DNA of 64,000 bases from Telmatobacter sp. DSM 110680. Its GTDB lineage: Bacteria > Acidobacteriota > Terriglobia > Terriglobales > Acidobacteriaceae. A program made the translations under genes and the position numbers. This document shows positions 1-64,000 of the stretch, piece after piece. Location of the stretch: positions 4,650,001 to 4,714,000 of the forward strand of contig NZ_CP121196.1 of NCBI RefSeq assembly GCF_039994875.1. Direction: 5' to 3'. Numbering within the stretch: position 1 is the first letter of the stretch; each line of letters starts with the position of its first letter. The notes beneath the pieces were generated by a model. The model made no database searches. It had not been told where the DNA came from and saw only the letters and a list, made by a program, of their open reading frames with translations.

Positions 1-93
1 AAAAAGAATATCTATGACCAGGATTTGATCGGCATCCTACCGGATCCGATTCGCGACCGGAAGCAGGAGCCGGTAGTGGCGGAACTCGATTAA
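1..93 (+). CDS. 3' end of a probable 2-isopropylmalate synthase (partial)
   Basis: The reading frame is open from the first base and stops at a TAA at 91-93, giving 30 C-terminal residues. The segment KKNIYDQDL resembles the K-K-x-[IV]-x-D-[ED]-L stretch that follows the TIM-barrel in LeuA/HMGL-type synthases. Its position immediately upstream of leuB supports isopropylmalate synthase, or the related citramalate synthase. If this is LeuA, the protein ends only about 20 residues after this stretch and would lack the usual C-terminal leucine-binding regulatory domain. Only the tail is visible, so the assignment is tentative. Confidence 0.4.
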
Positions 94-104
94 TTTTTTA
101 CCTA

Positions 105-124
105 CAACTGACGACTGACGACTG
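105..124 (+). repeat. ACTGACG heptad repeat before leuB
   Basis: ACTGACG occurs twice in tandem and is followed by ACTGG, within the 38-nt gap between the upstream stop and the leuB start. It belongs to the ACTGNNN heptad family also seen before ilvB, ridA and pgk. No ribosome binding site is visible between the repeat and the leuB ATG. Confidence 0.7.
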
Positions 125-131
125 GATTGCG

Positions 132-1229
132 ATGAAGCTGAAAATTCTTGTCACTGCCGGAGACGGCATCGGCCCCGAGGTCACGAACGAAGCTGTCTCT
201 GTGCTGCACGAGGTTGCGGAGATCGGTGGCCACAAGCTCGAAATCACGGCAAAGCGCATTGGCGGTGTGGCGATTGTGAAGGATGGATCGCCGCTGCCCA
301 AGGACACTCTTGATGCCGCGCTGGCGAGCGATGCCGTGCTGCTGGGCGCAGTGGGTGGCAATGAATTCAATTCCCTTCCTCCGGATAAGCGGCCTGAGGC
401 TGGACTGCTGCAACTGCGTGCGGCGCTGGGGGGATTTGCGAATCTGCGGCCGGCATTCGCATTCAAGGAACTGGCGGTGAACAGCCCGCTGCGCCCGGAG
501 ATTATTGACGGCGCAGATATCTTATTTGTCCGCGAACTGCTGGGCGGCCTATATTTCGGCGCTCCGCGCGAGTGGAACAAGGCGAAGGGCGAAGCGTGGA
601 ACACCATGCGCTATACACGCGAAGAAGTGGCGCGAGTGTCGCGGATCGCGTTTGAACTGGCGATGAAGCGGCGCAAGAAGCTGACCAGCGTGGACAAGGC
701 CAACGTGCTGGAAGTTTCACAGCTATGGCGCGCAACGGTGAATGAAGTTGCTGCGGAGTTTCCGGCAGTGACGGTGGAACATCAATACGTTGATGCGATG
801 TCGATGCACCTGATGAACCAGCCACGCAACTATGACGTTGTTCTTACGGAGAATCTATTCGGTGACATTCTCAGCGATGAGTCGGCTGTAATCACGGGAT
901 CGCTCGGCATGCTGCCCTCAGCGACAATCGGCGGCAAGGTGAATTTGTATGAACCGGTGCATGGTTCGGCGCCGGATATCGCGGGCAAGGGATTGGCGAA
1001 TCCGCTGGGAGCGATTTTGACGGGCGCGTTGATTCTGCGGCATTCGGGTGCACTTGAAGCGGAGGCTGCGGCGATTGAATCGGCCGTCCGCAAGGTGCTG
1101 GAGCAGGGCTTCCGCACGCCGGATTTGGCGCGTGGAAATTCGCAGGGACTTCCGGTGCTGTCAACGAAGGAGATGGGCGCGAAAGTCCGCGAGACGGTGA
1201 AGAGTCAGCTGCTAGCTGCCAGCCGCTAG
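132..1229 (+). CDS. leuB: 3-isopropylmalate dehydrogenase
   Basis: This enzyme oxidises and decarboxylates 3-isopropylmalate to 2-oxoisocaproate with NAD+ in leucine synthesis, in the cytoplasm. The 365-residue product has the family's usual length. The N-terminus carries the GDGIGPEV signature, the substrate-binding arginines lie in the LQLRAALG and [10 protein letters not shown] stretches, and the metal/active-site region reads [13 protein letters not shown], followed by [10 protein letters not shown]. It is the first complete gene of the leu/ilv operon. The ATG at 132 has no clear Shine-Dalgarno and follows a heptad repeat. The last codons (QLLAASR, stop) are written in AGCT-type heptads, so the repeat has entered the coding end. 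Confidence 0.97.
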
Positions 1230-1233
1230 CTAA
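1206..1233 (+). repeat. AGCT-type heptad repeat overlapping the leuB stop
   Basis: Four 7-nt units are in register: CAGCTGC, TAGCTGC, CAGCCGC, TAGCTAA. They encode the last leuB residues, and the stop TAG (1227-1229) lies inside the last unit. The same heptad style recurs in the ilvB-ilvN gap, after ilvC and at glyQ/glyS. Confidence 0.7.
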
Positions 1234-1356
1234 GAGCCTGTTCGCGGCAGCGAGATCAGCACGGATTAACACGAAAAGAATTGATTCCGAATCGGAGTCG
1301 CAGAAATATCAACCAGCAGGACATAGCTGGCGGCTGAAAACCAGGAGTTGTTTTTA

Positions 1357-2802
1357 ATGATTACCGCACCAAAAACATTATTCGAGAAGGTCTGGGAGCA
1401 GCACGTAGTGGTGGAGCCAAAGGGCGAGCCCACGCTGATCTACATCGATCTGCAATTGCTGCACGAGGTCACTTCTCCGCAGGCGTTTGAAGGGCTTCGT
1501 CTTGCTGGACGCAAGGTGCGGCGGCCGGACCGCTGCATTGCAACTGTGGATCACAACGTGCCGACGACCGTTGAAGGCAGGCTACATATCGTGGACCAGA
1601 TTGCTGCGACGCAGATTGACGCGCTACGCAAAAACTGTGCAGACTTCGGCGTTGAGCTCTACGACGTGAACAGCCGCGAACAAGGCATCGTGCACGTGAT
1701 CGGACCGGAACTAGGTATTACCAAACCGGGGATGACGATTGTGTGCGGTGACTCGCATACATCGACGCACGGCGCATTTGGCGCGCTGGCATTCGGCATC
1801 GGCACGAGCGAAGTGGAGCATGTGCTGGCGACGCAAACACTACCGCAATCGAAGCCAAAGACGTTTCGGATTTCAGTCGAAGGCAAGTTGCCGCAGGGTG
1901 TGACAGCCAAGGACATTATTCTCGCCATCATCGGCAAGATCGGGACGGACGGCGCGACTGGCTGTGTGGTCGAATATGCGGGCTCGGCGATTCGGGCGCT
2001 CTCGATGGAAGGGCGCATGACCATCTGCAACATGAGTATCGAAGCCGGTGCGCGCGCGGGCATGATCGCTCCGGACGAGACGACATTCGCGTATCTCGAG
2101 GGCCGCAGGTTCAGCCCCAAGGGAGAAGCGTGGAAGACCGCTGTTAGCGAGTGGAGCAAGTTGCCCAGTGATCCCGGTGCGAAGTTCGATCGCGAACTGG
2201 TGATCGATGCGGCAACGCTTGTTCCGTATGTGAGCTGGGGAACGAGTCCGGGCATGGTGGCGCCGATTACGGCCTCGGTTCCGGATCCTGCGGCGACGAA
2301 AGATGAGCAGGAACGGAAAGGGCTGGAACGGGCGCTTGAGTACATGGCGTTGAAGCCGGGCACTCCGTTGGCTGAAGTTGAAATCGATCGCGTATTCATC
2401 GGATCGTGCACAAATTCGCGCATCGAAGATTTGCGCGCGGCAGCAAAGATCGCGTTGGGACACAAGGTGTCGACCCATGTGAGCGCGATGGTGGTGCCGG
2501 GTTCGCAACAGGTGAAGGCGCAGGCTGAACAGGAAGGTCTCGATCAGATATTCAAGGATGCGGGCTTTGATTGGCGCGAGCCGGGCTGCTCGATGTGCCT
2601 GGGCATGAACCCTGACATTCTTTCGCCGGGAGAGCGCTGCGCGTCAACAAGCAACCGCAACTTCGAGGGGCGGCAAGGGCGCGGAGGCCGCACGCACCTG
2701 GTATCGCCGGAGATGGCGGCAGCAGCGGCGATCGCAGGACACTTCGTGGATATTCGCAACTGGCCTGTTCATGAATCAGCACGCGAGGAGGTCAAGGCCT
2801 GA
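1357..2802 (+). CDS. leuC: 3-isopropylmalate dehydratase, large subunit
   Basis: LeuC and LeuD together isomerise 2-isopropylmalate to 3-isopropylmalate through a [4Fe-4S] cluster. The 481-residue product has the aconitase-family cluster ligands: one Cys in IGSCTNSR and two in [10 protein letters not shown]. The [13 protein letters not shown] substrate/cluster motif and the C-terminal [11 protein letters not shown] motif are present. The ATG at 1357 was chosen over an in-frame TTG at 1348 because CCAGGAG (1341-1347) stands 9 nt before the ATG but directly abuts the TTG. The stop overlaps the leuD start by one base (TGATG), which implies translational coupling of the two subunits. Confidence 0.97.
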
Positions 2803-3413
2803 TGGAACCGTTCAAGACACTGACAGCATTGGCTGCGCCGCTCGACCGCACGAATGTCGATACCGACCAGATTATTCCCAAGCAGTTTTTAAAGCGCATT
2901 GAGCGCACGGGGTATGGCGATTTTCTGTTCTTCGATTGGCGGCGGACTGCGTCGGGCGATCCGGATCCCAATTTTTCGCTCAATGATCCGCGCTACAAGG
3001 GCGCGCAGATTCTGATTGCCGGGAAGAACTTTGCCTGCGGATCGAGTCGCGAGCACGCTGCCTGGGCGCTGAGTGATTTTGGATTTCGCGTGGTGATTGC
3101 GCCGACCTTTGCCGATATCTTTTTTTCGAATGCCGGGAAGAATGGGATTGTACTGGCGCGGCTGAGCGAGGAGGAAGTTGCGACGCTTCTGCGGAATGCA
3201 AAGGAAATTCCCAACTACAAATTGACGGTTTCGCTGGAAGAGCAGACAGTCACGGACGATCGCGGGTTCAAGGCTTCATTCGAGGTTGATCCGTTCCGCA
3301 AGTTCTGCCTGATGGAAGGGCTAGACGATATTGGTTTGACGTTGCGCCATGCGGCAGAGCTTGATTCCTACGAAACACAACACGACAAAGCTGAATGGCT
3401 GAAGGCCAAATAA
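2802..3413 (+). CDS. leuD: 3-isopropylmalate dehydratase, small subunit
   Basis: This is the swivel-domain partner of LeuC in leucine synthesis. At 203 residues it is a normal LeuD. The N-terminal stretch [13 protein letters not shown] and the [13 protein letters not shown] motif, which holds the substrate-contacting serine/arginine loop, are both present. A strong GAGGAGGT site lies in the 3' end of leuC, and the start overlaps the leuC stop by one base. The next gene, ilvD, begins 8 nt after its stop. Confidence 0.97.
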
Positions 3414-3421
3414 GAGAGCGA

Positions 3422-5095
3422 ATGACCATCGAAGGTAAGCGACAGAGTATTCCGTTGACTGAGGGCCCGAGCCGCGCGGCGGCGCGTTCTTATTTACGCG
3501 GGTCTGGATTTGCGAAAGACGATCTTCACAAGCCGATTATCGGTATTGCGAATACGTGGACCGAGATCGGCACATGCAATGTGCATCTACGCGAAGTGGC
3601 CGAGGCGCTGAAGGAAGGCATTCGCGAGGCGGGCGGGACGCCGATGGAGTTCAACACCATCACCATCTCCGACGGCATCACCATGGGCACGCAGGGGATG
3701 AAGGCCTCGCTGGTATCGCGCGAGGTGATCGCCGACTCCATCGAACTGGTTGCGCGTGGAAATTTGTTTGACGGGCTGGTGGGCATCGGCGGGTGCGACA
3801 AGAACATGCCGGGCATCATCATGGCGCTGTGCCGGCTGGATATTCCGGGGATGATGCTGTATGGCGGGTCCATTGCGCCGGGCAAACTGAACGGGATCGA
3901 CATCACGATTCAGAATGTGTTTGAAGGCATCGGTGCGTACGCCGCCGGAAAGATTGACGAAGCTGGACTGGAAGCGCTCGAAGCGAATGCATGCCCTGGC
4001 GCGGGCGCATGCGGCGGCCAGTTCACTGCCAACACGATGGCGATGAGCGGGGAAATGCTGGGGATTTCGCCGATGCAACTTTCGGGCGTTCCTGCCACCG
4101 ATAAGGATAAGCACGCAGCAACGCGCGAGGCTGGGCGGATGCTGATGGAAGCTGTGCGCGCAAATCGGCGGCCTTCGCAAATCATCACGAAGAAGGCCAT
4201 TGAAAACACGATTGCGAGCGTAGCGGCAAGCGGTGGATCGACGAACGCCGTTCTGCACTTGTTGGCGATTTCGCGCGAGATGGGCATTGAGCTTTCGATC
4301 GATGACTTTGATGCGATTTCGAAGAAGACGCCGTTTATCTGCGACCTTACTCCTGCAGGCAAATATGTCGCAAAAGATTACCAGGCTGCGGGCGGATCGC
4401 GACTGCTGGCGAAGCGCATGATCGATGCGGGGCATGCGGATGGTTCGACGCTCACGATCAGCGGGCGCACGCTGGCTGAGGAAGCGGCGCTTGCCGAGGA
4501 GACTCCGGGACAGGTAGTCATCAAGACCTTCGAGCAGCCCATCAAGCCAACCGGCGGGCTGGTGATTCTAAAAGGCAATCTCGCTCCCGAAGGCTGCGTG
4601 ATGAAGATTGCGGCTGCCGATCGTTATGAGCACCGTGGGCCAGCGCGGGTATTTGATTCCGAAGAAGCATGCTTCGCCGCGGTGCAGGGCGACAAGATCA
4701 AGCCCGGCGACGTGCTGGTGATTCGTTATGAAGGGCCGAAGGGCGGTCCGGGAATGCGCGAGATGTTGCAGGTAACGGCAGCGGTTAGCGGACATCCAGA
4801 ACTCAGCCACACAGTTGCGCTGCTTACCGACGGACGATTCAGTGGAGCAACGCGAGGATTCACGGCGGGACATGTAGCGCCTGAAGCATTTGTCGGCGGG
4901 CCGATCGCGGCGGTGCGTGAGGGTGACATCATTTCCTTCGATATCAAGAAGCGCACGCTGGATGTGGAGATCAGCGCGGAGGAGATGGCGAAGCGGCTGA
5001 AGGATTTCAAGCCGCCAGCGCTGCGGTGGCCGGCCGGGGTATTCCGCAAGTACGTCGATCGCGTGAATTCCGCATCGCTTGGGGCGACGACGTAG
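3422..5095 (+). CDS. ilvD: Dihydroxy-acid dehydratase
   Basis: IlvD dehydrates dihydroxyisovalerate and dihydroxymethylvalerate to 2-oxo acids, the third step of valine/isoleucine synthesis. The 557-residue product has the Fe-S cysteines in GGCDKNMPG and in [16 protein letters not shown], and a conserved ending around [11 protein letters not shown]. An earlier in-frame ATG at 3395 overlaps leuD by 19 nt. I prefer 3422 because it follows the leuD stop with a GAGAG sequence and gives the usual family N-terminus. It lies in the same transcription unit as leuD and ilvB. Confidence 0.96.
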
Positions 5096-5107
5096 AAGCA
5101 GTACATA

Positions 5108-5148
5108 GTGGTCAGTGAACAGTGATCAGACAAAAGCTGGAAGCTACC
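5108..5148 (+). repeat. Heptad repeats before ilvB (both families)
   Basis: GTGGTCA, GTGAACA and GTGATCA are consecutive units at 5108-5128 and are the reverse complement of the ACTGNNN family. Two AGCT-type units (AGCTGGA, AGCTACC, 5135-5148) follow before the ilvB ribosome binding site. This places both heptad families side by side in the 65-nt ilvD-ilvB gap. Confidence 0.7.
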
Positions 5149-5160
5149 AAGGAGAACAAC

Positions 5161-6927
5161 ATGGGACGCAACGCAAACGCTAAATCCGCTGAGAGCCACT
5201 TGACTACGCCTACGCGCTTGACGGGCGCAGAGATTGTTTGGGCGACGCTGGTAGGTGAGGGCGTGACCACGGTCTTTGGGTATCCGGGTGGAGCGATTCT
5301 GCCGGTCTACGACGCGCTGCGGAAGTTTCCCATTCATCACGTCCTCGTCCGCCACGAGCAGGGCGCGGCGCACATGGCTGACGGCTATTCGCGCGCTTCA
5401 GGCAAGGTAGGCGTGGCCATGGCCACCAGCGGTCCGGGCGCTACGAACTTGGTAACCGGCATTGCGACAGCCATGCTCGATTCGATTCCTATGGTGTGTA
5501 TCACCGGAAATGTTTCGAGCAAGGTGCTGGGAACGGACGCCTTTCAAGAAGTAGACATAACGGGCATTACCCTGCCGGTGACGAAGCATAATTTTCTCGT
5601 CAACAAGACCGAGGATATCGCGCACGCGATTCGCTATGCGTTTCAAATCGCGGTGAGCGGACGTCCGGGGCCGGTGCTGGTCGATATCACGAAAGATGCA
5701 CAGCAAGGGACGGCAATCTTTGATTTTGAAGCTGCCAAGCCTCGCGCTTATCGTCCGCACCCCATGTTGCACGTGGATGAGAGTGGGCTGAAACATGCGG
5801 CAGAGCTGATCAAGAATGCGAAGCGGCCAGTGATTCTTGCGGGGCACGGAATTTCAGAGTCGGGCGCGATGGAGCAGGTTCGTACTCTGGCCGAGCGTGC
5901 ACAGATTCCGGTTGCGCTTACGCTGCTTGGTCTCGGCTCCTTCCCCGCCTCGCATGCGCTGAACATGGGCATGATGGGGATGCATGGTGAGTCGTGGGTG
6001 AACACCGCGATTCAGGAAGCCGATCTGCTGATTGCGTGCGGCATGCGCTTTGACGACCGTGTAACCGGCACTCCAAGCACATATGCGTTAAAGGCAAAGA
6101 AGATTCACATCGAGGTCGATCCTGCAGAAGTCAACAAGAACGTAAAGGTCGACGTTGGGTTGATTGGCGACTTGCGCGAGGTGCTTGAAGAGTTGCTTCC
6201 GCGAATTGCCGGGCGCGACGGATCGGCATGGCTCAAGACGATTGAATCGAGCAAGGGAGCGGTCTCGGTACACGATATCAAGAACCTTCCGGATTCCGGT
6301 CACCTGTATGCGGCGCACGTGATGCACGATTTGTGGCGCATCACCGGCGGCGATGCAATCGTCGCGACCGATGTAGGCCAGCACCAGATGTGGGAGGCGC
6401 AGTATTTCCACCATGAAACGCCGCGATCGCTGGTGACTTCAGGCGGACTGGGTACGATGGGCTTTGCTCTGCCCGCCGCGATTGGTGCGAAGATGGCATG
6501 CCCCGACAAGGAAGTGTGGGTGATTGCGGGCGATGGTGGATTCCAGATGACAGCGGCAGAGTTGTCGACCATCGTGCAGGAGAAGCTAAAGATCAACATC
6601 GCCATCATCAATAACGGATACCTCGGCATGGTTCGTCAGTGGCAGGAGTTCTTTTACGAGAGCAACTACGAATCGACGCCGCTAGTGAGCCCCGATTTTG
6701 TAAAGCTGGCCGATGCTCACGGGATCGCGGGACGCGCTGTGACTACACGAGCCGAGGTCGCTGAAGCTGTGAATGAAGCGCGCAAGGCTCCGGGTGCGTT
6801 CCTCCTAAACTTCATGGTTGAGAAAGAAGACTCGGTGTACCCGATGATTCCCGCGGGGAATGCATTGCACGAGATGATTCGACGCCCCGGCAAGAACCCG
6901 CTGGTTGAATCGGCAGACGACGAATAA
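5161..6927 (+). CDS. ilvB: Acetolactate synthase, large (catalytic) subunit
   Basis: This thiamine-diphosphate enzyme condenses pyruvate with pyruvate or 2-oxobutyrate at the entry of valine/leucine and isoleucine synthesis. The catalytic Glu lies in VRHEQGAAHMADGY. The FAD-associated middle domain follows, and the ThDP/Mg motif runs GDGGFQMTAAEL to NN near residue 460. The ATG at 5161 has AAGGAG (5149-5154) at 6-nt spacing; an upstream in-frame GTG at 5122 lies inside the heptad repeat and is rejected. The product has 588 residues, normal for the family. ilvN, its regulatory subunit, follows after 131 nt. Confidence 0.96.
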   Translation: MGRNANAKSAESHLTTPTRLTGAEIVWATLVGEGVTTVFGYPGGAILPVYDALRKFPIHHVLVRHEQGAAHMADGYSRASGKVGVAMATSGPGATNLVTGIATAMLDSIPMVCITGNVSSKVLGTDAFQEVDITGITLPVTKHNFLVNKTEDIAHAIRYAFQIAVSGRPGPVLVDITKDAQQGTAIFDFEAAKPRAYRPHPMLHVDESGLKHAAELIKNAKRPVILAGHGISESGAMEQVRTLAERAQIPVALTLLGLGSFPASHALNMGMMGMHGESWVNTAIQEADLLIACGMRFDDRVTGTPSTYALKAKKIHIEVDPAEVNKNVKVDVGLIGDLREVLEELLPRIAGRDGSAWLKTIESSKGAVSVHDIKNLPDSGHLYAAHVMHDLWRITGGDAIVATDVGQHQMWEAQYFHHETPRSLVTSGGLGTMGFALPAAIGAKMACPDKEVWVIAGDGGFQMTAAELSTIVQEKLKINIAIINNGYLGMVRQWQEFFYESNYESTPLVSPDFVKLADAHGIAGRAVTTRAEVAEAVNEARKAPGAFLLNFMVEKEDSVYPMIPAGNALHEMIRRPGKNPLVESADDE

Positions 6928-6938
6928 GACAGCTACTC

Positions 6939-7050
6939 ACTCCTAGCTTTCAGCTATTAGCTTCTTCGTGCCGCGCGATAGATCGCACCAGGTAACGACG
7001 AAGTGAGACCAGCCAAAGAAGAGCTAGGAGTTAGCAGCTAGAAGCTAGAG
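6939..7050 (+). repeat. Complementary AGCT-type heptad tracts between ilvB and ilvN
   Basis: The left tract (6939-6965) reads through TAGCTTT, CAGCTAT, TAGCTTC. The right tract (7022-7049) is four exact-register heptads: AGCTAGG, AGTTAGC, AGCTAGA, AGCTAGA. ACTCCTAGCT (6939-6948) is perfectly complementary to AGCTAGGAGT (7022-7031), and TAGCTTCT (6958-6965) can pair with AGAAGCTA (7040-7047). The 131-nt spacer can therefore form a large stem just before the ilvN start. Confidence 0.65.
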
Positions 7051-7058
7051 GCATTTTT

Positions 7059-7649
7059 ATGTTGCATACATTTGTGGCTTACGTTGAAGATTTGCCGGGC
7101 GTGTTGACACGCGTGGCTTCGCTGTTTCGGCGGTTAAACATCAATATCAGTTCACTCACTGTGGGTCGAAGCGAACGCGAAGGGCTGTCGCGGTTGACGC
7201 TGGTTTGCGAGGCGTCAGAAGTGGCTGGGCATCGCATTCGCGCCAGCTTGTTCAAGCTGGAAAACATAGTGGATGTGGACGATATTGCCAAGGCGCCCAA
7301 TGTGACGCGCGAGCTTGCGCTGATCAAAGTGGCGGCTACTCCGCGGAATCGCGCGCAGATTTTCGACCTGGTAGAGGTGTTCCGGGCGCGCATCGTCGAT
7401 CTGACTTCCGAGTCGCTGATGATCGAGATGACGGGCGTCGAAAGCAAGATCGAGGGCCTGATCGAAGTTCTGCGCGAGGACGATGGCCGAATCCTCGAAA
7501 TCTGCCGGAGCGGGAAGATGACGATGCGCCGCGGTCATCATACGTCGAGCGTGTTGAAGGCTATGGGCAAGGCGCCAGACGAGAGTTCCCTGCAAGAGGA
7601 CGTTACGGAAGATGCGGCCGAAGCAAACGCCGACGTCGAGCCGGCATAG
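7059..7649 (+). CDS. ilvN: Acetolactate synthase, small (regulatory) subunit
   Basis: This subunit activates IlvB and confers feedback inhibition by valine. The 196-residue product has an N-terminal ACT domain (about residues 3-75, with DLPGVLTRVASLFRRLNINI and SLTVGRSE) and the second conserved domain (VFRARIVDLTSES through EICRSGKMTMRRG). A GAGG at about 7046-7050 serves the ATG at 7059. The extra C-terminal 30 residues are acidic and not conserved in the family. It lies downstream of ilvB across an intergenic region with strong inverted repeats. Confidence 0.95.
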   Translation: MLHTFVAYVEDLPGVLTRVASLFRRLNINISSLTVGRSEREGLSRLTLVCEASEVAGHRIRASLFKLENIVDVDDIAKAPNVTRELALIKVAATPRNRAQIFDLVEVFRARIVDLTSESLMIEMTGVESKIEGLIEVLREDDGRILEICRSGKMTMRRGHHTSSVLKAMGKAPDESSLQEDVTEDAAEANADVEPA

Positions 7650-7723
7650 GCTGTCAGCAAGATTGGCCGCTTGAGCCCACGGTGACCCTGGATTGGTATT
7701 CTCACCTGGAAGGATGAAAAATC

Positions 7724-8341
7724 ATGGACCCAGATAGCAAAGCCTGCCCGGTTTGCGGAGAGACCATCAAGGCCGCAGCCATCAAGTGCCGATTCTGCAA
7801 CACCGACCTTGCCAACTACGCCGCCGCCAAGGAAGTAGAAGCGGAGCACGACCTGTTCGTCGGCCACCCGGCACTGATCTACACGGTAGGGCAATTGATG
7901 CCGTTTCTAATCGTCGCCGCGATTACTGCTGCTGTCGGTTACGCCATGGCCAAGGGATATATCGAGCAAAACAACCAGTACATTCTTTACCTCGGCTTGT
8001 TCTTTGTTGTCGCGTGCCTGGTGATTTGCCTGGTGTATTACATGAAGAGCCGGCGCGTGTTTTACAGGATCACCACGCAGCGAATCAAGCTGGAGCGCGG
8101 GATTCTGTCAAAGGTGCAGGAGTCGCTGGAACTGTTTCGCATTGATCATTTTGAATTGCGTAAGCCGCTTGGCAGCCGGATTCTTGGGATGTCGTCGCTG
8201 CACATTTTCTCTTCCGATGCCGAGCTTGAAAATTTTTCGATTTATGGCGTGCCTCGACTGGAAACGCTCGCCGATGAGTTGCGCGAGTGCCAGCTACGTG
8301 AACGCACCCGCCGCAGCACAACCACATTCGTAAGGGCGTAA
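7724..8341 (+). CDS. Zinc-ribbon and bacterial PH-domain membrane protein
   Basis: The 205-residue protein begins with a zinc ribbon (CPVC at residue 9, then CRFC after about 12 residues). Two membrane helices (about residues 50-75 and 87-108) follow. The C-terminal domain starts at RRVFYRITTQRIKLERG and matches the bPH2/YdbS-like (DUF304) pattern, with DHFELRKPLGSRILG and later a conserved serine/phenylalanine strand. The function is unknown; such proteins are thought to act at the inner membrane. It sits between ilvN and ilvC, unlike a biosynthetic enzyme, and appears co-transcribed with them. The ATG at 7724 follows GGAAGG at about 7709. Confidence 0.8.
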   Translation: MDPDSKACPVCGETIKAAAIKCRFCNTDLANYAAAKEVEAEHDLFVGHPALIYTVGQLMPFLIVAAITAAVGYAMAKGYIEQNNQYILYLGLFFVVACLVICLVYYMKSRRVFYRITTQRIKLERGILSKVQESLELFRIDHFELRKPLGSRILGMSSLHIFSSDAELENFSIYGVPRLETLADELRECQLRERTRRSTTTFVRA

Positions 8342-9421
<1,080 letters not shown>

Positions 9422-9424
9422 TTT

Positions 9425-9452
9425 CAAGCCGCTAGCTCCTGGCTTCAGCTTT
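9425..9452 (+). repeat. Degenerate AGCT-type heptads after ilvC
   Basis: The run contains CTAGCTC, CTGGCTT and CAGCTTT between the ilvC stop and the terminator stem. The period is 7 with one slip. It extends the heptad family to the 3' border of the operon. Confidence 0.45.
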
Positions 9453-9501
9453 AGCCCTGCTTGTGCGTGACCCTGAGGTCGAACGCACCTGCAGGGCTTT
9501 T
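9453..9501 (+). terminator. Rho-independent-type terminator of the leu/ilv operon
   Basis: Three nested stems are visible: AGCCCTGC (9453-9460) with GCAGGGCT (9491-9498), GTGCGT (9463-9468) with ACGCAC (9483-9488), and GACC (9469-9472) with GGTC (9477-9480). The outer stem runs into TTTT (9498-9501). It also separates ilvC from the convergent MFS gene. Confidence 0.8.
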
Positions 9502-9523
9502 GCATTGGACTGAAGGTCTGACC

Positions 9524-10777
9524 CTACTTCGATGATCCGAAATCAGTCACTTGAAGTTTATCGACGCCGAGGCACCACGCAAATGCGCCGCCCAGCGTGA
9601 AGACTGCAGCCACCGCGAAGGCGACTGCGAAGTGGCCGGTCCAGTCAACGAGAACGCCGGTGAGCGCAGGGCCAAGGACTCCTGCCATGTTGGCGATGCC
9701 GTTTTGCAGACCCACCCAGCGGCCGGCGGCGTGCGGGCCTGCCAGCGTCTGCGCAAAGGCGAAGGTTCCGGCATTGGCTGCGCCGGAACCGATGGCGCAC
9801 GCGATGAGGCAGGCGAGATACGTGCGCTCGCTGGCGAACGCACACCCTACGAGCGAGACGGCGGCAAGCGAAAACCCAAGAGCCATTGCACACTTGCGCG
9901 CGAACGTTGGAGTGGCCCCGCAGCGGATGCAGAAGTCGGTAAGGGTTCCGGTAGCGATCGAGGTGAGCGAATCGACCACCCACAATGCACCGGCGGCGAC
10001 CGACATCGCGGACATCGAAAGGTGACGCTCGTGAACGAGGTAGTACGGCAGCCAACTCATAAGGAAGTAGACCAGATAGTTGGCGCAGAAATGGCCAGAG
10101 GCCGCACCCCAGAAATTCCGCTGCCGTAGTATCGCAGAGAAGGTTCCCATGCCGGCGTCGGCGTGCTTTGCTACTGGAGTCGCCGGGGCTTTCCAACGTG
10201 ACCAGGCAGGTAACCACAGAAGGCTGGCCAGACCGATGGCAACGAATGTGGAGCGCCAGCCGTAACGCGCCATCAGTAGGCCTCCGCCGAAGGTGCCGAT
10301 GGCAGAACCCCAGCGCATGGCGGCATTCATCAAGCCATTGGCGAACCCGCGAGCGTGTTCGGGAAGATGCTGCGCGAGGATCTTGGAACTGGCCGGGAAC
10401 ATCACCGACTCCCCGACGCCGAGCACGAGCCGCATGGCGAGAAGAGTTATGAATCCCATGGCGGCGCCGGTCAGAACGGTTGCCATCGACCACGCAAGGA
10501 ATCCGAGCGCCATCATCCGGTTGGCGCCCCAGCGATCGACGAACAGGCCCATCACAAACTGCAGCGCGGTGTATGTCCAGAAAAACGCTGAGAGCAGGAT
10601 GCCAAGCTGCGATGCGCTCATACCCCACTCGATCTTCAGCAAAGGTGCAGCGAGGGCTAGATTGCCGCGATCGACGTAATTGATAAGCAGAGCGATGACA
10701 AGCAGGATGAGCGTGGGCGCAAAGGCCCGTAAGGCTGCGATGTCGCCGGTTGCTTGGTCCCTGCGGGAGAAGGTCAC
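9524..10777 (-). CDS. MFS transporter, anion:cation symporter type
   Basis: The 417-residue product has about 12 predicted membrane helices. The first-helix signature NYVDRGNLALAAP resembles the ACS family (hexuronate, glucarate and phthalate carriers), and the loop 2-3 motif reads GLFVDRWGANRMMALG. Organic anion uptake with protons is the family role; the substrate cannot be told. The start is a GTG at 10777 with GGGAGAAG just upstream. It is convergent with ilvC and divergent from the DinB-like gene at 10884. Confidence 0.85.
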   Translation of the reverse strand: MTFSRRDQATGDIAALRAFAPTLILLVIALLINYVDRGNLALAAPLLKIEWGMSASQLGILLSAFFWTYTALQFVMGLFVDRWGANRMMALGFLAWSMATVLTGAAMGFITLLAMRLVLGVGESVMFPASSKILAQHLPEHARGFANGLMNAAMRWGSAIGTFGGGLLMARYGWRSTFVAIGLASLLWLPAWSRWKAPATPVAKHADAGMGTFSAILRQRNFWGAASGHFCANYLVYFLMSWLPYYLVHERHLSMSAMSVAAGALWVVDSLTSIATGTLTDFCIRCGATPTFARKCAMALGFSLAAVSLVGCAFASERTYLACLIACAIGSGAANAGTFAFAQTLAGPHAAGRWVGLQNGIANMAGVLGPALTGVLVDWTGHFAVAFAVAAVFTLGGAFAWCLGVDKLQVTDFGSSK

Positions 10778-10883
10778 AGGTCAGCAGTGTACCGCTCCGG
10801 AGTCAGAAATCCTGATAGCTGGAAACGCAGCCGATTGCGTAAGCTTGGATTCGCACAGTTGTGCGGCAAAGGAGACCCCGGTA

Positions 10884-11363
10884 ATGAAGGCTCATGCGCA
10901 GGATCCGCTCGACGGGCTGTGGCAGGGATATGTCGGCGAGTGGCGGCACGTTTCCAATCAATTGATCGCGCTGGCCGAGGCTACTCCTGCCGAAAAGTTC
11001 GCTTGGAGGCCAGCCGCGACTTTGCGCTCCATCGGCGAAATTTACATGCATGTTGCGATGGCGAACTTTTGGCTGCTGCACATTACAGGGCCCAAAATGC
11101 CTCCGGACCTGAATCAGGACGTTGAAAAAAACGTCACTTCGAAGCCGGAAGTTATCGCATGGCTGAAGCGCTCACTAGATGCAGTGAAGCAGGCGCATCT
11201 GGCGGAAGACTCCAAACACATGGCGCTGAGGGTGAATGTTGGGAGCCACAACGCGACCGTCGACGGCATGTACCTTCGCATCATCGTGCATGCCAACGAG
11301 CACATGGGGCAACTGGTGGCCTATGCGCGCATGACGGGCGTCACGCCACCGTGGTCAAAGTGA
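10884..11363 (+). CDS. DinB-like four-helix protein
   Basis: The 159-residue protein has the DinB/YfiT metal-site layout: a His in IGEIYMHVAMANFW (first helix pair) and a final HANEHMGQLVAYAR helix with two histidines. Members include bacillithiol/mycothiol-dependent transferases and many of unknown function. The ATG at 10884 is preceded by AAAGGAG (10868-10874, 9-nt spacing), which excludes a longer upstream frame. The cupin gene follows after 8 nt, so the two are probably co-transcribed. Confidence 0.8.
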   Translation: MKAHAQDPLDGLWQGYVGEWRHVSNQLIALAEATPAEKFAWRPAATLRSIGEIYMHVAMANFWLLHITGPKMPPDLNQDVEKNVTSKPEVIAWLKRSLDAVKQAHLAEDSKHMALRVNVGSHNATVDGMYLRIIVHANEHMGQLVAYARMTGVTPPWSK

Positions 11364-11371
11364 TTGGAGCA

Positions 11372-11713
11372 ATGAAACAAAAGATGGATTCCGACACATT
11401 GGACGCGCTGGTCGCCGCACCGCAACACCATAAGCTCCTTTTCGAGAATGAGTCGGTGCGCGTACTCGACACCCGCATCGGGCCGGGGGAGACGACTGCG
11501 CTGCATACGCACTGCTGGGCGGGAACACTTTATGTTCTTAGCTGGAGCGACTTTGTGCGGCGCGATGGCAATGGCATGGTGATTCTTGACAGTCGCATAA
11601 TGTCCGCGGTTCTGCCGGGGACGGCGCTTTGGTCAGCACCGCTGCCGCCGCACACACTTGAAAATGTCGGCAACGCTGAGCTTCGCGTGATCGCCGTGGA
11701 ACTGAAAAGGTAA
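11372..11713 (+). CDS. Small cupin-like protein
   Basis: The 113 residues form a single beta-barrel-like domain. GPGETTALHTHCWAGTLYVLS resembles cupin motif 1 (two His), and PLPPHTLENVGNAELRVIAVE resembles motif 2 with a His. Such stand-alone cupins bind metals or small ligands; no reaction can be assigned. GGAG (11366-11369) is close to the ATG at 11372, so the in-frame ATG at 11384 is an alternative start. It follows the DinB-like gene closely. Confidence 0.65.
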   Translation: MKQKMDSDTLDALVAAPQHHKLLFENESVRVLDTRIGPGETTALHTHCWAGTLYVLSWSDFVRRDGNGMVILDSRIMSAVLPGTALWSAPLPPHTLENVGNAELRVIAVELKR

Positions 11714-11732
11714 AAGAATAGTTCGCGGCCTT

Positions 11733-12266
11733 CTATCCTTTCGGCGCAATCAGGGCCAACATGGGGAGCCCTGCACAGACTAAATACACAACTCCCAGTC
11801 CCCAATTGAGCCATTTCTTTCCAGGATGATTGACCCAGTAACAGAGCAACGCTGCGAGCAGCAGTGCCTGCGTCACAATCTCCAGATAACCGCGCACTTG
11901 CATCCAAAACGGCGTCGTGGTGTAGATGAATCCTTCGAGCGACCCTGCCGGTGCCGCAAACGTCCCCAGTATGCCGATGCCAACCAGCAGCCAGGCCATC
12001 ATTAGCCAGCCGTACTTGCGCCCGAACAATTGCTCGCGGAAAAAATAGAATACTGAAGCGAACAGCACCCCGCGAAACACCTGCAGAGGCACTCCAAGAA
12101 TCAGCCAGAGACTTGTAGTAGGCCGCATCCCCGAACATGGATTGTTGATGAAGTCCGCATAGTGTAGAAAGTGGTAGGCGAGTGCGCCCACGATCATGTA
12201 GGTAATGGAGTGGCACGCAATAGTCTTGGCAGCCAAGGGCACGAAGCGAGGTTGCGCGTCTTGCAT
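11733..12266 (-). CDS. Conserved-looking membrane protein of unknown function
   Basis: The 177 residues contain about five hydrophobic segments (around 17-36, 50-70, 83-103, 125-143 and 152-172). No enzymatic motif is recognised. The ATG at 12266 has AGAGG on the minus strand at about 6-nt spacing. The gene stands alone, convergent with the cupin gene and divergent from the membrane protein at 12414. Confidence 0.65.
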   Translation of the reverse strand: MQDAQPRFVPLAAKTIACHSITYMIVGALAYHFLHYADFINNPCSGMRPTTSLWLILGVPLQVFRGVLFASVFYFFREQLFGRKYGWLMMAWLLVGIGILGTFAAPAGSLEGFIYTTTPFWMQVRGYLEIVTQALLLAALLCYWVNHPGKKWLNWGLGVVYLVCAGLPMLALIAPKG

Positions 12267-12413
12267 GAGAACCTCTGATGAATTTTAAAGTTGGGAGGAT
12301 TCTAGTCTCGCCCTCCCGCTGCCGCAAATCAGGGCTTGTCGGTGGCGCTATCAAAAGCAATACTTCTTTGTAATTGCGAAGAACGTCACAGGTTATTTAG
12401 ATTGATCAAGTCG

Positions 12414-12869
12414 ATGTCGAGTTCATCTATCCCGAAAGCTGTTCCACCCGCGCAGCGTGTCGCAGATGGTCCACGGCATACGCGCAATGCGATCGCATGG
12501 ACCAGCCTGGCATTTGCAGTGCTGCAAAATATCTGCACGTTTTTTGCGGCGATGAATGGCCTGCGCGTTGGAATCGGCATCGGTTCCCTGGCACTGGCCT
12601 CAAGCACCACGGCAATGATCGACAGTTACCACAACAGCTGGATCAGGGTGCCCATGATCGTACTGGCGGTGCTGGGATCGGTGATCAACCTAGTGGTGTT
12701 GTGGCAGATTCGGCGACTGCGCAAACTTCCCGCGGCGCAGTGGCGGCAGACACCGCTGAAGCCTGGCAAGCTGCGCTCCGAGCGGCTACAAATTGTGCTG
12801 TCTGTCGTTACGCTGATCCTGGTGGCTCTTGAAGAGCGGCAACATCTAATCTGGTTGCATCATCTTTAG
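12414..12869 (+). CDS. Small membrane protein of unknown function
   Basis: The 151-residue product has three to four hydrophobic segments (about 30-50, 51-68, 77-98 and 128-146), separated by a basic cytoplasmic-type loop (RRLRKLPAAQWRQ). I chose the ATG at 12414; a longer frame starts at 12336 but shows no ribosome site. No domain is recognised and no operon partner is evident. Confidence 0.5.
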   Translation: MSSSSIPKAVPPAQRVADGPRHTRNAIAWTSLAFAVLQNICTFFAAMNGLRVGIGIGSLALASSTTAMIDSYHNSWIRVPMIVLAVLGSVINLVVLWQIRRLRKLPAAQWRQTPLKPGKLRSERLQIVLSVVTLILVALEERQHLIWLHHL

Positions 12870-12913
12870 GCAAAGTAGCCGGGCGGCAATCAGAGTGGCC
12901 TCGCTCGGGATCG

Positions 12914-13435
12914 CTAGGACCGCAGTGCTTTGATCACCTTCGACGTGGTAACGACCTGTCCAACGTGACGCTGGGTGTGATCGGCCACGTGGACGAGTGC
13001 ACCGCCAATCGATGTCGGCAGTTGCTTGCGGCCTACACCACGAAAAATGTTGAAGTCCGCCGTCGCCAGCACGCGCACGCGATCCGACGCATTGCTGAAT
13101 GCAGTCTCGACCTCCGCGAGCAATTCGGCAAGCGTTTCGCAGCCGGTTTGCTCTGTCTTCAAAAGTGTGAGCTGAGCGGGCGAGATCTGGCCACCCTCAG
13201 CGTAGGTCAAAAGGCGGTCAATGGATCGCGCAATGTGCTTGAGGTGAAATGAGACGGGTGACAGTCCAAGTGGTTGCGCATGGATTTCGAGATTGGTCAG
13301 GCCTTCTGTCCATTTGGTGATGTCGTCGAGGGCGAGGTCGAAAGCGTGGAGGACGGCACGGCCGACGGCGGGGATATCGGCATATGTGCCGCGCAGCCAA
13401 GGCTCAATGTAGGGAACGGTTGCAGGGGTGCTCAT
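12914..13435 (-). CDS. DinB-like protein (second copy type)
   Basis: The 173-residue protein has DinB features: LKHIARSIDRLLTYAEGG after the first helices and a C-terminal ALVHVADHTQRHVGQVVTTSKVI helix, with histidines at metal-site spacing. The ATG at 13435 is preceded on the minus strand by GGAGG at 8-nt spacing; the frame is open further upstream to 13558 but without a ribosome site. Its sequence differs clearly from the DinB-like protein at 10884, so the two are not recent duplicates. Confidence 0.75.
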   Translation of the reverse strand: MSTPATVPYIEPWLRGTYADIPAVGRAVLHAFDLALDDITKWTEGLTNLEIHAQPLGLSPVSFHLKHIARSIDRLLTYAEGGQISPAQLTLLKTEQTGCETLAELLAEVETAFSNASDRVRVLATADFNIFRGVGRKQLPTSIGGALVHVADHTQRHVGQVVTTSKVIKALRS

Positions 13436-13600
13436 GGGGAAGCCTCCAACGTACCGCGGTCGACAAATTCTAGTTCGTCGATCGCAGTTGTGAAAAGGCG
13501 CCCGATTATCGATTGCTCGACGATCATGACGCCTCTTCCAAAATTTTGGATGTACCAATCCTCGTCGGGGTCATCCAAGATCAATGGTTTTGCTGCTTGT

Positions 13601-14446
13601 TTATCCGGCGCTCTTTACCCTGACCACGGTGATTTTCGCGAAGCCCTCTTCGAAAAGCGGGGCCTTCAACTTCTCTGCCATTTTCCGCATGATGTCTTCG
13701 CTTACCGACCGGTCGCGCTGGCGGTTGCGATCAAGACAAACATCAAGCGGCACATCGAAGAAGACCGCCTGCGTCTCATAGCCAAAGCTTTTGGCCATCT
13801 TGATCCACTGGCGCCGTTCGTGCACCGACAAGTTCGTCGCATCGACGTAGTTCCACGGCATCTTGGCGATGAGGCGCGCACGCAGCAGCGAGCGCAGAGT
13901 CGAAAATACCAGCCCCTGGAACTTCTGCTCCTCCACATCGTCGAAGAGGATGTTGCGCAGCAGGTCGCTGGAAAGCGGGGTCACGCCGCGGCGGCGGAAC
14001 CAGGTTGTCTTGCCGGATCCCGGTAACCCGATGGCCAACACTACGTAGCCTTTGGGCGCCTGTGGGGAGCGTTCGATGGCCTGCGCTTCCACCGAAGGAG
14101 CCGATGGCGTATCAGGCTGCGTTTCCATTTCCAGACGACCGGAATTGGCGGGCTCATCCCACTCCTGCCTTTGCGGGCGTTCTGGTCTGGCCGGACGATC
14201 TGGCGCAGGAGCCCGTTTTGGCTGGCTTGGCGGCCGCTGTGCACGAACCTCCTGAGGTACTGCCGGAGGCCTTTGAGCACGGATCTCAGGAGCGGCTTCG
14301 GGCGTACGCGCTGACCGCCTCTCTCCTGGCAATGTCTCGTCCGGATAAAGCGGCACCAGCGGGCGCGGTTGATTCGATGGGAGTTCCTGGCCTATTTTGC
14401 CTGTGGATTCTGAATTATTTACGCTACGTCGGGAACGTCTTCTCAT
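13601..14446 (-). CDS. P-loop ATP-binding (AAA_33/kinase-like) protein with disordered N-terminus
   Basis: Residues from about 135 on form a polynucleotide-kinase-like domain: Walker A GLPGSGKTTWFRR, then SSDLLRNILFDD, VDATNLSVHERRQW and a lid RNRQRDRSVSEDIM. The family phosphorylates nucleic acid ends or small molecules; the substrate is unknown here. The first about 125 residues are Pro/Arg/Gln-rich and probably disordered, with near-repeats EIRAQRPP and EVRAQRPP. The ATG at 14446 was chosen because the longer frame begins with TTG; the true start is uncertain. Confidence 0.75.
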   Translation of the reverse strand: MRRRSRRSVNNSESTGKIGQELPSNQPRPLVPLYPDETLPGERRSARTPEAAPEIRAQRPPAVPQEVRAQRPPSQPKRAPAPDRPARPERPQRQEWDEPANSGRLEMETQPDTPSAPSVEAQAIERSPQAPKGYVVLAIGLPGSGKTTWFRRRGVTPLSSDLLRNILFDDVEEQKFQGLVFSTLRSLLRARLIAKMPWNYVDATNLSVHERRQWIKMAKSFGYETQAVFFDVPLDVCLDRNRQRDRSVSEDIMRKMAEKLKAPLFEEGFAKITVVRVKSAG

Positions 14447-14725
14447 TCCGCTTTCTACACCTACACTACCGGGATACCACACTGACCGGAGCCGCTGCAA
14501 ATGATGTGAAACGCGTCACATACAGTCCTGTACCCGAACATACAAACTAGCGTAGAGCGCATTTTGGTACGGGATATCGGTTTACCAAGCGTTCATTTGG
14601 TTCTCGTTGACAACAATGTTAGCCTTATGAGTTTGGTGGAATTGCCTGTTGCGCGTCCTGTACCCGCCGCATGACTTCACTCAACAATTTTAAGAAGATC
14701 TACCTAATACGAAGGAGAATACGCA

Positions 14726-15730
14726 ATGGCAGTTAAGGTTGGCATCAACGGCTTCGGCCGAATTGGCCGCAACGTTTTGCGCGCCGCCCTGGGCAATCCC
14801 GAGATCGATTTTGTTGCCGTTAACGACTTGACCAGCCCGGCAACTCTCGCCCATCTGCTCAAGTACGACTCGGTTCTCGGAAATCTGAAGAACGACGTCA
14901 CCTCAGGGGACGACTTCATTTCAGTCGACGGCAAGAAGATCAAGGTCTGGGCCGAGCGCGACCCCGCCAAGCTGCCCTGGGCAGATGTAGGCGCACAGAT
15001 CGTCATCGAATCTACCGGCCACTTCACCGACGCCACCAAAGCCAAGGCGCACCTGGGCACGACCGTCAAGAAAGTCATCATCTCCGCTCCCGCGACCAAC
15101 GAAGACATCACCCTTGTTCTCGGCGTCAACGAAGACAAGTACGACGCGGCCAAGCACAACGTGATCTCCAATGCCAGCTGCACCACCAACTGCCTGGCAC
15201 CGGTTGTCAAGGTTCTGATCGCTCACTGTGGCATCGTCAGCGGCATCATGACCACGATTCACAGCTACACCAACGACCAGGTCATCCTCGACTTCCCGCA
15301 CAAGGACCTGCGTCGTGCCCGTGCTGCAGCCCTGAGCATGATTCCCAGCTCGACCGGCGCCGCCAAGGCTCTCAAGCTGGTTATCCCGGAAACCTCGGGT
15401 AAGCTCGACGGCTTCTCCCTGCGCGTCCCGACCCCTAACGTCTCCATCGTTGATCTCACCTTCATCAGCGAGAAAACGACCGACGTCAAGGCTGTTAACG
15501 CCGCTTTGAAGGCAGCCAGCGAAGGCGAACTCAAGGGCATTCTTGGTTATGACGAGAACCAGTTGGTCAGCTCCGACTTCAAGGGCAACCCGCTGTCTTC
15601 CATCGTCGACGCTCCGTTGACCAAGGTCATCGGCAACAGCGTCAAGGTGCTGAGCTGGTACGACAACGAGTGGGGTTATTCCAACCGCGTAGTTGACCTC
15701 GTCGGTTTCCTGGTTAAAAAGGGCCTCTAA
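14726..15730 (+). CDS. gapA: Glyceraldehyde-3-phosphate dehydrogenase
   Basis: This enzyme makes 1,3-bisphosphoglycerate with NAD+ and phosphate in glycolysis. The 334-residue product has the NAD motif NGFGRIGRNV, the catalytic cysteine in SNASCTTNCLAP and the C-terminal WYDNEWGYSNRV motif. AAGGAG at 14712-14717 gives 8-nt spacing to the ATG. Codon choice is richer in C-ending codons than in the surrounding small genes, as expected for high expression. It is followed by ridA and pgk in the same direction, a probable glycolytic operon. Confidence 0.97.
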   Translation: MAVKVGINGFGRIGRNVLRAALGNPEIDFVAVNDLTSPATLAHLLKYDSVLGNLKNDVTSGDDFISVDGKKIKVWAERDPAKLPWADVGAQIVIESTGHFTDATKAKAHLGTTVKKVIISAPATNEDITLVLGVNEDKYDAAKHNVISNASCTTNCLAPVVKVLIAHCGIVSGIMTTIHSYTNDQVILDFPHKDLRRARAAALSMIPSSTGAAKALKLVIPETSGKLDGFSLRVPTPNVSIVDLTFISEKTTDVKAVNAALKAASEGELKGILGYDENQLVSSDFKGNPLSSIVDAPLTKVIGNSVKVLSWYDNEWGYSNRVVDLVGFLVKKGL

Positions 15731-15736
15731 AGCAGC

Positions 15737-15816
15737 GATCAGATGACAGTGATCAGTGGTCAGAACGGACTTTCGTCATGGCCCTGATCACTGATCACTG
15801 AACACTGACCACTGAT
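15737..15816 (+). repeat. Inverted ACTGNNN heptad arrays between gapA and ridA
   Basis: The left arm (15737-15763) carries GTGATCAGTGGTCAG. The right arm (15784-15816) is five heptads of the form ACTGRNC, ending in ACTGAT directly before the ridA ATG. ATCAGTGGTCAG (15752-15763) pairs perfectly with CTGACCACTGAT (15805-15816), a 12-bp stem that abuts the start codon at 15817. Confidence 0.75.
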
Positions 15817-16221
15817 ATGCGAAAAAACATCAGCGGCGGATCCCCCTTCGAGCCCATCATCGGGTTCTCGCGTGCTGTTCGTGTTGGAAATACCGTTCAT
15901 GTAGCCGGAACCGGGCCTGTCGGCGCAGATAACGAAGACGCCGCAGGACAGACGCGGCGCATCTTCGCCATCGCTGAAAAGGCTCTCAATGAAGCCGGCG
16001 CGTCCTTTGATGATGTCGTCCGCACCCGCATGTATCTCACCCACGTAGAAGACTGGGAAGCTGTGGGACGCGTCCACGGCGAGTTCTTCGGCAACATCCG
16101 ACCTGCCGCCACCATGCTCGTGGTCGCCGCCTTGCTCAACCCGAACTGGCGCGTAGAAATCGAAATGGACGCTGTGATATCCGATCCGAGTGAATTCAGC
16201 TTTTCAGAACAGCGGAGCTGA
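15817..16221 (+). CDS. RidA-family (YjgF/UK114) deaminase
   Basis: RidA proteins hydrolyse reactive enamines/imines such as 2-aminoacrylate, which otherwise damages PLP enzymes including those of branched-chain amino acid synthesis. The 134-residue product has the RidA core: GFSRAVRVGNTVHVAGTGP near the N-terminus, the ligand arginine in VVRTRMYLT, and a conserved C-terminal segment RPAATMLVVAALLNPNWRVEIE. It lies between gapA and pgk. There is no Shine-Dalgarno; the ATG sits at the foot of a 12-bp heptad stem, so its translation may be structurally controlled or coupled. Confidence 0.9.
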   Translation: MRKNISGGSPFEPIIGFSRAVRVGNTVHVAGTGPVGADNEDAAGQTRRIFAIAEKALNEAGASFDDVVRTRMYLTHVEDWEAVGRVHGEFFGNIRPAATMLVVAALLNPNWRVEIEMDAVISDPSEFSFSEQRS

Positions 16222-16262
16222 GCTCATCTCGCCAACTTGGCCGGACAAGCCCACTAAGTTGA

Positions 16263-16297
16263 ACTGATCACTGACAACTGACCACTGCCAACTGTTA
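16263..16297 (+). repeat. Five ACTGNNN heptads before pgk
   Basis: ACTGATC, ACTGACA, ACTGACC, ACTGCCA and ACTGTTA follow one another without interruption. The array ends 14 nt before the pgk ATG, and the AAGGAA ribosome site follows it directly. This is the clearest example of the family in the window. Confidence 0.8.
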
Positions 16298-16311
16298 TTA
16301 AGGAATCCATC

Positions 16312-17529
16312 ATGGCCAAGCTCTCCATCCGCGACATCGAACTCAAAAATAAGCGCGTCTTCATCCGCGTCGACTTCAACGTGCCGCTCTCTGAAGATGG
16401 GTCGACCATCACCGACGACACCCGCATTGTGGCCACGCTGCCCACGATTGAATACGCGCTGCGCCGTCACGCCAAGGTCATTCTCGCTTCCCATCTTGGC
16501 CGCCCCAAGGGCAAGCCGAATCCGAAATACTCGCTGCGACCCATTGTTGACCGCCTTCGCGAACTCCTCGACAAGCAGATCGGCGAATCGATCAATGTAG
16601 CCTTTGCGCCCGATTGCGTAGGCGAGATCGCCGAAGAGATGGCACGTCAGCTTGAGTCGCGCCAGGTGTTGCTACTGGAAAACCTGCGCTTCCACGCGGA
16701 AGAAGAGGCGAACGATCCGGCCTTTTCCAAGGCGCTGGCTTCGCTGGCGGAGGTCTACTGCAACGACGCGTTTGGCTCGGCGCACCGCGCTCACGCGTCG
16801 ACAGAAGGCATTACGCATTTCCTCAAGCCTGCTGTGGCCGGTCTGTTGATGGAGAAGGAGATCACCTATCTCGGCAAGGCGCTCGAGGCACCTGAGAAGC
16901 CATTCGTCGCGATCATTGGCGGTTCGAAGATCTCCGGCAAGATCGACGTCATCGACAACCTCCTCGACAAGGTCGACACCCTCGTCATCGTTGGCGGCAT
17001 GGCCTACACATTCCAGCGCGCGCTCGGCGTGACCACGGGCAAATCGCTGGTCGAAGAAGACAAGATCGATATGGCCAAGGCTGCGCTCGAAAAAGCGAAG
17101 GCCAAAGGCGTCAACCTGTTGCTGCCGGTCGACAATATCCTTGCCGACAGCTTCACGCCCGACGCCAAGACGCAGCCGTGGGATACCTCGAAGGACTTCC
17201 CTGCCGACTGGCAAGGACTCGATATCGGACCGAAGTCTGTCGCTGCGATTGAGGAGGTCGTCTCGACCGCCCGCACCATCGTTTGGAACGGCCCCGCAGG
17301 CGTCTTCGAGTTTCCGCGCTTTGCGGTGGGTACCAACGCCATTGCCAAGGCAGTGGCGATGAACAAGGCTGCCATCTCCATCATCGGCGGCGGCGATTCG
17401 GTCTCGGCCATCAACAAGGCCGGCTATGCCGACCAGGTGACGCATATCTCCACCGGCGGCGGCGCCAGCCTGGAATTCCTTGAGGGCAAGAAGCTGCCCG
17501 GCGTGGAAGCGCTGACAGACAAGAAATAG
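16312..17529 (+). CDS. pgk: Phosphoglycerate kinase
   Basis: Pgk transfers phosphate from 1,3-bisphosphoglycerate to ADP. The 405-residue product starts with the [12 protein letters not shown] signature and has the substrate arginine regions ([17 protein letters not shown]), the hinge [17 protein letters not shown] and the C-terminal nucleotide loop [11 protein letters not shown] with the terminal [20 protein letters not shown] at 16300-16305 precedes the ATG. It lies downstream of gapA and ridA; the next glycolytic gene, tpiA, is displaced by 4.4 kb of accessory genes. Confidence 0.97.
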
Positions 17530-17545
17530 TCTGATGTACCAAGCA

Positions 17546-17570
17546 CCCAGGTCTCAAAGTGAGACCTGGG
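17546..17570 (+). repeat. Perfect 10-bp hairpin after pgk
   Basis: CCCAGGTCTC (17546-17555) and GAGACCTGGG (17561-17570) are perfectly complementary around the loop AAAGT. No T-tract follows, so this is either a weak terminator or a REP-like unit. A related hairpin stands after tpiA (22725-22750). Confidence 0.75.
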
Positions 17571-17607
17571 GCCCCCAATTCTATTTGCGAATTGCACGAA
17601 AGACCGC

Positions 17608-17934
17608 GTGATCTATTCTGTTCCTCTCGGAGTCGCCTGCCTGTTGACCATCTGGTTTTGCTATTGGCTAACCAGCGTTTTTCGTTCCCTGTCAAATCCC
17701 TCCTGCAGAGTTGCCATCTTTGTCTTTCCAGTTCTCTCAGCAGCCGTTCTTATACTTTTTCCGGATCTTGGTCTTGAAGCAATTGGTAACTTCTTCCAGA
17801 GCCTGTCCTTGCCCGGCGGCAGGCAGATTCCGGCACTCACTACCGCGCTGACTATTCTGCTGGTTGCTCCCACTCTTCTGATAACCACGCTCGTCGCGCA
17901 GTTAAATATCGGAAAGCCTGCGAAATCAAGGTAG
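17608..17934 (+). CDS. Small three-helix membrane protein, weakly supported
   Basis: The frame encodes 108 residues with hydrophobic segments at about 3-24, 36-56 and 79-100 and no polar catalytic motif. The start is a GTG at 17608 without a convincing ribosome site. It begins the accessory stretch after pgk. It could be a genuine small gene or a chance open frame; the clear membrane-protein pattern is the only support. Confidence 0.4.
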
Positions 17935-18005
17935 GAGAGCTGCGAGCGCAATTCAAACTCTCATTGTTGATGTGCCCTCCTCGCCCGTGGTCCCGTTACA
18001 GGAGT

Positions 18006-18025
18006 CATAATTCTTAGCCGGAACA
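18006..18025 (+). promoter_or_regulatory. ATAATTCTTAGC motif, copy 1
   Basis: ATAATTCTTAGC followed by a G/C-GGAACA sequence occurs here, about 160 nt before the small gene at 18167. The same string recurs at 18546 before the next small gene. It could be part of a promoter (ATAAT as -10), a processing site or a repeat edge. The role is unknown. Confidence 0.35.
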
Positions 18026-18166
18026 TTGGTAGCTGAGGTATCAGTTATTGCACTCTGTTCGTGTGTTCTGGCGCACTGAAAGTGGGTCGTTGCTGCGCTA
18101 AAGTTCCACGCTGGGAAGGGATGCCAATGCGGAACGTGCAAGTGGCGTTCCCTTGAAGGTCGATCC

Positions 18167-18421
18167 ATGAGACATCGGATCGTGCTCCTTTTTGCCGCCA
18201 CATTCATTATCGGGATATCCGTAGGTGCGTGGCTCTTTGTGAGTGGACCTCTTGCCGACCAATTTCAATCACGCGCAGAATCGAACTTTGGCATGCTTGC
18301 GATCATGATCGTTTGCATATCGATCTTGCTCGGTGTACTGGTTAGCGTGTGGGACTCGAAAGAGGAAGTTGTTCCGCAAAAGCATCGGCATATCGCCTTC
18401 AGAAGGTTGTTGCATCACTGA
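18167..18421 (+). CDS. Small two-helix membrane protein (A of a pair)
   Basis: The 84-residue protein has an N-terminal helix (about 5-27), a short extracytoplasmic-type loop, a second helix (about 41-62) and a basic tail (HRHIAFRRLLHH). GAAGG upstream is a weak ribosome site. The first codons resemble those of the gene at 18617 (ATG-A-x-x-C-x-TCGGATC), and both are preceded by an ATAATTCTTAGC motif, so they may be diverged paralogues. The function is unknown. Confidence 0.5.
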   Translation: MRHRIVLLFAATFIIGISVGAWLFVSGPLADQFQSRAESNFGMLAIMIVCISILLGVLVSVWDSKEEVVPQKHRHIAFRRLLHH

Positions 18422-18545
18422 AAAAAGGGCGATCCTTTAGTTCCCTGTCTGGACGCAGGAAATGTGTGCCGCTTTTGTGTTTTTTGATTTGTGAGATGAA
18501 ACTGTTCCGGTATCCGGCCCCTTGCCCTCCCCTTCCGTCAGGCTG

Positions 18546-18563
18546 ATAATTCTTAGCGGAACA
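18546..18563 (+). promoter_or_regulatory. ATAATTCTTAGC motif, copy 2
   Basis: This is the second copy of the ATAATTCTTAGC/GGAACA string, about 70 nt before the small gene at 18617. The sequences flanking the two copies are otherwise different, apart from C-rich stretches just upstream. Confidence 0.35.
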
Positions 18564-18576
18564 GAGATGTTGATGC

Positions 18577-18604
18577 GAGATGTGCCGCAAGCGGCATCTC
18601 TTTT
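18577..18604 (+). terminator. Hairpin with T-tract between two small genes
   Basis: GAGAT-GT-GCCGC (18577-18588) pairs with GCGGC-ATCTC (18591-18600) with a two-base bulge, and TTTT follows from 18601. It could end transcription from the upstream small gene or act as a leader attenuator for the gene at 18617, which starts 13 nt after the T-tract. Confidence 0.5.
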
Positions 18605-18616
18605 CGGGGTAACTCG

Positions 18617-18895
18617 ATGAAGCGTCGGATCTTGATTGCGATCGGTTCCGCACTGCTTATCATGGGTGGCGTCGGGGTGGTGGCTTCACTGGCGTGGCTT
18701 ACAGCAGACAAGATAAACGGCTCCCTTTCGGCCATGCTTGACCCGCACATGGAAACTCTTATCTATGTGTTGCCAACGCTGATGCTTGTGATCGCGATGG
18801 CGGGGGCTGGATTTCTGGCCAGCGCGCTTTCAACTCCGCCGGGTGCGGCGCGCATCCCGCACCACCTGCGTCCGCATACGCATTTTCACGCGTGA
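18617..18895 (+). CDS. Small two-helix membrane protein (B of a pair)
   Basis: The 92-residue protein has an N-terminal helix (about 5-29), a loop of about 20 residues, a second helix (about 47-70) and a His/Pro-rich tail (RIPHHLRPHTHFHA) that might bind metal. The ribosome site is weak (GGGG at 18606-18609). It has the same arrangement and similar first codons as the gene at 18167. The function is unknown. Confidence 0.45.
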   Translation: MKRRILIAIGSALLIMGGVGVVASLAWLTADKINGSLSAMLDPHMETLIYVLPTLMLVIAMAGAGFLASALSTPPGAARIPHHLRPHTHFHA

Positions 18896-19205
18896 CGGGC
18901 GGTTTAGATGCGGCAGGCGGTGTGTGAATCCCTGTCTGCCCGTTAGCGAGCGTCCTGCTTTGCGTTCCCCATCTCTGTTTTCTGCAGCCGGACAATAATC
19001 CAACCGCGGTGCCAGCTTCGAGTTATTCAGGGAACCAGCGCGGTCTGCCTGACAAAAACCAACTTCATCGAACCTCCCTCATTTCAGAAAATTGTGGACG
19101 AGTTTTCTAACAGCGAGCATAGTTTATAGAACCTAATGTTAAATTTACTTGACATAATGTTTGCTATTTTTTACTATTGCTGCAAGTTGATTCGGGAGGA
19201 TCAAG
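18896..19205 (+). other. Intergenic stretch with promoter at its end
   Basis: No credible gene is seen. The last 80 bases are markedly AT-rich and hold the promoter and direct repeats listed separately; the first 200 bases show nothing recognisable. Confidence 0.6.
19149..19177 (+). promoter_or_regulatory. Sigma70-type promoter with possible operator
   Basis: TTGACA (19149-19154) and TACTAT (19172-19177) are separated by exactly 17 nt, the best promoter match in the window. TAATGTT occurs at 19135-19141 and again at 19156-19162, 21 bp apart (two helical turns), flanking the -35 box; TAAATTTA between them is palindromic. This is a plausible operator for the downstream XRE regulator. Confidence 0.7.
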
Positions 19206-19631
19206 ATGCCGTATCGAGAAAAGACAGCCTGGTTGTCGCTCTTCGCGATGATCGTCACGTTTGGCCCATACTTTGTCTATGTCGCGATGGACTCGCACCC
19301 GCCCAGGCCGTTGCCTGATCTCCACGAACTGAGCTACTACGCGGCGATCACCATCGCGGAGCTGATCATTTTGGGCGTCGGACACCTTGTGTTCCGGCTC
19401 AAGTCGCCTGACGAAGCGCGCACCCCGCTCGACGAAAGGGATGAAGCTATCAAGCGCCGCTCGCTCAGTTCCGCATATTACGTTCTGATCTTCGGCATGA
19501 TCCAGGTGGGATGCATCATGCCCTTTATGTCCAAGGGGTGGACGCTTGTTCACGCTTCGATCTTCATGATCGTTGTCGCGGAAATTACCCGCTTAAGCGT
19601 TACCGTAATCAGCTATCGCAGGCAGGCGTGA
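19206..19631 (+). CDS. Membrane protein paired with an XRE regulator
   Basis: The 141-residue protein has four likely membrane helices (about 8-28, 42-62, 85-105 and 111-131) and a soluble loop with RTPLDERDEAIKRRS, a motif typical of DUF2178-like membrane proteins that sit beside a small helix-turn-helix gene. GGGAGGA (19194-19200) lies 5 nt before the ATG. The stop overlaps the next start by one base (TGATG). The exact function of such pairs is not established. Confidence 0.75.
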   Translation: MPYREKTAWLSLFAMIVTFGPYFVYVAMDSHPPRPLPDLHELSYYAAITIAELIILGVGHLVFRLKSPDEARTPLDERDEAIKRRSLSSAYYVLIFGMIQVGCIMPFMSKGWTLVHASIFMIVVAEITRLSVTVISYRRQA

Positions 19632-19852
19632 TGGAAGGGAAAATCTCCAACCGAATTCGCGTACTGCGTTTCCACAACGGCGAAATGTCGCAAGCCGATC
19701 TTGGTCAACGCATTGGTGTAACCAGGCAGACAATCGCCGCAATCGAAGCTGGAAAATACTCGCCGTCTCTGGAGGCCGCGTTCCGGATAGCCAATGTTTT
19801 TAAAGTTCCCCTTGGAGAAGTATTCCAATGGGACGAGAACGCTGCCGGGTAA
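19631..19852 (+). CDS. XRE-family transcriptional regulator (minimal HTH)
   Basis: The 73-residue protein is essentially one helix-turn-helix domain: NRIRVLR, then MSQADLGQRIGVTRQTIAAIEAGKYSPS, then a VFKVPLGEVFQW end, typical of the YozG/Cro-C1 small regulator class. It is translationally coupled to the membrane protein before it. It may autoregulate the cassette through the direct repeats at the 19149 promoter; this is an inference from position. Confidence 0.85.
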   Translation: MEGKISNRIRVLRFHNGEMSQADLGQRIGVTRQTIAAIEAGKYSPSLEAAFRIANVFKVPLGEVFQWDENAAG

Positions 19853-19928
19853 TTGCTGAATCCTGTTCAAGGTCGGGCTACCACCTCGCCATCGTGTGAA
19901 GCGGCTCGAAGGCGTGCATCCGGTCGCT

Positions 19929-21050
19929 CTATTCGTCCGGATCGGATGCGCTTGACATCTCTCCGATGATGAATTTTGCCCTGCTTAGCAACTCGTCGTA
20001 AGTCACTATCTCGGTGTTCTTAAGCTGCCCCCTGAAGATCTCAAAGCAATTCCGCTTCACCAACGAATCGAGTTCGCTGGTGCATCCAAAGATGAGTAGC
20101 GAGCGTGGATGGACTGTGTGAATATGCTCGGGCTCAAGCCGCTCCCTATTCCCTTCCGTCTGACTTCCTTCGATTTCCCAGGTGCGAGCGTTCACTTGGA
20201 CTTGAGACAGCGCATTCGCGAACTCGACATCGAATCCGGGAACGCCGTTTCGATACTTTTGTCCTCTTAGATTCGCTTGAAATATTGGAGAGTTAGGCCG
20301 CTTGATTTCAACGAGTACGACGAATTTTTCATGGCCCACAGTGTGATGGAGGTAGTCGCCTTTTTGGCCACCCCGACCAGTGAGATCTTTTCCACCATAT
20401 AGCGGTTGTCCCTGAATCTGATTTAAGAACTGGTAACGGAGTCCGAGCCCAAAAATCCATCTATTGTCATCAAAGAATTCTCCCCACCTAGATTCATCCC
20501 AATTCATCGTGCGCATTGCTTCTTCGAATTCTCTGACAGAAGCGGTGCGCCGCCGCAGAATCTGGCCGTCGGCGAATCTTTCCGCCTCCTCCGGTTTCAG
20601 AGCAGCCAACTGAGCCCAAAAATCACCACCGTAGCCCTTATTGATCAAGCTCTCGATAGTGGGCTTCAGATCTTCATCGTTGATTTCAATCACACTTTTT
20701 TGCGGTGCAACGCTGACCTTCTCAGAACGTTCTTTGAGTGAGGGAAGGTCGGCCATCTTAAGCAAGATACCAATGCCGTTAAGAAATTTATTCATCGCGT
20801 CGGTATCTAACTCGAAGCTGATCGCTTGCCCAGCCTGCACTCCTCGAAGCGAAAGGCCATCTCCATCTTCCCAGCCCACAGACCCCTTCTTTTGGTAGAC
20901 AAATTTGCCGCGTAGGTGCACGTTTCCCTGGGAATCCTTTGAAAAAGAGGGCAAGAAGAGCCGACGAGTCCTCGTTGTGGTCTCAAGCTTGATCGGATTG
21001 TCGCATCCAATGAAGCTGTCTGTTATGGGATAGGTGCGAATTTCCGTCAT
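19929..21050 (-). CDS. Shedu anti-phage protein SduA (DUF4263 nuclease)
   Basis: Shedu is a single-gene defence system whose DUF4263 domain is a PD-(D/E)xK nuclease. In this 373-residue protein the C-terminal half has WGEFFDDNRWIFG (about 189-201), an Asp in GDYLHH (about 232), LVEIKRP with the E-x-K pair (about 248/250), a Gln in ALSQVQ (about 283) and a final PRSLLIFGC ... EIVTYDELLSRAK segment. The N-terminal about 170 residues are a variable sensor-type region. The ATG at 21050 has GGAAGGTGG upstream; the longer frame to 21092 lacks a site. Its base composition is more AT-rich than the neighbouring glycolytic genes. It stands alone between two plus-strand genes. Confidence 0.85.
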   Translation of the reverse strand: MTEIRTYPITDSFIGCDNPIKLETTTRTRRLFLPSFSKDSQGNVHLRGKFVYQKKGSVGWEDGDGLSLRGVQAGQAISFELDTDAMNKFLNGIGILLKMADLPSLKERSEKVSVAPQKSVIEINDEDLKPTIESLINKGYGGDFWAQLAALKPEEAERFADGQILRRRTASVREFEEAMRTMNWDESRWGEFFDDNRWIFGLGLRYQFLNQIQGQPLYGGKDLTGRGGQKGDYLHHTVGHEKFVVLVEIKRPNSPIFQANLRGQKYRNGVPGFDVEFANALSQVQVNARTWEIEGSQTEGNRERLEPEHIHTVHPRSLLIFGCTSELDSLVKRNCFEIFRGQLKNTEIVTYDELLSRAKFIIGEMSSASDPDE

Positions 21051-21149
21051 TCTTGCCACCTTCCAAATTGGAGCGATGATCATCCCGTCCACAGCTAGCG
21101 GATCATCCTATGCCAACAATCATCTACAGCACGCAGAATATCCCATCGA

Positions 21150-21830
21150 ATGCGACAATTAAACTCAAATGCAGCGCAGCTTATCGCTCTCTGTGGGGGA
21201 AAAGTGCCTTATTACACGCGAGTCCTTTCCAAAGATGCGGAGTTCCCTGCCTTCGACGAACTCGCGGAGTTCATTCGGAGCGGCCATCCTGACTACAAGC
21301 TGACGGTTGAAGAAGGCACGGAAGAAGAGTGGGAATCTCTGCTGCTGTCCAGCAACGACGAGGTCGAAGTTGCCGTGCTCGAACGCAATCCTGTGTCGGA
21401 TGGTTCGGTAGGACAGGACGAGGTCGCCGAGTTCATTGAAGAGACCGCGGAATGCAAGCCCGAGACCGGAGTTGCGTGGCTGCATGAGTTTCTGTCGGAG
21501 GTGAAGACCGTGTACGCCTTCCAGCATCTGCAGGGGTCAGAAACCGAAGACGGCGGGAACGCGCTTCATGCGCTGCGTTCGCACCTGTGGGAGCGGGGAG
21601 ATGCGATCCTGCAGGCCGACAACGAAGGATTCACCAACGAAGAGGGCTTTCATATCGTCTGGCAATTCTCTGATTCGGTTTCAGGCCCATGGAATATGGG
21701 CGTGCTGCAGGACGGCACCTGGCACCACTTCAAGATGGATCTCGGCGACCCGGACCATCGCGAAGCTTTCCTGAACGGAGATATGCCTGGGGATTTGTCC
21801 GCGATTCGGCAGTCGGAGCCGTCACGATAA
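21150..21830 (+). CDS. Hypothetical acidic protein
   Basis: The 226-residue product is rich in Glu/Asp, has no signal peptide or membrane helix and matches no family I recognise. The middle (about 80-140) is a likely helical region (GQDEVAEFIEETAE, GVAWLHEFLSEVKTVYAFQ). The C-terminal third (EEGFHIVWQFSD ... GTWHHFKMDLGDP) looks like a beta-rich fold. The ribosome site is poor. It lies divergently beside the Shedu gene, with overlap-free spacing of 99 nt, and upstream of tpiA. Confidence 0.65.
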   Translation: MRQLNSNAAQLIALCGGKVPYYTRVLSKDAEFPAFDELAEFIRSGHPDYKLTVEEGTEEEWESLLLSSNDEVEVAVLERNPVSDGSVGQDEVAEFIEETAECKPETGVAWLHEFLSEVKTVYAFQHLQGSETEDGGNALHALRSHLWERGDAILQADNEGFTNEEGFHIVWQFSDSVSGPWNMGVLQDGTWHHFKMDLGDPDHREAFLNGDMPGDLSAIRQSEPSR

Positions 21831-21933
21831 CGGCTAAATTCTGCGGCGACTTTTGTGTCCTTATCGCAATGTGCGTGCCGTCACCCGGCGAGACGAATCC
21901 ATACCCTAAAATTGAGTTGAGGAAACCTGCATA

Positions 21934-22686
21934 ATGGCCCGTAAGAAACTGATTGCTGCCAATTGGAAGATGTACAAGACGCCGGCTGAAGCCAAGGCGT
22001 TTGTCGATGCATTTTTGCCGCTCGTCGCTGGACACACGCGCGATGAAATCGCCCTTTTCCCGTCGCCGGTTCTGCTGCCCACGGTGATTGCAGCCGCCAA
22101 GGACTCCAACGTTGCGGTCGGCTGCCAGAATATCCACTTTGCCGAAGAAGGCGCTTACACTGGCGAGACTTCCGTCGGCCAGTTGATCGCGGTGGGTGGA
22201 ACGCATACGCTGATCGGACACTCCGAACGGAGGCAGTATTTTGCGGAGACCGACGAGATCGTGAACAAGAAGCTGCATACGGCGCTCAAGCACGGCATCG
22301 TACCCATCGTCTGCGTAGGAGAAGTCCTGGCGGAGCGCGAAGCCGGCAAAACTGAATCCGTGCTCAAGACGCAAGTCACAGGCGCGTTCGCAAACATCAC
22401 CGCCGAAGCTGCTGCTCCAATCGTGATCGCATACGAGCCGGTGTGGGCAATCGGTACCGGCAAGACCGCAACGCCGGAGATGGCTGTCGAAGCGCATAAG
22501 ATCATTCGCGCTGAAGTTACCAAGCTGTTGGGCGCCGATGTGGCTGCGAAGATGCGGATCCTCTACGGCGGCAGCGTGAAGCCCGACAATGCAACGGCTC
22601 TCTGCGGTCAGGAAGAGATTGACGGCGCACTGGTTGGCGGCGCCAGCCTCAAGCCTGACTCGTTCACAGCAATCGTGAAGTACTAA
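21934..22686 (+). CDS. tpiA: Triosephosphate isomerase
   Basis: TpiA interconverts dihydroxyacetone phosphate and glyceraldehyde 3-phosphate. The 250-residue product has N-terminal AANWKMYKT (Asn/Lys of the active site), the catalytic His in LIGHSERRQYF, the catalytic Glu in AYEPVWAIGTGKTATPEMA (with loop 6) and the C-terminal phosphate loops LYGGSVKPDN and GALVGGASL. GAGGAAA lies 10 nt before the ATG. It completes the gapA-ridA-pgk set but is separated from it by the accessory segment. Confidence 0.97.
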   Translation: MARKKLIAANWKMYKTPAEAKAFVDAFLPLVAGHTRDEIALFPSPVLLPTVIAAAKDSNVAVGCQNIHFAEEGAYTGETSVGQLIAVGGTHTLIGHSERRQYFAETDEIVNKKLHTALKHGIVPIVCVGEVLAEREAGKTESVLKTQVTGAFANITAEAAAPIVIAYEPVWAIGTGKTATPEMAVEAHKIIRAEVTKLLGADVAAKMRILYGGSVKPDNATALCGQEEIDGALVGGASLKPDSFTAIVKY

Positions 22687-22724
22687 TCACGGGAGCTTCA
22701 CTCTCCTACTCACAATGCTCGGTG

Positions 22725-22750
22725 CCCGGGTCTCGTTCCTGAGATCCGGG
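22725..22750 (+). repeat. Hairpin after tpiA related to the post-pgk hairpin
   Basis: CCCGGGTCTC (22725-22734) pairs with GAGATCCGGG (22741-22750) with one G:T pair, around a 6-nt loop. Like the element after pgk, it is preceded by a G-T/C-rich GC(A/G)CC context and shares GGTCTC/GAGA arms. No T-tract follows. Confidence 0.65.
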
Positions 22751-22799
22751 ATGCCAGACATCGACTCCCGTGAACAAAATCGAGGCGAGGTTCGTACTC

Positions 22800-23996
22800 A
22801 TGACCATGCCTGGAAGCACGGATGCTTTACTCGTCCACGACGCCGAGCCGGCAATCGCCGTCACTCGCGTAGCCCCGCAGCGCGACCTCTATATCGATCG
22901 CTTGCGCAGCGTGTTGACCGCACTAGTTATCTTTCATCACACTGCGATTACATACGGTGCCATCGGCGGGTGGTTTTACAACGAACTTCATCCATCTGGA
23001 TCGGCCTCCAGCCTTCTCCTCACCCTCTTCTGCGCCACCCAACAGGCTTACTTCATGGGCTTCTTCTTTTTGCTCGCGGGTTATTTCACTCCTGCATCCC
23101 TCGAGCGCAAAGGGTATGCTCGCTTTCTCGGCGACCGTTTTCTACGACTTGGCGTGCCGCTCGTGGCCTTCGGTCTTTTTCTCGGCCCTGTGACCGACGC
23201 GATGGTCAATGCAGCCAAAGGTCATGGCTTCTGGTCCACTTTCGTCTGGCTTTGGAACAACAAAGTATTCGGAAACGGCCCTCTGTGGTTTGCCCAGGCG
23301 CTCCTGATCTTCACCCTTGGGTATTGCCTCTGGCGCGTGGTTTTGGGTTCACCTCTCGGCGCTTCTGCACGCACTCCATCGCCGCTTCCTGCATTTCGCT
23401 GGTGGCTTCTTTGCGCTGTGGGCGTTGGCGCAGGCGCGCTCGCCATCCGTCAATTTGTGCCTTCAGGTGTAAACGTCATTGGTCTGCAGCTCGGCTACTT
23501 TTCCAGTTACACCTTCCTCTTTGCACTCGGGATTGCAGCATGGCGCAATGATTGGCTGCGACAGCTTGCTTGGAATAATGTGCGCCCGTGGATCATTGCA
23601 TTAGTGCTGGCGTGGCCGTGCCTCCCCATCGGCCTCGCCGTTGCGGACTCAATTTATGGACCAGGCAAATCCAACTTTGGCGGCGGCTTCACATGGCCCG
23701 CAGTCCTTTACGCACTTTGGGAACCCTTCGTTGCATGGGGCTTGATCGCCGCATGGTTACTGGTCGCGCGCGCATTCATGAACAAGCCATCGCAGTTCTG
23801 GTCGTGGCTTAATCGCCGCGCATACGCGGTTTACATAATTCATCCTGTAATTCTGGTTGGCATCAGCCTTCTGCTGCATCCGTGGATTGCACCCGCACTG
23901 CTCAAGTTCGCTGTCACTGGTACGCTATCGTGCATTACAGCGTGGATCGTTGCCGATCCACTTGTGCGCATTCCCGGTGTGCGACGCATTGTCTAG
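22800..23996 (+). CDS. Acyltransferase family 3 membrane protein
   Basis: The 398-residue protein has about ten membrane helices and begins with the family 3 pattern: YIDRLRSVLTALVIFHHT with the helix-1 histidines, then FFFLLAGYFTPASLERKGYARFLGDRFLRLGVPL. Family members O-acylate cell-surface glycans or are MdoC/OafA-like; the acceptor is unknown. The ATG at 22800 has GAGGCGAGG (22782-22790) at 9-nt spacing; an in-frame GTG at 22770 is less likely. No glycan gene is adjacent. Confidence 0.85.
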   Translation: MTMPGSTDALLVHDAEPAIAVTRVAPQRDLYIDRLRSVLTALVIFHHTAITYGAIGGWFYNELHPSGSASSLLLTLFCATQQAYFMGFFFLLAGYFTPASLERKGYARFLGDRFLRLGVPLVAFGLFLGPVTDAMVNAAKGHGFWSTFVWLWNNKVFGNGPLWFAQALLIFTLGYCLWRVVLGSPLGASARTPSPLPAFRWWLLCAVGVGAGALAIRQFVPSGVNVIGLQLGYFSSYTFLFALGIAAWRNDWLRQLAWNNVRPWIIALVLAWPCLPIGLAVADSIYGPGKSNFGGGFTWPAVLYALWEPFVAWGLIAAWLLVARAFMNKPSQFWSWLNRRAYAVYIIHPVILVGISLLLHPWIAPALLKFAVTGTLSCITAWIVADPLVRIPGVRRIV

Positions 23997-24083
23997 CTCA
24001 TCAATTGCGCGGGTCTGCTCAGCTCACGTGCACAGACAACTTGCCTCAACGGAGGTGCCATCTGACCCCGGAGGAGGATAGTT

Positions 24084-24386
24084 ATGGCAACCAGGAAGGC
24101 AACCAAAAAGAAATCCACCGCACGCAGCAGTAGCGCAAAAAAGAGCACGCGCAGTTCCGCGACAAAGAAATCCAGTTCTAGAAAATCAGTCGCGAAGAAA
24201 TCATCCAGCCGTAAATATTCACCATCTGCTGGGAAGAACGTTGAAACCGAAATGCGTGAGATGAAGAAGGGAAAGCTGAAATCGGGACGCAGCGGCAAGA
24301 AGGTTACGAATCCGAAACAGGCCATTGCGATTGGGCTGTCGGAAGCGCGCAAGCAGGGAAAGAAAGTCCCGGCGAAGAAGTCGTAA
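24084..24386 (+). CDS. Lys/Ser-rich histone-H1-like protein (DUF6496-type C-terminus)
   Basis: The 100-residue protein is extremely basic. Residues 1-45 are Lys/Ser/Arg/Thr repeats (KKS, SSRK) like bacterial H1 homologues. The C-terminal half (VETEMREMKKGKLKSG ... NPKQAIAIGLSEARKQGK) matches the small DUF6496-type module. DNA or RNA binding is likely from composition only. GGAGGA lies about 8 nt before the ATG. It stands alone and is convergent with the Rieske gene. Confidence 0.8.
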   Translation: MATRKATKKKSTARSSSAKKSTRSSATKKSSSRKSVAKKSSSRKYSPSAGKNVETEMREMKKGKLKSGRSGKKVTNPKQAIAIGLSEARKQGKKVPAKKS

Positions 24387-24447
24387 ACCGGCTGCACGCG
24401 TCGGCATCAACAGATGATGCGCATCTTTCTTTTGAATCTCTTTGGCG

Positions 24448-24490
24448 AATGCGGCCGGAACTGCGCAACGATCTCCAGGACGGCCGCATT
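24448..24490 (+). terminator. Perfect 10-bp stem between convergent genes
   Basis: AATGCGGCCG (24448-24457) and CGGCCGCATT (24481-24490) are exactly complementary, with a 23-nt loop. A short T-run (TTTT, 24489-24492) follows on the plus strand. It is placed where a bidirectional terminator is expected. Confidence 0.5.
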
Positions 24491-24514
24491 TTCACAAGCT
24501 GACGGCAAAGACAA

Positions 24515-24823
24515 CTACAGTTTTCCGCGTAGTTCGCCGTCTTCGACCGTGGCCTCGATCACCACAGCATTCACATCCGGATCTTCGTCGTTCGCGCCGG
24601 TGTGCACATCGAAGGCATATGCATGCCAGGGGCAAACCACCTTGCCGCCTTCGATCGATCCCTCGCCTAGCGGACCACCTTCGTGCGGACAGGTTCCATC
24701 GAGCACGCTAATCTTTCCGTCGACGTTGGCCACGCAGAGCGCCCGGCCCGCGACTGTGACTTCCCGCACCGTGCCTGCCGCAGGTAACTCTCCCTGAGAA
24801 CAAATCCGCACAAAGTCTGACAT
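24515..24823 (-). CDS. Rieske [2Fe-2S] ferredoxin-like protein
   Basis: The 102-residue protein has the Rieske ligands: Cys-x-His in TCPHEGGPLGEG and Cys-x2-His in VVCPWHAYAFD, as in the small NirD/ferredoxin components of dioxygenases. There is no leader peptide, so it is cytoplasmic. The ATG at 24823 has GGGAGA upstream; the frame continues to 25024 but has no site there. No oxygenase partner is nearby, so its redox partner is unknown. Confidence 0.9.
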   Translation of the reverse strand: MSDFVRICSQGELPAAGTVREVTVAGRALCVANVDGKISVLDGTCPHEGGPLGEGSIEGGKVVCPWHAYAFDVHTGANDEDPDVNAVVIEATVEDGELRGKL

Positions 24824-24915
24824 TGCCGTTCTCCCATTTCCTGACACGCGCTTGGCCTTGAACACGGGGCGCCCAATTAGCATAATCCTGTGCCTCCACT
24901 CGCAGGCAAGCAAAG

Positions 24916-25866
24916 ATGAGCAACGCAAAGACTCCCAAACAAGGTCGAGCGCCGGTGTCTTCGCGCACTTCAGCGAAGCGTCCATCGGGCAGCCAAGGTC
25001 CCTCCCCGCCAACTGTCTCTGCAAAATGGCTGCTCACTACCGGAGCATTGTGCCTTGCGGGCGCGCTGATCTGCGCATGGTCCACGCTCTGCATTCTCTT
25101 CTGGCAGGGTAGCTGGCAATTGCTTTACCACCCGTCCTCGGCGATCACCAGCACACCGGCCAGCGCGAATCTTCCGTTTGAGTCCGTCGGTTTCGCCACC
25201 GATGCAGCGGGCGAACCGCAACTTCGAGGCTGGTGGATTCCCGCTCCGCAGGCGAAGCACACCGCTGTTTATCTCCATGGCGCTGACGGTAATCTCGGTG
25301 ACTCGGTCAATGCCCTTGCGCGGCTGCACGATGCGGGGCTGAACGTCTTCGCCTTCGACTATCGCGGATATGGGCAAAGCCACTTCGCGCATCCCAGCGA
25401 AGCTCGATGGCGCGAAGACGCAGAAGCGGCACTCGGTTATCTCACGGGGACGCGGCACATTCCCGCTAATGCAATTGTGCTTGTCGGCAGAGATCTGGGC
25501 GCGAATCTTGCCCTGGAAGTTGCCGGGGCCCATGCAGACCTCGCCGGTGTAGTCCTCGAGCAGCCGATTGAATCACCCACGACGGTTATTTTCAATGATC
25601 CACGCGCACATCTGGTACCGGCACATCTGCTGGCAAACGATCGCTGGCAGACGACCGCCGCGGCGGGCAATTTACTGATTCCTTCTTTGTGGTTCTATTG
25701 GACACCCGAGCGAAACGCGGATTTGGAGCGTGACAAGCCAGAAGCTTACGAGAGGGCGCCTGCGCGCAAGGTGCTCGTCTGGTTAACCAATTCTTCGGAT
25801 GAGCGACAGCAGTTTGAATCTGCTTTGACGGGCTGGCTCGACCAGCTCAAGACCGCCACGCGTTGA
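24916..25866 (+). CDS. Membrane-anchored alpha/beta hydrolase fold protein, catalytic residues lost
   Basis: The 316-residue protein has a basic N-terminus, one membrane helix (about 40-62) and an alpha/beta hydrolase domain: YLHGADGNLGDS oxyanion region and FDYRGYGQS. The nucleophile elbow, normally G-x-S-x-G, reads GRDLG (codon GAT for Asp). The C-terminal stretch where the catalytic His is expected (LTNSSDERQQFE) has none. It is similar in layout to BEM46/YtxM-type proteins but is either an Asp-nucleophile variant or a pseudoenzyme. Its stop lies one base from the convergent rapZ stop. Confidence 0.8.
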   Translation: MSNAKTPKQGRAPVSSRTSAKRPSGSQGPSPPTVSAKWLLTTGALCLAGALICAWSTLCILFWQGSWQLLYHPSSAITSTPASANLPFESVGFATDAAGEPQLRGWWIPAPQAKHTAVYLHGADGNLGDSVNALARLHDAGLNVFAFDYRGYGQSHFAHPSEARWREDAEAALGYLTGTRHIPANAIVLVGRDLGANLALEVAGAHADLAGVVLEQPIESPTTVIFNDPRAHLVPAHLLANDRWQTTAAAGNLLIPSLWFYWTPERNADLERDKPEAYERAPARKVLVWLTNSSDERQQFESALTGWLDQLKTATR

Positions 25867-25867
25867 A

Positions 25868-26788
25868 TTAACGAGGCATGTCGCGGTGGACCGACTTTGC
25901 TTCGTAGCCGGCCTTTGAGAGCCGTTTCGCGAGTTCCTCGGCCATCATCACGCTGCGGTGCTGACCGCCGGTGCATCCGATCGCAACGGTCAAATAGCTC
26001 TTCCCCTCCTTGATGTAGTGGGGCATGAGGTAGAGCATCAGGCTGGTGACCTTGTCGAGAAACTCCGCAGTCTGCGGGAAGCCGCTCACGTACGCTGCTA
26101 CCTTGGGATCGAGGCCCGTCTTGTCGCGAAACTCCGGCACGAAGTGAGGATTCGGGAGAAAGCGCACGTCGAAGACCATGTCCGCATCGAGGGGAACGCC
26201 GTTTTTGAATCCAAAACTCAGGCACGACACCAGCAGGCTTTTACTCTGATCTTCATGTCCGAAGCGCTTCTGAATCTCGGAGCGGAGTTCGTGCACATTA
26301 AAACGCGAAGTGTCGATCAGCGTATCGGCAACATTGCGGATGGAGTCGAGCATCTGGCGCTCTTCCACGATGGAACGCGACACCGTTTCAGAGCGGCGCA
26401 GCGGATGAGGCCTGCGCGTCTCAGAGTACCGCCGCACCAGCACGGAATCCTGGGCATCGAGAAAGACGACGCGTGTGGGCAAAACTCGCTTGACGCGCTT
26501 GATGATGTCAGGCAGTCGATCGAGCGCCTGGCCTTCGCGCACGTCCACCACAATGGCGGCGCGCTGAATGTCTTTGGATTTTTCCACCATGCCGGCAAAC
26601 TCCGGCATCAACTCGAGCGGCAGATTATCGACCGCCTGGTAGCCAAGATCTTCGAATGTCTTGAGCGCAGAAGCTTTTCCTGCCCCGGAAATCCCGGTCA
26701 GAATGACCAGCTCCTTCTTGGAAGGCCTGGATGCATTTACCTTTTGAGTTGATCGAGAGCGGCGCGCGGGCGGATGAGGTGGAACCAT
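25868..26788 (-). CDS. rapZ: RNase adapter / P-loop nucleotide-binding protein RapZ
   Basis: RapZ (YvcJ) proteins bind nucleotides; in enterobacteria RapZ guides RNase E to the GlmZ RNA. The 306-residue product has the N-terminal P-loop GISGAGKASALK followed by FEDLGYQAVDNLP, a central VFLDAQDSVLVRRYSETRRPHPL region and the C-terminal GCTGGQHRSVMMAEEL motif. The Walker A Ser/Thr after GK is Ala here (GAGKAS). An N-terminal 25-residue Pro/Arg extension precedes the P-loop. TAGGAT 6 nt before the ATG suggests a leaderless start. hpf lies just upstream on the same strand. Confidence 0.95.
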   Translation of the reverse strand: MVPPHPPARRSRSTQKVNASRPSKKELVILTGISGAGKASALKTFEDLGYQAVDNLPLELMPEFAGMVEKSKDIQRAAIVVDVREGQALDRLPDIIKRVKRVLPTRVVFLDAQDSVLVRRYSETRRPHPLRRSETVSRSIVEERQMLDSIRNVADTLIDTSRFNVHELRSEIQKRFGHEDQSKSLLVSCLSFGFKNGVPLDADMVFDVRFLPNPHFVPEFRDKTGLDPKVAAYVSGFPQTAEFLDKVTSLMLYLMPHYIKEGKSYLTVAIGCTGGQHRSVMMAEELAKRLSKAGYEAKSVHRDMPR

Positions 26789-26794
26789 GCGCCC

Positions 26795-26800
26795 ATCCTA
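26795..26800 (-). promoter_or_regulatory. -10-like hexamer before rapZ
   Basis: TAGGAT on the minus strand ends 6 nt before the rapZ ATG, and no Shine-Dalgarno is present. The spacing fits transcription starting at or beside the ATG. Confidence 0.35.
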
Positions 26801-26868
26801 CACCCCCCAGCGCGCGCACCGGACATGCTGCTTTTGTGAACAATTACCCGGAAGTCACAACTTGAATA

Positions 26869-27495
26869 CTATGGAACCTCAACCAGTTCCATCTGGCCAT
26901 CGCGCCGGCGATGCAGCACAAACAAGTCACCGACCCGGTTGCGAAAGATGAGCAAATCACGATCTCGGAATTCGGCGTCTTTCACTGCTTCCTCAATCGT
27001 CATCGGCTTCACGGCAATGGCTTCGCCGCTGGTCATAATGTGCGGCTCGACAATGGTCGTGCTGACCGGGAAGGAATGTACTGCGATTGATGTTTTTACC
27101 TTCGCGCGGGTCAATTTGCCGTTTTCCGCCAGTCCCTCGGGCTGCGCGCCGCGCTTGGCATGAGCCACTGGCGGAGCGGTGAGGACCTTGTCCAGCTTGG
27201 GCATCCGTTTACGCTCAAACTGGCGATCACGATACTTCAGGGCCTGATTTTCCGCGTGTTGGATGGCGATGCGCAAAGCCCCTTCAAGCGTGTCAGCCTT
27301 GCCGGCTGCCTCGATGGTCTGCACTCTCGCCTTGATGGTCAACTCTGCAATCTGGAGATGTCGCTGCGCGCGAAACGTGATGCTGGCCCGTGCGGTTCTA
27401 CCCAAAATTCTGCCGACCCGCTCCAAACCTTCTTCGGCTTGAGAACGTACAGACTTGGGAATGCTTACTTGCCTTGCGGTGAACTCCACTTCCAT
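26869..27495 (-). CDS. hpf: Long-form ribosome hibernation promoting factor
   Basis: Long HPF dimerises 70S ribosomes in stationary phase. The 208-residue product has the N-terminal HPF/RaiA domain (about 1-100: MEVEFTARQ, ASITFRAQRHLQIAELTI, DTLEGALRIAIQ) and the C-terminal dimerisation domain (about 150-208: KPMTIEEAVKDAEFRDRDLLIFRN and FVLHRRRDGQMELVE), joined by a basic linker. GGAGG lies 7 nt before the ATG. It is followed by rapZ, a common pairing near rpoN clusters, although rpoN here lies 17 kb away. Confidence 0.95.
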   Translation of the reverse strand: MEVEFTARQVSIPKSVRSQAEEGLERVGRILGRTARASITFRAQRHLQIAELTIKARVQTIEAAGKADTLEGALRIAIQHAENQALKYRDRQFERKRMPKLDKVLTAPPVAHAKRGAQPEGLAENGKLTRAKVKTSIAVHSFPVSTTIVEPHIMTSGEAIAVKPMTIEEAVKDAEFRDRDLLIFRNRVGDLFVLHRRRDGQMELVEVP

Positions 27496-27603
27496 GGTCA
27501 GCCTCCGCTCTTCCTTCTCCAGCGCGGATCACGCCGGAGAGACTCGGATTGTATAGCATTTCGCTTGACGGTGAAACGCCGTGCAATCTGCCTCCCTGCA
27601 ATT

Positions 27604-28632
27604 TTACGATTCGGAGGGTCCCCTCGACGAGACGTCAAGATTGTGAGGAGGCTCGAAGGGCAAAATCCGGGATGATGCCGAACTGGCCGTTTGCTCCTGC
27701 AAAATCCTCTCAGCCGCGGCGGCCTCAATCTGCCCGTTGATCTCAGCCCCCAGTAGCAGCATCAGTCCGGTGATGTAGAACCACGTCAGTAGGATGATGA
27801 CGGCTCCCAGAGATCCATAGGTCACCGTGTAGTTGTTGAAGAAGTGGAGGTAGGCTCGCAGCCCAAGCGACGCTAGCAGCCAACCGGCAATTCCGACGGC
27901 GCCGCCCGGAGTGAGCCAGTGCCAGCGCCGCGTCTTGCAGTCCGGCGCCCAGTAGTAGAGAACCGCAAACGTCAATGCGAGCAAAGCACCAGCCACAATC
28001 CAGCTAGCCAGGTGGAAACCAATGATCGCCGTCGTGCGCAGAGCAATCTCCGGAATGCGATGCTCCGCCAGTCGCGCGAGATAATCGCCTCCCAGCATGG
28101 AGGTTAATCCTAGTGTCACCACGATGATGAGCAGGATGGTGAGCCCGATTGCCTGAATACGCGCCACGATATAGGAACGCGAATCTTCGATCTTGTAGAC
28201 CGCGTTCAGGGTGTCCTGGATAGCTGAAATGCCCACCGACGCCGACCAGATGGCTGCGATCAGCCCGAAAGTCACCTTTCCCGAGGTTGCAGCGGCGGTG
28301 GTTTCGTTGAATGTACTCAGGACCGTTCCCAAGGCGGCAGTAGGAATGACGACGGCCAGATAGTCGAGCAGCTTGTCGTAGAACTGGTAAGCCGAACGGG
28401 CAGCCAGGCCGAGGATGGATCCGGCGCAGAGCAACGTGGGGAAAAGCGCGAAAAGAAAGTAGAAACCAAGCTCGGCAGCGTGACCGAAGACCCGGTCGCA
28501 CATCAGGGCCTTCCACGTCCTCACGGCTACCACCCGAACCGGAACTCCCTGCAGGTTCCACAGTGATTCGAGCGGCGAATGTGCCACGATCTCCCAGATT
28601 CGCCGTTCCCGGCGCTTCAGTCGGTGATCCAC
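27604..28632 (-). CDS. YihY/BrkB-family inner membrane protein
   Basis: The 342-residue product has six membrane helices in the YihY pattern: GHAAELGFYFLFALFPTLL, the conserved WSASVGISAIQDTLNAVY segment, and the last two helices with YGSLGAVIILLTWFYI and LLLGAEINGQIEA. Members were once misnamed RNase BN; their true role is unclear. The start is a GTG at 28632 with a weak ribosome site. It lies upstream of hpf on the same strand with a 108-nt gap. Confidence 0.88.
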   Translation of the reverse strand: MDHRLKRRERRIWEIVAHSPLESLWNLQGVPVRVVAVRTWKALMCDRVFGHAAELGFYFLFALFPTLLCAGSILGLAARSAYQFYDKLLDYLAVVIPTAALGTVLSTFNETTAAATSGKVTFGLIAAIWSASVGISAIQDTLNAVYKIEDSRSYIVARIQAIGLTILLIIVVTLGLTSMLGGDYLARLAEHRIPEIALRTTAIIGFHLASWIVAGALLALTFAVLYYWAPDCKTRRWHWLTPGGAVGIAGWLLASLGLRAYLHFFNNYTVTYGSLGAVIILLTWFYITGLMLLLGAEINGQIEAAAAERILQEQTASSASSRILPFEPPHNLDVSSRGPSES

Positions 28633-28843
28633 GGGTGGTTTTTCAGTGAAGATAGGTGGCCCCTTTGCCGCGTCTCAACAGGCAATCGACATCGATATTA
28701 GATGCCGTAGAGGCTTGCTTCGATGATTGCGTGCGCAGTTCCTGTTTGAGCCATGAACACCCTGGGTAGAAGGGGCGTTGCCATCAACACAACCGTCCCA
28801 AAACCGAGCAAACACCGTTTATCCGATCGCATCCAAAGAGATA

Positions 28844-31800
28844 ATGGTGTCTCCAACTGGGATCTGCCACTTGATACGTCCGCGAGCCCTGCAAATTGCG
28901 CTATGGCTTTGGGTGTGCTTTTTACCGCTGGCGGGCGCGGGCACAGAGTTGTGGGCCCAGGTCCCTCAGGACTCCAAGACCCCTCCCACGGAACAGATAC
29001 TCGCTTCGTATGAGGGTCAACCGGTCACATCGATTGATATCGCGGGGCGCCCTGACCTGAACATCGATCAATTCGCGTCTCAAATTGCGCAAAAAACCGG
29101 CCAGCCTTTCGCCAAGGAAAACGTAGACCGCTCGGCAGCCGCGCTCAAAACTGCGGGGAAATTCCAGAACGTCCGCGTCCAGGTGGACCCTGAGGCGGAT
29201 GGCCTGAGAGTGCTTTTCGTTATTGAGCCGGCCGTTTACTACGGGATGTTTCATTTTCCAGGCGCTGAGCGGTTTCCCTACTCGCGTCTGGTGCAGGTGG
29301 GGAACTACACCAGCCAGGCTCCATACAACGCGACCGAAGTGGAGCAGGATCGGCAGTCGCTCATCCACTTTTTTCAGGAAGTGGGCTACTTCCAGGCCCA
29401 GGTGAAAACCGAACTGAAGATCGACTCGCAGCATGGCATTGTCGATGTCTTGTTTGATTCCGATCCGGGTCGCAAAGCGAAGTTTGGCGCCATCGATATC
29501 GCGGGACTTCCGCCTGCGGAAACTTCAGCCTTGCGGCACCGCCTTACCACGCTGCTGGCGAGGGCGCGGGGTGCAGCCATTCGCAATGGCAAAAGTTATA
29601 ACCGCTCCACGCTGACCAAGGCCAGCAACTACATCCAATCGCGATTGGCGAAGGATGGTTTTCTGGCGGCGCAGGTCAAGCTCCAGGGTGCCGAGTATCA
29701 TGCCGATACCAATCGCGCCGATGTGCATTTCAGCGTGAATCCAGGCGCAAAGACCAACATGGTGATTGCAGGAGCGCACCTGTGGCCATGGACGAAGAAG
29801 GCTTTGCTGCCTGAGTACCAGGGCGTGGGAGTGGACGAGGAAACCGTGCGGGAAGGTCAGCAGGCGCTCGTCTCCTACTACCAGGGCAAAGGCTACTTCG
29901 ACGTGAAGGTAACTTCAGAGATGACCGGCGACCAGGAGCGGCGGTCAGTTGTGTATCACATCACCAAGAAAAAGAAGCACAAGGTCACCGACGTCCGCAT
30001 TACCGGTCAATCGCAACTGAAGTCAGTCGACCTGGAACCGCATCTTGCAGTCGAGAAGAAGCATTTGTTCTCGCACGGCCAGTTCAGCGATCAACTTGTC
30101 CGCACCAGCGTGAACAACCTCAAGGCGGTCTACCAGTCGCAGGGATTCAGCACCGTGCAGGTCAGTTCGTCCGTTGTGAATCATGGCGGGGACATCCAGG
30201 TTGCGTTTCACATCACTGAGGGGCCGCGCGACATCGTGAGTTCACTCTCGATTGAGGGTGCCAGCTCATTTCCGCAGTCGCAATTCGCGCCAAATGGACT
30301 GAAGGTCGCGGTAGGTCAACCGTATTCGCAAGCGAATGTTCAGGCCGATCGCGCTTCCATCGTCGCCAACTATCTCAAGGCCGGCTATCTGACCTCGAGC
30401 TTTCGCGAGACAGCCACCCAGGTCTCAAAAAATGATCCGCACCACATCAACGTCGTGTACCACATCTACGAGGGTCCGCGCGTGTTTACGGGAGAGGTCC
30501 TGACGTTGGGTCGTGTGCATACGCAACAGCGACTGATTAATCAGGACATCTCATCCATCAAGCCTGACCAGCCGCTGACCGAAACGAATCTGCTGACAGC
30601 CGGCAGCAATCTTTACGATCATACCGGGGTGTTTGACTGGTCGGAAGTCGACCCCAAAAGTCAGATCACCACGCAGACCAGCGAGGATGTCGTGGTGAAA
30701 GTGCACGAAGCCAAGCGCAATGAGTTTACGTATGGATTCGGTTTTGAAGTGATCAACCGAGGCGGCAGCATTCCCAGCGGAACCGTCGCTCTGCCGGGGT
30801 TACCGCCCGTCGGCTTGCCTTCCGGATTTAAGACGAGTCAGGTCACGTTTTACGGACCGCGTGGGACGGTGCAATACACGCGCAATAATCTACGCGGCAA
30901 AGGCGAGTCACTTTCCTTCACGGGATTTGCCGGGCGCCTCGATCAGCGCGCTGGGATTTACTACATCAATCCGAATCTGCGATGGTCGCACTGGAAGGCC
31001 ACATCGTCCTTCACCGCTGAGCGCAATGAAGAGAACCCAATTTTCTCGTCACAGCAGGAGATTGGCAGTTACCAGATCCAGCGGTTTATCGACAGCGCCA
31101 AAAAGGATTTGTTCTTCGTCCGCTACACCTTCAACAAGACCGACCTGACTCGCGTAGAAATCCCCGAATTGGTTCTCGAAGAGGATCGGCATGTGCGTCT
31201 TTCTGGCTTTGGTGCGAACCTGACCCGCGACACGCGCGATAACGTGCTGGATGAACACAAGGGCGTGCTTAACTCGCTTGAGTTAGATATCAATTCCAGC
31301 AAGCTGGGCTCGAGCGTCGACTTTGCCAAGCTGACAACACAAGCTGCCTACTACAAGGAAAAGTTTCATCACATCGTATGGGCCACTAGTTTGCGCATTG
31401 GCCTGGCCCAGCCGTTCGCGAACAGCCGTGTGCCCTTGAGCGAAGCGTTCTTCACCGGCGGCGGCGACTCGCTGCGAGGTTTCCCACTGGATGGAGCTGG
31501 GCCGCAGCGCGCGGTATCAATATGCACGAACGCAGGCCCCTGCGCGTGCCCTGGTCCGGATTGCGCACAAATCAACGTGCCCAGCGGCGGAAACGAATTA
31601 CTCATAATTAATGCGGAAGCGCGCATCCCTGTACCTCTCAAGAAGGGGCTGAGCGTTGTACCCTTTTATGACGGCGGCAACGTCTTTCCTCGCATTGGCT
31701 TTCACGATTTCACTTCGCTTTATGCAAATAACATAGGAATTGGTCTGCGTTATTCAACACCTGTCGGCCCGATTCGCTTCGATCTCGGGTACAACTTCAA

Positions 31801-31858
31801 GCCCGTTCCAGGCACCGGCGCATTCCAACCCTTTATCAGTATTGGCCAGGCATTCTAA
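28844..31858 (+). CDS. Omp85-family outer membrane assembly protein with about seven POTRA domains
   Basis: This BamA/TamA-type protein inserts beta-barrel proteins into the outer membrane. The 1004-residue product has a signal peptide (ALWLWVCFLPLAGAG, cleavage near residue 38) and POTRA-like units starting near residues 57, 130, 211, 302, 377, 460 and 545. A C-terminal barrel runs from about 625 and contains the RGF loop-6 motif (DSLRGFPLDGAGPQ). E. coli BamA has five POTRAs and TamA three. A four-cysteine insertion (CTNAGPCACPGPDC) follows the RGF motif. The ATG at 28844 was chosen by the signal peptide. tamB follows after 12 nt, so this may be the TamA partner or the main BamA. Confidence 0.9.
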   Translation: MVSPTGICHLIRPRALQIALWLWVCFLPLAGAGTELWAQVPQDSKTPPTEQILASYEGQPVTSIDIAGRPDLNIDQFASQIAQKTGQPFAKENVDRSAAALKTAGKFQNVRVQVDPEADGLRVLFVIEPAVYYGMFHFPGAERFPYSRLVQVGNYTSQAPYNATEVEQDRQSLIHFFQEVGYFQAQVKTELKIDSQHGIVDVLFDSDPGRKAKFGAIDIAGLPPAETSALRHRLTTLLARARGAAIRNGKSYNRSTLTKASNYIQSRLAKDGFLAAQVKLQGAEYHADTNRADVHFSVNPGAKTNMVIAGAHLWPWTKKALLPEYQGVGVDEETVREGQQALVSYYQGKGYFDVKVTSEMTGDQERRSVVYHITKKKKHKVTDVRITGQSQLKSVDLEPHLAVEKKHLFSHGQFSDQLVRTSVNNLKAVYQSQGFSTVQVSSSVVNHGGDIQVAFHITEGPRDIVSSLSIEGASSFPQSQFAPNGLKVAVGQPYSQANVQADRASIVANYLKAGYLTSSFRETATQVSKNDPHHINVVYHIYEGPRVFTGEVLTLGRVHTQQRLINQDISSIKPDQPLTETNLLTAGSNLYDHTGVFDWSEVDPKSQITTQTSEDVVVKVHEAKRNEFTYGFGFEVINRGGSIPSGTVALPGLPPVGLPSGFKTSQVTFYGPRGTVQYTRNNLRGKGESLSFTGFAGRLDQRAGIYYINPNLRWSHWKATSSFTAERNEENPIFSSQQEIGSYQIQRFIDSAKKDLFFVRYTFNKTDLTRVEIPELVLEEDRHVRLSGFGANLTRDTRDNVLDEHKGVLNSLELDINSSKLGSSVDFAKLTTQAAYYKEKFHHIVWATSLRIGLAQPFANSRVPLSEAFFTGGGDSLRGFPLDGAGPQRAVSICTNAGPCACPGPDCAQINVPSGGNELLIINAEARIPVPLKKGLSVVPFYDGGNVFPRIGFHDFTSLYANNIGIGLRYSTPVGPIRFDLGYNFKPVPGTGAFQPFISIGQAF

Positions 31859-31870
31859 GGAGTTGTCCTC

Positions 31871-34800
31871 GTGGCAAATATTTATAGAACTTCCGGCGAA
31901 TCCGATACGCGCGAACCGCAACCGCGCCGGTCCTTCCGCCGTCCCCTGCTCATCGTGGCGAAGTTTTTTGCGACCGTCATTGTCTTCCCGATTCTGCTGG
32001 GTGCCCTGGTCTTCTTTTTTGTGCTGAACAGTTCTAGGGGACACGCTTATCTCATCGATGTTATCCAGAAAAAAGCGGCTGAGAGCCTCGGAGTTCCCGT
32101 CCGGCTCCAGAACCTTGACCTGCATCTCGCCACGCTCAGCGTCGATCTTTATGGTCTGACTATTGATGGTGCCGCCCCGCACTCGAATCCGCCTCTCCTA
32201 CAGATCCAGCATGCGGAAGCGGGAGTTCGCGTCGTCTCGGTCCTCGGACGCGAGTGGTACTTCGACAGTATTCGCATCGACAATCCTGTTGCGCAGATCT
32301 TTGTCGACAAGAATGGCATCTCCAACATTCCTACGATCAAGAGCAGCAACAACAGTAATACGTCTGTCTTCGATCTTGGAATTCGGCATGCGGTGCTTAC
32401 CAATGGAGCCGTCTTCTACAACAACCAGCCCAGTGCCATCGCACTTGATCTACGCGACGTTCAGTTCAATGCGAGCTTTAACAGTCTGCTGAGAAAATAT
32501 TCGGGAACACTGGTTTACTCCGATGGGCGTCTGAATTATTCCGGCACGCAGGCTCCGCCCCATGCGCTCAGCGTGCAATTTGATGCCACGCCTGCGACCC
32601 TGCATCTGTCACCTGCAAAGATCCAGAGCGGCAACTCGCAGGTGGTTTTGAACGCCACGGTCAACAACTACAACTCGCCGATTGTTCAGACCGAATACAA
32701 CGCCACTGTTGATGGCGCGCAACTAGCGAGCATCCTGCACGATCCATCCATTCCTTCCGGGCTGGTTGCTGTCTCTGGGACCGCACAGTACCAGGCCGCA
32801 GCGGGGCGCACGTTTGTGCAAAGCCTCACCGTTAATGGTGATCTCAACAGCCATGAGCTAATCGCAAATACGTCAAGCATTCGTGCGGAGGCATCCAATA
32901 TTGCCGGGCACTATTCCTTGGCGAACGGGGATGCGACGCTGCGTGATTTCCGTGCCAGCCTTCTTGGCGGCGAAGTCACAGCACAGGGCACGATGAAAAA
33001 CATTGGCGCGGATTCACGCACGAAGCTCGACGCCAGCTTACGCGGTATCTCCCTCGCACAGGCGAAGCGCATGATGGGAGCAACAGCTTCTACCGGTACG
33101 GTGGCAATTGCCGGCACTCTCAATGCGACGGCGACAGCCACGTGGGGCAAAACCTTTGACGACCTGGTTGCGCATACCGACGCAACCATAAAAGCAGGTG
33201 TGGACAGGGCACAAATCCCGAAGCGAATTGCTGCGGCAGGTTCATCGCAGACCGTTGCCAACAACGACGTCCCGGTCAACGGACCTGTTCCCGTCAACGG
33301 AGTTCTGCACGCAACGTACACCGGCAAGAACCAGGAGCTGGCAGTCGATCATAGCTACTTCAGGACGCCACAGTCTAACCTGAATCTGAATGGGAAGGTC
33401 AGCAAGAACTCCAGCCTCGCCGTTCAACTTCAAGCCAATGATCTTCGCGAGATTGAGGATATCGCTGACCTCTTCCGCGTTCCAGCGCCAAGCCAGCCAT
33501 TGCAGAGTTTTGGACTCGCCGGGACTGCCTCTTTCAATGGCGTCGTGCGCGGCTCAACATCCGCGCCGCACCTCACCGGACTGCTGACCGCGCAGAATTT
33601 GCAGGTGCAGGGATCCGCGTGGAAGTTGGTGCGCACCAACGTGGATGCCAGCCCTTCGCAAGTGAGCCTGCAGCATGCGGAACTCGACCCCGCGACACAA
33701 GGCCGCGTAACGATGAACGCCAGCGCTCAACTGCGCCAGTGGGCCTTCTCAAAGTCCAGCCCCGTCGACCTGCAGCTCAATGCATCGCAGATGGACATCA
33801 GCGAACTCGCTAAACTCGCAGGCCAGCAGATTCCCGCCACCGGCACGCTTGCAGCGGATATAAAAATGCACGGAAGCGTATTGAATCCACAAGGTAATGG
33901 CACGGTAACTCTGACCAAGGCCGCGGCCTATGGGGAACCTATTTCCTCAGCGAAAGTAACGTTTAACGGCAGCGGAGATCAGGCACATGCGAACTTATCC
34001 ATCGCCGCGCCAGCAGGGACCCTCGAAGCTAAGTTGACTGCGAGCCTCAATAACCGGACTTATACCGCTGACCTAACTTCATCTGGCATCCATCTCGACA
34101 AGTTACAGACGCTGAAAGATAACAGTGCAAGCCCTACCGGCGTGGTCAGCATCAATGCGAAGGGACAGGGCAGCTTCGATAATCCGCAGGTTGATGCGAC
34201 TATCCAGATTCCCAGCCTGGTTGTGGAACAGCAGACCATCTCCGATATCCACTTGCAGGCCAGCCTCGCCAACCATCAGGCAACGGCACAACTCACGTCT
34301 TCCGCGGTGAACACTTCCATCAAGGCCAATGCGAAGGTTTTGCTCACCGGCGACTACCCTGCCGATGCCACGCTCGATACGCAGGGAATTCCGCTTGGAC
34401 CTTTACTCGCAGTGTACGCACCAGAACAGGCAGCGAACATTACCGGCCAGACTGAAGTGCACGCGACACTGCACGGTCCGCTCAAGAACAAACGAATGCT
34501 TGAGGGCCATGTGACTATCCCGGTGCTGAAACTGGCTTATGGCAGCACCGTGCAGTTGGCGGAGACAGCGCCAATTCATGTCGACTATAAGGACGGCGTT
34601 ATCAACGTGCAGCGCTCATCCATACGCGGCACCGACACCGACCTGCAATTTCAGGGCACCATTCCGACGATTGGCGACGCGCCGATGTCGGTGCTGCTGC
34701 TGGGAAATGTCGACTTGCACTTAGCCCAGTTGTTCAATCCCGACCTACGCACTTCAGGGCAAATCAAATTCAACATCAACTCGTACGGAGCAGCGCGTGG

Positions 34801-35947
34801 GCCTGACTTCGGCGGCACCATCGAAATTGTGGACGCTGCAATGGCCACTCCCGATTTACCGGTTGGCCTGCAGCACTGCAACGGAACCTTGGCGCTCAAC
34901 AAGGATCGCATTAACATCACCCAGTTCAAGGGAAATGTTGGCGGCGGCACGCTGACGGCACAGGGCGGCGTCGCACTGCGTCCGTCGATCCAGTTCGATT
35001 TGGGCGCGTCGGCGCAGGATGTGCGTATGCTTTATCCGCAAGGCATGCGTGAATCCATCAATGCCAATCTGCGTTTTACCGGGACGACTACTAACGCGCT
35101 CCTCGGCGGCAGTGTGAATCTCTCGGATCTTTCTTTCACCAGCGGATTCGACCTCAACAGCTTTATCGACCAGTTCACGGGAGGCGTGGAAGCACCGCCT
35201 TCGCAGGGATTCACACAGAATGTCGCGCTCAACCTCGCCTTGCGTTCATCGAACAACGTAAATCTCGTAAGCCGCACACTGAGTGTTGGCGGGTCGGCCA
35301 ATCTGCAGGTGCGTGGCACCATGGCGGAGCCCGTAATCCTGGGCCGCGCCAACCTTACTGGCGGCGACATCATTCTGAATGGGAATCGTTTTGTGCTCAC
35401 GGGCGGCACGATTCAGTTTGTCAATCCGTCGGAAACCCAGCCGGTCGTGAACCTCACCCTGACCACATCGATTCAGCAATACAACATCAATCTCCGCTTC
35501 GAGGGGCCTGTCGATCAGTTGCGCACGCAGTACAGCTCCGACCCCGCGCTACCGTCAGCCGACATCATTCATCTACTTGCCTTCGGGCAAACCACAGAAG
35601 CAAGTGCCGCGAATTCGACTCCCGCTAACCAGGCTGCCGAGACGCTTGTAGCGAACCAGGTCTCAAGCCAGGTGACGAGTCGCCTGTCGAAGGTCGCCGG
35701 CATCTCGCAACTCTCCATCAACCCGGTGCTGGCAGGCAGCAATGCCCAGGGCCCGGCAGGCGCGAACATTACAGTCCAGCAGCGCGTTACAGGAAACCTG
35801 TTCGTTACGTTTTCCAGCAACGTTCAAACTACACAGGGGCAGACCATCCAGGGCCAATACCAGGTGACGCCCCGGGTAGCGGTGAGCGCAACGCGCGACC
35901 CCAACGGAGGCTTCGCCTTCGACACCCTGATCAAGAAAAGCTGGTAA
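31871..35947 (+). CDS. tamB: TamB-like translocation/lipid-transport protein (AsmA superfamily)
   Basis: TamB proteins bridge inner and outer membranes as long beta-helical grooves and take part in outer-membrane assembly and phospholipid transport. The 1358-residue product has one N-terminal membrane helix (about 24-52), an AsmA-like start (VPVRLQNLDLHLATLSVDLYGLTI), long repetitive beta segments, and the C-terminal DUF490 domain (from about 1080: GGDIILNGNRFVLTGGTIQFVNP and LPSADIIHLLAFGQT). The GTG start at 31871 has AAGGAG (31857-31862) at 8-nt spacing inside the end of the Omp85 gene, showing tight coupling. Confidence 0.93.
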   Translation: MANIYRTSGESDTREPQPRRSFRRPLLIVAKFFATVIVFPILLGALVFFFVLNSSRGHAYLIDVIQKKAAESLGVPVRLQNLDLHLATLSVDLYGLTIDGAAPHSNPPLLQIQHAEAGVRVVSVLGREWYFDSIRIDNPVAQIFVDKNGISNIPTIKSSNNSNTSVFDLGIRHAVLTNGAVFYNNQPSAIALDLRDVQFNASFNSLLRKYSGTLVYSDGRLNYSGTQAPPHALSVQFDATPATLHLSPAKIQSGNSQVVLNATVNNYNSPIVQTEYNATVDGAQLASILHDPSIPSGLVAVSGTAQYQAAAGRTFVQSLTVNGDLNSHELIANTSSIRAEASNIAGHYSLANGDATLRDFRASLLGGEVTAQGTMKNIGADSRTKLDASLRGISLAQAKRMMGATASTGTVAIAGTLNATATATWGKTFDDLVAHTDATIKAGVDRAQIPKRIAAAGSSQTVANNDVPVNGPVPVNGVLHATYTGKNQELAVDHSYFRTPQSNLNLNGKVSKNSSLAVQLQANDLREIEDIADLFRVPAPSQPLQSFGLAGTASFNGVVRGSTSAPHLTGLLTAQNLQVQGSAWKLVRTNVDASPSQVSLQHAELDPATQGRVTMNASAQLRQWAFSKSSPVDLQLNASQMDISELAKLAGQQIPATGTLAADIKMHGSVLNPQGNGTVTLTKAAAYGEPISSAKVTFNGSGDQAHANLSIAAPAGTLEAKLTASLNNRTYTADLTSSGIHLDKLQTLKDNSASPTGVVSINAKGQGSFDNPQVDATIQIPSLVVEQQTISDIHLQASLANHQATAQLTSSAVNTSIKANAKVLLTGDYPADATLDTQGIPLGPLLAVYAPEQAANITGQTEVHATLHGPLKNKRMLEGHVTIPVLKLAYGSTVQLAETAPIHVDYKDGVINVQRSSIRGTDTDLQFQGTIPTIGDAPMSVLLLGNVDLHLAQLFNPDLRTSGQIKFNINSYGAARGPDFGGTIEIVDAAMATPDLPVGLQHCNGTLALNKDRINITQFKGNVGGGTLTAQGGVALRPSIQFDLGASAQDVRMLYPQGMRESINANLRFTGTTTNALLGGSVNLSDLSFTSGFDLNSFIDQFTGGVEAPPSQGFTQNVALNLALRSSNNVNLVSRTLSVGGSANLQVRGTMAEPVILGRANLTGGDIILNGNRFVLTGGTIQFVNPSETQPVVNLTLTTSIQQYNINLRFEGPVDQLRTQYSSDPALPSADIIHLLAFGQTTEASAANSTPANQAAETLVANQVSSQVTSRLSKVAGISQLSINPVLAGSNAQGPAGANITVQQRVTGNLFVTFSSNVQTTQGQTIQGQYQVTPRVAVSATRDPNGGFAFDTLIKKSW

Positions 35948-36026
35948 GTCCGATTCCAACCGCTTTCGAGCGTAGGCTGTGGCCGATGTGGTCATCCGTC
36001 ACAGCCAGAACTTGACCCCGCAGGGC

Positions 36027-36032
36027 TATTAT
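36027..36032 (+). promoter_or_regulatory. -10-like hexamer before the OPT gene
   Basis: TATTAT ends 7 nt before the ATG at 36040, and there is no ribosome site between them. The spacing fits a leaderless transcript. TTGACC lies 9 nt upstream, too close for a normal -35 box. Confidence 0.4.
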
Positions 36033-36039
36033 CTCTGCG

Positions 36040-38040
36040 ATGATCGCGACAGAGTTAGACACGAAGTCCCTGCCTGAAAGCGCCTATCGCCCTTTAAAGC
36101 CCGGCGAAGAATACCAACCCATCGTTCCCGCACATGTAACGCAGCCTGAACTCACGGCGCGTTCGCTGTTCTGGGGGGTCATTTTCTGCGTCATTTTCAC
36201 GGTGGCCTCTGCCTACTCCGGCTTGAAAGTAGGGCAGGTAATGGAAGCGGCGATTCCTACCTCCATTCTGGCGATCGGCCTGGCGCGTACGTATAAGCGC
36301 CGATCAACATTGCTGGAAAACGTCATCATCACCGGGATCGCCGGAGCGGCCGGGGGCGTAGTGGCGGGCGCTATATTCACGCTGCCCGCGCTGTACATTC
36401 TCAATCTCGATCCGCATCCGGTCCAGACCATTTTCATCTGCCTTGCTGGCGGATGTCTCGGCGTCCTGTTCCTCATTCCACTGCGACGGTATTTCGTGCG
36501 CGACATGCACGGGCTGCTCCCCTACCCTGAAGCCACCGCCATCACCGAGGTTCTGGTAACCGGCGAGAAGGGCGGCTCGCAGGCACGACTGCTGCTGCAA
36601 GCCACGGCCATCGCCGGGGTTTATGACCTCTTTGTGACGACGTTTCAAATCTGGAAGGAATACGTCGACTTTCAGTTTGTGCCTATCATGCACACGCTCG
36701 CGGACCGTGCACGCATGGTTCTGAAGTTTGACGCCATCGCATTCATTCTGGGCCTCGGATACGTCATGGGACTGCGCAGTTCCATGATTCTCTGCGCGGG
36801 CGGGGTTCTTTCGAACCTGGTGCTGGTGCCCCTGATCTGGTTTATCGGCAGCCATATTGTTGTGGCTGTTTATCCCGGAACGCTTCCCATCTCGCAGATG
36901 ACCGCCGTGGATGTCTATCGGAACTACGTCCGCTTCATCGGCGTTGGAGCCATTGCCACCGCAGGCATCATCGGCATCGTCAAGTCATTGCGCGTGGTCG
37001 CCGGATCTTTCGGAATTGCATTGCGTGTCTTTCGCCACGGAGAAGTTGCCCACCCACCGCGCACCGACCGAGACGTTCCAATGACAGGCATCCTTCTCGG
37101 CATCATCATTTCCGCCATCGCGGTCGCCGCATTTTTCGGCCGGCTGCCTGTTTCATGGACCGTCGTAGCGGTCGGTCTAGCGATGACGCTGTTGTTCTCG
37201 TTCTTTTTCGCCTCCGTCGCCGCTAATGCCATCGCCACCATCGCGCGCAACCCGGTATCGGGCATGACGATGCTCACCATTATCATTTCGTCGGCGGTGT
37301 TGCTGCGTTTCGGAGTTTCGGGGACAGCAGGCATGTTCTTTGTCATGGCGATCGCGGGCATGGTTTGCACCGCACTCTCGATCTCCGGCCAATTCATTAC
37401 AGATCTCAAAGCCGGGTACTGGCTGGGGTCCACACCAGCAGCGCAGGAGAAGGTAAAATTCCTCGGCGTCATCGTCAGCGCCATTGCTGTCGGACTCACC
37501 ATCGGCATGCTCGCACATGCCTTTCAGTTTGGCGAGTCGCTTCCGGGCGATATGCGCCCCGTTCTCGCATCGCCGCAAGCATCCATCATGAAAGCGCTGG
37601 TGCAGGGTTTCATGAGCCATCAGCCCATCGCCTATGTACTCTTTGGAGTTGGGGCGATGGTCACGGTGATCCTTGAAATGCTGGGACAGCCATCGCTTAT
37701 TTTTGCGCTGGGGATGTATCTGCCCCTGGAACTCAACACGCCTGCGCTGGTCGGTGGCTTTCTCTCTCACTTCCTCAACAAGCGCTCTGAAAAAGCCGGC
37801 GGCGAACCGGGCAAGCGGATTCGGGAACGCGGCGTTATCATCGCCTCTGGACTGATGGCGGGCGGCGCGCTTGGCGGAGTGATCGGCGCGGCACTGCGGC
37901 TGTTCCCCTGGTTCCGTGAAGACCTCATCAAGATACCGTTCTACGGCAACAATGCAGTTTCGCAATCCATCTCCGCGCTCGTCTTTGCAGTGCTTTGTGG
38001 CTACGTCTGGTATGGCTCGCTTAAGAAGGAGAAGGTTTAA
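36040..38040 (+). CDS. OPT-family oligopeptide transporter
   Basis: The 666-residue product has about 15 hydrophobic segments and OPT family features: the N-terminal LTARSLFWGVIFCVIFT, YSGLKVGQVMEAAIP, and LPYPEATAITEVLVTGE. OPT proteins take up peptides, and some take metal chelates, with protons. The start is a probable leaderless ATG. Its stop overlaps the next start by one base (TAATG), coupling it to a putative peptidase. This supports peptide uptake and breakdown, by inference. Confidence 0.9.
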   Translation: MIATELDTKSLPESAYRPLKPGEEYQPIVPAHVTQPELTARSLFWGVIFCVIFTVASAYSGLKVGQVMEAAIPTSILAIGLARTYKRRSTLLENVIITGIAGAAGGVVAGAIFTLPALYILNLDPHPVQTIFICLAGGCLGVLFLIPLRRYFVRDMHGLLPYPEATAITEVLVTGEKGGSQARLLLQATAIAGVYDLFVTTFQIWKEYVDFQFVPIMHTLADRARMVLKFDAIAFILGLGYVMGLRSSMILCAGGVLSNLVLVPLIWFIGSHIVVAVYPGTLPISQMTAVDVYRNYVRFIGVGAIATAGIIGIVKSLRVVAGSFGIALRVFRHGEVAHPPRTDRDVPMTGILLGIIISAIAVAAFFGRLPVSWTVVAVGLAMTLLFSFFFASVAANAIATIARNPVSGMTMLTIIISSAVLLRFGVSGTAGMFFVMAIAGMVCTALSISGQFITDLKAGYWLGSTPAAQEKVKFLGVIVSAIAVGLTIGMLAHAFQFGESLPGDMRPVLASPQASIMKALVQGFMSHQPIAYVLFGVGAMVTVILEMLGQPSLIFALGMYLPLELNTPALVGGFLSHFLNKRSEKAGGEPGKRIRERGVIIASGLMAGGALGGVIGAALRLFPWFREDLIKIPFYGNNAVSQSISALVFAVLCGYVWYGSLKKEKV

Positions 38041-39380
38041 TGAATCAGCTCGATCACTATGTAGCCGAAGCAGTGCTTGGCGTAGACACGTTGTGGGGCG
38101 GCGACGTAATGTGCGCCTCCGGTACCGGCCGCTTCATCGCTGATTCGTGGTTTTCGGACGAGCCACTTCCCCGCACCTATAGTCACCGCTCTGCAGATCA
38201 TCTGCGCAAAGCCGGCGGCGTCTCCGGGAAAGATCTCGACCCCAAACAAGTCGACGCCTACCTGCGCGACCTAAACCTGGCTGCGGCCATCTCCGGCATT
38301 CGCACCGAAGCACAAACTACCAGCCCACTGCGCCATGCCTATCTCACGGGCCTCGCGGAGTCTCTGCAAGTGATGCTTGATCTCGCTCTCGAAGTCTTTG
38401 GCAAAGGCGACCCAGTCCCCTACGCACGCGCTGTTGAAGCCTCTACCGGAAACCCGCCTGAGCCTTCGCGACCTGAATCCAAGCGCGACAGCGTGGCGGA
38501 ACTGCTTGGTCGAAGTGGGTATTCGATATCCAAAAACAATGGCCTGCTCGACGCCGTCGATGCGTGGCGACGGGAGCGCGTTGTTCCCATGGCTTCGGTA
38601 CGAGGTATAGGCGCAGCCGTTATCGCTCTTTTCGATCAGCTCAGTGCGCGCCACCTGCAGCCTCTGCTTCCCCGTGAACTCGCTGCCGTTCCACGCGCCA
38701 ACATTGAATTTCTCCCCATCAAGGACGCCTGGTTTTCCGGCTCGATGAATTACCTCGGACGCGCGCGCAACCACGACGGATCGCCGCAGTACGAAGCCAC
38801 CTACGAGATCAATGCCTCGCTGCAGATGTCCTACCCCGAGTTCGAACAGCTCGTTAGCCATGAAGTCGTTCCCGGCCATGTCACCACATTCGCTTATCTT
38901 CAAAACCTCTACGTGCGCGGCAAAGCGGGGTTTGAAGCTACCGTTCTGACCATGAATACCCGCGCTGCCACGCTGTTCGAAGGCATCGCCAACAACGCTA
39001 TTTTGATTGCCCACGGCGTTAGTGAGATCGACGATCTTCCCGACGACGACATGCAAATCGGCGTCCTGCTGGCTCTTCTGCAGGATGACGCCAAGAATCA
39101 ATCCTCGTACCTAACGTGGGGCGAAAAGCGCGAACAATCCGAGATCAGGACTGCCCTTCGACGCGACTTCCTGGTCACGGAAGAGAGGGCCGACAAGCTC
39201 TCCGGGGCGTGGGGCCGTCATCCACTTATGGGCCGGATGTATCTTCCCGCCTACCGCGCCGGGACAGACAAAGTCGCCGATCTTCGCCGCAGCTATCCTC
39301 CCCAAAGCGTGCTACCCGCAATCTATGGCTGCAACGGCCTTGTCGATATCGTGACGGTCGATCGGGTTTTGCAATCCTGA
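38040..39380 (+). CDS. Putative metallopeptidase, DUF885-like (HEVVPGH)
   Basis: The 446-residue protein has a gluzincin-type motif LVSHEVVPGHVTTFAYL near residue 280 and a downstream FEGIANNAI Glu candidate about 40 residues later. DUF885 proteins have HEAIPGH and EGWA at this spacing. No signal peptide is present, so it probably acts in the cytoplasm. It is shorter than typical DUF885 proteins (about 550-600 residues) and lacks their N-terminal leader. One-base overlap with the OPT gene suggests it processes the imported substrate. The substrate is not shown by the sequence. Confidence 0.75.
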   Translation: MNQLDHYVAEAVLGVDTLWGGDVMCASGTGRFIADSWFSDEPLPRTYSHRSADHLRKAGGVSGKDLDPKQVDAYLRDLNLAAAISGIRTEAQTTSPLRHAYLTGLAESLQVMLDLALEVFGKGDPVPYARAVEASTGNPPEPSRPESKRDSVAELLGRSGYSISKNNGLLDAVDAWRRERVVPMASVRGIGAAVIALFDQLSARHLQPLLPRELAAVPRANIEFLPIKDAWFSGSMNYLGRARNHDGSPQYEATYEINASLQMSYPEFEQLVSHEVVPGHVTTFAYLQNLYVRGKAGFEATVLTMNTRAATLFEGIANNAILIAHGVSEIDDLPDDDMQIGVLLALLQDDAKNQSSYLTWGEKREQSEIRTALRRDFLVTEERADKLSGAWGRHPLMGRMYLPAYRAGTDKVADLRRSYPPQSVLPAIYGCNGLVDIVTVDRVLQS

Positions 39381-39434
39381 GCTCATTTTGAGCGTCGCAA
39401 AAATTTGCCTTCGCGATTCATGGCACAAGCAGAA

Positions 39435-39440
39435 TAGAAT
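39435..39440 (+). promoter_or_regulatory. -10-like hexamer before the FHA-PP2C gene
   Basis: TAGAAT ends 7 nt before the ATG at 39448, with no Shine-Dalgarno. It favours a leaderless start at 39448 over the in-frame ATG at 39439, which overlaps the hexamer. Confidence 0.4.
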
Positions 39441-39447
39441 GTGCTCG

Positions 39448-41076
39448 ATGGCCACAACGACCACAGCGCCCACTCTGAAATACTCCGACCTGGATGGCGA
39501 ACACTCCTTCGCCCTGATGGCCGAATGCACCTCGATTGGCCGTTCTCCCGACCAGGACCTGGTGCTCAAGGAGGCTTTCGTTTCGCGCCGGCACGCGTTG
39601 ATTACCCGGCAAGACGGCAAGTTCGAAGTGGTGGATCAAAACAGCTCTCACGGCACCTTTCTGAACGGACAGCGCGTCCAACGCGTCACGCTCAAGCCAG
39701 GAGACTGCCTGCAATTTGGATCACTCAATGCAGCCAGTTTTCGTTTCCTGCTGCCTTCCGGTGTTCCAGAAAGCAGTTCAGGTCTCGCCAGCGGTCTGCT
39801 CTCCGCTCTTTCGGTCTTCGCTCCGACCGACAAGAACATTCCGCAACCGGCGCGGGAAATTGAGAAGCTCAACTTTCTGCTGAACGCTGCCCGCCAGCTC
39901 AATGCGGGCGGAGCCATTACCGATATTTTTCATGCGCTACTGCAGCTTTCACTTCAACTGACAGGCGTCGAACGGGGCTTTGTGTTCTTGCTGGAAGGCG
40001 AAGAGATGCGTCTTGCACTCGGTCTCCGTTCAGATGGCAGCACGGTTGAAGAAGATTCATCGGTATCGCGCCGGGCAATGCAGAAAGCCATCGAGAGCGA
40101 TTCAAAATTCTTTCTGAGCGACACTCTCGCAGACGACAGCGCGTCAGGGTGGGCCAGCGTTGTGGCAAACTCGATCCGCAGTATTTACTGCATACCGCTG
40201 CGCAAACACATATCTCCCGCGGAACCGAATCGGCTTCTGGGCATGCTTTATCTCGATAGCCAGATTGGCGCTGGCAGCCTGAGCGACATCGACCATCGGG
40301 TGCTCGACACGCTCGCCAACGAGGCCTCTACGCTGCTGCACAACGCGCTGCTGGCCAAGACCGAACTCAAGGCCCGGCAAGCGGCGGATGAACTGGCAGT
40401 CGCGGCTTCAATTCATTCCGGACTGATGTCTATCACATTGCCGCGTCTTGACTACGCTGAACTTCGTGCGCGCAGCCTCCCCTGCCATGCGATCGGCGGA
40501 GACTTCTACGATGCGATTGTTCTGGATGACAGCCTTTGCGTTGTAATCGCCGACGTTTCCGGTAAAGGTGTTCCGGCATCGATTGTGGCCGCGACCTTGC
40601 AGGGAATTATTCATGCCCTTCTCCTCACAGGCCAGAGCCTGACGCAGATTGCCGATCTGGTCAATCGTTTCCTCTGCACGCGGCAGGTGGGCAAATATGC
40701 CACCATGGTCGTGCTGAGAGTATTTCCGAATGGCTGCGTAGAATACATGAACTGCGGCCACATCCCGCCGCTGCTTGTCACTCCCAAAGGAACACACTAC
40801 CTTGAGGAAGCAAACCTGATCGTCGGCATCATCGCTGAAGCGACGTACACGTCGTCTCAAGTCACCCTTCGCCCTGGCGACCGCATTCTACTGACGACCG
40901 ATGGCATTACGGAAATTGAAAACAAGGCAGGCGAACAGATTGGGATTGAGGGACTGGCAGGGCTGGCTCACCTGCCCGGTCTTGATGCGGTGATAGCCCA
41001 CCTCATCAAGGTGCAGGCTTCCGCCGAAGCACAAGACGACTGGACGCTTCTCGATATTCAGTACACGGGGAGGTAA
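39448..41076 (+). CDS. FHA-GAF-PP2C (SpoIIE/RsbU-type) phosphatase
   Basis: The 542-residue protein has an N-terminal FHA domain (about 10-100: SIGRSPDQDLVL, SRRHALI, NSSHGTFLNG), which binds phosphothreonine. A GAF-like domain (about 130-300) and a SpoIIE/PP2C_2 phosphatase domain (about 330-540) follow, the latter with AIGGDFYDAIVL, VIADVSGKGVPASIVAA and LLTTDGITEIEN metal Asp residues. Such proteins dephosphorylate anti-sigma antagonists or act opposite Ser/Thr kinases; a kinase with TPRs lies 0.5 kb downstream on the other strand. The start is discussed with the -10-like hexamer. Confidence 0.88.
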   Translation: MATTTTAPTLKYSDLDGEHSFALMAECTSIGRSPDQDLVLKEAFVSRRHALITRQDGKFEVVDQNSSHGTFLNGQRVQRVTLKPGDCLQFGSLNAASFRFLLPSGVPESSSGLASGLLSALSVFAPTDKNIPQPAREIEKLNFLLNAARQLNAGGAITDIFHALLQLSLQLTGVERGFVFLLEGEEMRLALGLRSDGSTVEEDSSVSRRAMQKAIESDSKFFLSDTLADDSASGWASVVANSIRSIYCIPLRKHISPAEPNRLLGMLYLDSQIGAGSLSDIDHRVLDTLANEASTLLHNALLAKTELKARQAADELAVAASIHSGLMSITLPRLDYAELRARSLPCHAIGGDFYDAIVLDDSLCVVIADVSGKGVPASIVAATLQGIIHALLLTGQSLTQIADLVNRFLCTRQVGKYATMVVLRVFPNGCVEYMNCGHIPPLLVTPKGTHYLEEANLIVGIIAEATYTSSQVTLRPGDRILLTTDGITEIENKAGEQIGIEGLAGLAHLPGLDAVIAHLIKVQASAEAQDDWTLLDIQYTGR

Positions 41077-41100
41077 CCCCGATCGGGGAAATCGGGGATT
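41077..41100 (+). terminator. Short GC stem between convergent genes
   Basis: CCCCGAT (41077-41083) pairs with ATCGGGG (41091-41097), followed by ATTT. An alternative pairing CCCCGA/TCGGGG is nested within it. It lies right after a stop codon and facing a convergent gene. Confidence 0.4.
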
Positions 41101-41113
41101 TCAACTTCCCTTT

Positions 41114-41446
41114 TTACTTCTTGGAATGCGGCATGTTTCCACCAGTGACGGTGATGGTGTGTCCGGTTGCGGTGATTCCCGTGGTACTGCATGGGACGGG
41201 TGGAATGGAGACACCGAATTCGACTACGCCATCGTTCTGCGGCGTATAGGGGCCGTACGTAGTATGCGGAGTCGTCACATTGTAGGTACCTGCTGCCAGA
41301 AATCCCGGCGGAGGTGGAAATACGCCATTGGGATCGCTGTAACACCAGGTGCAGGTTGCCGTTACCGTAATTTCAAGGGTATCCGTACCCTTGGTCATGT
41401 TGACGCTGCTCAGATCGTTGGGAATGTTCAGGTGTTTTGCAGGCAT
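41114..41446 (-). CDS. Hypothetical small beta-rich protein
   Basis: The 110-residue product contains TVTATCTWCYSDPNGVFPPPPGF, GTYNVTTPHTTYGPYTP and TGITATGHTITVTGG, a pattern of alternating Thr/Val strands and three cysteines. There is no signal peptide. A GGA at about 12-nt spacing is the only ribosome site. I do not recognise a family. It lies between the PP2C gene and the kinase gene. Confidence 0.5.
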   Translation of the reverse strand: MPAKHLNIPNDLSSVNMTKGTDTLEITVTATCTWCYSDPNGVFPPPPGFLAAGTYNVTTPHTTYGPYTPQNDGVVEFGVSIPPVPCSTTGITATGHTITVTGGNMPHSKK

Positions 41447-41525
41447 GTTCAGTTATTGTCCTTTTCAAGTTGTTACGCTGCGTAATCCTGCCCCCACAGA
41501 TTGCAGGCCTGGGCTCTGGTCTCAG

Positions 41526-44192
41526 CTATTTGCCTGCAGGTTTGAATCGCGGATCGGCGACCAGACTCTGCAAGCCCGGTGTGTTGCGAATATCTTCGAG
41601 CGCATAACCTTTCGCAAGTGATTTCTCAATAAATTGCAGGGCCTGCGTTCGGTCCCCCAGAAATTCGTACGCCTCGCCAACGTTTGAAAGCACATTCGGA
41701 TCATCAGGGGCAAGCGCCAGCGAGGTCCTGATACGCGCCATCGCTTTGTCATTCATCTTGTCTGCGGCGTACAGACTCGCCAGCGTCGATTGTGCCAACG
41801 CATCCCGCGGTTTTAGTTGCACAACCTTCTCCGCCAACTCTTCGGCCTTGTGGCGCACAGCGGCAGCCTTCTCTGGCTGCTTTGCGCCATCATAGGCAAT
41901 CATGAGGTTGTTCCACACCATGTAGTCATTGCCGTTGATCTTGAGCGCATGTTCCGTCGCTGTCGCCGCTTCGTCATAGCGCTTTTCCTGCATGTAAAGC
42001 ATTCCGAGGTTTGCATATGCCGGATAACCAGGGCTGAGAGCGATTGATTTTTTCAACGCGTCTTCGGCAAGCGGCATATTCTTTTCCCCACCCTGATCGA
42101 CGTATGCCGAACCGAGATTGGAGTAGACTTCCGCATTGTCTGGAGTGATTTGCAGGGCATGCTGATAAGCCTCGATAGCCTGCGGGTATTTCCCCTGGCG
42201 ATCGTAGAAAGCTCCGAGTGTGTTGTAGCCGTTCCAATCATCGGGCCGCAGTGCAAGAGACTCCTGCCAGGTCTTCTCAGCATCTGCTGTACGACCCGAT
42301 TGCTCGTACGATCTTGCCAGCCCACCCATCGCTTCGGCGTCCTTCGGATCAAGTTTTAGAGCATGCTGAAATTCTTGCAGTGCCAGGTCGTGCTTGCCGA
42401 GTGCGTCGTGGATTTGGGCCAGGGTGACGTATACCGCCGGGACGCGATTGTCCAGTTCAGTTGCTTTCTGGCAATACGCCTGTGCCTCGTCGAGCCAGTG
42501 GGTATTCTGCTCCACGATGTATTTCAGCCGGTAGGCTTCTGCCATCTGCGCGAAACCAAGAGCAAACGCGGGATCCGTCTGAATGGCCTTCTGCAACGAT
42601 GCAATCGCCAGATCAAGATTGCCAGGTTTGTCATATCTCTGCGTATACCCAAGAGCCGTGAGATAGTCTTCGTAGGCTGCTGGATTCAACGATCCGCCGG
42701 TATTGCGCAGCATGTCGGCGGTCACCGAAATGTTCATCAGCTTGGCAAGTCGCGAAACCGCTTCGTCTTCCAGAGACGACAGATCTCCGGTTGGATCCTC
42801 AACCATCGCGGACCCAACCTGCCGCAGATTCTTAGTGTCGATCAGATTTACCGTCAGCCGAATATCGCTGCCATCGCGCTGGACCGATCCCTTGATCACC
42901 AGGTTGGCGCCCAACTGCTTCAACGCATCGCCGGGATCGTTGATATTGCGCCGCCGCACCTCGCTGTTCGGCACCACCCAAAGCGACTGATTGCCCACGT
43001 CGAGATTCGAAAGACGACCCGCCAGCGAATCCATCAAGCCATCCGTCAACGCGGCATTCTCAGGATTGCTGCCGATATTGTCGAAGGGCAAAACGGCAAC
43101 ATGCTTTTCCGTATGCGCTCCGGTCACCAGCGCGACGATCTTCTCGCGCAGCGGCGTGATAAAGCCCAGCGATAGCCCAACTGCCAGCAGCACCACCAGT
43201 GCCGCCAGCAGCCAGTTGGTCACCGGGGAACTCGCCGTCGCGGCCGGACCCCACGCCCCTCGCGAAGCCTCCGCAATCAGCCTCTTGGTGTGAGCGTTGG
43301 TTCGGTTTCCTCGCCCGGTCGACGGCAGCTTCTTCGTAAGATCTGCATCGGCCTCGGCAGCCGGAATCTGTTTCTCCGCCGCTGTCAGATCAGCAAGGAA
43401 CTCCGCGCACGAACCATACCGCCGTTCCGGATCCTTCGCCAGCGCGTGGTACAGAACCGGCTGCAACGCCGGATGAACGGAGTCAAGATTCTTGGGAGGA
43501 TCATTCAGAATCGAGAACAGCATCGACGTGATGCTCTCGGCATGGAACGGCGAGCTACCCGTGAGCATCTCCGCGAACACCACGCCTAGCGCCCAGATGT
43601 CGCAACGCTGATCGACGGGCCGGTCCATGGCCTGTTCGGGAGACATGTAGCGAACCGTTCCCGTTACGCCGGTCTGCGATGCCGTCTGCTCCGTCATGGC
43701 GCGCGCCAGCCCGAAGTCCACAATCTTCGCCAGTCCCGAAGACGTCAGCATCACGTTCGAAGGCTTCACGTCGCGATGCACAATACCATGACGATGGGCT
43801 TCGCCGAGCCCCTGCGCCATCTGCCGCGCGATCGCGATGGCTTCGTACAGCTTCATCGAACCTTTTTGAATGCGCTGCGCCAGCGACGATCCCTCGTAGT
43901 ACGCCATCACGATGAACGTGAGGCCGTCCGCAGTTTCTTCTATTCCGTGGATGACACCGATGTTGGGATGGTCGAGCGACGATGCAGTGCGCGCCTCGCG
44001 CAGGAATCTCTCTTTCTCGCGCTGGCTGGCGTTGAGTTCCGCGGGAAGAAACTTCAGCGCAACCGTACGGTCAAGGCGCTGATCGCGGGCGCGATACACC
44101 ACGCCCATGCCGCCCGATCCCGCAATCGAAAGCACCCGGTAGTTGCCGGCTATCAACTCGCCTTCAGAGAAGCTTGTCTTCAACACGGGCAC
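41526..44192 (-). CDS. Membrane Ser/Thr protein kinase with TolB-like and TPR domains
   Basis: The 888-residue protein has a Hanks-type kinase domain (about 16-275: GSGGMGVVYRARD, VALKF, HRDVKPSNVML, DFGLA, MSPEQA). A membrane helix (about 327-350) follows. The outer part has a TolB/FlgO-like module (VAVLPFDNIGSNPENAALTDG) and about nine TPR repeats (such as AYEDYLTALGY and PDNAEVYSNLGSAYVDQG). All catalytic residues are present. Such kinases are numerous in Acidobacteria and sense extracytoplasmic signals; the ligand is unknown. The start is a GTG at 44192 with GAGG upstream. It lies downstream of rpoN on the same strand, 146 nt apart. Confidence 0.92.
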   Translation of the reverse strand: MPVLKTSFSEGELIAGNYRVLSIAGSGGMGVVYRARDQRLDRTVALKFLPAELNASQREKERFLREARTASSLDHPNIGVIHGIEETADGLTFIVMAYYEGSSLAQRIQKGSMKLYEAIAIARQMAQGLGEAHRHGIVHRDVKPSNVMLTSSGLAKIVDFGLARAMTEQTASQTGVTGTVRYMSPEQAMDRPVDQRCDIWALGVVFAEMLTGSSPFHAESITSMLFSILNDPPKNLDSVHPALQPVLYHALAKDPERRYGSCAEFLADLTAAEKQIPAAEADADLTKKLPSTGRGNRTNAHTKRLIAEASRGAWGPAATASSPVTNWLLAALVVLLAVGLSLGFITPLREKIVALVTGAHTEKHVAVLPFDNIGSNPENAALTDGLMDSLAGRLSNLDVGNQSLWVVPNSEVRRRNINDPGDALKQLGANLVIKGSVQRDGSDIRLTVNLIDTKNLRQVGSAMVEDPTGDLSSLEDEAVSRLAKLMNISVTADMLRNTGGSLNPAAYEDYLTALGYTQRYDKPGNLDLAIASLQKAIQTDPAFALGFAQMAEAYRLKYIVEQNTHWLDEAQAYCQKATELDNRVPAVYVTLAQIHDALGKHDLALQEFQHALKLDPKDAEAMGGLARSYEQSGRTADAEKTWQESLALRPDDWNGYNTLGAFYDRQGKYPQAIEAYQHALQITPDNAEVYSNLGSAYVDQGGEKNMPLAEDALKKSIALSPGYPAYANLGMLYMQEKRYDEAATATEHALKINGNDYMVWNNLMIAYDGAKQPEKAAAVRHKAEELAEKVVQLKPRDALAQSTLASLYAADKMNDKAMARIRTSLALAPDDPNVLSNVGEAYEFLGDRTQALQFIEKSLAKGYALEDIRNTPGLQSLVADPRFKPAGK

Positions 44193-44289
44193 ATGCCGAC
44201 CTCAACACGCTTTGAGTGCTCTTGCACAAATGCAATCCAAAGACGAAACAGGGAAGCTAGCTGGGAGCGCAACTTACGTCGTGTTCTAG

Positions 44290-44319
44290 AGAATACGGCG
44301 CGAGGGAAGGCTCTTGCAA
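44290..44319 (-). promoter_or_regulatory. Possible promoter for the kinase gene
   Basis: On the minus strand TTGCAA (44314-44319) and TATTCT (44290-44295) are 18 nt apart, about 100 nt before the GTG start. The match is partial (4/6 and 5/6), so this is only a candidate. Confidence 0.35.
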
Positions 44320-44338
44320 CAGCAACTTATATTTAGGC

Positions 44339-45952
44339 TTAAGCGTCGCGCTGTCGGCGCTGGTGCGTGGAAGGGATATTCAGATCTTCGCGGTATTTTG
44401 CCACCGTGCGCCGGGTTAACTGGATGCCTTGGGCCTGTAATTGGGCGGCAAGCTGATCGTCGGTGAGGGGATGGCGGGGGTTTTCCTCGTCGATCAGCTT
44501 GCGAACCTTGCGCTTGAGTAGTAGCAGAGGAGTGTCGGCGCCCTCCGGCCCGTTCGATCCCTCGGAGAAAAAGAATCGCAGTTCGATCACGCCTTGAGGA
44601 GTGTGTGCATACTTGTTGGCCACAGCCCTGCTCACTGTAGATGGGTGAACGCCGATCTCCTCGGCCACTTCCTTGATCATCATCGGGCGCAGGGCTTCAA
44701 TTCCCTGGTCAAGAAAATCCTGCTGCCGCCGCACAATCACTTCGCAGGTGCGCAGAATGGTGCTCTTACGCTGGGCAATGTTGCGCATCAACTGCATAGC
44801 CGAGCGGAAGCGCTCTTTCACGTATTCCTTGACTTCTTTTTCGGTGCCCTCGGCTACCAGCATGCGGCGGTAGCGCGCACTCAAGCGGAGGCTGGGCAGA
44901 TCTTCCTCGTTCATCGAGACCACCCACTCCGCGCCGCGTTTGATGAAAACAACATCGGGCTCGATGAGTCGCGTCTGTTCGCGGTTGTAAAGCCTGCCCG
45001 GGCGCGGCTCCAGAGTGCGAATGAACTCCACGCCCGCGTGCGCTTCTTCCGGAGTCACATGCAGTGACTTGGCCAGATCTTTCACATCCCGTTTCTGCAG
45101 CAGTTGGAGATGGTCGCGGACTATCTGCGCAGCCACTTCCATCGAACGCCGGCGCTCTTCAAGTTTCGCATCAGCCTCCGCTTTCAGGGAGTGGTGATTA
45201 TCCTCGAATCCGTCCGCCTCGTGGTGTACTTCCACGCTGTGCTGCGCATAAACTTTCTTCAGCTCTGCCTGTTGCGCCGCAATCTGAACCAGCAGGCACT
45301 CGCGCAGATCAGTTGCGGCAATACCGGCGGGATCAAGATGCTGCACCAGATCGATACCGCGCTTGATCTGATTGCTTAAAGCATCTTTGTCTTTGCCCTG
45401 ATTCTCCTCGAAGTGTCCAAACGCTTCGATCAACTCGTCATGACTCGCCGCGAGGTAACCATCTTCATCCAGGTTGCCAATGATGAAATCGGCGGCGATG
45501 GCCAGTTCCGGCTCCAGCGTCAATGCTCCCAGCTGCCACGCCAGGTGATCGGATAAAGTCGTAGGCTGCGAAAGGAAGTTCTCGAACGAGGGCTTCTCGC
45601 TGTCTTCATACTCCGGCTGGGTGCGGTAGCCCGGATCAAGGTAGTCCTGAAAGTACGACCCAAAATCAATCTCGTTGAAAGGGTCTTTGGGTTCGGCCGC
45701 GGGCTCCGTCGTACCCACATCCAGCCGTTCCGGGGGCTGCAGGTCGTGCTCCTGGCGGCTCGCCACTTCGTCCAGCATGGGAACTGTTTCGTCAATCTCT
45801 TCCAGGACGGGGTTTTCCACCATCTCGGCATCGATCATCTCCTTCAGTTCGAGCTTGTTGAGCGCAAGAACGCTCACCATCTGCATCAGGCCCGGTGTGA
45901 GGACCTGGCGTTGCGACACCTTCAAATTCAACCTAGGTTGCAACAATGGCAT
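44339..45952 (-). CDS. rpoN: RNA polymerase sigma-54 factor
   Basis: RpoN directs polymerase to -24/-12 promoters and needs AAA+ activators. The 537-residue product has region I (LQPRLNLKVSQRQVLTPGLMQ, then LELKEMIDAEMVENPVLEE), the acidic region II, the core-binding region, the HTH (EVAEEIGVHPSTVSRAVANKYA) and the C-terminal RpoN box TRRTVAKYREDL. The ATG at 45952 matches the usual MxLQPxL start; the frame extends to 46033 without a site. It lies downstream of lptB, the common lpt-rpoN order. No sigma-54 activator gene is in the window. Confidence 0.97.
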   Translation of the reverse strand: MPLLQPRLNLKVSQRQVLTPGLMQMVSVLALNKLELKEMIDAEMVENPVLEEIDETVPMLDEVASRQEHDLQPPERLDVGTTEPAAEPKDPFNEIDFGSYFQDYLDPGYRTQPEYEDSEKPSFENFLSQPTTLSDHLAWQLGALTLEPELAIAADFIIGNLDEDGYLAASHDELIEAFGHFEENQGKDKDALSNQIKRGIDLVQHLDPAGIAATDLRECLLVQIAAQQAELKKVYAQHSVEVHHEADGFEDNHHSLKAEADAKLEERRRSMEVAAQIVRDHLQLLQKRDVKDLAKSLHVTPEEAHAGVEFIRTLEPRPGRLYNREQTRLIEPDVVFIKRGAEWVVSMNEEDLPSLRLSARYRRMLVAEGTEKEVKEYVKERFRSAMQLMRNIAQRKSTILRTCEVIVRRQQDFLDQGIEALRPMMIKEVAEEIGVHPSTVSRAVANKYAHTPQGVIELRFFFSEGSNGPEGADTPLLLLKRKVRKLIDEENPRHPLTDDQLAAQLQAQGIQLTRRTVAKYREDLNIPSTHQRRQRDA

Positions 45953-46090
45953 ACAAGGAACTCGATTCCCAATGAGACTCGCTATAAGTGTAATCGGGTA
46001 GCAGGCGGGATGCACGCTGCCTGCCTGACCCATCCGGCTAAATAGAGGCCTGCCGATCCCGAAGACGCTATAACTGCAGCGCCTTAACGG

Positions 46091-46819
46091 TCAATTCAGC
46101 GAGAATCCCTCTCCCAGGTAGATGCGCCGAACCTCTACATCGTTCCCTAGTTCATGAGGGGTGCCGGCACGAAATATCCGCCCCTCGGCAATGATATAGG
46201 CGCGGTCGGTTACGCTCAATGTTTCCCTCACGTTATGGTCGGTAATGAGGATCCCGATTCCGCTCGATTTGAGGTCGAAGATGATCTTCTGCAATTCCAG
46301 CACGGCGATGGGATCGATCCCGCTGAAGGGTTCATCCAGCAAGATGAAATTTGGTTGAATGCACAACGACCGGGCGATCTCAACGCGCCGGCGCTCGCCT
46401 CCAGAGAGGGCATAGCCGCGTGTGCCGCGAATGTGGCCCAGACTCAACTGCGCGATCAGACGCTCCGCTCGCGATTTCCGCTCCCGCGTATCCAGCGCCT
46501 GCGCCTCAAGCACCGCCATGATATTTTCTTCCACCGTCAATTTGCGGAAGACCGACGGCTCCTGCGGCAGGTAGCTGATGCCGTAGTTCCGCGCTCGGAG
46601 GTACATCGGCAGCCGGGTAATGTCGTTGTCGTCCACCATGATGCGTCCTGTCTCGGGCGCCACCAGGCCTACGATCATGTAAAAGCTCGTTGTCTTGCCG
46701 GCACCATTCGGCCCCAGCAGCCCGACCACCTCGCCCCGCGAGATATTCAGGTTTACTCCCCGGACTACCTGGCGGCCCTTGTAGGACTTGCCGATTCCTT
46801 CAGCGATCAGTGTTTCCAT
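46091..46819 (-). CDS. lptB: LPS export ABC transporter ATPase
   Basis: LptB powers LPS extraction from the inner membrane with LptF/G. The 242-residue product has Walker [12 protein letters not shown], the Q-loop near [19 protein letters not shown], the [15 protein letters not shown] signature, Walker [14 protein letters not shown] and the switch His in TDHNVRE. It is followed by rpoN after 138 nt and preceded by the LptC-LptA-type gene after 31 nt. lptF/lptG are not in the window. Confidence 0.97.
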
Positions 46820-46850
46820 CTAGCTCTCGGGTTGTTCTAAAAACACCCAA

Positions 46851-49310
46851 CTACTTTGGCGCCGTGGTTACGGTCGTCGTTTTGCGTCCGTCGCCTTCGA
46901 TACTGACGCTATCATCGCGACTATTGAAAATCAAAGCTTGCCCCGTTACTGTTCTGCGCGTTGCGTCGGTCAAACGCGGCGGCGCAGCGGCTGTACCTGT
47001 AAGCACATAGTTGCCAGTATCACTTGTATAGACGAGTTGTTCGCCGACCCCGCGACGCCCCTCTGAAGAAATCTGCACGTGTCCGGTCGAGGTCATCCGA
47101 TCCACCTGCCCGGGAGCGCCGTCTTTGCCAGCGTGATTTCCTGGCGCCAGCAGAATGAGCTCGAGTTCATTTGAAGTTGTCGTTGCGTCGGCGGTACTGG
47201 ATACTACGCTTCCCACGGCACCTGCACGCATCACTGCTTTGCGTTCTGCGCTCGAATACTTCAAGTCGCCCCCACGCACGCTGATTACGGAAGGCTCGTT
47301 CCTCTTTTGCGCACTCTGCTTGCCTGGAATGGCTGCGGTCGCACTGACAAGAGTCACCTGCACCGGATTTTTGCTGTCTTTGCTCTGCGCGGTAAGCGTC
47401 TGCCTGGTCCGATCGAGCACGATTACCGGGGCAAGCACAGAGTTTCCCTGCTGCCACAGCCGCGCACCGCCCTTGAATGTTGCTGCACCGGTCGATCTCT
47501 GCAACTCTGCTTGCTGCGCGACAACATGCGCCGGACCCTGCACGCCAAAGTTTCCGGTCATGCCGCTTTTGCCTGGGCTCGTTCCACTTCCAGAGCCAGA
47601 TGCATCGCCCGTCCAGGTTGCCTTTACGTTGCCCAGCGCGAAAGCGTCGCCCGATTCCTGAGAGACGTTCAGTTTGTCTGCGGTCAATTGAAGCCCGCCA
47701 TCCGTCACCCGCGGATTCCCGGTCAGGTGCAATTGACCGGCATTGTCGTAGTCCGCATGGTTTGCAGTTGCGCGCAATTCAGATTGCGCAACACCAGCTT
47801 TCGCGGGAGGCTGCTGCGTCAGAATCACGTTGCCGTCGACGGTTGCCGATTCGATTTGCGTCTCGCCGCCAGTCCTACTTTGCTTTGCAGCCTCAGGCGC
47901 TTTTAGATGAGCCACCAGCACATCACCACTGGTCGTCTGCCGCGTTCCGGTCGGCGTAGTCTCGGTAATCGTGGTGTGGCCCTTGCCGGTGAGTGAGCTC
48001 AGCGAACCGTTTGGCCCGAAGACTCCCATCACATCGTCGGCCGACATCTTCTCAGGAGCGGCGGGTGCGTTGCTGCGCTGGCTCACGGCTTCCACGGTCA
48101 CACCGCCGGTGCCATGAATCGATACCAGTTCAACCTTGTTCTTGCCTGCGTTTCTGAAAGCCACATCCGCCACTGGAGAAATCCACGTCCGATGGGCGCG
48201 AACAGTTCCCTTCTCGGATCCGTTCTCTTCATCGCTCACAATCTGCACACCGCGCTCAAGATGCGCATTGCGCAGTTCTCCCTGTCTAGCGAACGCCAGT
48301 TCCATCGTCGGCGATGTTCCGTGAATATGGCGTCCGTTCTTCGCTGAATCGATCGTTACTCCGTCCTGCAAATGACCATGGGACGGCTGACTGTGTTCAT
48401 CGAAATTCAGCGTTGCAGTTGGCGCAGATAGTCGTCCGCCGGCGGATGTCGTCAGCGAGAATCCTTTCGTCGCGTCCAGCCGATCCGCAGATCCATCATC
48501 CCTGAAGTAGACTTTGGCCTGCTGCGCATTGGATACATCCTCGCGATAGTGCACGGTCGCAACCTGCAATTCACATGTCTGATCGTCGCGCTGGAAAACC
48601 GCATGCTGCGCAGATAAGGCGACTGGATCCGATCCACGCTGCACATTCAACTGCACCGCATGATCCAGCGCCAGCAGGCCATCGTGTGCGTCATACTTTG
48701 CGCCGATTGCACTGCCACTGCCCTGCGCAAGATTGAATTCTACTTTCTCGTTCGTAGAGGCCTCACCGCTGTTGCGATCGAAGATCAGACCGCTGGTCTT
48801 TACGTGAATCTCCCCGCTGGCCGCTGTCTGCGCAGCCGACGCGAGCGAGCCGCTCTTATTGCTTATTGCCTGGCTGGCACTTGCTTTGGGCGCAATTGCC
48901 GGAGCTACTGTCGGCTTGGTCAACGTGATTTCGACAGGACCCACGGCCCTTGCCATACCCTTGTTGGGATCGTACTCAAACTCGTCGCCCGCAATCCGGT
49001 CAACCCGGCTTCCATCCGCGGCATAAAGCTCGATGTTCACGTCGTGCAGTTGTAGAAACACCTTGCCGTCGCGCTTCAACTGCACCTGCTTCGAAGCCCG
49101 GATCTTATAGAGCATGTGGCCCCGCACTTCGTGCGAATACACAAAGCCGTTGGCCTCTTCCTGAATATTGAGCCCCAGTTTGGAAGGAAGGTCTTTGCGG
49201 ATGAATCTATTTTTGAATTTGGCGATGCCCAGGAACGCTCCCAGCGCGATCACCAGCAGCACTGCAGCCACCAGCACCAGCGTTCTCAAACGCTCGATCG
49301 TGAAGCGCAT
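46851..49310 (-). CDS. LptC-LptA/OstA-type fusion protein, periplasmic
   Basis: LptC and LptA form the periplasmic bridge for LPS. This 819-residue protein has one N-terminal membrane helix (about 9-30) and then an LptC-like domain (GFVYSHEVRGHMLYKIRASK, DVNIELYAADGSRVDRIAGD). Several OstA/LptA-type beta-taco segments continue to the C-terminus (such as LRATANHADYDNAGQLHLTG and STGHVQISSEGRRGVGEQLVYTSDTGNYVLTG). Classical LptC has about 190 residues and LptA about 180, so this is a large fusion. It is upstream of lptB, and its ATG lies one base after the previous stop. Confidence 0.85.
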   Translation of the reverse strand: MRFTIERLRTLVLVAAVLLVIALGAFLGIAKFKNRFIRKDLPSKLGLNIQEEANGFVYSHEVRGHMLYKIRASKQVQLKRDGKVFLQLHDVNIELYAADGSRVDRIAGDEFEYDPNKGMARAVGPVEITLTKPTVAPAIAPKASASQAISNKSGSLASAAQTAASGEIHVKTSGLIFDRNSGEASTNEKVEFNLAQGSGSAIGAKYDAHDGLLALDHAVQLNVQRGSDPVALSAQHAVFQRDDQTCELQVATVHYREDVSNAQQAKVYFRDDGSADRLDATKGFSLTTSAGGRLSAPTATLNFDEHSQPSHGHLQDGVTIDSAKNGRHIHGTSPTMELAFARQGELRNAHLERGVQIVSDEENGSEKGTVRAHRTWISPVADVAFRNAGKNKVELVSIHGTGGVTVEAVSQRSNAPAAPEKMSADDVMGVFGPNGSLSSLTGKGHTTITETTPTGTRQTTSGDVLVAHLKAPEAAKQSRTGGETQIESATVDGNVILTQQPPAKAGVAQSELRATANHADYDNAGQLHLTGNPRVTDGGLQLTADKLNVSQESGDAFALGNVKATWTGDASGSGSGTSPGKSGMTGNFGVQGPAHVVAQQAELQRSTGAATFKGGARLWQQGNSVLAPVIVLDRTRQTLTAQSKDSKNPVQVTLVSATAAIPGKQSAQKRNEPSVISVRGGDLKYSSAERKAVMRAGAVGSVVSSTADATTTSNELELILLAPGNHAGKDGAPGQVDRMTSTGHVQISSEGRRGVGEQLVYTSDTGNYVLTGTAAAPPRLTDATRRTVTGQALIFNSRDDSVSIEGDGRKTTTVTTAPK

Positions 49311-49311
49311 G

Positions 49312-49926
49312 TTAATTCGTCATGCCCAGGCGCGCAGCGAGCCTTTGCGCCAGGCTCTCGCCCAGTTCGCTCCACAGTAGCCGCGCCGTTGCGCCTGAGT
49401 CCTTCTCCACGGCAGTGGTTAGATCGATAAGCTGGCGGACATTCTCTTCAACATGCCGTGCCACAACAGAGTCCAGCTCAATTTCTTCATCGAGAAACGC
49501 GGCGTCGCTGCCAAAGTCAATGCGGATGTGACCGTCTTGTTCGTAAGCGCCATCATCAAACAGGGGCCCATACCCGGTCACGCGCACCATCCGCTGCTCC
49601 CGCGCCCAACGCGGCTCCGAAACAGCTGCGGATACTTCCGGCTCCCACAAACTCCAACCGATCTGAAATTCGTAGGCGTAGTCCTCATGCAACAGTTCAA
49701 GGGCGTCTTCTACCGCCAGGTTCGGTTCCAAACCCCGTTCTCCGCGTCCGTAAACTTTCTGGAAAATCGGGGATTCGCTCCACTTGACCGGCCAGACGGT
49801 TGCCGAATACACGCGCCCCTCGCCGCCGTGCTTCTCGAACGCTCCCAGCACCGCCGTCAGTTTCCCGGCCAACTCCGCGAGTCGCAGATTGGGGTACCAC
49901 AAACTCAGATAAAGTGTGTCTGCCAT
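49312..49926 (-). CDS. Hypothetical protein at the head of the lpt-rpoN cluster
   Basis: The 204-residue product has no signal peptide or membrane helix. It starts MADTLYLSLWYPN and has aromatic-rich middle strands (VYSATVWPVKWSESPIFQKVYG, YAYEFQIGWSLWEPE) and a C-terminal helical part (HVEENVRQLIDLTTAVEKDSG). No family is recognised. Its stop is one base before the LptC-LptA start, so it is co-translated with the LPS export genes. TACAAT lies 10 nt before its ATG on the minus strand, with no ribosome site at a normal distance. Confidence 0.7.
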   Translation of the reverse strand: MADTLYLSLWYPNLRLAELAGKLTAVLGAFEKHGGEGRVYSATVWPVKWSESPIFQKVYGRGERGLEPNLAVEDALELLHEDYAYEFQIGWSLWEPEVSAAVSEPRWAREQRMVRVTGYGPLFDDGAYEQDGHIRIDFGSDAAFLDEEIELDSVVARHVEENVRQLIDLTTAVEKDSGATARLLWSELGESLAQRLAARLGMTN

Positions 49927-50046
49927 TCCTATATAGATTGTAGACGCGTGCCGTCCCCCAACGATTCATCGCAGATCTGCCCTCACCCTGCGACCATTGA
50001 ATGCGAAAAGCATCCTAAGATGGGATTGCAAAGGAGTTTTTATCCG

Positions 50047-50925
50047 ATGACACAAACGCCAACCGCCGCCTCTGCCGCCGGAACCATTGTGCTTGGCGAC
50101 CTTACTGTGAATCGGCTCGGCTACGGAGCCATGCGCATCACCGGCAAAGGTGTTTGGGGACCGCCCGCCGATCATGATGCTGCGATTGCCACCCTGCGGC
50201 GCGCCGTCGAACTTGGCGTCAACTTCATCGACACCGCCGATTCGTATGGTCCCTTTGTCTCGGAAGAACTGATTGCCGAAGCCCTCGCGCCCTATCCCGA
50301 TGGCCTTGTCATCGCCACCAAGGGTGGTTGGCAACGTGTCGGTCCCGGCCAGTGGATTCACAATGCCAGCCCCAAGCATCTGGAAGAGGCCGTTGAAGGC
50401 AGCCTGAAGCGCCTGCGCCTCGACCGCATCGCGGTTTACCAGCTTCACATCCCCGATCCTGCCGTCTCGTTTGACGCGTCGATGGAAACCCTCGCCCGCC
50501 TGCGCGATGCCGGGAAGATTCAGCACGTCGCGCTTTCCAATGTGACGCTCGAACACCTCGAGAGAGCTCGCAGAATCGTCCCGATCGTTTCGGTCCAAAA
50601 TCGCTACAGCTTTGCTGATCGCGAGTGGGATTATCTGCTCGACCACTGTGAGAATAACGGCATCGCCTTCATCCCCTGGGCGCCGCTCGGGCAGAACCGC
50701 CAGGCTCACGACGTTTTAGATCGTGTGGCAAAGGACCTCAATGCGAAGCCGCTGCAGGTAGCGCTGGCATGGCTCTTAAAGCGCTCCCGGGCGATCCTGC
50801 CAATTCCGGGAACGTCATCGGTGGAGCACGTGGAAGAAAACATCGCGGCTGCTGCGCTCAAACTGCCAGACGCGATTTTCAAAGAACTATCCGCCGTGCA
50901 AGCGCCCCACGCTGTTCTCCGCTGA
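50047..50925 (+). CDS. Aldo/keto reductase
   Basis: The 292-residue enzyme reduces aldehydes or ketones with NAD(P)H. The catalytic tetrad is visible: Asp and Tyr in NFIDTADSYG, Lys in VIATKGGW, His in YQLHIPDP. NADP-binding residues lie in the C-terminal LPIPGTSSVEHVEEN. The start is the ATG at 50047, because AAAGGAG (50029-50035) lies between it and an earlier ATG at 50020. The substrate is unknown. It is divergent from the lpt-rpoN cluster. Confidence 0.92.
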   Translation: MTQTPTAASAAGTIVLGDLTVNRLGYGAMRITGKGVWGPPADHDAAIATLRRAVELGVNFIDTADSYGPFVSEELIAEALAPYPDGLVIATKGGWQRVGPGQWIHNASPKHLEEAVEGSLKRLRLDRIAVYQLHIPDPAVSFDASMETLARLRDAGKIQHVALSNVTLEHLERARRIVPIVSVQNRYSFADREWDYLLDHCENNGIAFIPWAPLGQNRQAHDVLDRVAKDLNAKPLQVALAWLLKRSRAILPIPGTSSVEHVEENIAAAALKLPDAIFKELSAVQAPHAVLR

Positions 50926-50986
50926 GAAGCCGGGGATGCTTTGCGCACGACCAGCCTCAACTGAAAATCGAAATCAAAATATGAAG

Positions 50987-51066
50987 TGTCATCCTGAGCG
51001 GAGCAGCCTGGGGCCCCATAGACGACATAGTCGCCTGTGGGGTAAGCAGAGCGAAGGACCTGCTTT
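50987..51066 (+). repeat. REP-like element with TGTCATCCTGAGCG edge and hairpin
   Basis: It starts with TGTCATCCTGAGCG (50987-51000), identical to a 14-mer at 59975-59988. Its core is a hairpin with CCCCATAGACGAC (51014-51026) facing GTCGCCTGTGGGG (51030-51042), with one mismatch and one G:T pair. It ends with GCGAAGGACCTGC. It fills the gap between the reductase and RNase T2 genes. Confidence 0.65.
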
Positions 51067-51109
51067 GGCATGCCGTTCAATCGATATGACCGCCTTCAAC
51101 GCTACCTGC

Positions 51110-51115
51110 TATCCT
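51110..51115 (+). promoter_or_regulatory. -10-like hexamer before the RNase T2 gene
   Basis: TATCCT ends 7 nt before the ATG at 51123 and no Shine-Dalgarno is present, which fits a leaderless transcript. Confidence 0.35.
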
Positions 51116-51122
51116 GCGCAGC

Positions 51123-51800
51123 ATGAAGTATGCGATTATCCCCGGCGCGTTTGCTCTTCTGCTGACCCTCAGCGCCTGCAAGGCCACACCTAACCCCGAC
51201 TCCACGTCTCCCAGTCCCTCGGCCGCTTCTGAACGCGCGCGTCCGCATGTTGCTACCGGTTCCGGCTTCGACTACTACCTGCTGAATCTATCGTGGTCGC
51301 CGGAGTTCTGCTACTCGCATCCCAACGCCGTCGAGTGCGGTTCGCACTCAACATTTGTATTGCACGGACTGTGGCCGCAGAACACCAGCGGCAGCTATCC
51401 GGAGAATTGTTCGAACGCGCCGGGACCTGCCGATCCGGCATCCTTCAGCGACATCTATCCCGACCAGGGCTTGCTCGAACATGAGTGGAAAACGCACGGT
51501 ACATGCTCGGGACTCGGAGCGAACGACTTCTTCACTACTGCGCGCACAGCCTACAAATCCGTAGTAATTCCGCCGGCGCTCAGCAGTCTTTCGTCGCAGA
51601 CATCGATGCCGCCCAGCGAAATCATCTCGCTTTTCACCAGCGCCAACCCCGGGCTCTCGCCAGACAGCATGGCGGTGAGTTGCGGAAACAATTTCCTGAC
51701 CGCCGTCGAGGTATGCCTCGACAAATCGCTGCATCCCATCGCCTGCGGGCCTATTCGCTCCTGCCGCGCCAACACGGTACGCATTCCGCCGCCGCGCTAG
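51123..51800 (+). CDS. Ribonuclease T2 family lipoprotein
   Basis: RNase T2 enzymes cut single-stranded RNA through a 2',3'-cyclic intermediate, outside the cytoplasm. The 225-residue protein has a lipoprotein signal ending LTLSAC (Cys19), then an Ala/Ser/Pro linker. The two active-site segments follow: FVLHGLWPQ (CAS I) and EHEWKTHGTCS (CAS II, Glu and His). Eight further cysteines could form disulfides. Both catalytic histidines are present, so it should be active. RNA scavenging is the probable role. Confidence 0.92.
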   Translation: MKYAIIPGAFALLLTLSACKATPNPDSTSPSPSAASERARPHVATGSGFDYYLLNLSWSPEFCYSHPNAVECGSHSTFVLHGLWPQNTSGSYPENCSNAPGPADPASFSDIYPDQGLLEHEWKTHGTCSGLGANDFFTTARTAYKSVVIPPALSSLSSQTSMPPSEIISLFTSANPGLSPDSMAVSCGNNFLTAVEVCLDKSLHPIACGPIRSCRANTVRIPPPR

Positions 51801-51833
51801 ATACACGAGGCAGTCAAATTCAATGGAGGAGTC

Positions 51834-52055
51834 ATGAAAGCTGCCACTGTTGTTGGCATTGTGTTGATCGTCGTCGGAATTGTGGGCTTCGCTCTTGGCG
51901 GTTTCAGCTTCACCCACGAAAAGAAGGATATTGACCTGGGGCCTGTTCAGGTCTCGCACAAGGAAACCAAGACTCTACCGATTTCCCCAATTCTCAGCAC
52001 TCTCTCCCTGGTCGCAGGCGTAGGCCTGGTCGTGGTAGGCGCACGGAAGAGCTAG
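51834..52055 (+). CDS. Small two-helix membrane protein (DUF3185-like)
   Basis: The 73-residue protein has two Gly/Val-rich helices (about 4-24 and 52-70) around a charged loop (EKKDIDLGPVQVSHKETK). GGAGGA (51825-51830) lies 3 nt before the ATG and belongs to a longer GGAGGAG. Such proteins are widespread and of unknown function. It lies 33 nt after the RNase T2 gene. Confidence 0.75.
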   Translation: MKAATVVGIVLIVVGIVGFALGGFSFTHEKKDIDLGPVQVSHKETKTLPISPILSTLSLVAGVGLVVVGARKS

Positions 52056-52090
52056 TGATGCTTATCTTCGAGATGTGAATCCCCATAATC

Positions 52091-52203
52091 GCCTGCCCTG
52101 AGCGAAGTCAAAGGGTCTGCTATTTGCACTGCATCAATCCACATGATCGAGGGTTGCCCCATCCATGACGCAGCTCCACCGCGGCATGGGTGGAAAAGCA
52201 AGA
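52091..52203 (+). repeat. REP-like composite element after the small membrane gene
   Basis: CCTGAGCGAAGTCAAAGG (from about 52097) resembles the sequence at 60152-60173. It is followed at 52151-52193 by the unit GGTTGCCCCATCCATGACGC ... GCGGCATGGGTGG, which has CCCATCCATG/CATGGGTGG complementary arms. Related units lie at 60036-60076, 60221-60261 and 61541-61590. Confidence 0.6.
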
Positions 52204-52226
52204 ATTTGTTAGCTGGCGTCTGAAAG

Positions 52227-54311
52227 CTACCCCGTCACGATCTCCGAGAAATCCGCAATCCCAGAGAACCCGCGCAGCACGCCGTCAATCAATCCGAGGT
52301 GGGCACCGCGTACGGCGGCATCGGGATCGAGCACCATCACCTTGTCGAAGAATGCGTCAACGACCGGCCGCAACGTGGCGATCTTCCCCAGCGCCTCGCC
52401 GTACGCGCGCTGGTGTCGCAGCTTAGCCACTTCGGGAGCAAGCGCCGTCGCAGCGTCGTGCAACTTCGCAGCTTCAGGCGAAAGGGTGACCGCACCGGGT
52501 GAACCAACGGCAAATCCCTTTTCAGCCGCCTGCCGCAGAATGTTGTTGATCCGCTTGAACGCCGCAGACACTGCTTCGAAGTCCGCCGAGGCCCGCGCCG
52601 CAGTCAACGCCTCAGCGCGTGCTATTGCGTCCCGCACATCATCGGCATCAGCAGCAAGCGTGGCATTCACCACATCATAGGCAAAACCGCGCACATCTTT
52701 TAAGTAGAAGTGTAGGCGCTCCCGCAGGAACGCCAGCACCGCGCGCTCGTTCTCGTCATCCGCCATAGCGGAATGCGCCACCTCGCTCAGCGTGAGCGGC
52801 AAGGACGACTCGGCGAGAATCTTCACAATCGCATTTGCCGCCCGCCGCAACGCAAACGGATCCTTCGAACCCGTCGGCTGCAAGCCAATGCCGAACATCG
52901 CCGCGATGGTCTGAATGCGATCGGTCAATCCAAGCAGTTGCCCCTCGACGGAAACAGGAATATTGTCTTCGGTCGAAGCCGGGGTGTACTGCTCGTAGAT
53001 CGCCAGAGCCACGTGCTCGCCCAGTCCCTGAGCCCGCGCATACAGTCCGCCGATGATCCCTTGAAGCTCGGTAAACTCCTTCACCAGTTCGGTCGTCAGA
53101 TCGGTCTTCGACAGCTTCACAGCAGTAAGGAGTGCCTTGTTGTCGCAAACCAATCCGGCATTATAAGCGTATTTTGCCAACGCATTCGCGGTATCCAGAT
53201 TCTCTTCCGTCTTCCAGTGATAAGAACCAAGTTCCTTCTGGAAGGTCACGTTCTTCAGGCTCTCCACGCGCTCGGCGAGCGGAATCTTCTGATCGAAATC
53301 CCAGAAGAAGCGCGCATCCTTGAATCGTGCGCGCAACACGCGCGCATTGCCGTGACGGATGATTGCCTGTCCCTCGTCGTCAGCGGTGGTGTTCAGCACG
53401 GCGAGAAAATGCGGAGCCAGCTTGCCCTGCGCATCTTCAACGGCGAAATATTTCTGGTGATCGCGCATCACCGTCACTAGTACTTCCTCGGGCAGGGCCA
53501 GGTACTCCGGCTCAAAGTCTCCGAGAATAACGGACGGCCACTCCGTCAGGTGGGTTACGGTTTCGACCAGGCCCTCATCTTCGCGCCAACGCGCGCCCGC
53601 CACTGACCGAGTCACTTTGTCCAGCGCCTTGCGAATCACCTGCCGCCGCTCGGCGACATCCACTAGCACCGAAGCACCCCGCAGAGTCTCGGCATATTCG
53701 CGCGCCGATCCAATCACCACCGGCGCATCTCCATGCAGGATCCGATGCCCCCGGCTAGCATTCACAGCCTTAATGCCTGCGATTTCGAGAGGCACTACGG
53801 CTGCATCCATCATTGCAACTATCCAGCGCACTGGCCGCACAAACCGCTCCGGCTTGTTGGCGCGCCAGTACATATTCTTTGCCCAGTAGAGAGCGAGGAC
53901 TTCTTTCGACAAATCCGCTGTCAGGATTTCTCCAGCAGTTTTGCCTGCACGCTTCACCGTCGCTCCGACGTATTCGCCTTTGGGCGTCGTCACCTTCTCC
54001 AGCGCATCAACTGCGACTCCAGCCTTTTTTGCAAAAGCTTCAGCGGCAGGCGTCGGGGTGTCATCTTTGAACGCCACCTTCCAAGATGGCCCGGTAACCT
54101 TCTCTTCCACATCCGCCTGAGCTGCACGCACGCCTTCGACAAGAACGGCAAGACGCCGCGGGGTCGAATAGGTCTTCACGTTGGCGCCTTCGTCGAGCAG
54201 GCGCTCGCGCGTAAGTAGATCGTGTACGCGCCGTCCAAGCTCCGCCTCGGCAGTTGCAATCATCCGGGCCGGAACTTCCTCCAGCCCAATTTCGAGTAAA
54301 AAGTCAGACAT
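52227..54311 (-). CDS. glyS: Glycyl-tRNA synthetase, beta subunit
   Basis: GlyS is the tRNA-binding subunit of the alpha2beta2 glycyl-tRNA synthetase. The 694-residue product has the N-terminal FLLEIGLEEVPARMI motif, the long GlyS body (ALYWAKNMYWRANKPERFVRPVRWIVAM, VMRDHQKYFAVED) and the C-terminal anticodon-binding domain (KVMVLDPDAAVRGAHLGLI). The ATG at 54311 was chosen over a TTG at 54317. It follows glyQ after 27 nt on the same strand. Confidence 0.97.
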   Translation of the reverse strand: MSDFLLEIGLEEVPARMIATAEAELGRRVHDLLTRERLLDEGANVKTYSTPRRLAVLVEGVRAAQADVEEKVTGPSWKVAFKDDTPTPAAEAFAKKAGVAVDALEKVTTPKGEYVGATVKRAGKTAGEILTADLSKEVLALYWAKNMYWRANKPERFVRPVRWIVAMMDAAVVPLEIAGIKAVNASRGHRILHGDAPVVIGSAREYAETLRGASVLVDVAERRQVIRKALDKVTRSVAGARWREDEGLVETVTHLTEWPSVILGDFEPEYLALPEEVLVTVMRDHQKYFAVEDAQGKLAPHFLAVLNTTADDEGQAIIRHGNARVLRARFKDARFFWDFDQKIPLAERVESLKNVTFQKELGSYHWKTEENLDTANALAKYAYNAGLVCDNKALLTAVKLSKTDLTTELVKEFTELQGIIGGLYARAQGLGEHVALAIYEQYTPASTEDNIPVSVEGQLLGLTDRIQTIAAMFGIGLQPTGSKDPFALRRAANAIVKILAESSLPLTLSEVAHSAMADDENERAVLAFLRERLHFYLKDVRGFAYDVVNATLAADADDVRDAIARAEALTAARASADFEAVSAAFKRINNILRQAAEKGFAVGSPGAVTLSPEAAKLHDAATALAPEVAKLRHQRAYGEALGKIATLRPVVDAFFDKVMVLDPDAAVRGAHLGLIDGVLRGFSGIADFSEIVTG

Positions 54312-54332
54312 AATCAATCTTTCTTTTGAACT

Positions 54333-54360
54333 TTAGCTTTAGCTGGCAGCTTGTTGCAGC
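54333..54360 (-). repeat. AGCT-type heptads at the glyQ stop
   Basis: In plus-strand reading TTTAGCTTTAGCTGGCAGC then TTGTTGCAGC shows AGCT units 6-7 nt apart. The repeat covers the glyQ stop and its last codons (QQAAS), as at the leuB end. Confidence 0.45.
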
Positions 54361-55298
54361 GCATAGGCTTTCGCCACACCTACTGCCAGTGCGCGAATCC
54401 GGCCGATGACGCCCACACGCTCCGTCACGCTGATGGCGCCACGCGCATCCAGAATGTTGAAAAGGTTCGAGCACTTCAGCGCCAGCTCATAGGTCGCCAG
54501 TAGCGGAAACCGCTTCTTCTCCGTCGCGCTCGCGGTCTCACTGGCCATCAACTCATTGGCGCGCTTCAGCAGGTCATGCGCTTCCGCTTCATACAATCTG
54601 AAGTGCTCCCACAGCTTCGGCACCTCGGCTTCTTCAAAGTTGTAAACCGAAAACTGAAGCTCTTCGGCCAGTCGCACTTCGCCGTAAGTCACTACCGCGC
54701 CCGTCTCCGGATCGCGCGCCCAGACGATGTCGTAGATCGAATCCGCATCCTGCAGAAACTGCGTGATGCGCTCGAGACCGTACGTCAGCTCCGCGCAGAT
54801 CGGGTCGAGATCCATCCCGCCACACTGCTGAAAATAGGTGAACTGGGTGATCTCCAATCCATCCAGCATCACCTGCCAACCCACGCCCCAGGCGCCACCC
54901 GCAGGCCACTCCCAGTTGTCTTCTTCGAACTTAATGTCATGCTTGGAGAGATTGATTCCAATCGCTTCAAGGGATTGAAGATATAACTCCTGCACATTCA
55001 CCGGCGGCGGCTTCAGAATGAGCTGAAACTGTGTGTGTTTGAATAGCCGATTCGGATTCTCGCCGTAGCGCCCGTCCGCCGGCCGACGCGAAGGCTGGGC
55101 GTATCCAACGCGGTAGGGCTTTGGCCCGAGCACCCGCAAAAATGTTTCCGGAGCCATCGTACCTGCGCCCACTTCCACGTCGTACGGCTGCTGCAGAACG
55201 CAGCCGCGCTCCGCCCAGAATCCCTGCAGGCGAAACAACAATTCCTGGAACGTCAGCGCTGGTTTTGATTGAGAAGATACTACCGATGTCGAAGCCAC
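54339..55298 (-). CDS. glyQ: Glycyl-tRNA synthetase, alpha subunit
   Basis: GlyQ is the catalytic subunit that adenylates glycine. The 319-residue product has the class II motif region: [22 protein letters not shown] near residue 30, [16 protein letters not shown], and [22 protein letters not shown] around residue 130. The start is a GTG at 55298. The C-terminus is written in AGCT-type heptads. It heads the glyQ-glyS operon and is divergent from the diguanylate cyclase gene. Confidence 0.97.
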
Positions 55299-55608
55299 AA
55301 TATCTTGATCTCTTTCGCTGGAACTGAAGCCAGTTTACCAGTCAGCGCGGCAACTCTGGCGTTCATCGCAGCGGCTCTTGGGACCTTCCCGAGAAACGAT
55401 TGAGCACCCGCCAACACTATCTAGACGATTCCATGCTGGGGCCAAGTCAGGTGCAACCGGGTTCGCTCAGAACAAGATGTGTCAAAACCGGGCATCGCAG
55501 GCCACAAGGCAGGCCAGAGTGACCCTAAAGTCGCATGCCTATCCCCGTATTGCGTCTACTTCTGGCCGAACAACCTTCCTAAACTAGAAGTAATAAGGGG
55601 AACACCGC
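55299..55608 (+). other. Divergent intergenic region glyQ / diguanylate cyclase
   Basis: No gene is supported in this 310-nt stretch. It must hold the promoters of both divergent genes, but I see no clear -35/-10 pair, riboswitch or repeat. Confidence 0.5.
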
Positions 55609-57258
55609 TTGCGCAGCAGCACGAAAGTCTGGATCGGCATCGCGGTCGCCCTGACCTTGACGCAGGCGCTGGCCTCCGCAATGCTTCAACGCGGGCTGCT
55701 ACTCACCGCCATCAGCGACTTTGCACTGGCACTGATCTTGCTTGCCCTGGTCGTGACTTTCGCGCTGAATGCGATACCGGCCCGCGGGCGGCTGCGGGTT
55801 TTCTGGATCATGCAGGCAGTGGGCTGGTTCACGCTGCTGATCGACCAGTTTTGGTGGATGCTGTACGACCTTGTCTGGCAAAAACCGCTTCCCACAATCT
55901 TTGCCGGCGATGCGCTCCTGTTTACGCCGGGAGTGATGATGCTCGCGGGCTTCCTTCTGAAACCTCATTTGGAGCAGTCAAAGCGGCGCGCACGCCTCGG
56001 CACACTGGATTTTCTCCTGCTCATGGTGTGGTGGGTATTCTTTTACGTCTACCTGGTCACATGCTGGCAGTACGTCTCGCGCAACGAAGCCCTCTACAAC
56101 GCGAACTATGACCACCTGTACATGGTCGAGATTCTGGTGGTGGTGGTCGTGCTCTGCGTCCTGCTGAAGCGAAGCAATGATGCCTGGAGACGCTTCTATG
56201 CGCTTTATCTCGGGGCGGTACTATTCAGCTATTTCAGTTTCAGCATGGAGAACCGCGCCATTGAGTTGAATACTTACTTCAACGGAAGCTGGTACGACAC
56301 TCCCTATCTTGCAGCTTTTGCAATCTACATAATTGTCGCCTTGAGAGGCCGGAGCCTGGAGCTTTGCCGCGACAAGAGCGAGCACGAGAAATATGGATCG
56401 TGGCTGGAAGGCCTTACGATTCTCGCCGTCCTGTCATTGCCGGTCATCGTGGTAGCGGCTGTACTGGAAGGCGGCATGCCCCTGGAGATCATGCACTTCA
56501 GAGTGCTGGTGACCGCCGTAGCGATGTTCGCCATGGCTGCACTGGTATTTATGAAGCAGAAGCTGCTGCATATCGAATTGAAGCATGCCAATGAAGTGCT
56601 CGAAGAGTCTTCCACCACTGACCCGCTCACAGGAATTCGCAATCGGCGATTTTTCTCCGCGACCATTCAACGCGATGTTGCGCAATCCATTCGCGCCTAT
56701 GCGGAAGGAAATGACCTCTCCGAGCGGGATCTGGTTTTCTACCTGATTGATCTGGACAACTTTAAAAGGGTTAACGACCGCCATGGTCACGACGCCGGCG
56801 ATCGCGTCCTGATCGAAGCCGCGCGGCGCATCAGTTCAGCGATCCGCAATTGCGACCTGCTGGTGCGCTGGGGCGGCGAAGAGTTTCTAGTCGTCTCTCG
56901 CAGCGCTGACCGCCGCCAGGCAGCAATCCTGGCGGAGCGGGTGCTGGACGCATTCCGAGCCAAGCCATTCGCCGTTGGCACCGGGGATCAGGTGCAACAA
57001 ACATGTTCCATCGGCTGGGCGGCATTTCCCTGGATCGAAGAGGATGCCGAAGCTATGGGAGCCGAGGGCGTGCTCAAATATGCCGATCGAGGCCTCTATC
57101 GCGCCAAGAAAGCCGGCAAGAACCAGGCTGTCGGTATGATTCCGTCGCGCGACGGCGCAAAGTCTGTGGCGAGTTCCGAAGCCCTGGCTGATGCGCTGGA
57201 GTTTTCCGGGCAGGAAGGCAGCAGCACGGCCGGTCGCGTGGTTGAAGTCCTGAAATGA
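55609..57258 (+). CDS. Membrane diguanylate cyclase (GGDEF)
   Basis: The enzyme makes c-di-GMP from two GTP. The 549-residue protein has about nine hydrophobic segments over residues 8-315 and a C-terminal GGDEF domain (about 335-500). The active site reads RWGGEEFLVV, and the inhibitory I-site RxxD (RNCD) stands five residues before it, so product inhibition is expected. TTG at 55609 with AAGGGG upstream is the likely start. A PilZ protein lies 6 kb downstream. The sensory ligand is unknown. Confidence 0.9.
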   Translation: MRSSTKVWIGIAVALTLTQALASAMLQRGLLLTAISDFALALILLALVVTFALNAIPARGRLRVFWIMQAVGWFTLLIDQFWWMLYDLVWQKPLPTIFAGDALLFTPGVMMLAGFLLKPHLEQSKRRARLGTLDFLLLMVWWVFFYVYLVTCWQYVSRNEALYNANYDHLYMVEILVVVVVLCVLLKRSNDAWRRFYALYLGAVLFSYFSFSMENRAIELNTYFNGSWYDTPYLAAFAIYIIVALRGRSLELCRDKSEHEKYGSWLEGLTILAVLSLPVIVVAAVLEGGMPLEIMHFRVLVTAVAMFAMAALVFMKQKLLHIELKHANEVLEESSTTDPLTGIRNRRFFSATIQRDVAQSIRAYAEGNDLSERDLVFYLIDLDNFKRVNDRHGHDAGDRVLIEAARRISSAIRNCDLLVRWGGEEFLVVSRSADRRQAAILAERVLDAFRAKPFAVGTGDQVQQTCSIGWAAFPWIEEDAEAMGAEGVLKYADRGLYRAKKAGKNQAVGMIPSRDGAKSVASSEALADALEFSGQEGSSTAGRVVEVLK

Positions 57259-57356
57259 TTTCACACATTCTGATCAACTGAAACTCCACCCGCATCTTCC
57301 CGTCCCCGGTCGGCATTTTCCTTTGCTATACTCCTCCCACTCAAGCGAGGCCTCAA

Positions 57357-58232
57357 ATGCCAGCGCATCCGCAGTCTGAAGTGGTCATTCGCCCTGCTAC
57401 TCCGCAAGACGCTGCAGTCTGCGGCGACATTTGCTATCGAGCCTTCGCTGCCATCAACGCGGCCCATAACTTTCCCTGCGATTTTCCCCATACCGAGGCC
57501 GCCGCTGGTGTCATTACAGGAATGTTTTCGGCGCCCGGCATGTACTGTGTGGTTGCCGAAAGCAATGGCCGCATTCTGGGCAGCAACTGCCTCGATGAGC
57601 GCTCCATCATTCACGGTATCGGCCCCATCACGGTAGATCCCGACACGCAGAACCATGGCGTCGGCCGCAAGCTGATGGAAGCCGTCATCGAACGCTCTCA
57701 TAAGCGCGGCGCTGCGGGAATCCGCCTCGTGCAGGCTGCCTTCCACAATCGTTCGCTCTCTCTGTACGCTTCGCTCGGGTTCGACGTTCGGGAGCCTCTT
57801 TCCGTCATGCAGGGTCGTACGCGCGATCGTAGCGTCCCTGGTTGCACCGTCCGCCCGGCAACACCCGCCGACCTGCAGGCCTGCAACGCGCTCTCGCACC
57901 GCGTCCACGGATTCGATCGCGGAACCGACCTCGCACAGGCTATCCAGCAGGGCACCGCCCTGGTTACCGAACGCGGCGGTTGCATCACTGCCTATTCATC
58001 GCATCTTGCCTTTTTCGGTCACACCACCGCCGAATCGAATATGGATCTGCAAGCTTTGATCGCGTCAGTGGATTCGTTCGCCGGATCCGGCATTCTTGTC
58101 CCATCGCGCAACGCGAAGCTCTTTCGCTGGTGTCTCGGTAATGGCCTTCGCGTGGTCGCACCTATGACGCTAATGTCCACTGGGCTATACAACGAACCGG
58201 CCGGCGCTTTCCTTCCTTCCGTTTTGTTTTGA
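57357..58232 (+). CDS. Double GNAT-domain acetyltransferase
   Basis: The 291-residue protein has two GNAT-like halves. The N-terminal half (about 8-150) has the acetyl-CoA loop motif PDTQNHGVGRKLMEAVIE and a typical NRSLSLYASLGF end. The second half (about 163-291) starts with TVRPATPADLQAC but has a much weaker motif A, so only the first half is clearly catalytic. GAGG lies about 6 nt upstream of the ATG. The substrate is unknown. It precedes the acyl-CoA ligase by 57 nt. Confidence 0.85.
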   Translation: MPAHPQSEVVIRPATPQDAAVCGDICYRAFAAINAAHNFPCDFPHTEAAAGVITGMFSAPGMYCVVAESNGRILGSNCLDERSIIHGIGPITVDPDTQNHGVGRKLMEAVIERSHKRGAAGIRLVQAAFHNRSLSLYASLGFDVREPLSVMQGRTRDRSVPGCTVRPATPADLQACNALSHRVHGFDRGTDLAQAIQQGTALVTERGGCITAYSSHLAFFGHTTAESNMDLQALIASVDSFAGSGILVPSRNAKLFRWCLGNGLRVVAPMTLMSTGLYNEPAGAFLPSVLF

Positions 58233-58289
58233 GATTGCTGCAATTGATTCGATAGAATGGCCGGGCCCGTTCCTCGGAGGTCCTCTCGC

Positions 58290-59951
58290 ATGCTTCCCAT
58301 GCAATCCACGATGTCTGACTACCAACTCACCATTGGCTCGATCTTCGAGCATGGCGTAAAAGTTCACAGCGAGAGCGAAGTTGTTACCTGGATGGGCGAC
58401 CGCGCGCGCCGTTCAACCTTCCGCGAAGTTGGCGACCGCGTCAGGCGCCTTGCAAATGCGCTCCAGCGACTCGGCGTCAACCCCGGCGATCGCGTCGGCA
58501 CATTCTGCTGGAATACACAGGAACATCTCGAGGCGTATTACGCTATCTCGTCGATGGGCGCCGTAGTTCACACGCTGAACATCCGCCTCTTTCCTGAGCA
58601 GCTCACGTTCGTCATCAACCACGGCGCAGACCGCATCATTCTCGTCGATGCATCGCTATATCCGGTGCTCGCCCGCGTTTTGAAAGATCTGCGCAGCGTG
58701 GAACACATCATCGTAGTTGGCGACGCATCCGGCCTTCCTGAAAAACTTCTTCGCTACGAAGATTTGCTTGTCGCCGAAAAGCCAGACTTCTCATGGCCCG
58801 ATCTCGATGAGCGCTCCGCGGCAGCCATGTGCCACACCACTGGCACCACCGGCGATCCCAAAGGCGTTGTGTATAGCCATCGCTCCATCTATCTGCACGC
58901 TTTAGGAATCTGCGCACCGTGGTGCCTCGGCCTCAGCATCAACGACCGCGTGCTTTCTATCGTTCCCATGTTTCACGCCAATGCATGGGGCATACCCTAC
59001 GCAGGCTGGCTCGCCGGCAGCGACTTCCTCATGCCCGGACCGTTCCTGCAACCGGAACCGCTCTGCCGCTTCATCCGCGAATGCCGTCCAACGATTTCCG
59101 CGGCAATCCCTACCATCCTCAGCGGAATGCTGCACTACGCTCTCGCGCATTCGGTCGACTTGTCTCTTTTCCGGATTCTGTTTAACGGCGGAGCTGCCAT
59201 GCCGCGAAGCCTCGCCCAGGGATTCAAGGATCATTTCAATGTCAAGGTTGTGCAAGGCTGGGGACTCACCGAGACCAGTCCTGTGGCTGCGTCTGCACAA
59301 CCGCCGCGTCATTGTGCACCAGAGGACGAGATCAACTGGACGACAAAAACCGGCCGCATCATTCCCGGAGTTGAATTGCGCGTATGTGAAGGCGATACCG
59401 TGCTTCCCTGGGACGGCGAGTCTGTCGGCGAATTTGAAGTGCGCGGCCCATGGATCACTTCGTCCTATTACGGCAATCCTGCCCCCGAGCGCTTTCACGA
59501 CGGCTGGCTCCGGACCGGAGACGTTGGCCACATCGACCCACGCGGCTACATGCGTATCACCGATCGCTCCAAGGACGTGATCAAATCCGGCGGCGAATGG
59601 GTATCCTCAGTCGAACTTGAGAATGCGCTCATCGACCATCCCGATGTTCTTGAAGCCTGTGTCATTGGCGTTCCCGATGAGCGCTGGGATGAGCGACCGC
59701 TAGCCTGCGTGGTTTCGCAAAGCGGCAAGGCCATCGACATCGCCGTTCTTCGCGCCCATCTCGCATCGCGTGTAGCCAAGTGGTGGATCCCCGAGCGCTG
59801 GGCATTCATTTCTGAGGTTCCCAAAACCAGCGTAGGCAAATACGACAAGAAGAATCTCCGCGCCCAATACGCTGCAGGTCAGATCAAGGAAATCATTGAC
59901 CAGGGCGAGCGGGCTAAGAAGGAGACTCTCTCCGCAGACTTGGTCGGCTGA
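58290..59951 (+). CDS. Fatty-acyl-CoA synthetase (AMP-binding)
   Basis: The enzyme activates a fatty acid to acyl-CoA with ATP. The 553-residue product has the AMP-binding P-loop CHTTGTTGDPKGVVYSHRS, the motif GWGLTETSPVA, the hinge WLRTGDVGHIDPRGYMRITDRSKDVIKSGGEWVS and the C-terminal catalytic Lys in KTSVGKYDKKNL. The length and the SGGEWVSS motif suggest medium/long-chain substrates. CGGAGG (58275-58280) lies 9 nt before the ATG at 58290, which fixes the start. It follows the GNAT gene and may be co-transcribed. Confidence 0.93.
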   Translation: MLPMQSTMSDYQLTIGSIFEHGVKVHSESEVVTWMGDRARRSTFREVGDRVRRLANALQRLGVNPGDRVGTFCWNTQEHLEAYYAISSMGAVVHTLNIRLFPEQLTFVINHGADRIILVDASLYPVLARVLKDLRSVEHIIVVGDASGLPEKLLRYEDLLVAEKPDFSWPDLDERSAAAMCHTTGTTGDPKGVVYSHRSIYLHALGICAPWCLGLSINDRVLSIVPMFHANAWGIPYAGWLAGSDFLMPGPFLQPEPLCRFIRECRPTISAAIPTILSGMLHYALAHSVDLSLFRILFNGGAAMPRSLAQGFKDHFNVKVVQGWGLTETSPVAASAQPPRHCAPEDEINWTTKTGRIIPGVELRVCEGDTVLPWDGESVGEFEVRGPWITSSYYGNPAPERFHDGWLRTGDVGHIDPRGYMRITDRSKDVIKSGGEWVSSVELENALIDHPDVLEACVIGVPDERWDERPLACVVSQSGKAIDIAVLRAHLASRVAKWWIPERWAFISEVPKTSVGKYDKKNLRAQYAAGQIKEIIDQGERAKKETLSADLVG

Positions 59952-59974
59952 ATTTCTCCTGACTTTTTGTGCTT

Positions 59975-60319
59975 TGTCATCCTGAGCGACCAACCCCTCT
60001 GAGACTTGGGGAAAATGCTGTACCGGCACGAAAATGGGTGCCCCATCCATCACGCGCACTTTGCGGCATGGGTGGGATAGCACGATCCTCAACAGTCCCA
60101 TCCGAAAAGAATGCGTCACCCCAACATCCTCCCCGGCCGGTTGCCCCAGAGCCTGCCCTTAGCGAAATCCAAGGTTCTCGCCTCTCAGACCTGGGGAAAA
60201 TGCTGTACCTGCACGAAAGTGGGTGCCCCATCCATGACGCGCACCTTGCGGCATGGGTGGGATAGCACGATCCTCAACAGTCGCATCCGAAAAGAACTCA
60301 TCATCCCAACATCCTCCCC
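59975..60319 (+). repeat. REP-like region with a 139-bp direct duplication carrying the recO 3' end
   Basis: Two copies of 139 bp, 59996-60134 and 60181-60319, are separated by 46 nt and are highly similar without length difference. Both contain GGGTGCCCCATCCATSACGC and GCATGGGTGGGATAGCACGA with hairpin arms (60227-60236 with 60252-60261). Both end in CCCAACATCCTCCCC, which in the second copy encodes the last recO codons (GRMLG, stop). TGTCATCCTGAGCG stands at 59975-59988. No gene lies between the acyl-CoA ligase and recO. Confidence 0.8.
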
Positions 60320-61044
60320 AGCATCTCCCCTGACTTGAGCTTCCGTTCCATATGCCGCTCCAACGACTGCGTTGCAAACCGCCTAAGATCCTGCCCGCGC
60401 CTTCGCGGCCACGCCTCACCGGCGAATGCACTCACCGGCGCCCGCAACATCTTGATCGCCGTCTGCCACGACTCCGCTGATAACTCATTCGCATTGCCGG
60501 CACGATGCACATGACAAAACAATCCATCGGCATAGGCATTGAAGGTGGTCTCGCCCGGTACAAGGGCTTCGCCACACGCAGTGCAGTGCAGGATATCCGG
60601 CAGCAGTCCCATCAGGCGCGTCATCCACAGGGAGAAGTAGGTTAGCGGCATCCAGGGCTGTTCCACCGTCGTCTGCTCCAGCACCGAAACAATCAGACGA
60701 AACACCGTCTCCTGCGGATCGTGCTCCGGCAGAATCTCTTCCAATACTTCGGCAAAGAAGCTCAGCACCGTCAACCTGGCCTGGTCCACCGGCGCGGACA
60801 GCGGCGAACGAATGATCTCCAGTTGATCCAGTCGCACCAGTTCTTGCTTCGGCCGCTCCACAAACCAGGCCCGCGCTACCGTCATTGGCTCCAGCGCACC
60901 GCCAAACCGCCGCCGCGATTTCAGCGCTGACTTGGCGACGCCCGTCATCTTTCCATAGTCGCGCGTAAAGATGCTGACCAGCAGGTCCGCCTCCCGCACC
61001 GGCCACGTGCGCAACACTACGGCTTCTGACGTCAGTACGGCCAC
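60301..61044 (-). CDS. recO: DNA repair protein RecO
   Basis: RecO loads RecA with RecR and anneals DNA strands in gap repair. The 247-residue product has an N-terminal OB fold (TSEAVVLRTWPVREADLLVSIFTRDYGKMTGVAKSALKSR) and a helical C-terminal part with a zinc-type pair (CTACGEAL). The fourth ligand pair is less clear (FCHVHR). The GTG at 61044 has GAGGA upstream and gives the usual six residues before the AVVLR strand; the frame is open to a GTG at 61074 without a site. Its last codons lie in a duplicated repeat. Confidence 0.9.
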   Translation of the reverse strand: MAVLTSEAVVLRTWPVREADLLVSIFTRDYGKMTGVAKSALKSRRRFGGALEPMTVARAWFVERPKQELVRLDQLEIIRSPLSAPVDQARLTVLSFFAEVLEEILPEHDPQETVFRLIVSVLEQTTVEQPWMPLTYFSLWMTRLMGLLPDILHCTACGEALVPGETTFNAYADGLFCHVHRAGNANELSAESWQTAIKMLRAPVSAFAGEAWPRRRGQDLRRFATQSLERHMERKLKSGEMLGRMLG

Positions 61045-61134
61045 GCGTGATTCCTCATCTTCCAGCAAACGCACAAACGCGCCCGCCGCGGCGGACGCGT
61101 TTTGAAACTGCGCAATCTCTGCGCTTGAACCGGG

Positions 61135-61395
61135 CTAGCGGCCGAAGTGCTCGGCGTTCTTCTGCGTGAAGTGTGCCCACTTCTCCGGCACATCGTCTTG
61201 CGCGAAGATGGCGGATACGGGGCAGGCCGGAACGCATGCGCCGCAGTCGATGCACTCGACTGGATCGATAAACAGCTGATCGGCTGTGCCGTGATCGGCT
61301 TCGTCCTTCTTGGGGTGGATGCAATCGACTGGACAAGCGTCCACACAGGCGGTGTCCTTAGTGCCGATACAGGGTTCTGCGATTACATAGGCCAT
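61135..61395 (-). CDS. fdxA: Ferredoxin (7Fe/8Fe type)
   Basis: The 86-residue electron carrier has cysteines in CIGTKDTACVDACPVDC (first cluster set) and CIDCGACVPACP (second cluster set), as in FdxA-type ferredoxins. The ATG at 61395 (MAYVIAEPC) has GGAG about 11 nt upstream; the longer frame to 61443 is not used. It lies just upstream of recO on the same strand, with a 90-nt gap. The redox partner is unknown. Confidence 0.93.
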   Translation of the reverse strand: MAYVIAEPCIGTKDTACVDACPVDCIHPKKDEADHGTADQLFIDPVECIDCGACVPACPVSAIFAQDDVPEKWAHFTQKNAEHFGR

Positions 61396-61540
61396 TTTCT
61401 TGATTTCTCCGACAGAGTGAAGTCTCGACGCTGATAGTAGCACACGCCCCCAGGGCCTGACTGCGTCCCAGCGACCCTCCGTTTTGCCATGCGGGAACCG
61501 GCTTCGTCACGAACCGGCAGCATCCCTCCCTGGCAAAATT

Positions 61541-61595
61541 GGGTGCTCCATCCATGACGCAGTATCATCGCGTCATGCGCGGGAAGGCGCGAACG
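61541..61595 (+). repeat. Diverged REP-like unit
   Basis: GGGTGCTCCATCCATGACGC starts a unit similar to those at 52151 and 60221. ATGACGC (61554-61560) and GCGTCAT (61570-61576) are exact complementary arms. It lies between the ferredoxin and the inositol monophosphatase genes. Confidence 0.55.
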
Positions 61596-61615
61596 TTAAT
61601 CCATCCAACAGCGGG

Positions 61616-62527
61616 TTACTCCAGCCCCTTGGCCCGCAATTCCCGCATGGCCGCAAACTCCTGCGCCGACGGAATCGGGGCCAGTTCGCGCCCCGCAAAC
61701 AGATTCTGAAACAACGCCACCATCTCGTCGTGAATCAGACCGTTGGTCGCCAGTACCTCGCGGCTTTCCAACTGGAATTCCCCACCCGCAAAGTCAGATA
61801 CCCGTCCCCCCGCCTCGGTCACCAGCAGAACGCCTGCCGCAGTGTCCCAGGGATTCAGGTTGAATTCCCAGAACGCTTCGAGCCGCCCTGCCGCCACGTA
61901 TGCCAAATCCAGCGCAGCCGAACCAGCCCGCCGTACTCCATGTGAACGCAGCGTGAACTCATGGTAGAAGTGGATGTTGGGGCTCTGGTGGCGTTTCCGG
62001 CTCGGGAAACCCGTCGCCACCAGCGACTCCGCCAGCGTCGCAGTTGTCGATGCATGCAGCTGGTTGCCGTTCAGCGTTGCTCCGCGTCCCCGCTCCGCCG
62101 TGTACAGTTCATCCCGCATGGGGTCGTAGATCACGGCCGCCACGATCGTTCCATCTTCTTCCGGTTTCAGTGCGGCCCCACGTTGCTCAAGCCCCATCGA
62201 CACGCAAAACTGCGGAAATCCGTGCGCAAAATTCGTGGTTCCGTCCAGTGGGTCTACATACCAGCGAAACTCCTGGTCCATGCGCTCGCGGGTACCCTCT
62301 TCGCCGTAGATGCCATGCTGCGGGAAGACTTCGCCGAGGCGCGTTCGGATCAGCTTTTCCACGGTGCGGTCGGCCACCGTCACCAGGTCCACATCGCCTT
62401 TGTACTCGGTAGCAACACCCTCGGCGAAAAACTCGCGCAGGCGCTCACCGGCCTCTCGGGCGATCTCCGAGGCCACCGGCGTCCAGATCATCTTTGTGTC
62501 TGTGCTTTCACTCGCAGTCTTACTCAC
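61616..62527 (-). CDS. suhB: Inositol-1-monophosphatase family protein
   Basis: SuhB-type enzymes hydrolyse inositol phosphates with Mg2+, and in E. coli SuhB also associates with antitermination complexes. The 303-residue product has the metal-site motifs: GEEGTRE, WYVDPLDGTTNFAHGFP, and the C-terminal LNPWDTAAGVLLVTEAGGRVSD. The GTG at 62527 has AAGGGCAGG upstream and overlaps the hfq-like stop by GTGA, so translation is coupled. The frame is open to 62692 but lacks a site there. Confidence 0.9.
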   Translation of the reverse strand: MSKTASESTDTKMIWTPVASEIAREAGERLREFFAEGVATEYKGDVDLVTVADRTVEKLIRTRLGEVFPQHGIYGEEGTRERMDQEFRWYVDPLDGTTNFAHGFPQFCVSMGLEQRGAALKPEEDGTIVAAVIYDPMRDELYTAERGRGATLNGNQLHASTTATLAESLVATGFPSRKRHQSPNIHFYHEFTLRSHGVRRAGSAALDLAYVAAGRLEAFWEFNLNPWDTAAGVLLVTEAGGRVSDFAGGEFQLESREVLATNGLIHDEMVALFQNLFAGRELAPIPSAQEFAAMRELRAKGLE

Positions 62528-62835
62528 TCGCCTGCCCTTATAGAAGATTTCCCCTCGGTGCCATTGCCCTTGCGTGGCCCGCGGCGTTTGGCTGTCTCGG
62601 TAATCGTCTCGATCTGGTGTTTGTAGATAAAGAGGTTGGGTTTGCCTTCGCGCGTCAGCCGCAACATGCCGTCGTCGAAGTACTCTATCCATCCGCGCAC
62701 CACCTCGCCGCCGCGAAGTTTGACTGCCACCGGAACCTGGCGCTCGCTCAGCGAACGCAGATAGAGAGCTTCTTGTCCTGTTTCGCCCGGCGGAGGTGCT
62801 TTCGCGTGCCGGCGCGTAGGGATTGCAGGAGTCAT
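62524..62835 (-). CDS. Hfq-like Sm/LSm RNA-binding protein (divergent)
   Basis: The 103-residue protein holds an Sm domain (about 22-80). GQEALYLRSLSERQVPVAV matches the first helix and strand of Hfq, GGEVVRGWIEYFDDGMLRL the Sm1 strands, and LFIYKHQIETI the Sm2 motif, which in Hfq reads YKHAI. The basic N-terminus and the rim differ from E. coli Hfq, and the C-terminus is short and charged. It probably acts as an RNA chaperone with sRNAs or mRNAs, by family inference. The stop overlaps the suhB start by four bases. The ATG lies at 62835. Confidence 0.8.
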   Translation of the reverse strand: MTPAIPTRRHAKAPPPGETGQEALYLRSLSERQVPVAVKLRGGEVVRGWIEYFDDGMLRLTREGKPNLFIYKHQIETITETAKRRGPRKGNGTEGKSSIRAGE

Positions 62836-63002
62836 AGTGTCATTTTAGATGCAACCAACAATCGCATTGGTTGGGAAACGCGAAATCGTTCCAACCCAAA
62901 AGTTTCGTTTATAGAAAGATCGCTGGATCTGCGGCCATTGCAGCCGTGGTTATCACTGACTCCTGCAAAAGTCCGTGTATGCGCCCGGTCTCACGATTGG
63001 GA

Positions 63003-63629
63003 TCAGCGGCCACCCTCGAAAGCAGCTTTGAGTCCTCCGTTTGACCGAGAGCCGGCAGCCGATTCCGTCAGGACGGGCTTTTCAATCTGAGTTGTCTGAG
63101 AACCTGGCTGCTCCGTGAGGCGCTTTAGATACTTCTCCATCTCTGCGCGGGTTACCCATTGCACATGCAGCGGATTTCCATAGGCCGACTGCGAATCTTC
63201 TTCGCTCAGCACAATCGAGAATCCGACGCCGCCATTGCCGCAGCGAACTACCGTGGCCTGCACTGTGAAGCTTTCACGTTCGTTCTCGGCTGGCAAATTC
63301 TTCGATTGCAGAGTGATTGGCATTTCGGTTCCGGGCATCCAGCGCTCACCGGTTAGCAAGCAAAAACCCGTCAGGCTGATGTCGCCAAGTTCAAACGGTC
63401 TGGAAGCACTTGCGGTCCCCAGATACGCCACCAGGGGAGGAGCCGGCAGGCGTTGCTGCTTGCGCTCATCGGGAAAAATGCGCCGCAGAATTCGCTTCAG
63501 CAGCGATTCCGAGAGATGGCACTCTACGCGACGCAGTTCAATCTTTTCGTTGTCCGCTGCAGCCATTACTCTTGCCGCGGCATTCGCATTTCCGCTCATT
63601 GACAATGTCTCCTGCGATTTCGAGCCCAT
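63003..63629 (-). CDS. PilZ-domain protein (c-di-GMP receptor)
   Basis: The 208-residue protein has the PilZ motif: RKQQRLPAPPLVAYL at about 56-70 (R-x3-R) and DISLTGFCLLTGERWMPG at about 82-98 ([DN]-x-S-x2-G). It then has further beta strands (ATVVRCGNGGVGFSIVLSE) and an extended C-terminal tail. It should bind c-di-GMP; the GGDEF protein at 55609 is a possible source. ATGs at 63629 and 63599 both have ribosome sites, so the start is unsettled. No pilus or motility genes are near. Confidence 0.85.
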   Translation of the reverse strand: MGSKSQETLSMSGNANAAARVMAAADNEKIELRRVECHLSESLLKRILRRIFPDERKQQRLPAPPLVAYLGTASASRPFELGDISLTGFCLLTGERWMPGTEMPITLQSKNLPAENERESFTVQATVVRCGNGGVGFSIVLSEEDSQSAYGNPLHVQWVTRAEMEKYLKRLTEQPGSQTTQIEKPVLTESAAGSRSNGGLKAAFEGGR

Positions 63630-64000
63630 TGGGTTCCTGCCTTTCGGAATACGCTGCTAACCATCTGTGAGCGACACAGGCTGAGGCCACCAGGTGAGGC
63701 GCACCCAGCCCGTATCGGCGGAACTCGGCTTCTGCGGACCGACCCCCGCAGAGACGAATGACCGCGAGGTCCTACGTCCCTGTCGAAAGACTATTGCTCT
63801 CAGACTCAATCGAAAATCCATCAGGAGTTGCAATGCCGTAGCCCGTTGGATTCGCTCGGAGAGGTTACTTCAGCTTTCGGTGGTTACACAGGTTGGGATC
63901 GAAACAGTTGGCCTGAAGCATTGAAAAACGGGCGCAACTTGTGACCAATGTGCGGAAAGAGCAGCAGGACAGGACACAAAAGTATCTTCCCGCAGCATTA
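63630..64000 (+). other. Terminal intergenic stretch
   Basis: No credible coding region, tRNA, riboswitch or repeat was recognised in these 371 bases. An open frame at 63694-63924 has no ribosome site, no family pattern and unlikely composition. Confidence 0.5.

Follow-up and report, generated by a model that had tools for sequence, protein, structure and literature searches.

The question raised by this locus is what kind of site lies between pgk and tpiA in the window, the 64-kb stretch of DNA analysed here, in which these two core genes stand 4.4 kb apart and are separated by genes for three small membrane proteins, a coupled membrane protein and XRE regulator, a Shedu nuclease and an acidic protein. 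In all likelihood, the space between the two core genes serves this acidobacterial genus as an accessory-gene hotspot, and the clearest cargo of the 3.67-kb insert of low G+C content that it holds in the present genome is the Shedu defence nuclease. The gene order given in the initial annotation, from gapA to tpiA, agrees with the list of open reading frames (ORFs), in which Shedu lies on the minus strand, and the features are as follows:

14726-15730: gapA
15817-16221: ridA
16312-17529, plus strand: pgk, left core flank (ORF; matched in 89 of 99 genomes)
17530-21200, no strand: 3.67-kb insert with low G+C content, from m1 through Shedu (base composition; gap comparison)
17546-17570, no strand: palindrome 3' of pgk, one copy of a REP-type repeat scattered through genomes of the genus
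17608-17934, plus strand: m1, small membrane protein of 108 aa (ORF; relative in G041)
18110-18158, plus strand: structured leader of m2
18167-18421, plus strand: m2, small membrane protein of 84 aa with a His-rich tail (ORF; relative in G011)
18556-18608, plus strand: structured leader of m3
18617-18895, plus strand: m3, small membrane protein of 92 aa, apparent paralogue of m2 (relatives)
19206-19631, plus strand: membrane protein of 141 aa, partner of the XRE gene (ORF)
19631-19852, plus strand: XRE-type regulator of 73 aa (HTH_3, E 1.1e-14; frame checked)
19929-21050, minus strand: predicted Shedu nuclease SduA, 373 aa (Pfam, PADLOC, PDB alignment)
21204-21830, plus strand: acidic protein of 208 aa, genus-level occupant of the gap (start set by homologues)
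21934-22686, plus strand: tpiA, right core flank (ORF; matched in 90 of 99 genomes)
22726-22749, no strand: palindrome 3' of tpiA, a diverged copy of the repeat with three mismatches to the pattern

The comparison of relatives supports this reading. Within the genus, the pgk-tpiA gap ranges from 33 to 4407 bp (median 1181) in the 34 of 59 genomes, own included, in which it is measurable, that is, in which pgk and tpiA are colinear on one contig, and the largest gap is that of the present genome. Outside the genus, it spans 2-872 bp (median 50.5) in the 28 of 40 genomes in which the genes are colinear, while the sole control gap, between gapA and pgk, measures 119-1047 bp across 39 loci of the genus. 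The occupants also differ from one genome to another, with unrelated gene families found at the same place. Complete toxin-antitoxin pairs are present in eight of the 29 gaps read and Shedu in two, the second copy being 74% identical to the first, and some gaps are nearly empty. The hotspot reading follows from this combination of variable gap size and different cargo at the same place, and the gap can be regarded as a landing site for accessory genes that belongs to a known type. No recurrence of this gap's gene set, with its order unchanged, was seen in distant genera.

The locus had initially been described as a defence or accessory insertion site, of which the accessory part holds, while its defence character rests on two Shedu genes. 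The commoner named cargo of the gap consists of toxin-antitoxin pairs, not of Shedu; most of the cargo of the other gaps carries no defence annotation, and six unassigned cargo proteins from these gaps found no match in PADLOC.

Base composition delimits the insert more closely. The region 17530-21200 has a G+C content of 51.8%. Overlapping stretches of the same length taken from the 64 kb, 1060 in number and none touching 17530-21200, average 57.6% (sd 0.9); none of the 1060 is as low as the insert, which bears out the earlier impression of a partly AT-rich segment. The acidic gene, at 57.5%, is similar to its surroundings. Within the genus it occurs in 22 of 59 genomes, counting the present one, and it is found in none of the 40 outside, and its start is assigned to the GTG at 21204, because its homologues begin there. 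By its distribution, the acidic gene is an older, genus-level occupant of the gap, and its membership in the insert is ruled out by its normal G+C content and its occurrence in relatives that have no match to the window Shedu. Within the 4.4-kb accessory segment of the initial annotation, the insert comprises m1 to Shedu, and the acidic gene lies outside it.

The same distribution bears on the idea that all the genes of the 4.4 kb, membrane proteins, XRE regulator and acidic protein included, act together with Shedu as a single multi-gene defence system. The genes are contiguous here, and Shedu and the acidic gene are divergent neighbours; however, of the 22 genomes that carry the acidic gene, 20 lack any match to the window Shedu, the gap of G025 contains Shedu and lacks matches to m1, m2, m3 and the membrane protein, and G008 and G001 have m3 and no Shedu match. 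Shedu is, in addition, known as a one-gene system, and a joint system of this kind is highly improbable.

The assignment of the nuclease draws on several comparisons. The Pfam domain SduA_C is found above its cut-off (E 9.6e-24), while SduA_N lies just under it (E 2.6e-5; 24.7 bits against a cut-off of 27), and PADLOC recovers SduA with an E-value of 2.5e-47. The Escherichia coli SduA structure 8ti8 aligns at E 2.8e-22 with the N-terminal domain included, although the N-terminal stretch taken separately aligns weakly (24 bits). The catalytic residues D232 and E248-I-K250, which we take to be the PD-(D/E)XK motif, are in register with 8ti8, and 8ti9 has A at the column of E248. From its sequence, the window gene is a member of the Shedu (SduA) family that has kept its catalytic residues, and is predicted to encode a nuclease. 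Its start is probably the Met at 21050, which gives 373 aa, because a stop codon stands directly 5' of this Met in the 74%-identical relative (G025). AlphaFold models built from two-sequence alignments were too poor for use, both for Shedu (pLDDT 33.9) and for the acidic protein (pLDDT 40.8).

The best model for its action is EcSduA (PDB 8ti8, 8ti9, 8tia), which it resembles in the alignment of both domains, in the register of D and E-x-K, and in length (373 against 382 aa), and from which it differs in its low overall identity and weak N-terminal match. EcSduA, labelled type I, is described as a homotetramer that works by itself, with DNA-end-dependent nicking and protection against phage (PMC12904381). 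By analogy with this work, a Shedu tetramer would use its N-terminal clamp to sense free ends on linear phage DNA that enters the cell, and this sensing would free the PD-(D/E)XK nuclease, which would then nick near the DNA end.

The window Shedu protein is matched in only four of the 99 genomes, own included, and its one close relative, in G025, lies in the same gap and in the same orientation; SduA_C genes in four other genomes of the genus are located on other contigs or far from the gap. The gene is intact and under purifying selection, the comparison of the two copies yielding a dN/dS of 0.049 with synonymous sites saturated (dS 3.2). A single-protein query of viral contigs, suited to close relatives only, found no relative. 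The plasmid records that match number 109, all below 60% identity, and one of them covers at least 80% of the query, while a pattern search of genome contigs returned 61 stretches, one of which encodes a relative and is the G025 contig itself.

How the cargo enters and leaves the gap may be approached from its flanks. No integrase-like family was found among the seven gap proteins scanned, and a tRNA-linked island is ruled out, as the 64-kb window contains no tRNA. The conserved flanks, pgk and tpiA, may instead allow cargo to be exchanged through homologous recombination, with no dedicated integrase. Given the saturated synonymous divergence between this genome and G025, recent exchange between them is not supported. 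Alternatively, Shedu might be an old, vertically inherited resident of the gap that has been lost many times, in which case the site would be slowly decaying instead of gaining genes repeatedly. The shared position and orientation of the two copies are consistent with this possibility, as is the divergence of Shedu and of the acidic gene (dS 2.3, also saturated), at least as great as that of the flanking genes (dS 0.8-1.2), and the gaps of G012 and G049 contain lone antitoxin-like pieces, which suggests that some of the gaps are decaying. The two Shedu carriers have no other insert DNA in common, however, and they are not sisters in the pgk+tpiA tree (26 genomes, support values not given), so several losses would be needed; the low G+C content of the insert and the unrelated gene families in the gaps of other genomes also stand against it. 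Vertical residence is viewed as a possible but rather doubtful account, and the hotspot reading is preferred.

The two related hairpins reported after pgk and after tpiA are both present, and each folds better than 199 of 200 shuffled sequences (z -3.05 for 17546-17570 and -2.99 for 22726-22749). As borders of the segment they fail, since the second is placed past tpiA and hence not in the segment, and since each is a member of a family found throughout the genome. This family occupies 27 places in the present genome and has 1140 copies in 58 relatives of the genus, against 87 for a backward control, and 42 against 48 in 39 genomes outside the genus. A strict copy lies within 900 bp of both Y1_Tnp genes of this genome and of four of the 40 sampled from relatives, and five of the six Y1_Tnp genes with a nearby palindrome fall in one clade of seven. 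The hairpins are REP-type repeats, a palindrome dispersed through the genus and associated with RAYT-type transposases.

An association with a Y1 transposase, together with the placing of one palindrome after each core gene, might suggest that the hairpins mark the mobile element that brought the segment in. Such a pair would nevertheless enclose tpiA as well, the family is dispersed, with a copy in only two of 28 gaps (both just 3' of pgk), and the insert holds no transposase, which makes this origin scarcely credible. The copies read GGGTGCCCCAGGTCTC...GAGACCTGGG, and because the GTAG/CGTC end tag is absent, the palindrome works like a REP yet falls outside both super-families named in PMC3733652. 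As in the REP/RAYT and TIRYT elements, Y1 transposase genes are found here between inverted copies of a dispersed palindrome, and acidobacterial TIRYTs are named in the same source, including Koribacter ORF1552 with its repeated TIR family; the difference is that the end beside the palindrome is GGGTGC here, rather than GTAG or CGTC (PMC3733652).

Among the remaining genes of the insert, m1 has a 33% identical relative encoded 3' of pgk in G041, m2 has a relative in the pgk-tpiA gap of G011, and m3 has relatives in the gaps of G008 (54% identical) and G001 (49%), with weaker ones outside the gap in G009 and G003. Of the 60 genomes searched, none besides the present one matches the 141-aa membrane protein, and the XRE gene, whose start at 19631 overlaps the stop of the membrane gene by one base, is coupled to it.

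A conserved structured leader, which has no Rfam match, precedes both m2 (18167) and m3 (18617), and consists of an outer stem, an internal loop with A opposite AG, and an inner UGC/GCA stem, just 5' of the ribosome-binding site. No known RNA family (Rfam) was found between 14 and 25 kb at E<=1, and in a scan for promoters and terminators, eight promoter-like sites were counted where 4.6 would be expected, and 10 terminator-like sites where 10.6 would be. The m3 leader is not widespread as DNA, being found in two of 60 genomes, own included. Across 41 + 93 loci (0.86 Mb), the only sequences to score strongly with the leader model R1 were the five from which it had been built, and the lesser matches were the reverse strand of one source sequence (E 0.0012), L076 (0.0018 and 0.89), L172 (0.034), L045 (0.17) and L054 (0.3). 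That m2 and m3 represent a new RNA-controlled accessory module living in the hotspot is an unlikely proposition; if true, the leader would keep a small, hydrophobic protein whose tail is rich in His off until needed, in the manner of a toxin or stress protein.

Shedu, the core-flanked hotspot and the REP-type repeats are all of known kinds. The closest parallel is found in the core defence hotspots cDHS1 and cDHS2 of Pseudomonas aeruginosa, as described in PMC10250203, which likewise hold variable accessory and defence content between fixed core genes, with a lower G+C content and often no mobile gene; in cDHS1, Shedu ranks with the systems found most often (PMC10250203). The pgk-tpiA gaps are far smaller than these hotspots, with their medians of 26 kb and 6 kb (PMC10250203), and in them toxin-antitoxin pairs outnumber defence systems, with a known defence gene in only two gaps. 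Among the 10 papers listed, out of 93, in a literature search on Acidobacteria and defence islands, none has a title that concerns this phylum. The present locus adds a small, cleanly delimited core-gene hotspot in the Acidobacteriota, and the genes of this genus that lie between pgk and tpiA without an assignment are candidates for a function in defence or as toxin-antitoxin systems.

The comparison of the pgk-tpiA interval across relatives, proposed in the initial annotation, revealed a variable gap, ranging from 33 to 4407 bp (median 1181) in the 34 of 59 genus genomes in which the two genes are colinear on one contig. The window has the largest gap in this group (4407 bp), while nine of the 34 gaps are shorter than 400 bp. 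Both genes were also found, not colinear on a single contig, in 13 genus genomes, 12 of which are multi-contig assemblies. Outside the genus, the genes are colinear in 28 of 40 genomes, where the gap measures 2-872 bp (median 50.5); a further nine carry both genes apart. The only control gap measured, gapA-pgk, spans 119-1047 bp in 39 genus loci. These counts are based on searches that matched pgk in 89 and tpiA in 90 of 99 genomes, own genome included. In the complete genome G055, tpiA is encoded on the strand opposite to pgk and approximately 11 kb upstream of it (C1:4732559-4733317 and 4744470-4745681), a local rearrangement, and the acidic gene is still found directly after pgk despite the displaced tpiA.

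The ORFs of 14-24 kb follow the order gapA, ridA, pgk, three small membrane protein genes (m1, m2, and m3), a membrane protein/XRE cassette, the Shedu nuclease gene, the acidic gene, tpiA, and an acyltransferase, and the remainder of the window reads as housekeeping, as judged by eye from the ORF list, with no tRNA in the 64 kb. The small XRE regulator (start refined to 19631) is coupled to the membrane protein gene that precedes it; Shedu is encoded on the minus strand between XRE and the acidic gene. Comparison placed the Shedu start at 21050 (373 aa), given that in the 74%-identical gene of the relative G025 the codon immediately before the corresponding Met is a stop, and the acidic gene start at GTG 21204, where its homologues begin. 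The segment is indeed more AT-rich in part, as first described: positions 17530-21200 have 51.8% G+C, lower than any of 1060 overlapping windows of this length taken from the parts of the 64 kb outside it (mean 57.6%, sd 0.9), and the Shedu gene has 50.0%. The acidic gene, at 57.5%, is similar to its surroundings, and the low-G+C insert thus stops short of it.

The Shedu protein has a strong SduA_C match, a weak SduA_N match, and a PADLOC SduA match (2.5e-47). The E. coli SduA structure 8ti8 matches both domains (2.8e-22), with the D and E-x-K residues aligned, while 8ti9 has A in the E column. The protein was matched in four of 99 genomes (own included), two of them distant, and SduA_C gave seven matches, six above the cut-off, in 80 genus genomes (own included). 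The SduA_C gene lies inside the pgk-tpiA gap in the window's genome and G025, and away from pgk in G003 and G055; among the others, G043 has no pgk match and G114 was outside the pgk search. The likeness between the window and G025 is limited to the Shedu gene (dN/dS = 0.049, with synonymous sites saturated), the rest of the insert DNA being unlike, and the two genomes do not group as sisters on the pgk+tpiA tree of 26 genomes, shown without support values. This shared gene may reflect transfer into the same site, or it may represent an old presence followed by losses.

A pgk match is present in 49 genus relatives; loci of 40 of these were retrieved, and ORFs were read in the 29 gaps for which tpiA was matched as well (the window plus 28 relatives). 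Ten chosen cargo proteins yielded, in Pfam, PIN_3 (two), PIN (one), RHH_6, PhdYefM antitoxin, EF-Tu domain 3, and a weak DUF4177 match below the cut-off, with no family for the other three; six cargo proteins, unassigned or PIN, had zero PADLOC matches. Recurrent modules were searched in 28 gaps with seeds drawn from these same gaps, which recovered Phd-PIN pairs in G004, G010, G018, G025, and G036, and RHH-PIN pairs in G030 (two), G036, and G044. The gap of G021, kept out of the module search by its partial tpiA but counted among the 29, also has an RHH-PIN pair, itself a seed. A complete pair is thus present in 8 of 29 gaps, and antitoxin-like pieces alone are left in G012 and G049. A gene in the G025 gap reads, from its own sequence, as glutaredoxin-like, and a 571-aa protein in the G007 gap presumably resembles alpha-L-fucosidase. 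Gap size, content, and low G+C bear out the initial annotation's view of an accessory, and probably defence, insertion site in a housekeeping locus.

The acidic gene occurs in 22 of 59 genus genomes (own included) and in none of the 40 outside the genus, with a patchy distribution on the 26-genome tree. Its protein could not be convincingly assigned to a family in Pfam (the best match, E 0.16, falls below the cut-off), PADLOC, or NCBIfam, and the structure model from two sequences is poor. In G030, two acidic gene and tpiA pairs lie on separate contigs (C44 and C168), the tpiA copies being 90% and 92% identical to that of the window, through either a duplication or a mixed bin.

The m2 and m3 genes look like paralogues, each with a structured leader:

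18110-18158, structured leader directly upstream of m2 (plus-strand gene)
18556-18608, structured leader directly upstream of m3 (plus-strand gene)

A common leader fold is possible in five family genes (window m2 and m3, G008, G001, and G011). In the alignment of these five sequences, with the structure derived from one of them, pairing is found in 91% of cells, with changes on both sides in 4 of 14 pairs; pairing falls to 29-55% when the partners are slid, and further pair types are no more numerous than in shuffles. Single-sequence folding z-scores are modest (+0.26 to -2.24). The leader has no Rfam match at E<=1, and the model built from the five leaders finds no match at two weaker m3 relatives located elsewhere, in G009 and G003.

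The two related hairpins had been read as bounding the segment, which does not hold. The pattern CCAGGTCTC-N6-GAGACCTGG, with up to two mismatches, occurs at 27 places in the window's genome (backward control, 0), and GGTCTC-N4-8-GAGACC has 1140 copies vs. 87 for the control in 58 same-genus relatives, and 42 vs. 48 in 39 genomes outside the genus. A crude ORF caller gave a gene context for 36 of 38 hairpin sites: convergent genes surround 12 and tandem genes 10, another 14 fall inside a called ORF, and none lies between divergent genes. Two Y1_Tnp (RAYT-type) genes score above the cut-off in the own genome, each having a palindrome copy no more than 310 bp from the matched stretch, and one with copies on both sides in inverted orientation. 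In a sample of 42 Y1_Tnp genes (40 fetched from those listed for relatives, plus these two), a strict copy lies within 900 bp of six and is absent from 36; five of the six belong to one clade of seven, a further member of which, in G004, has a variant palindrome on its flanks. Given the dispersed copies, the Y1_Tnp association, and the presence of a GTCTC-type hairpin in just 2 of 28 pgk-tpiA gaps, the hairpins are REP-type repeats, not insert borders. Acidobacterial TIRYT genes, one having a repeated TIR family, have been published (PMC3733652, in its section 16), and the kind of the hairpin repeat is therefore known.

The palindrome GGGTGCCCCAGGTCTC...GAGACCTGGG is dispersed genus-wide, at 17546-17570 and 22726-22749, and also in the loci L118, L142, L162, and L166. 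Inverted copies of it stand on either side of the RAYT-type (Y1_Tnp) transposase genes of one clade, an arrangement that amounts to a REPtron-like element in Acidobacteriota.

According to PMC12904381, EcSduA is a homotetramer that binds DNA ends through an N-terminal clamp and cuts one strand at a set distance from the end. The window Shedu would act similarly, as a tetramer with an end-binding clamp and end-distance nicking. The cargo of the gap may turn over by recombination between conserved flanks, for which the core defence hotspots of P. aeruginosa (PMC10250203) and hotspots without mobile elements (PMC5635113) provide analogies. The pgk-tpiA gap is a further example of an already known kind of site.
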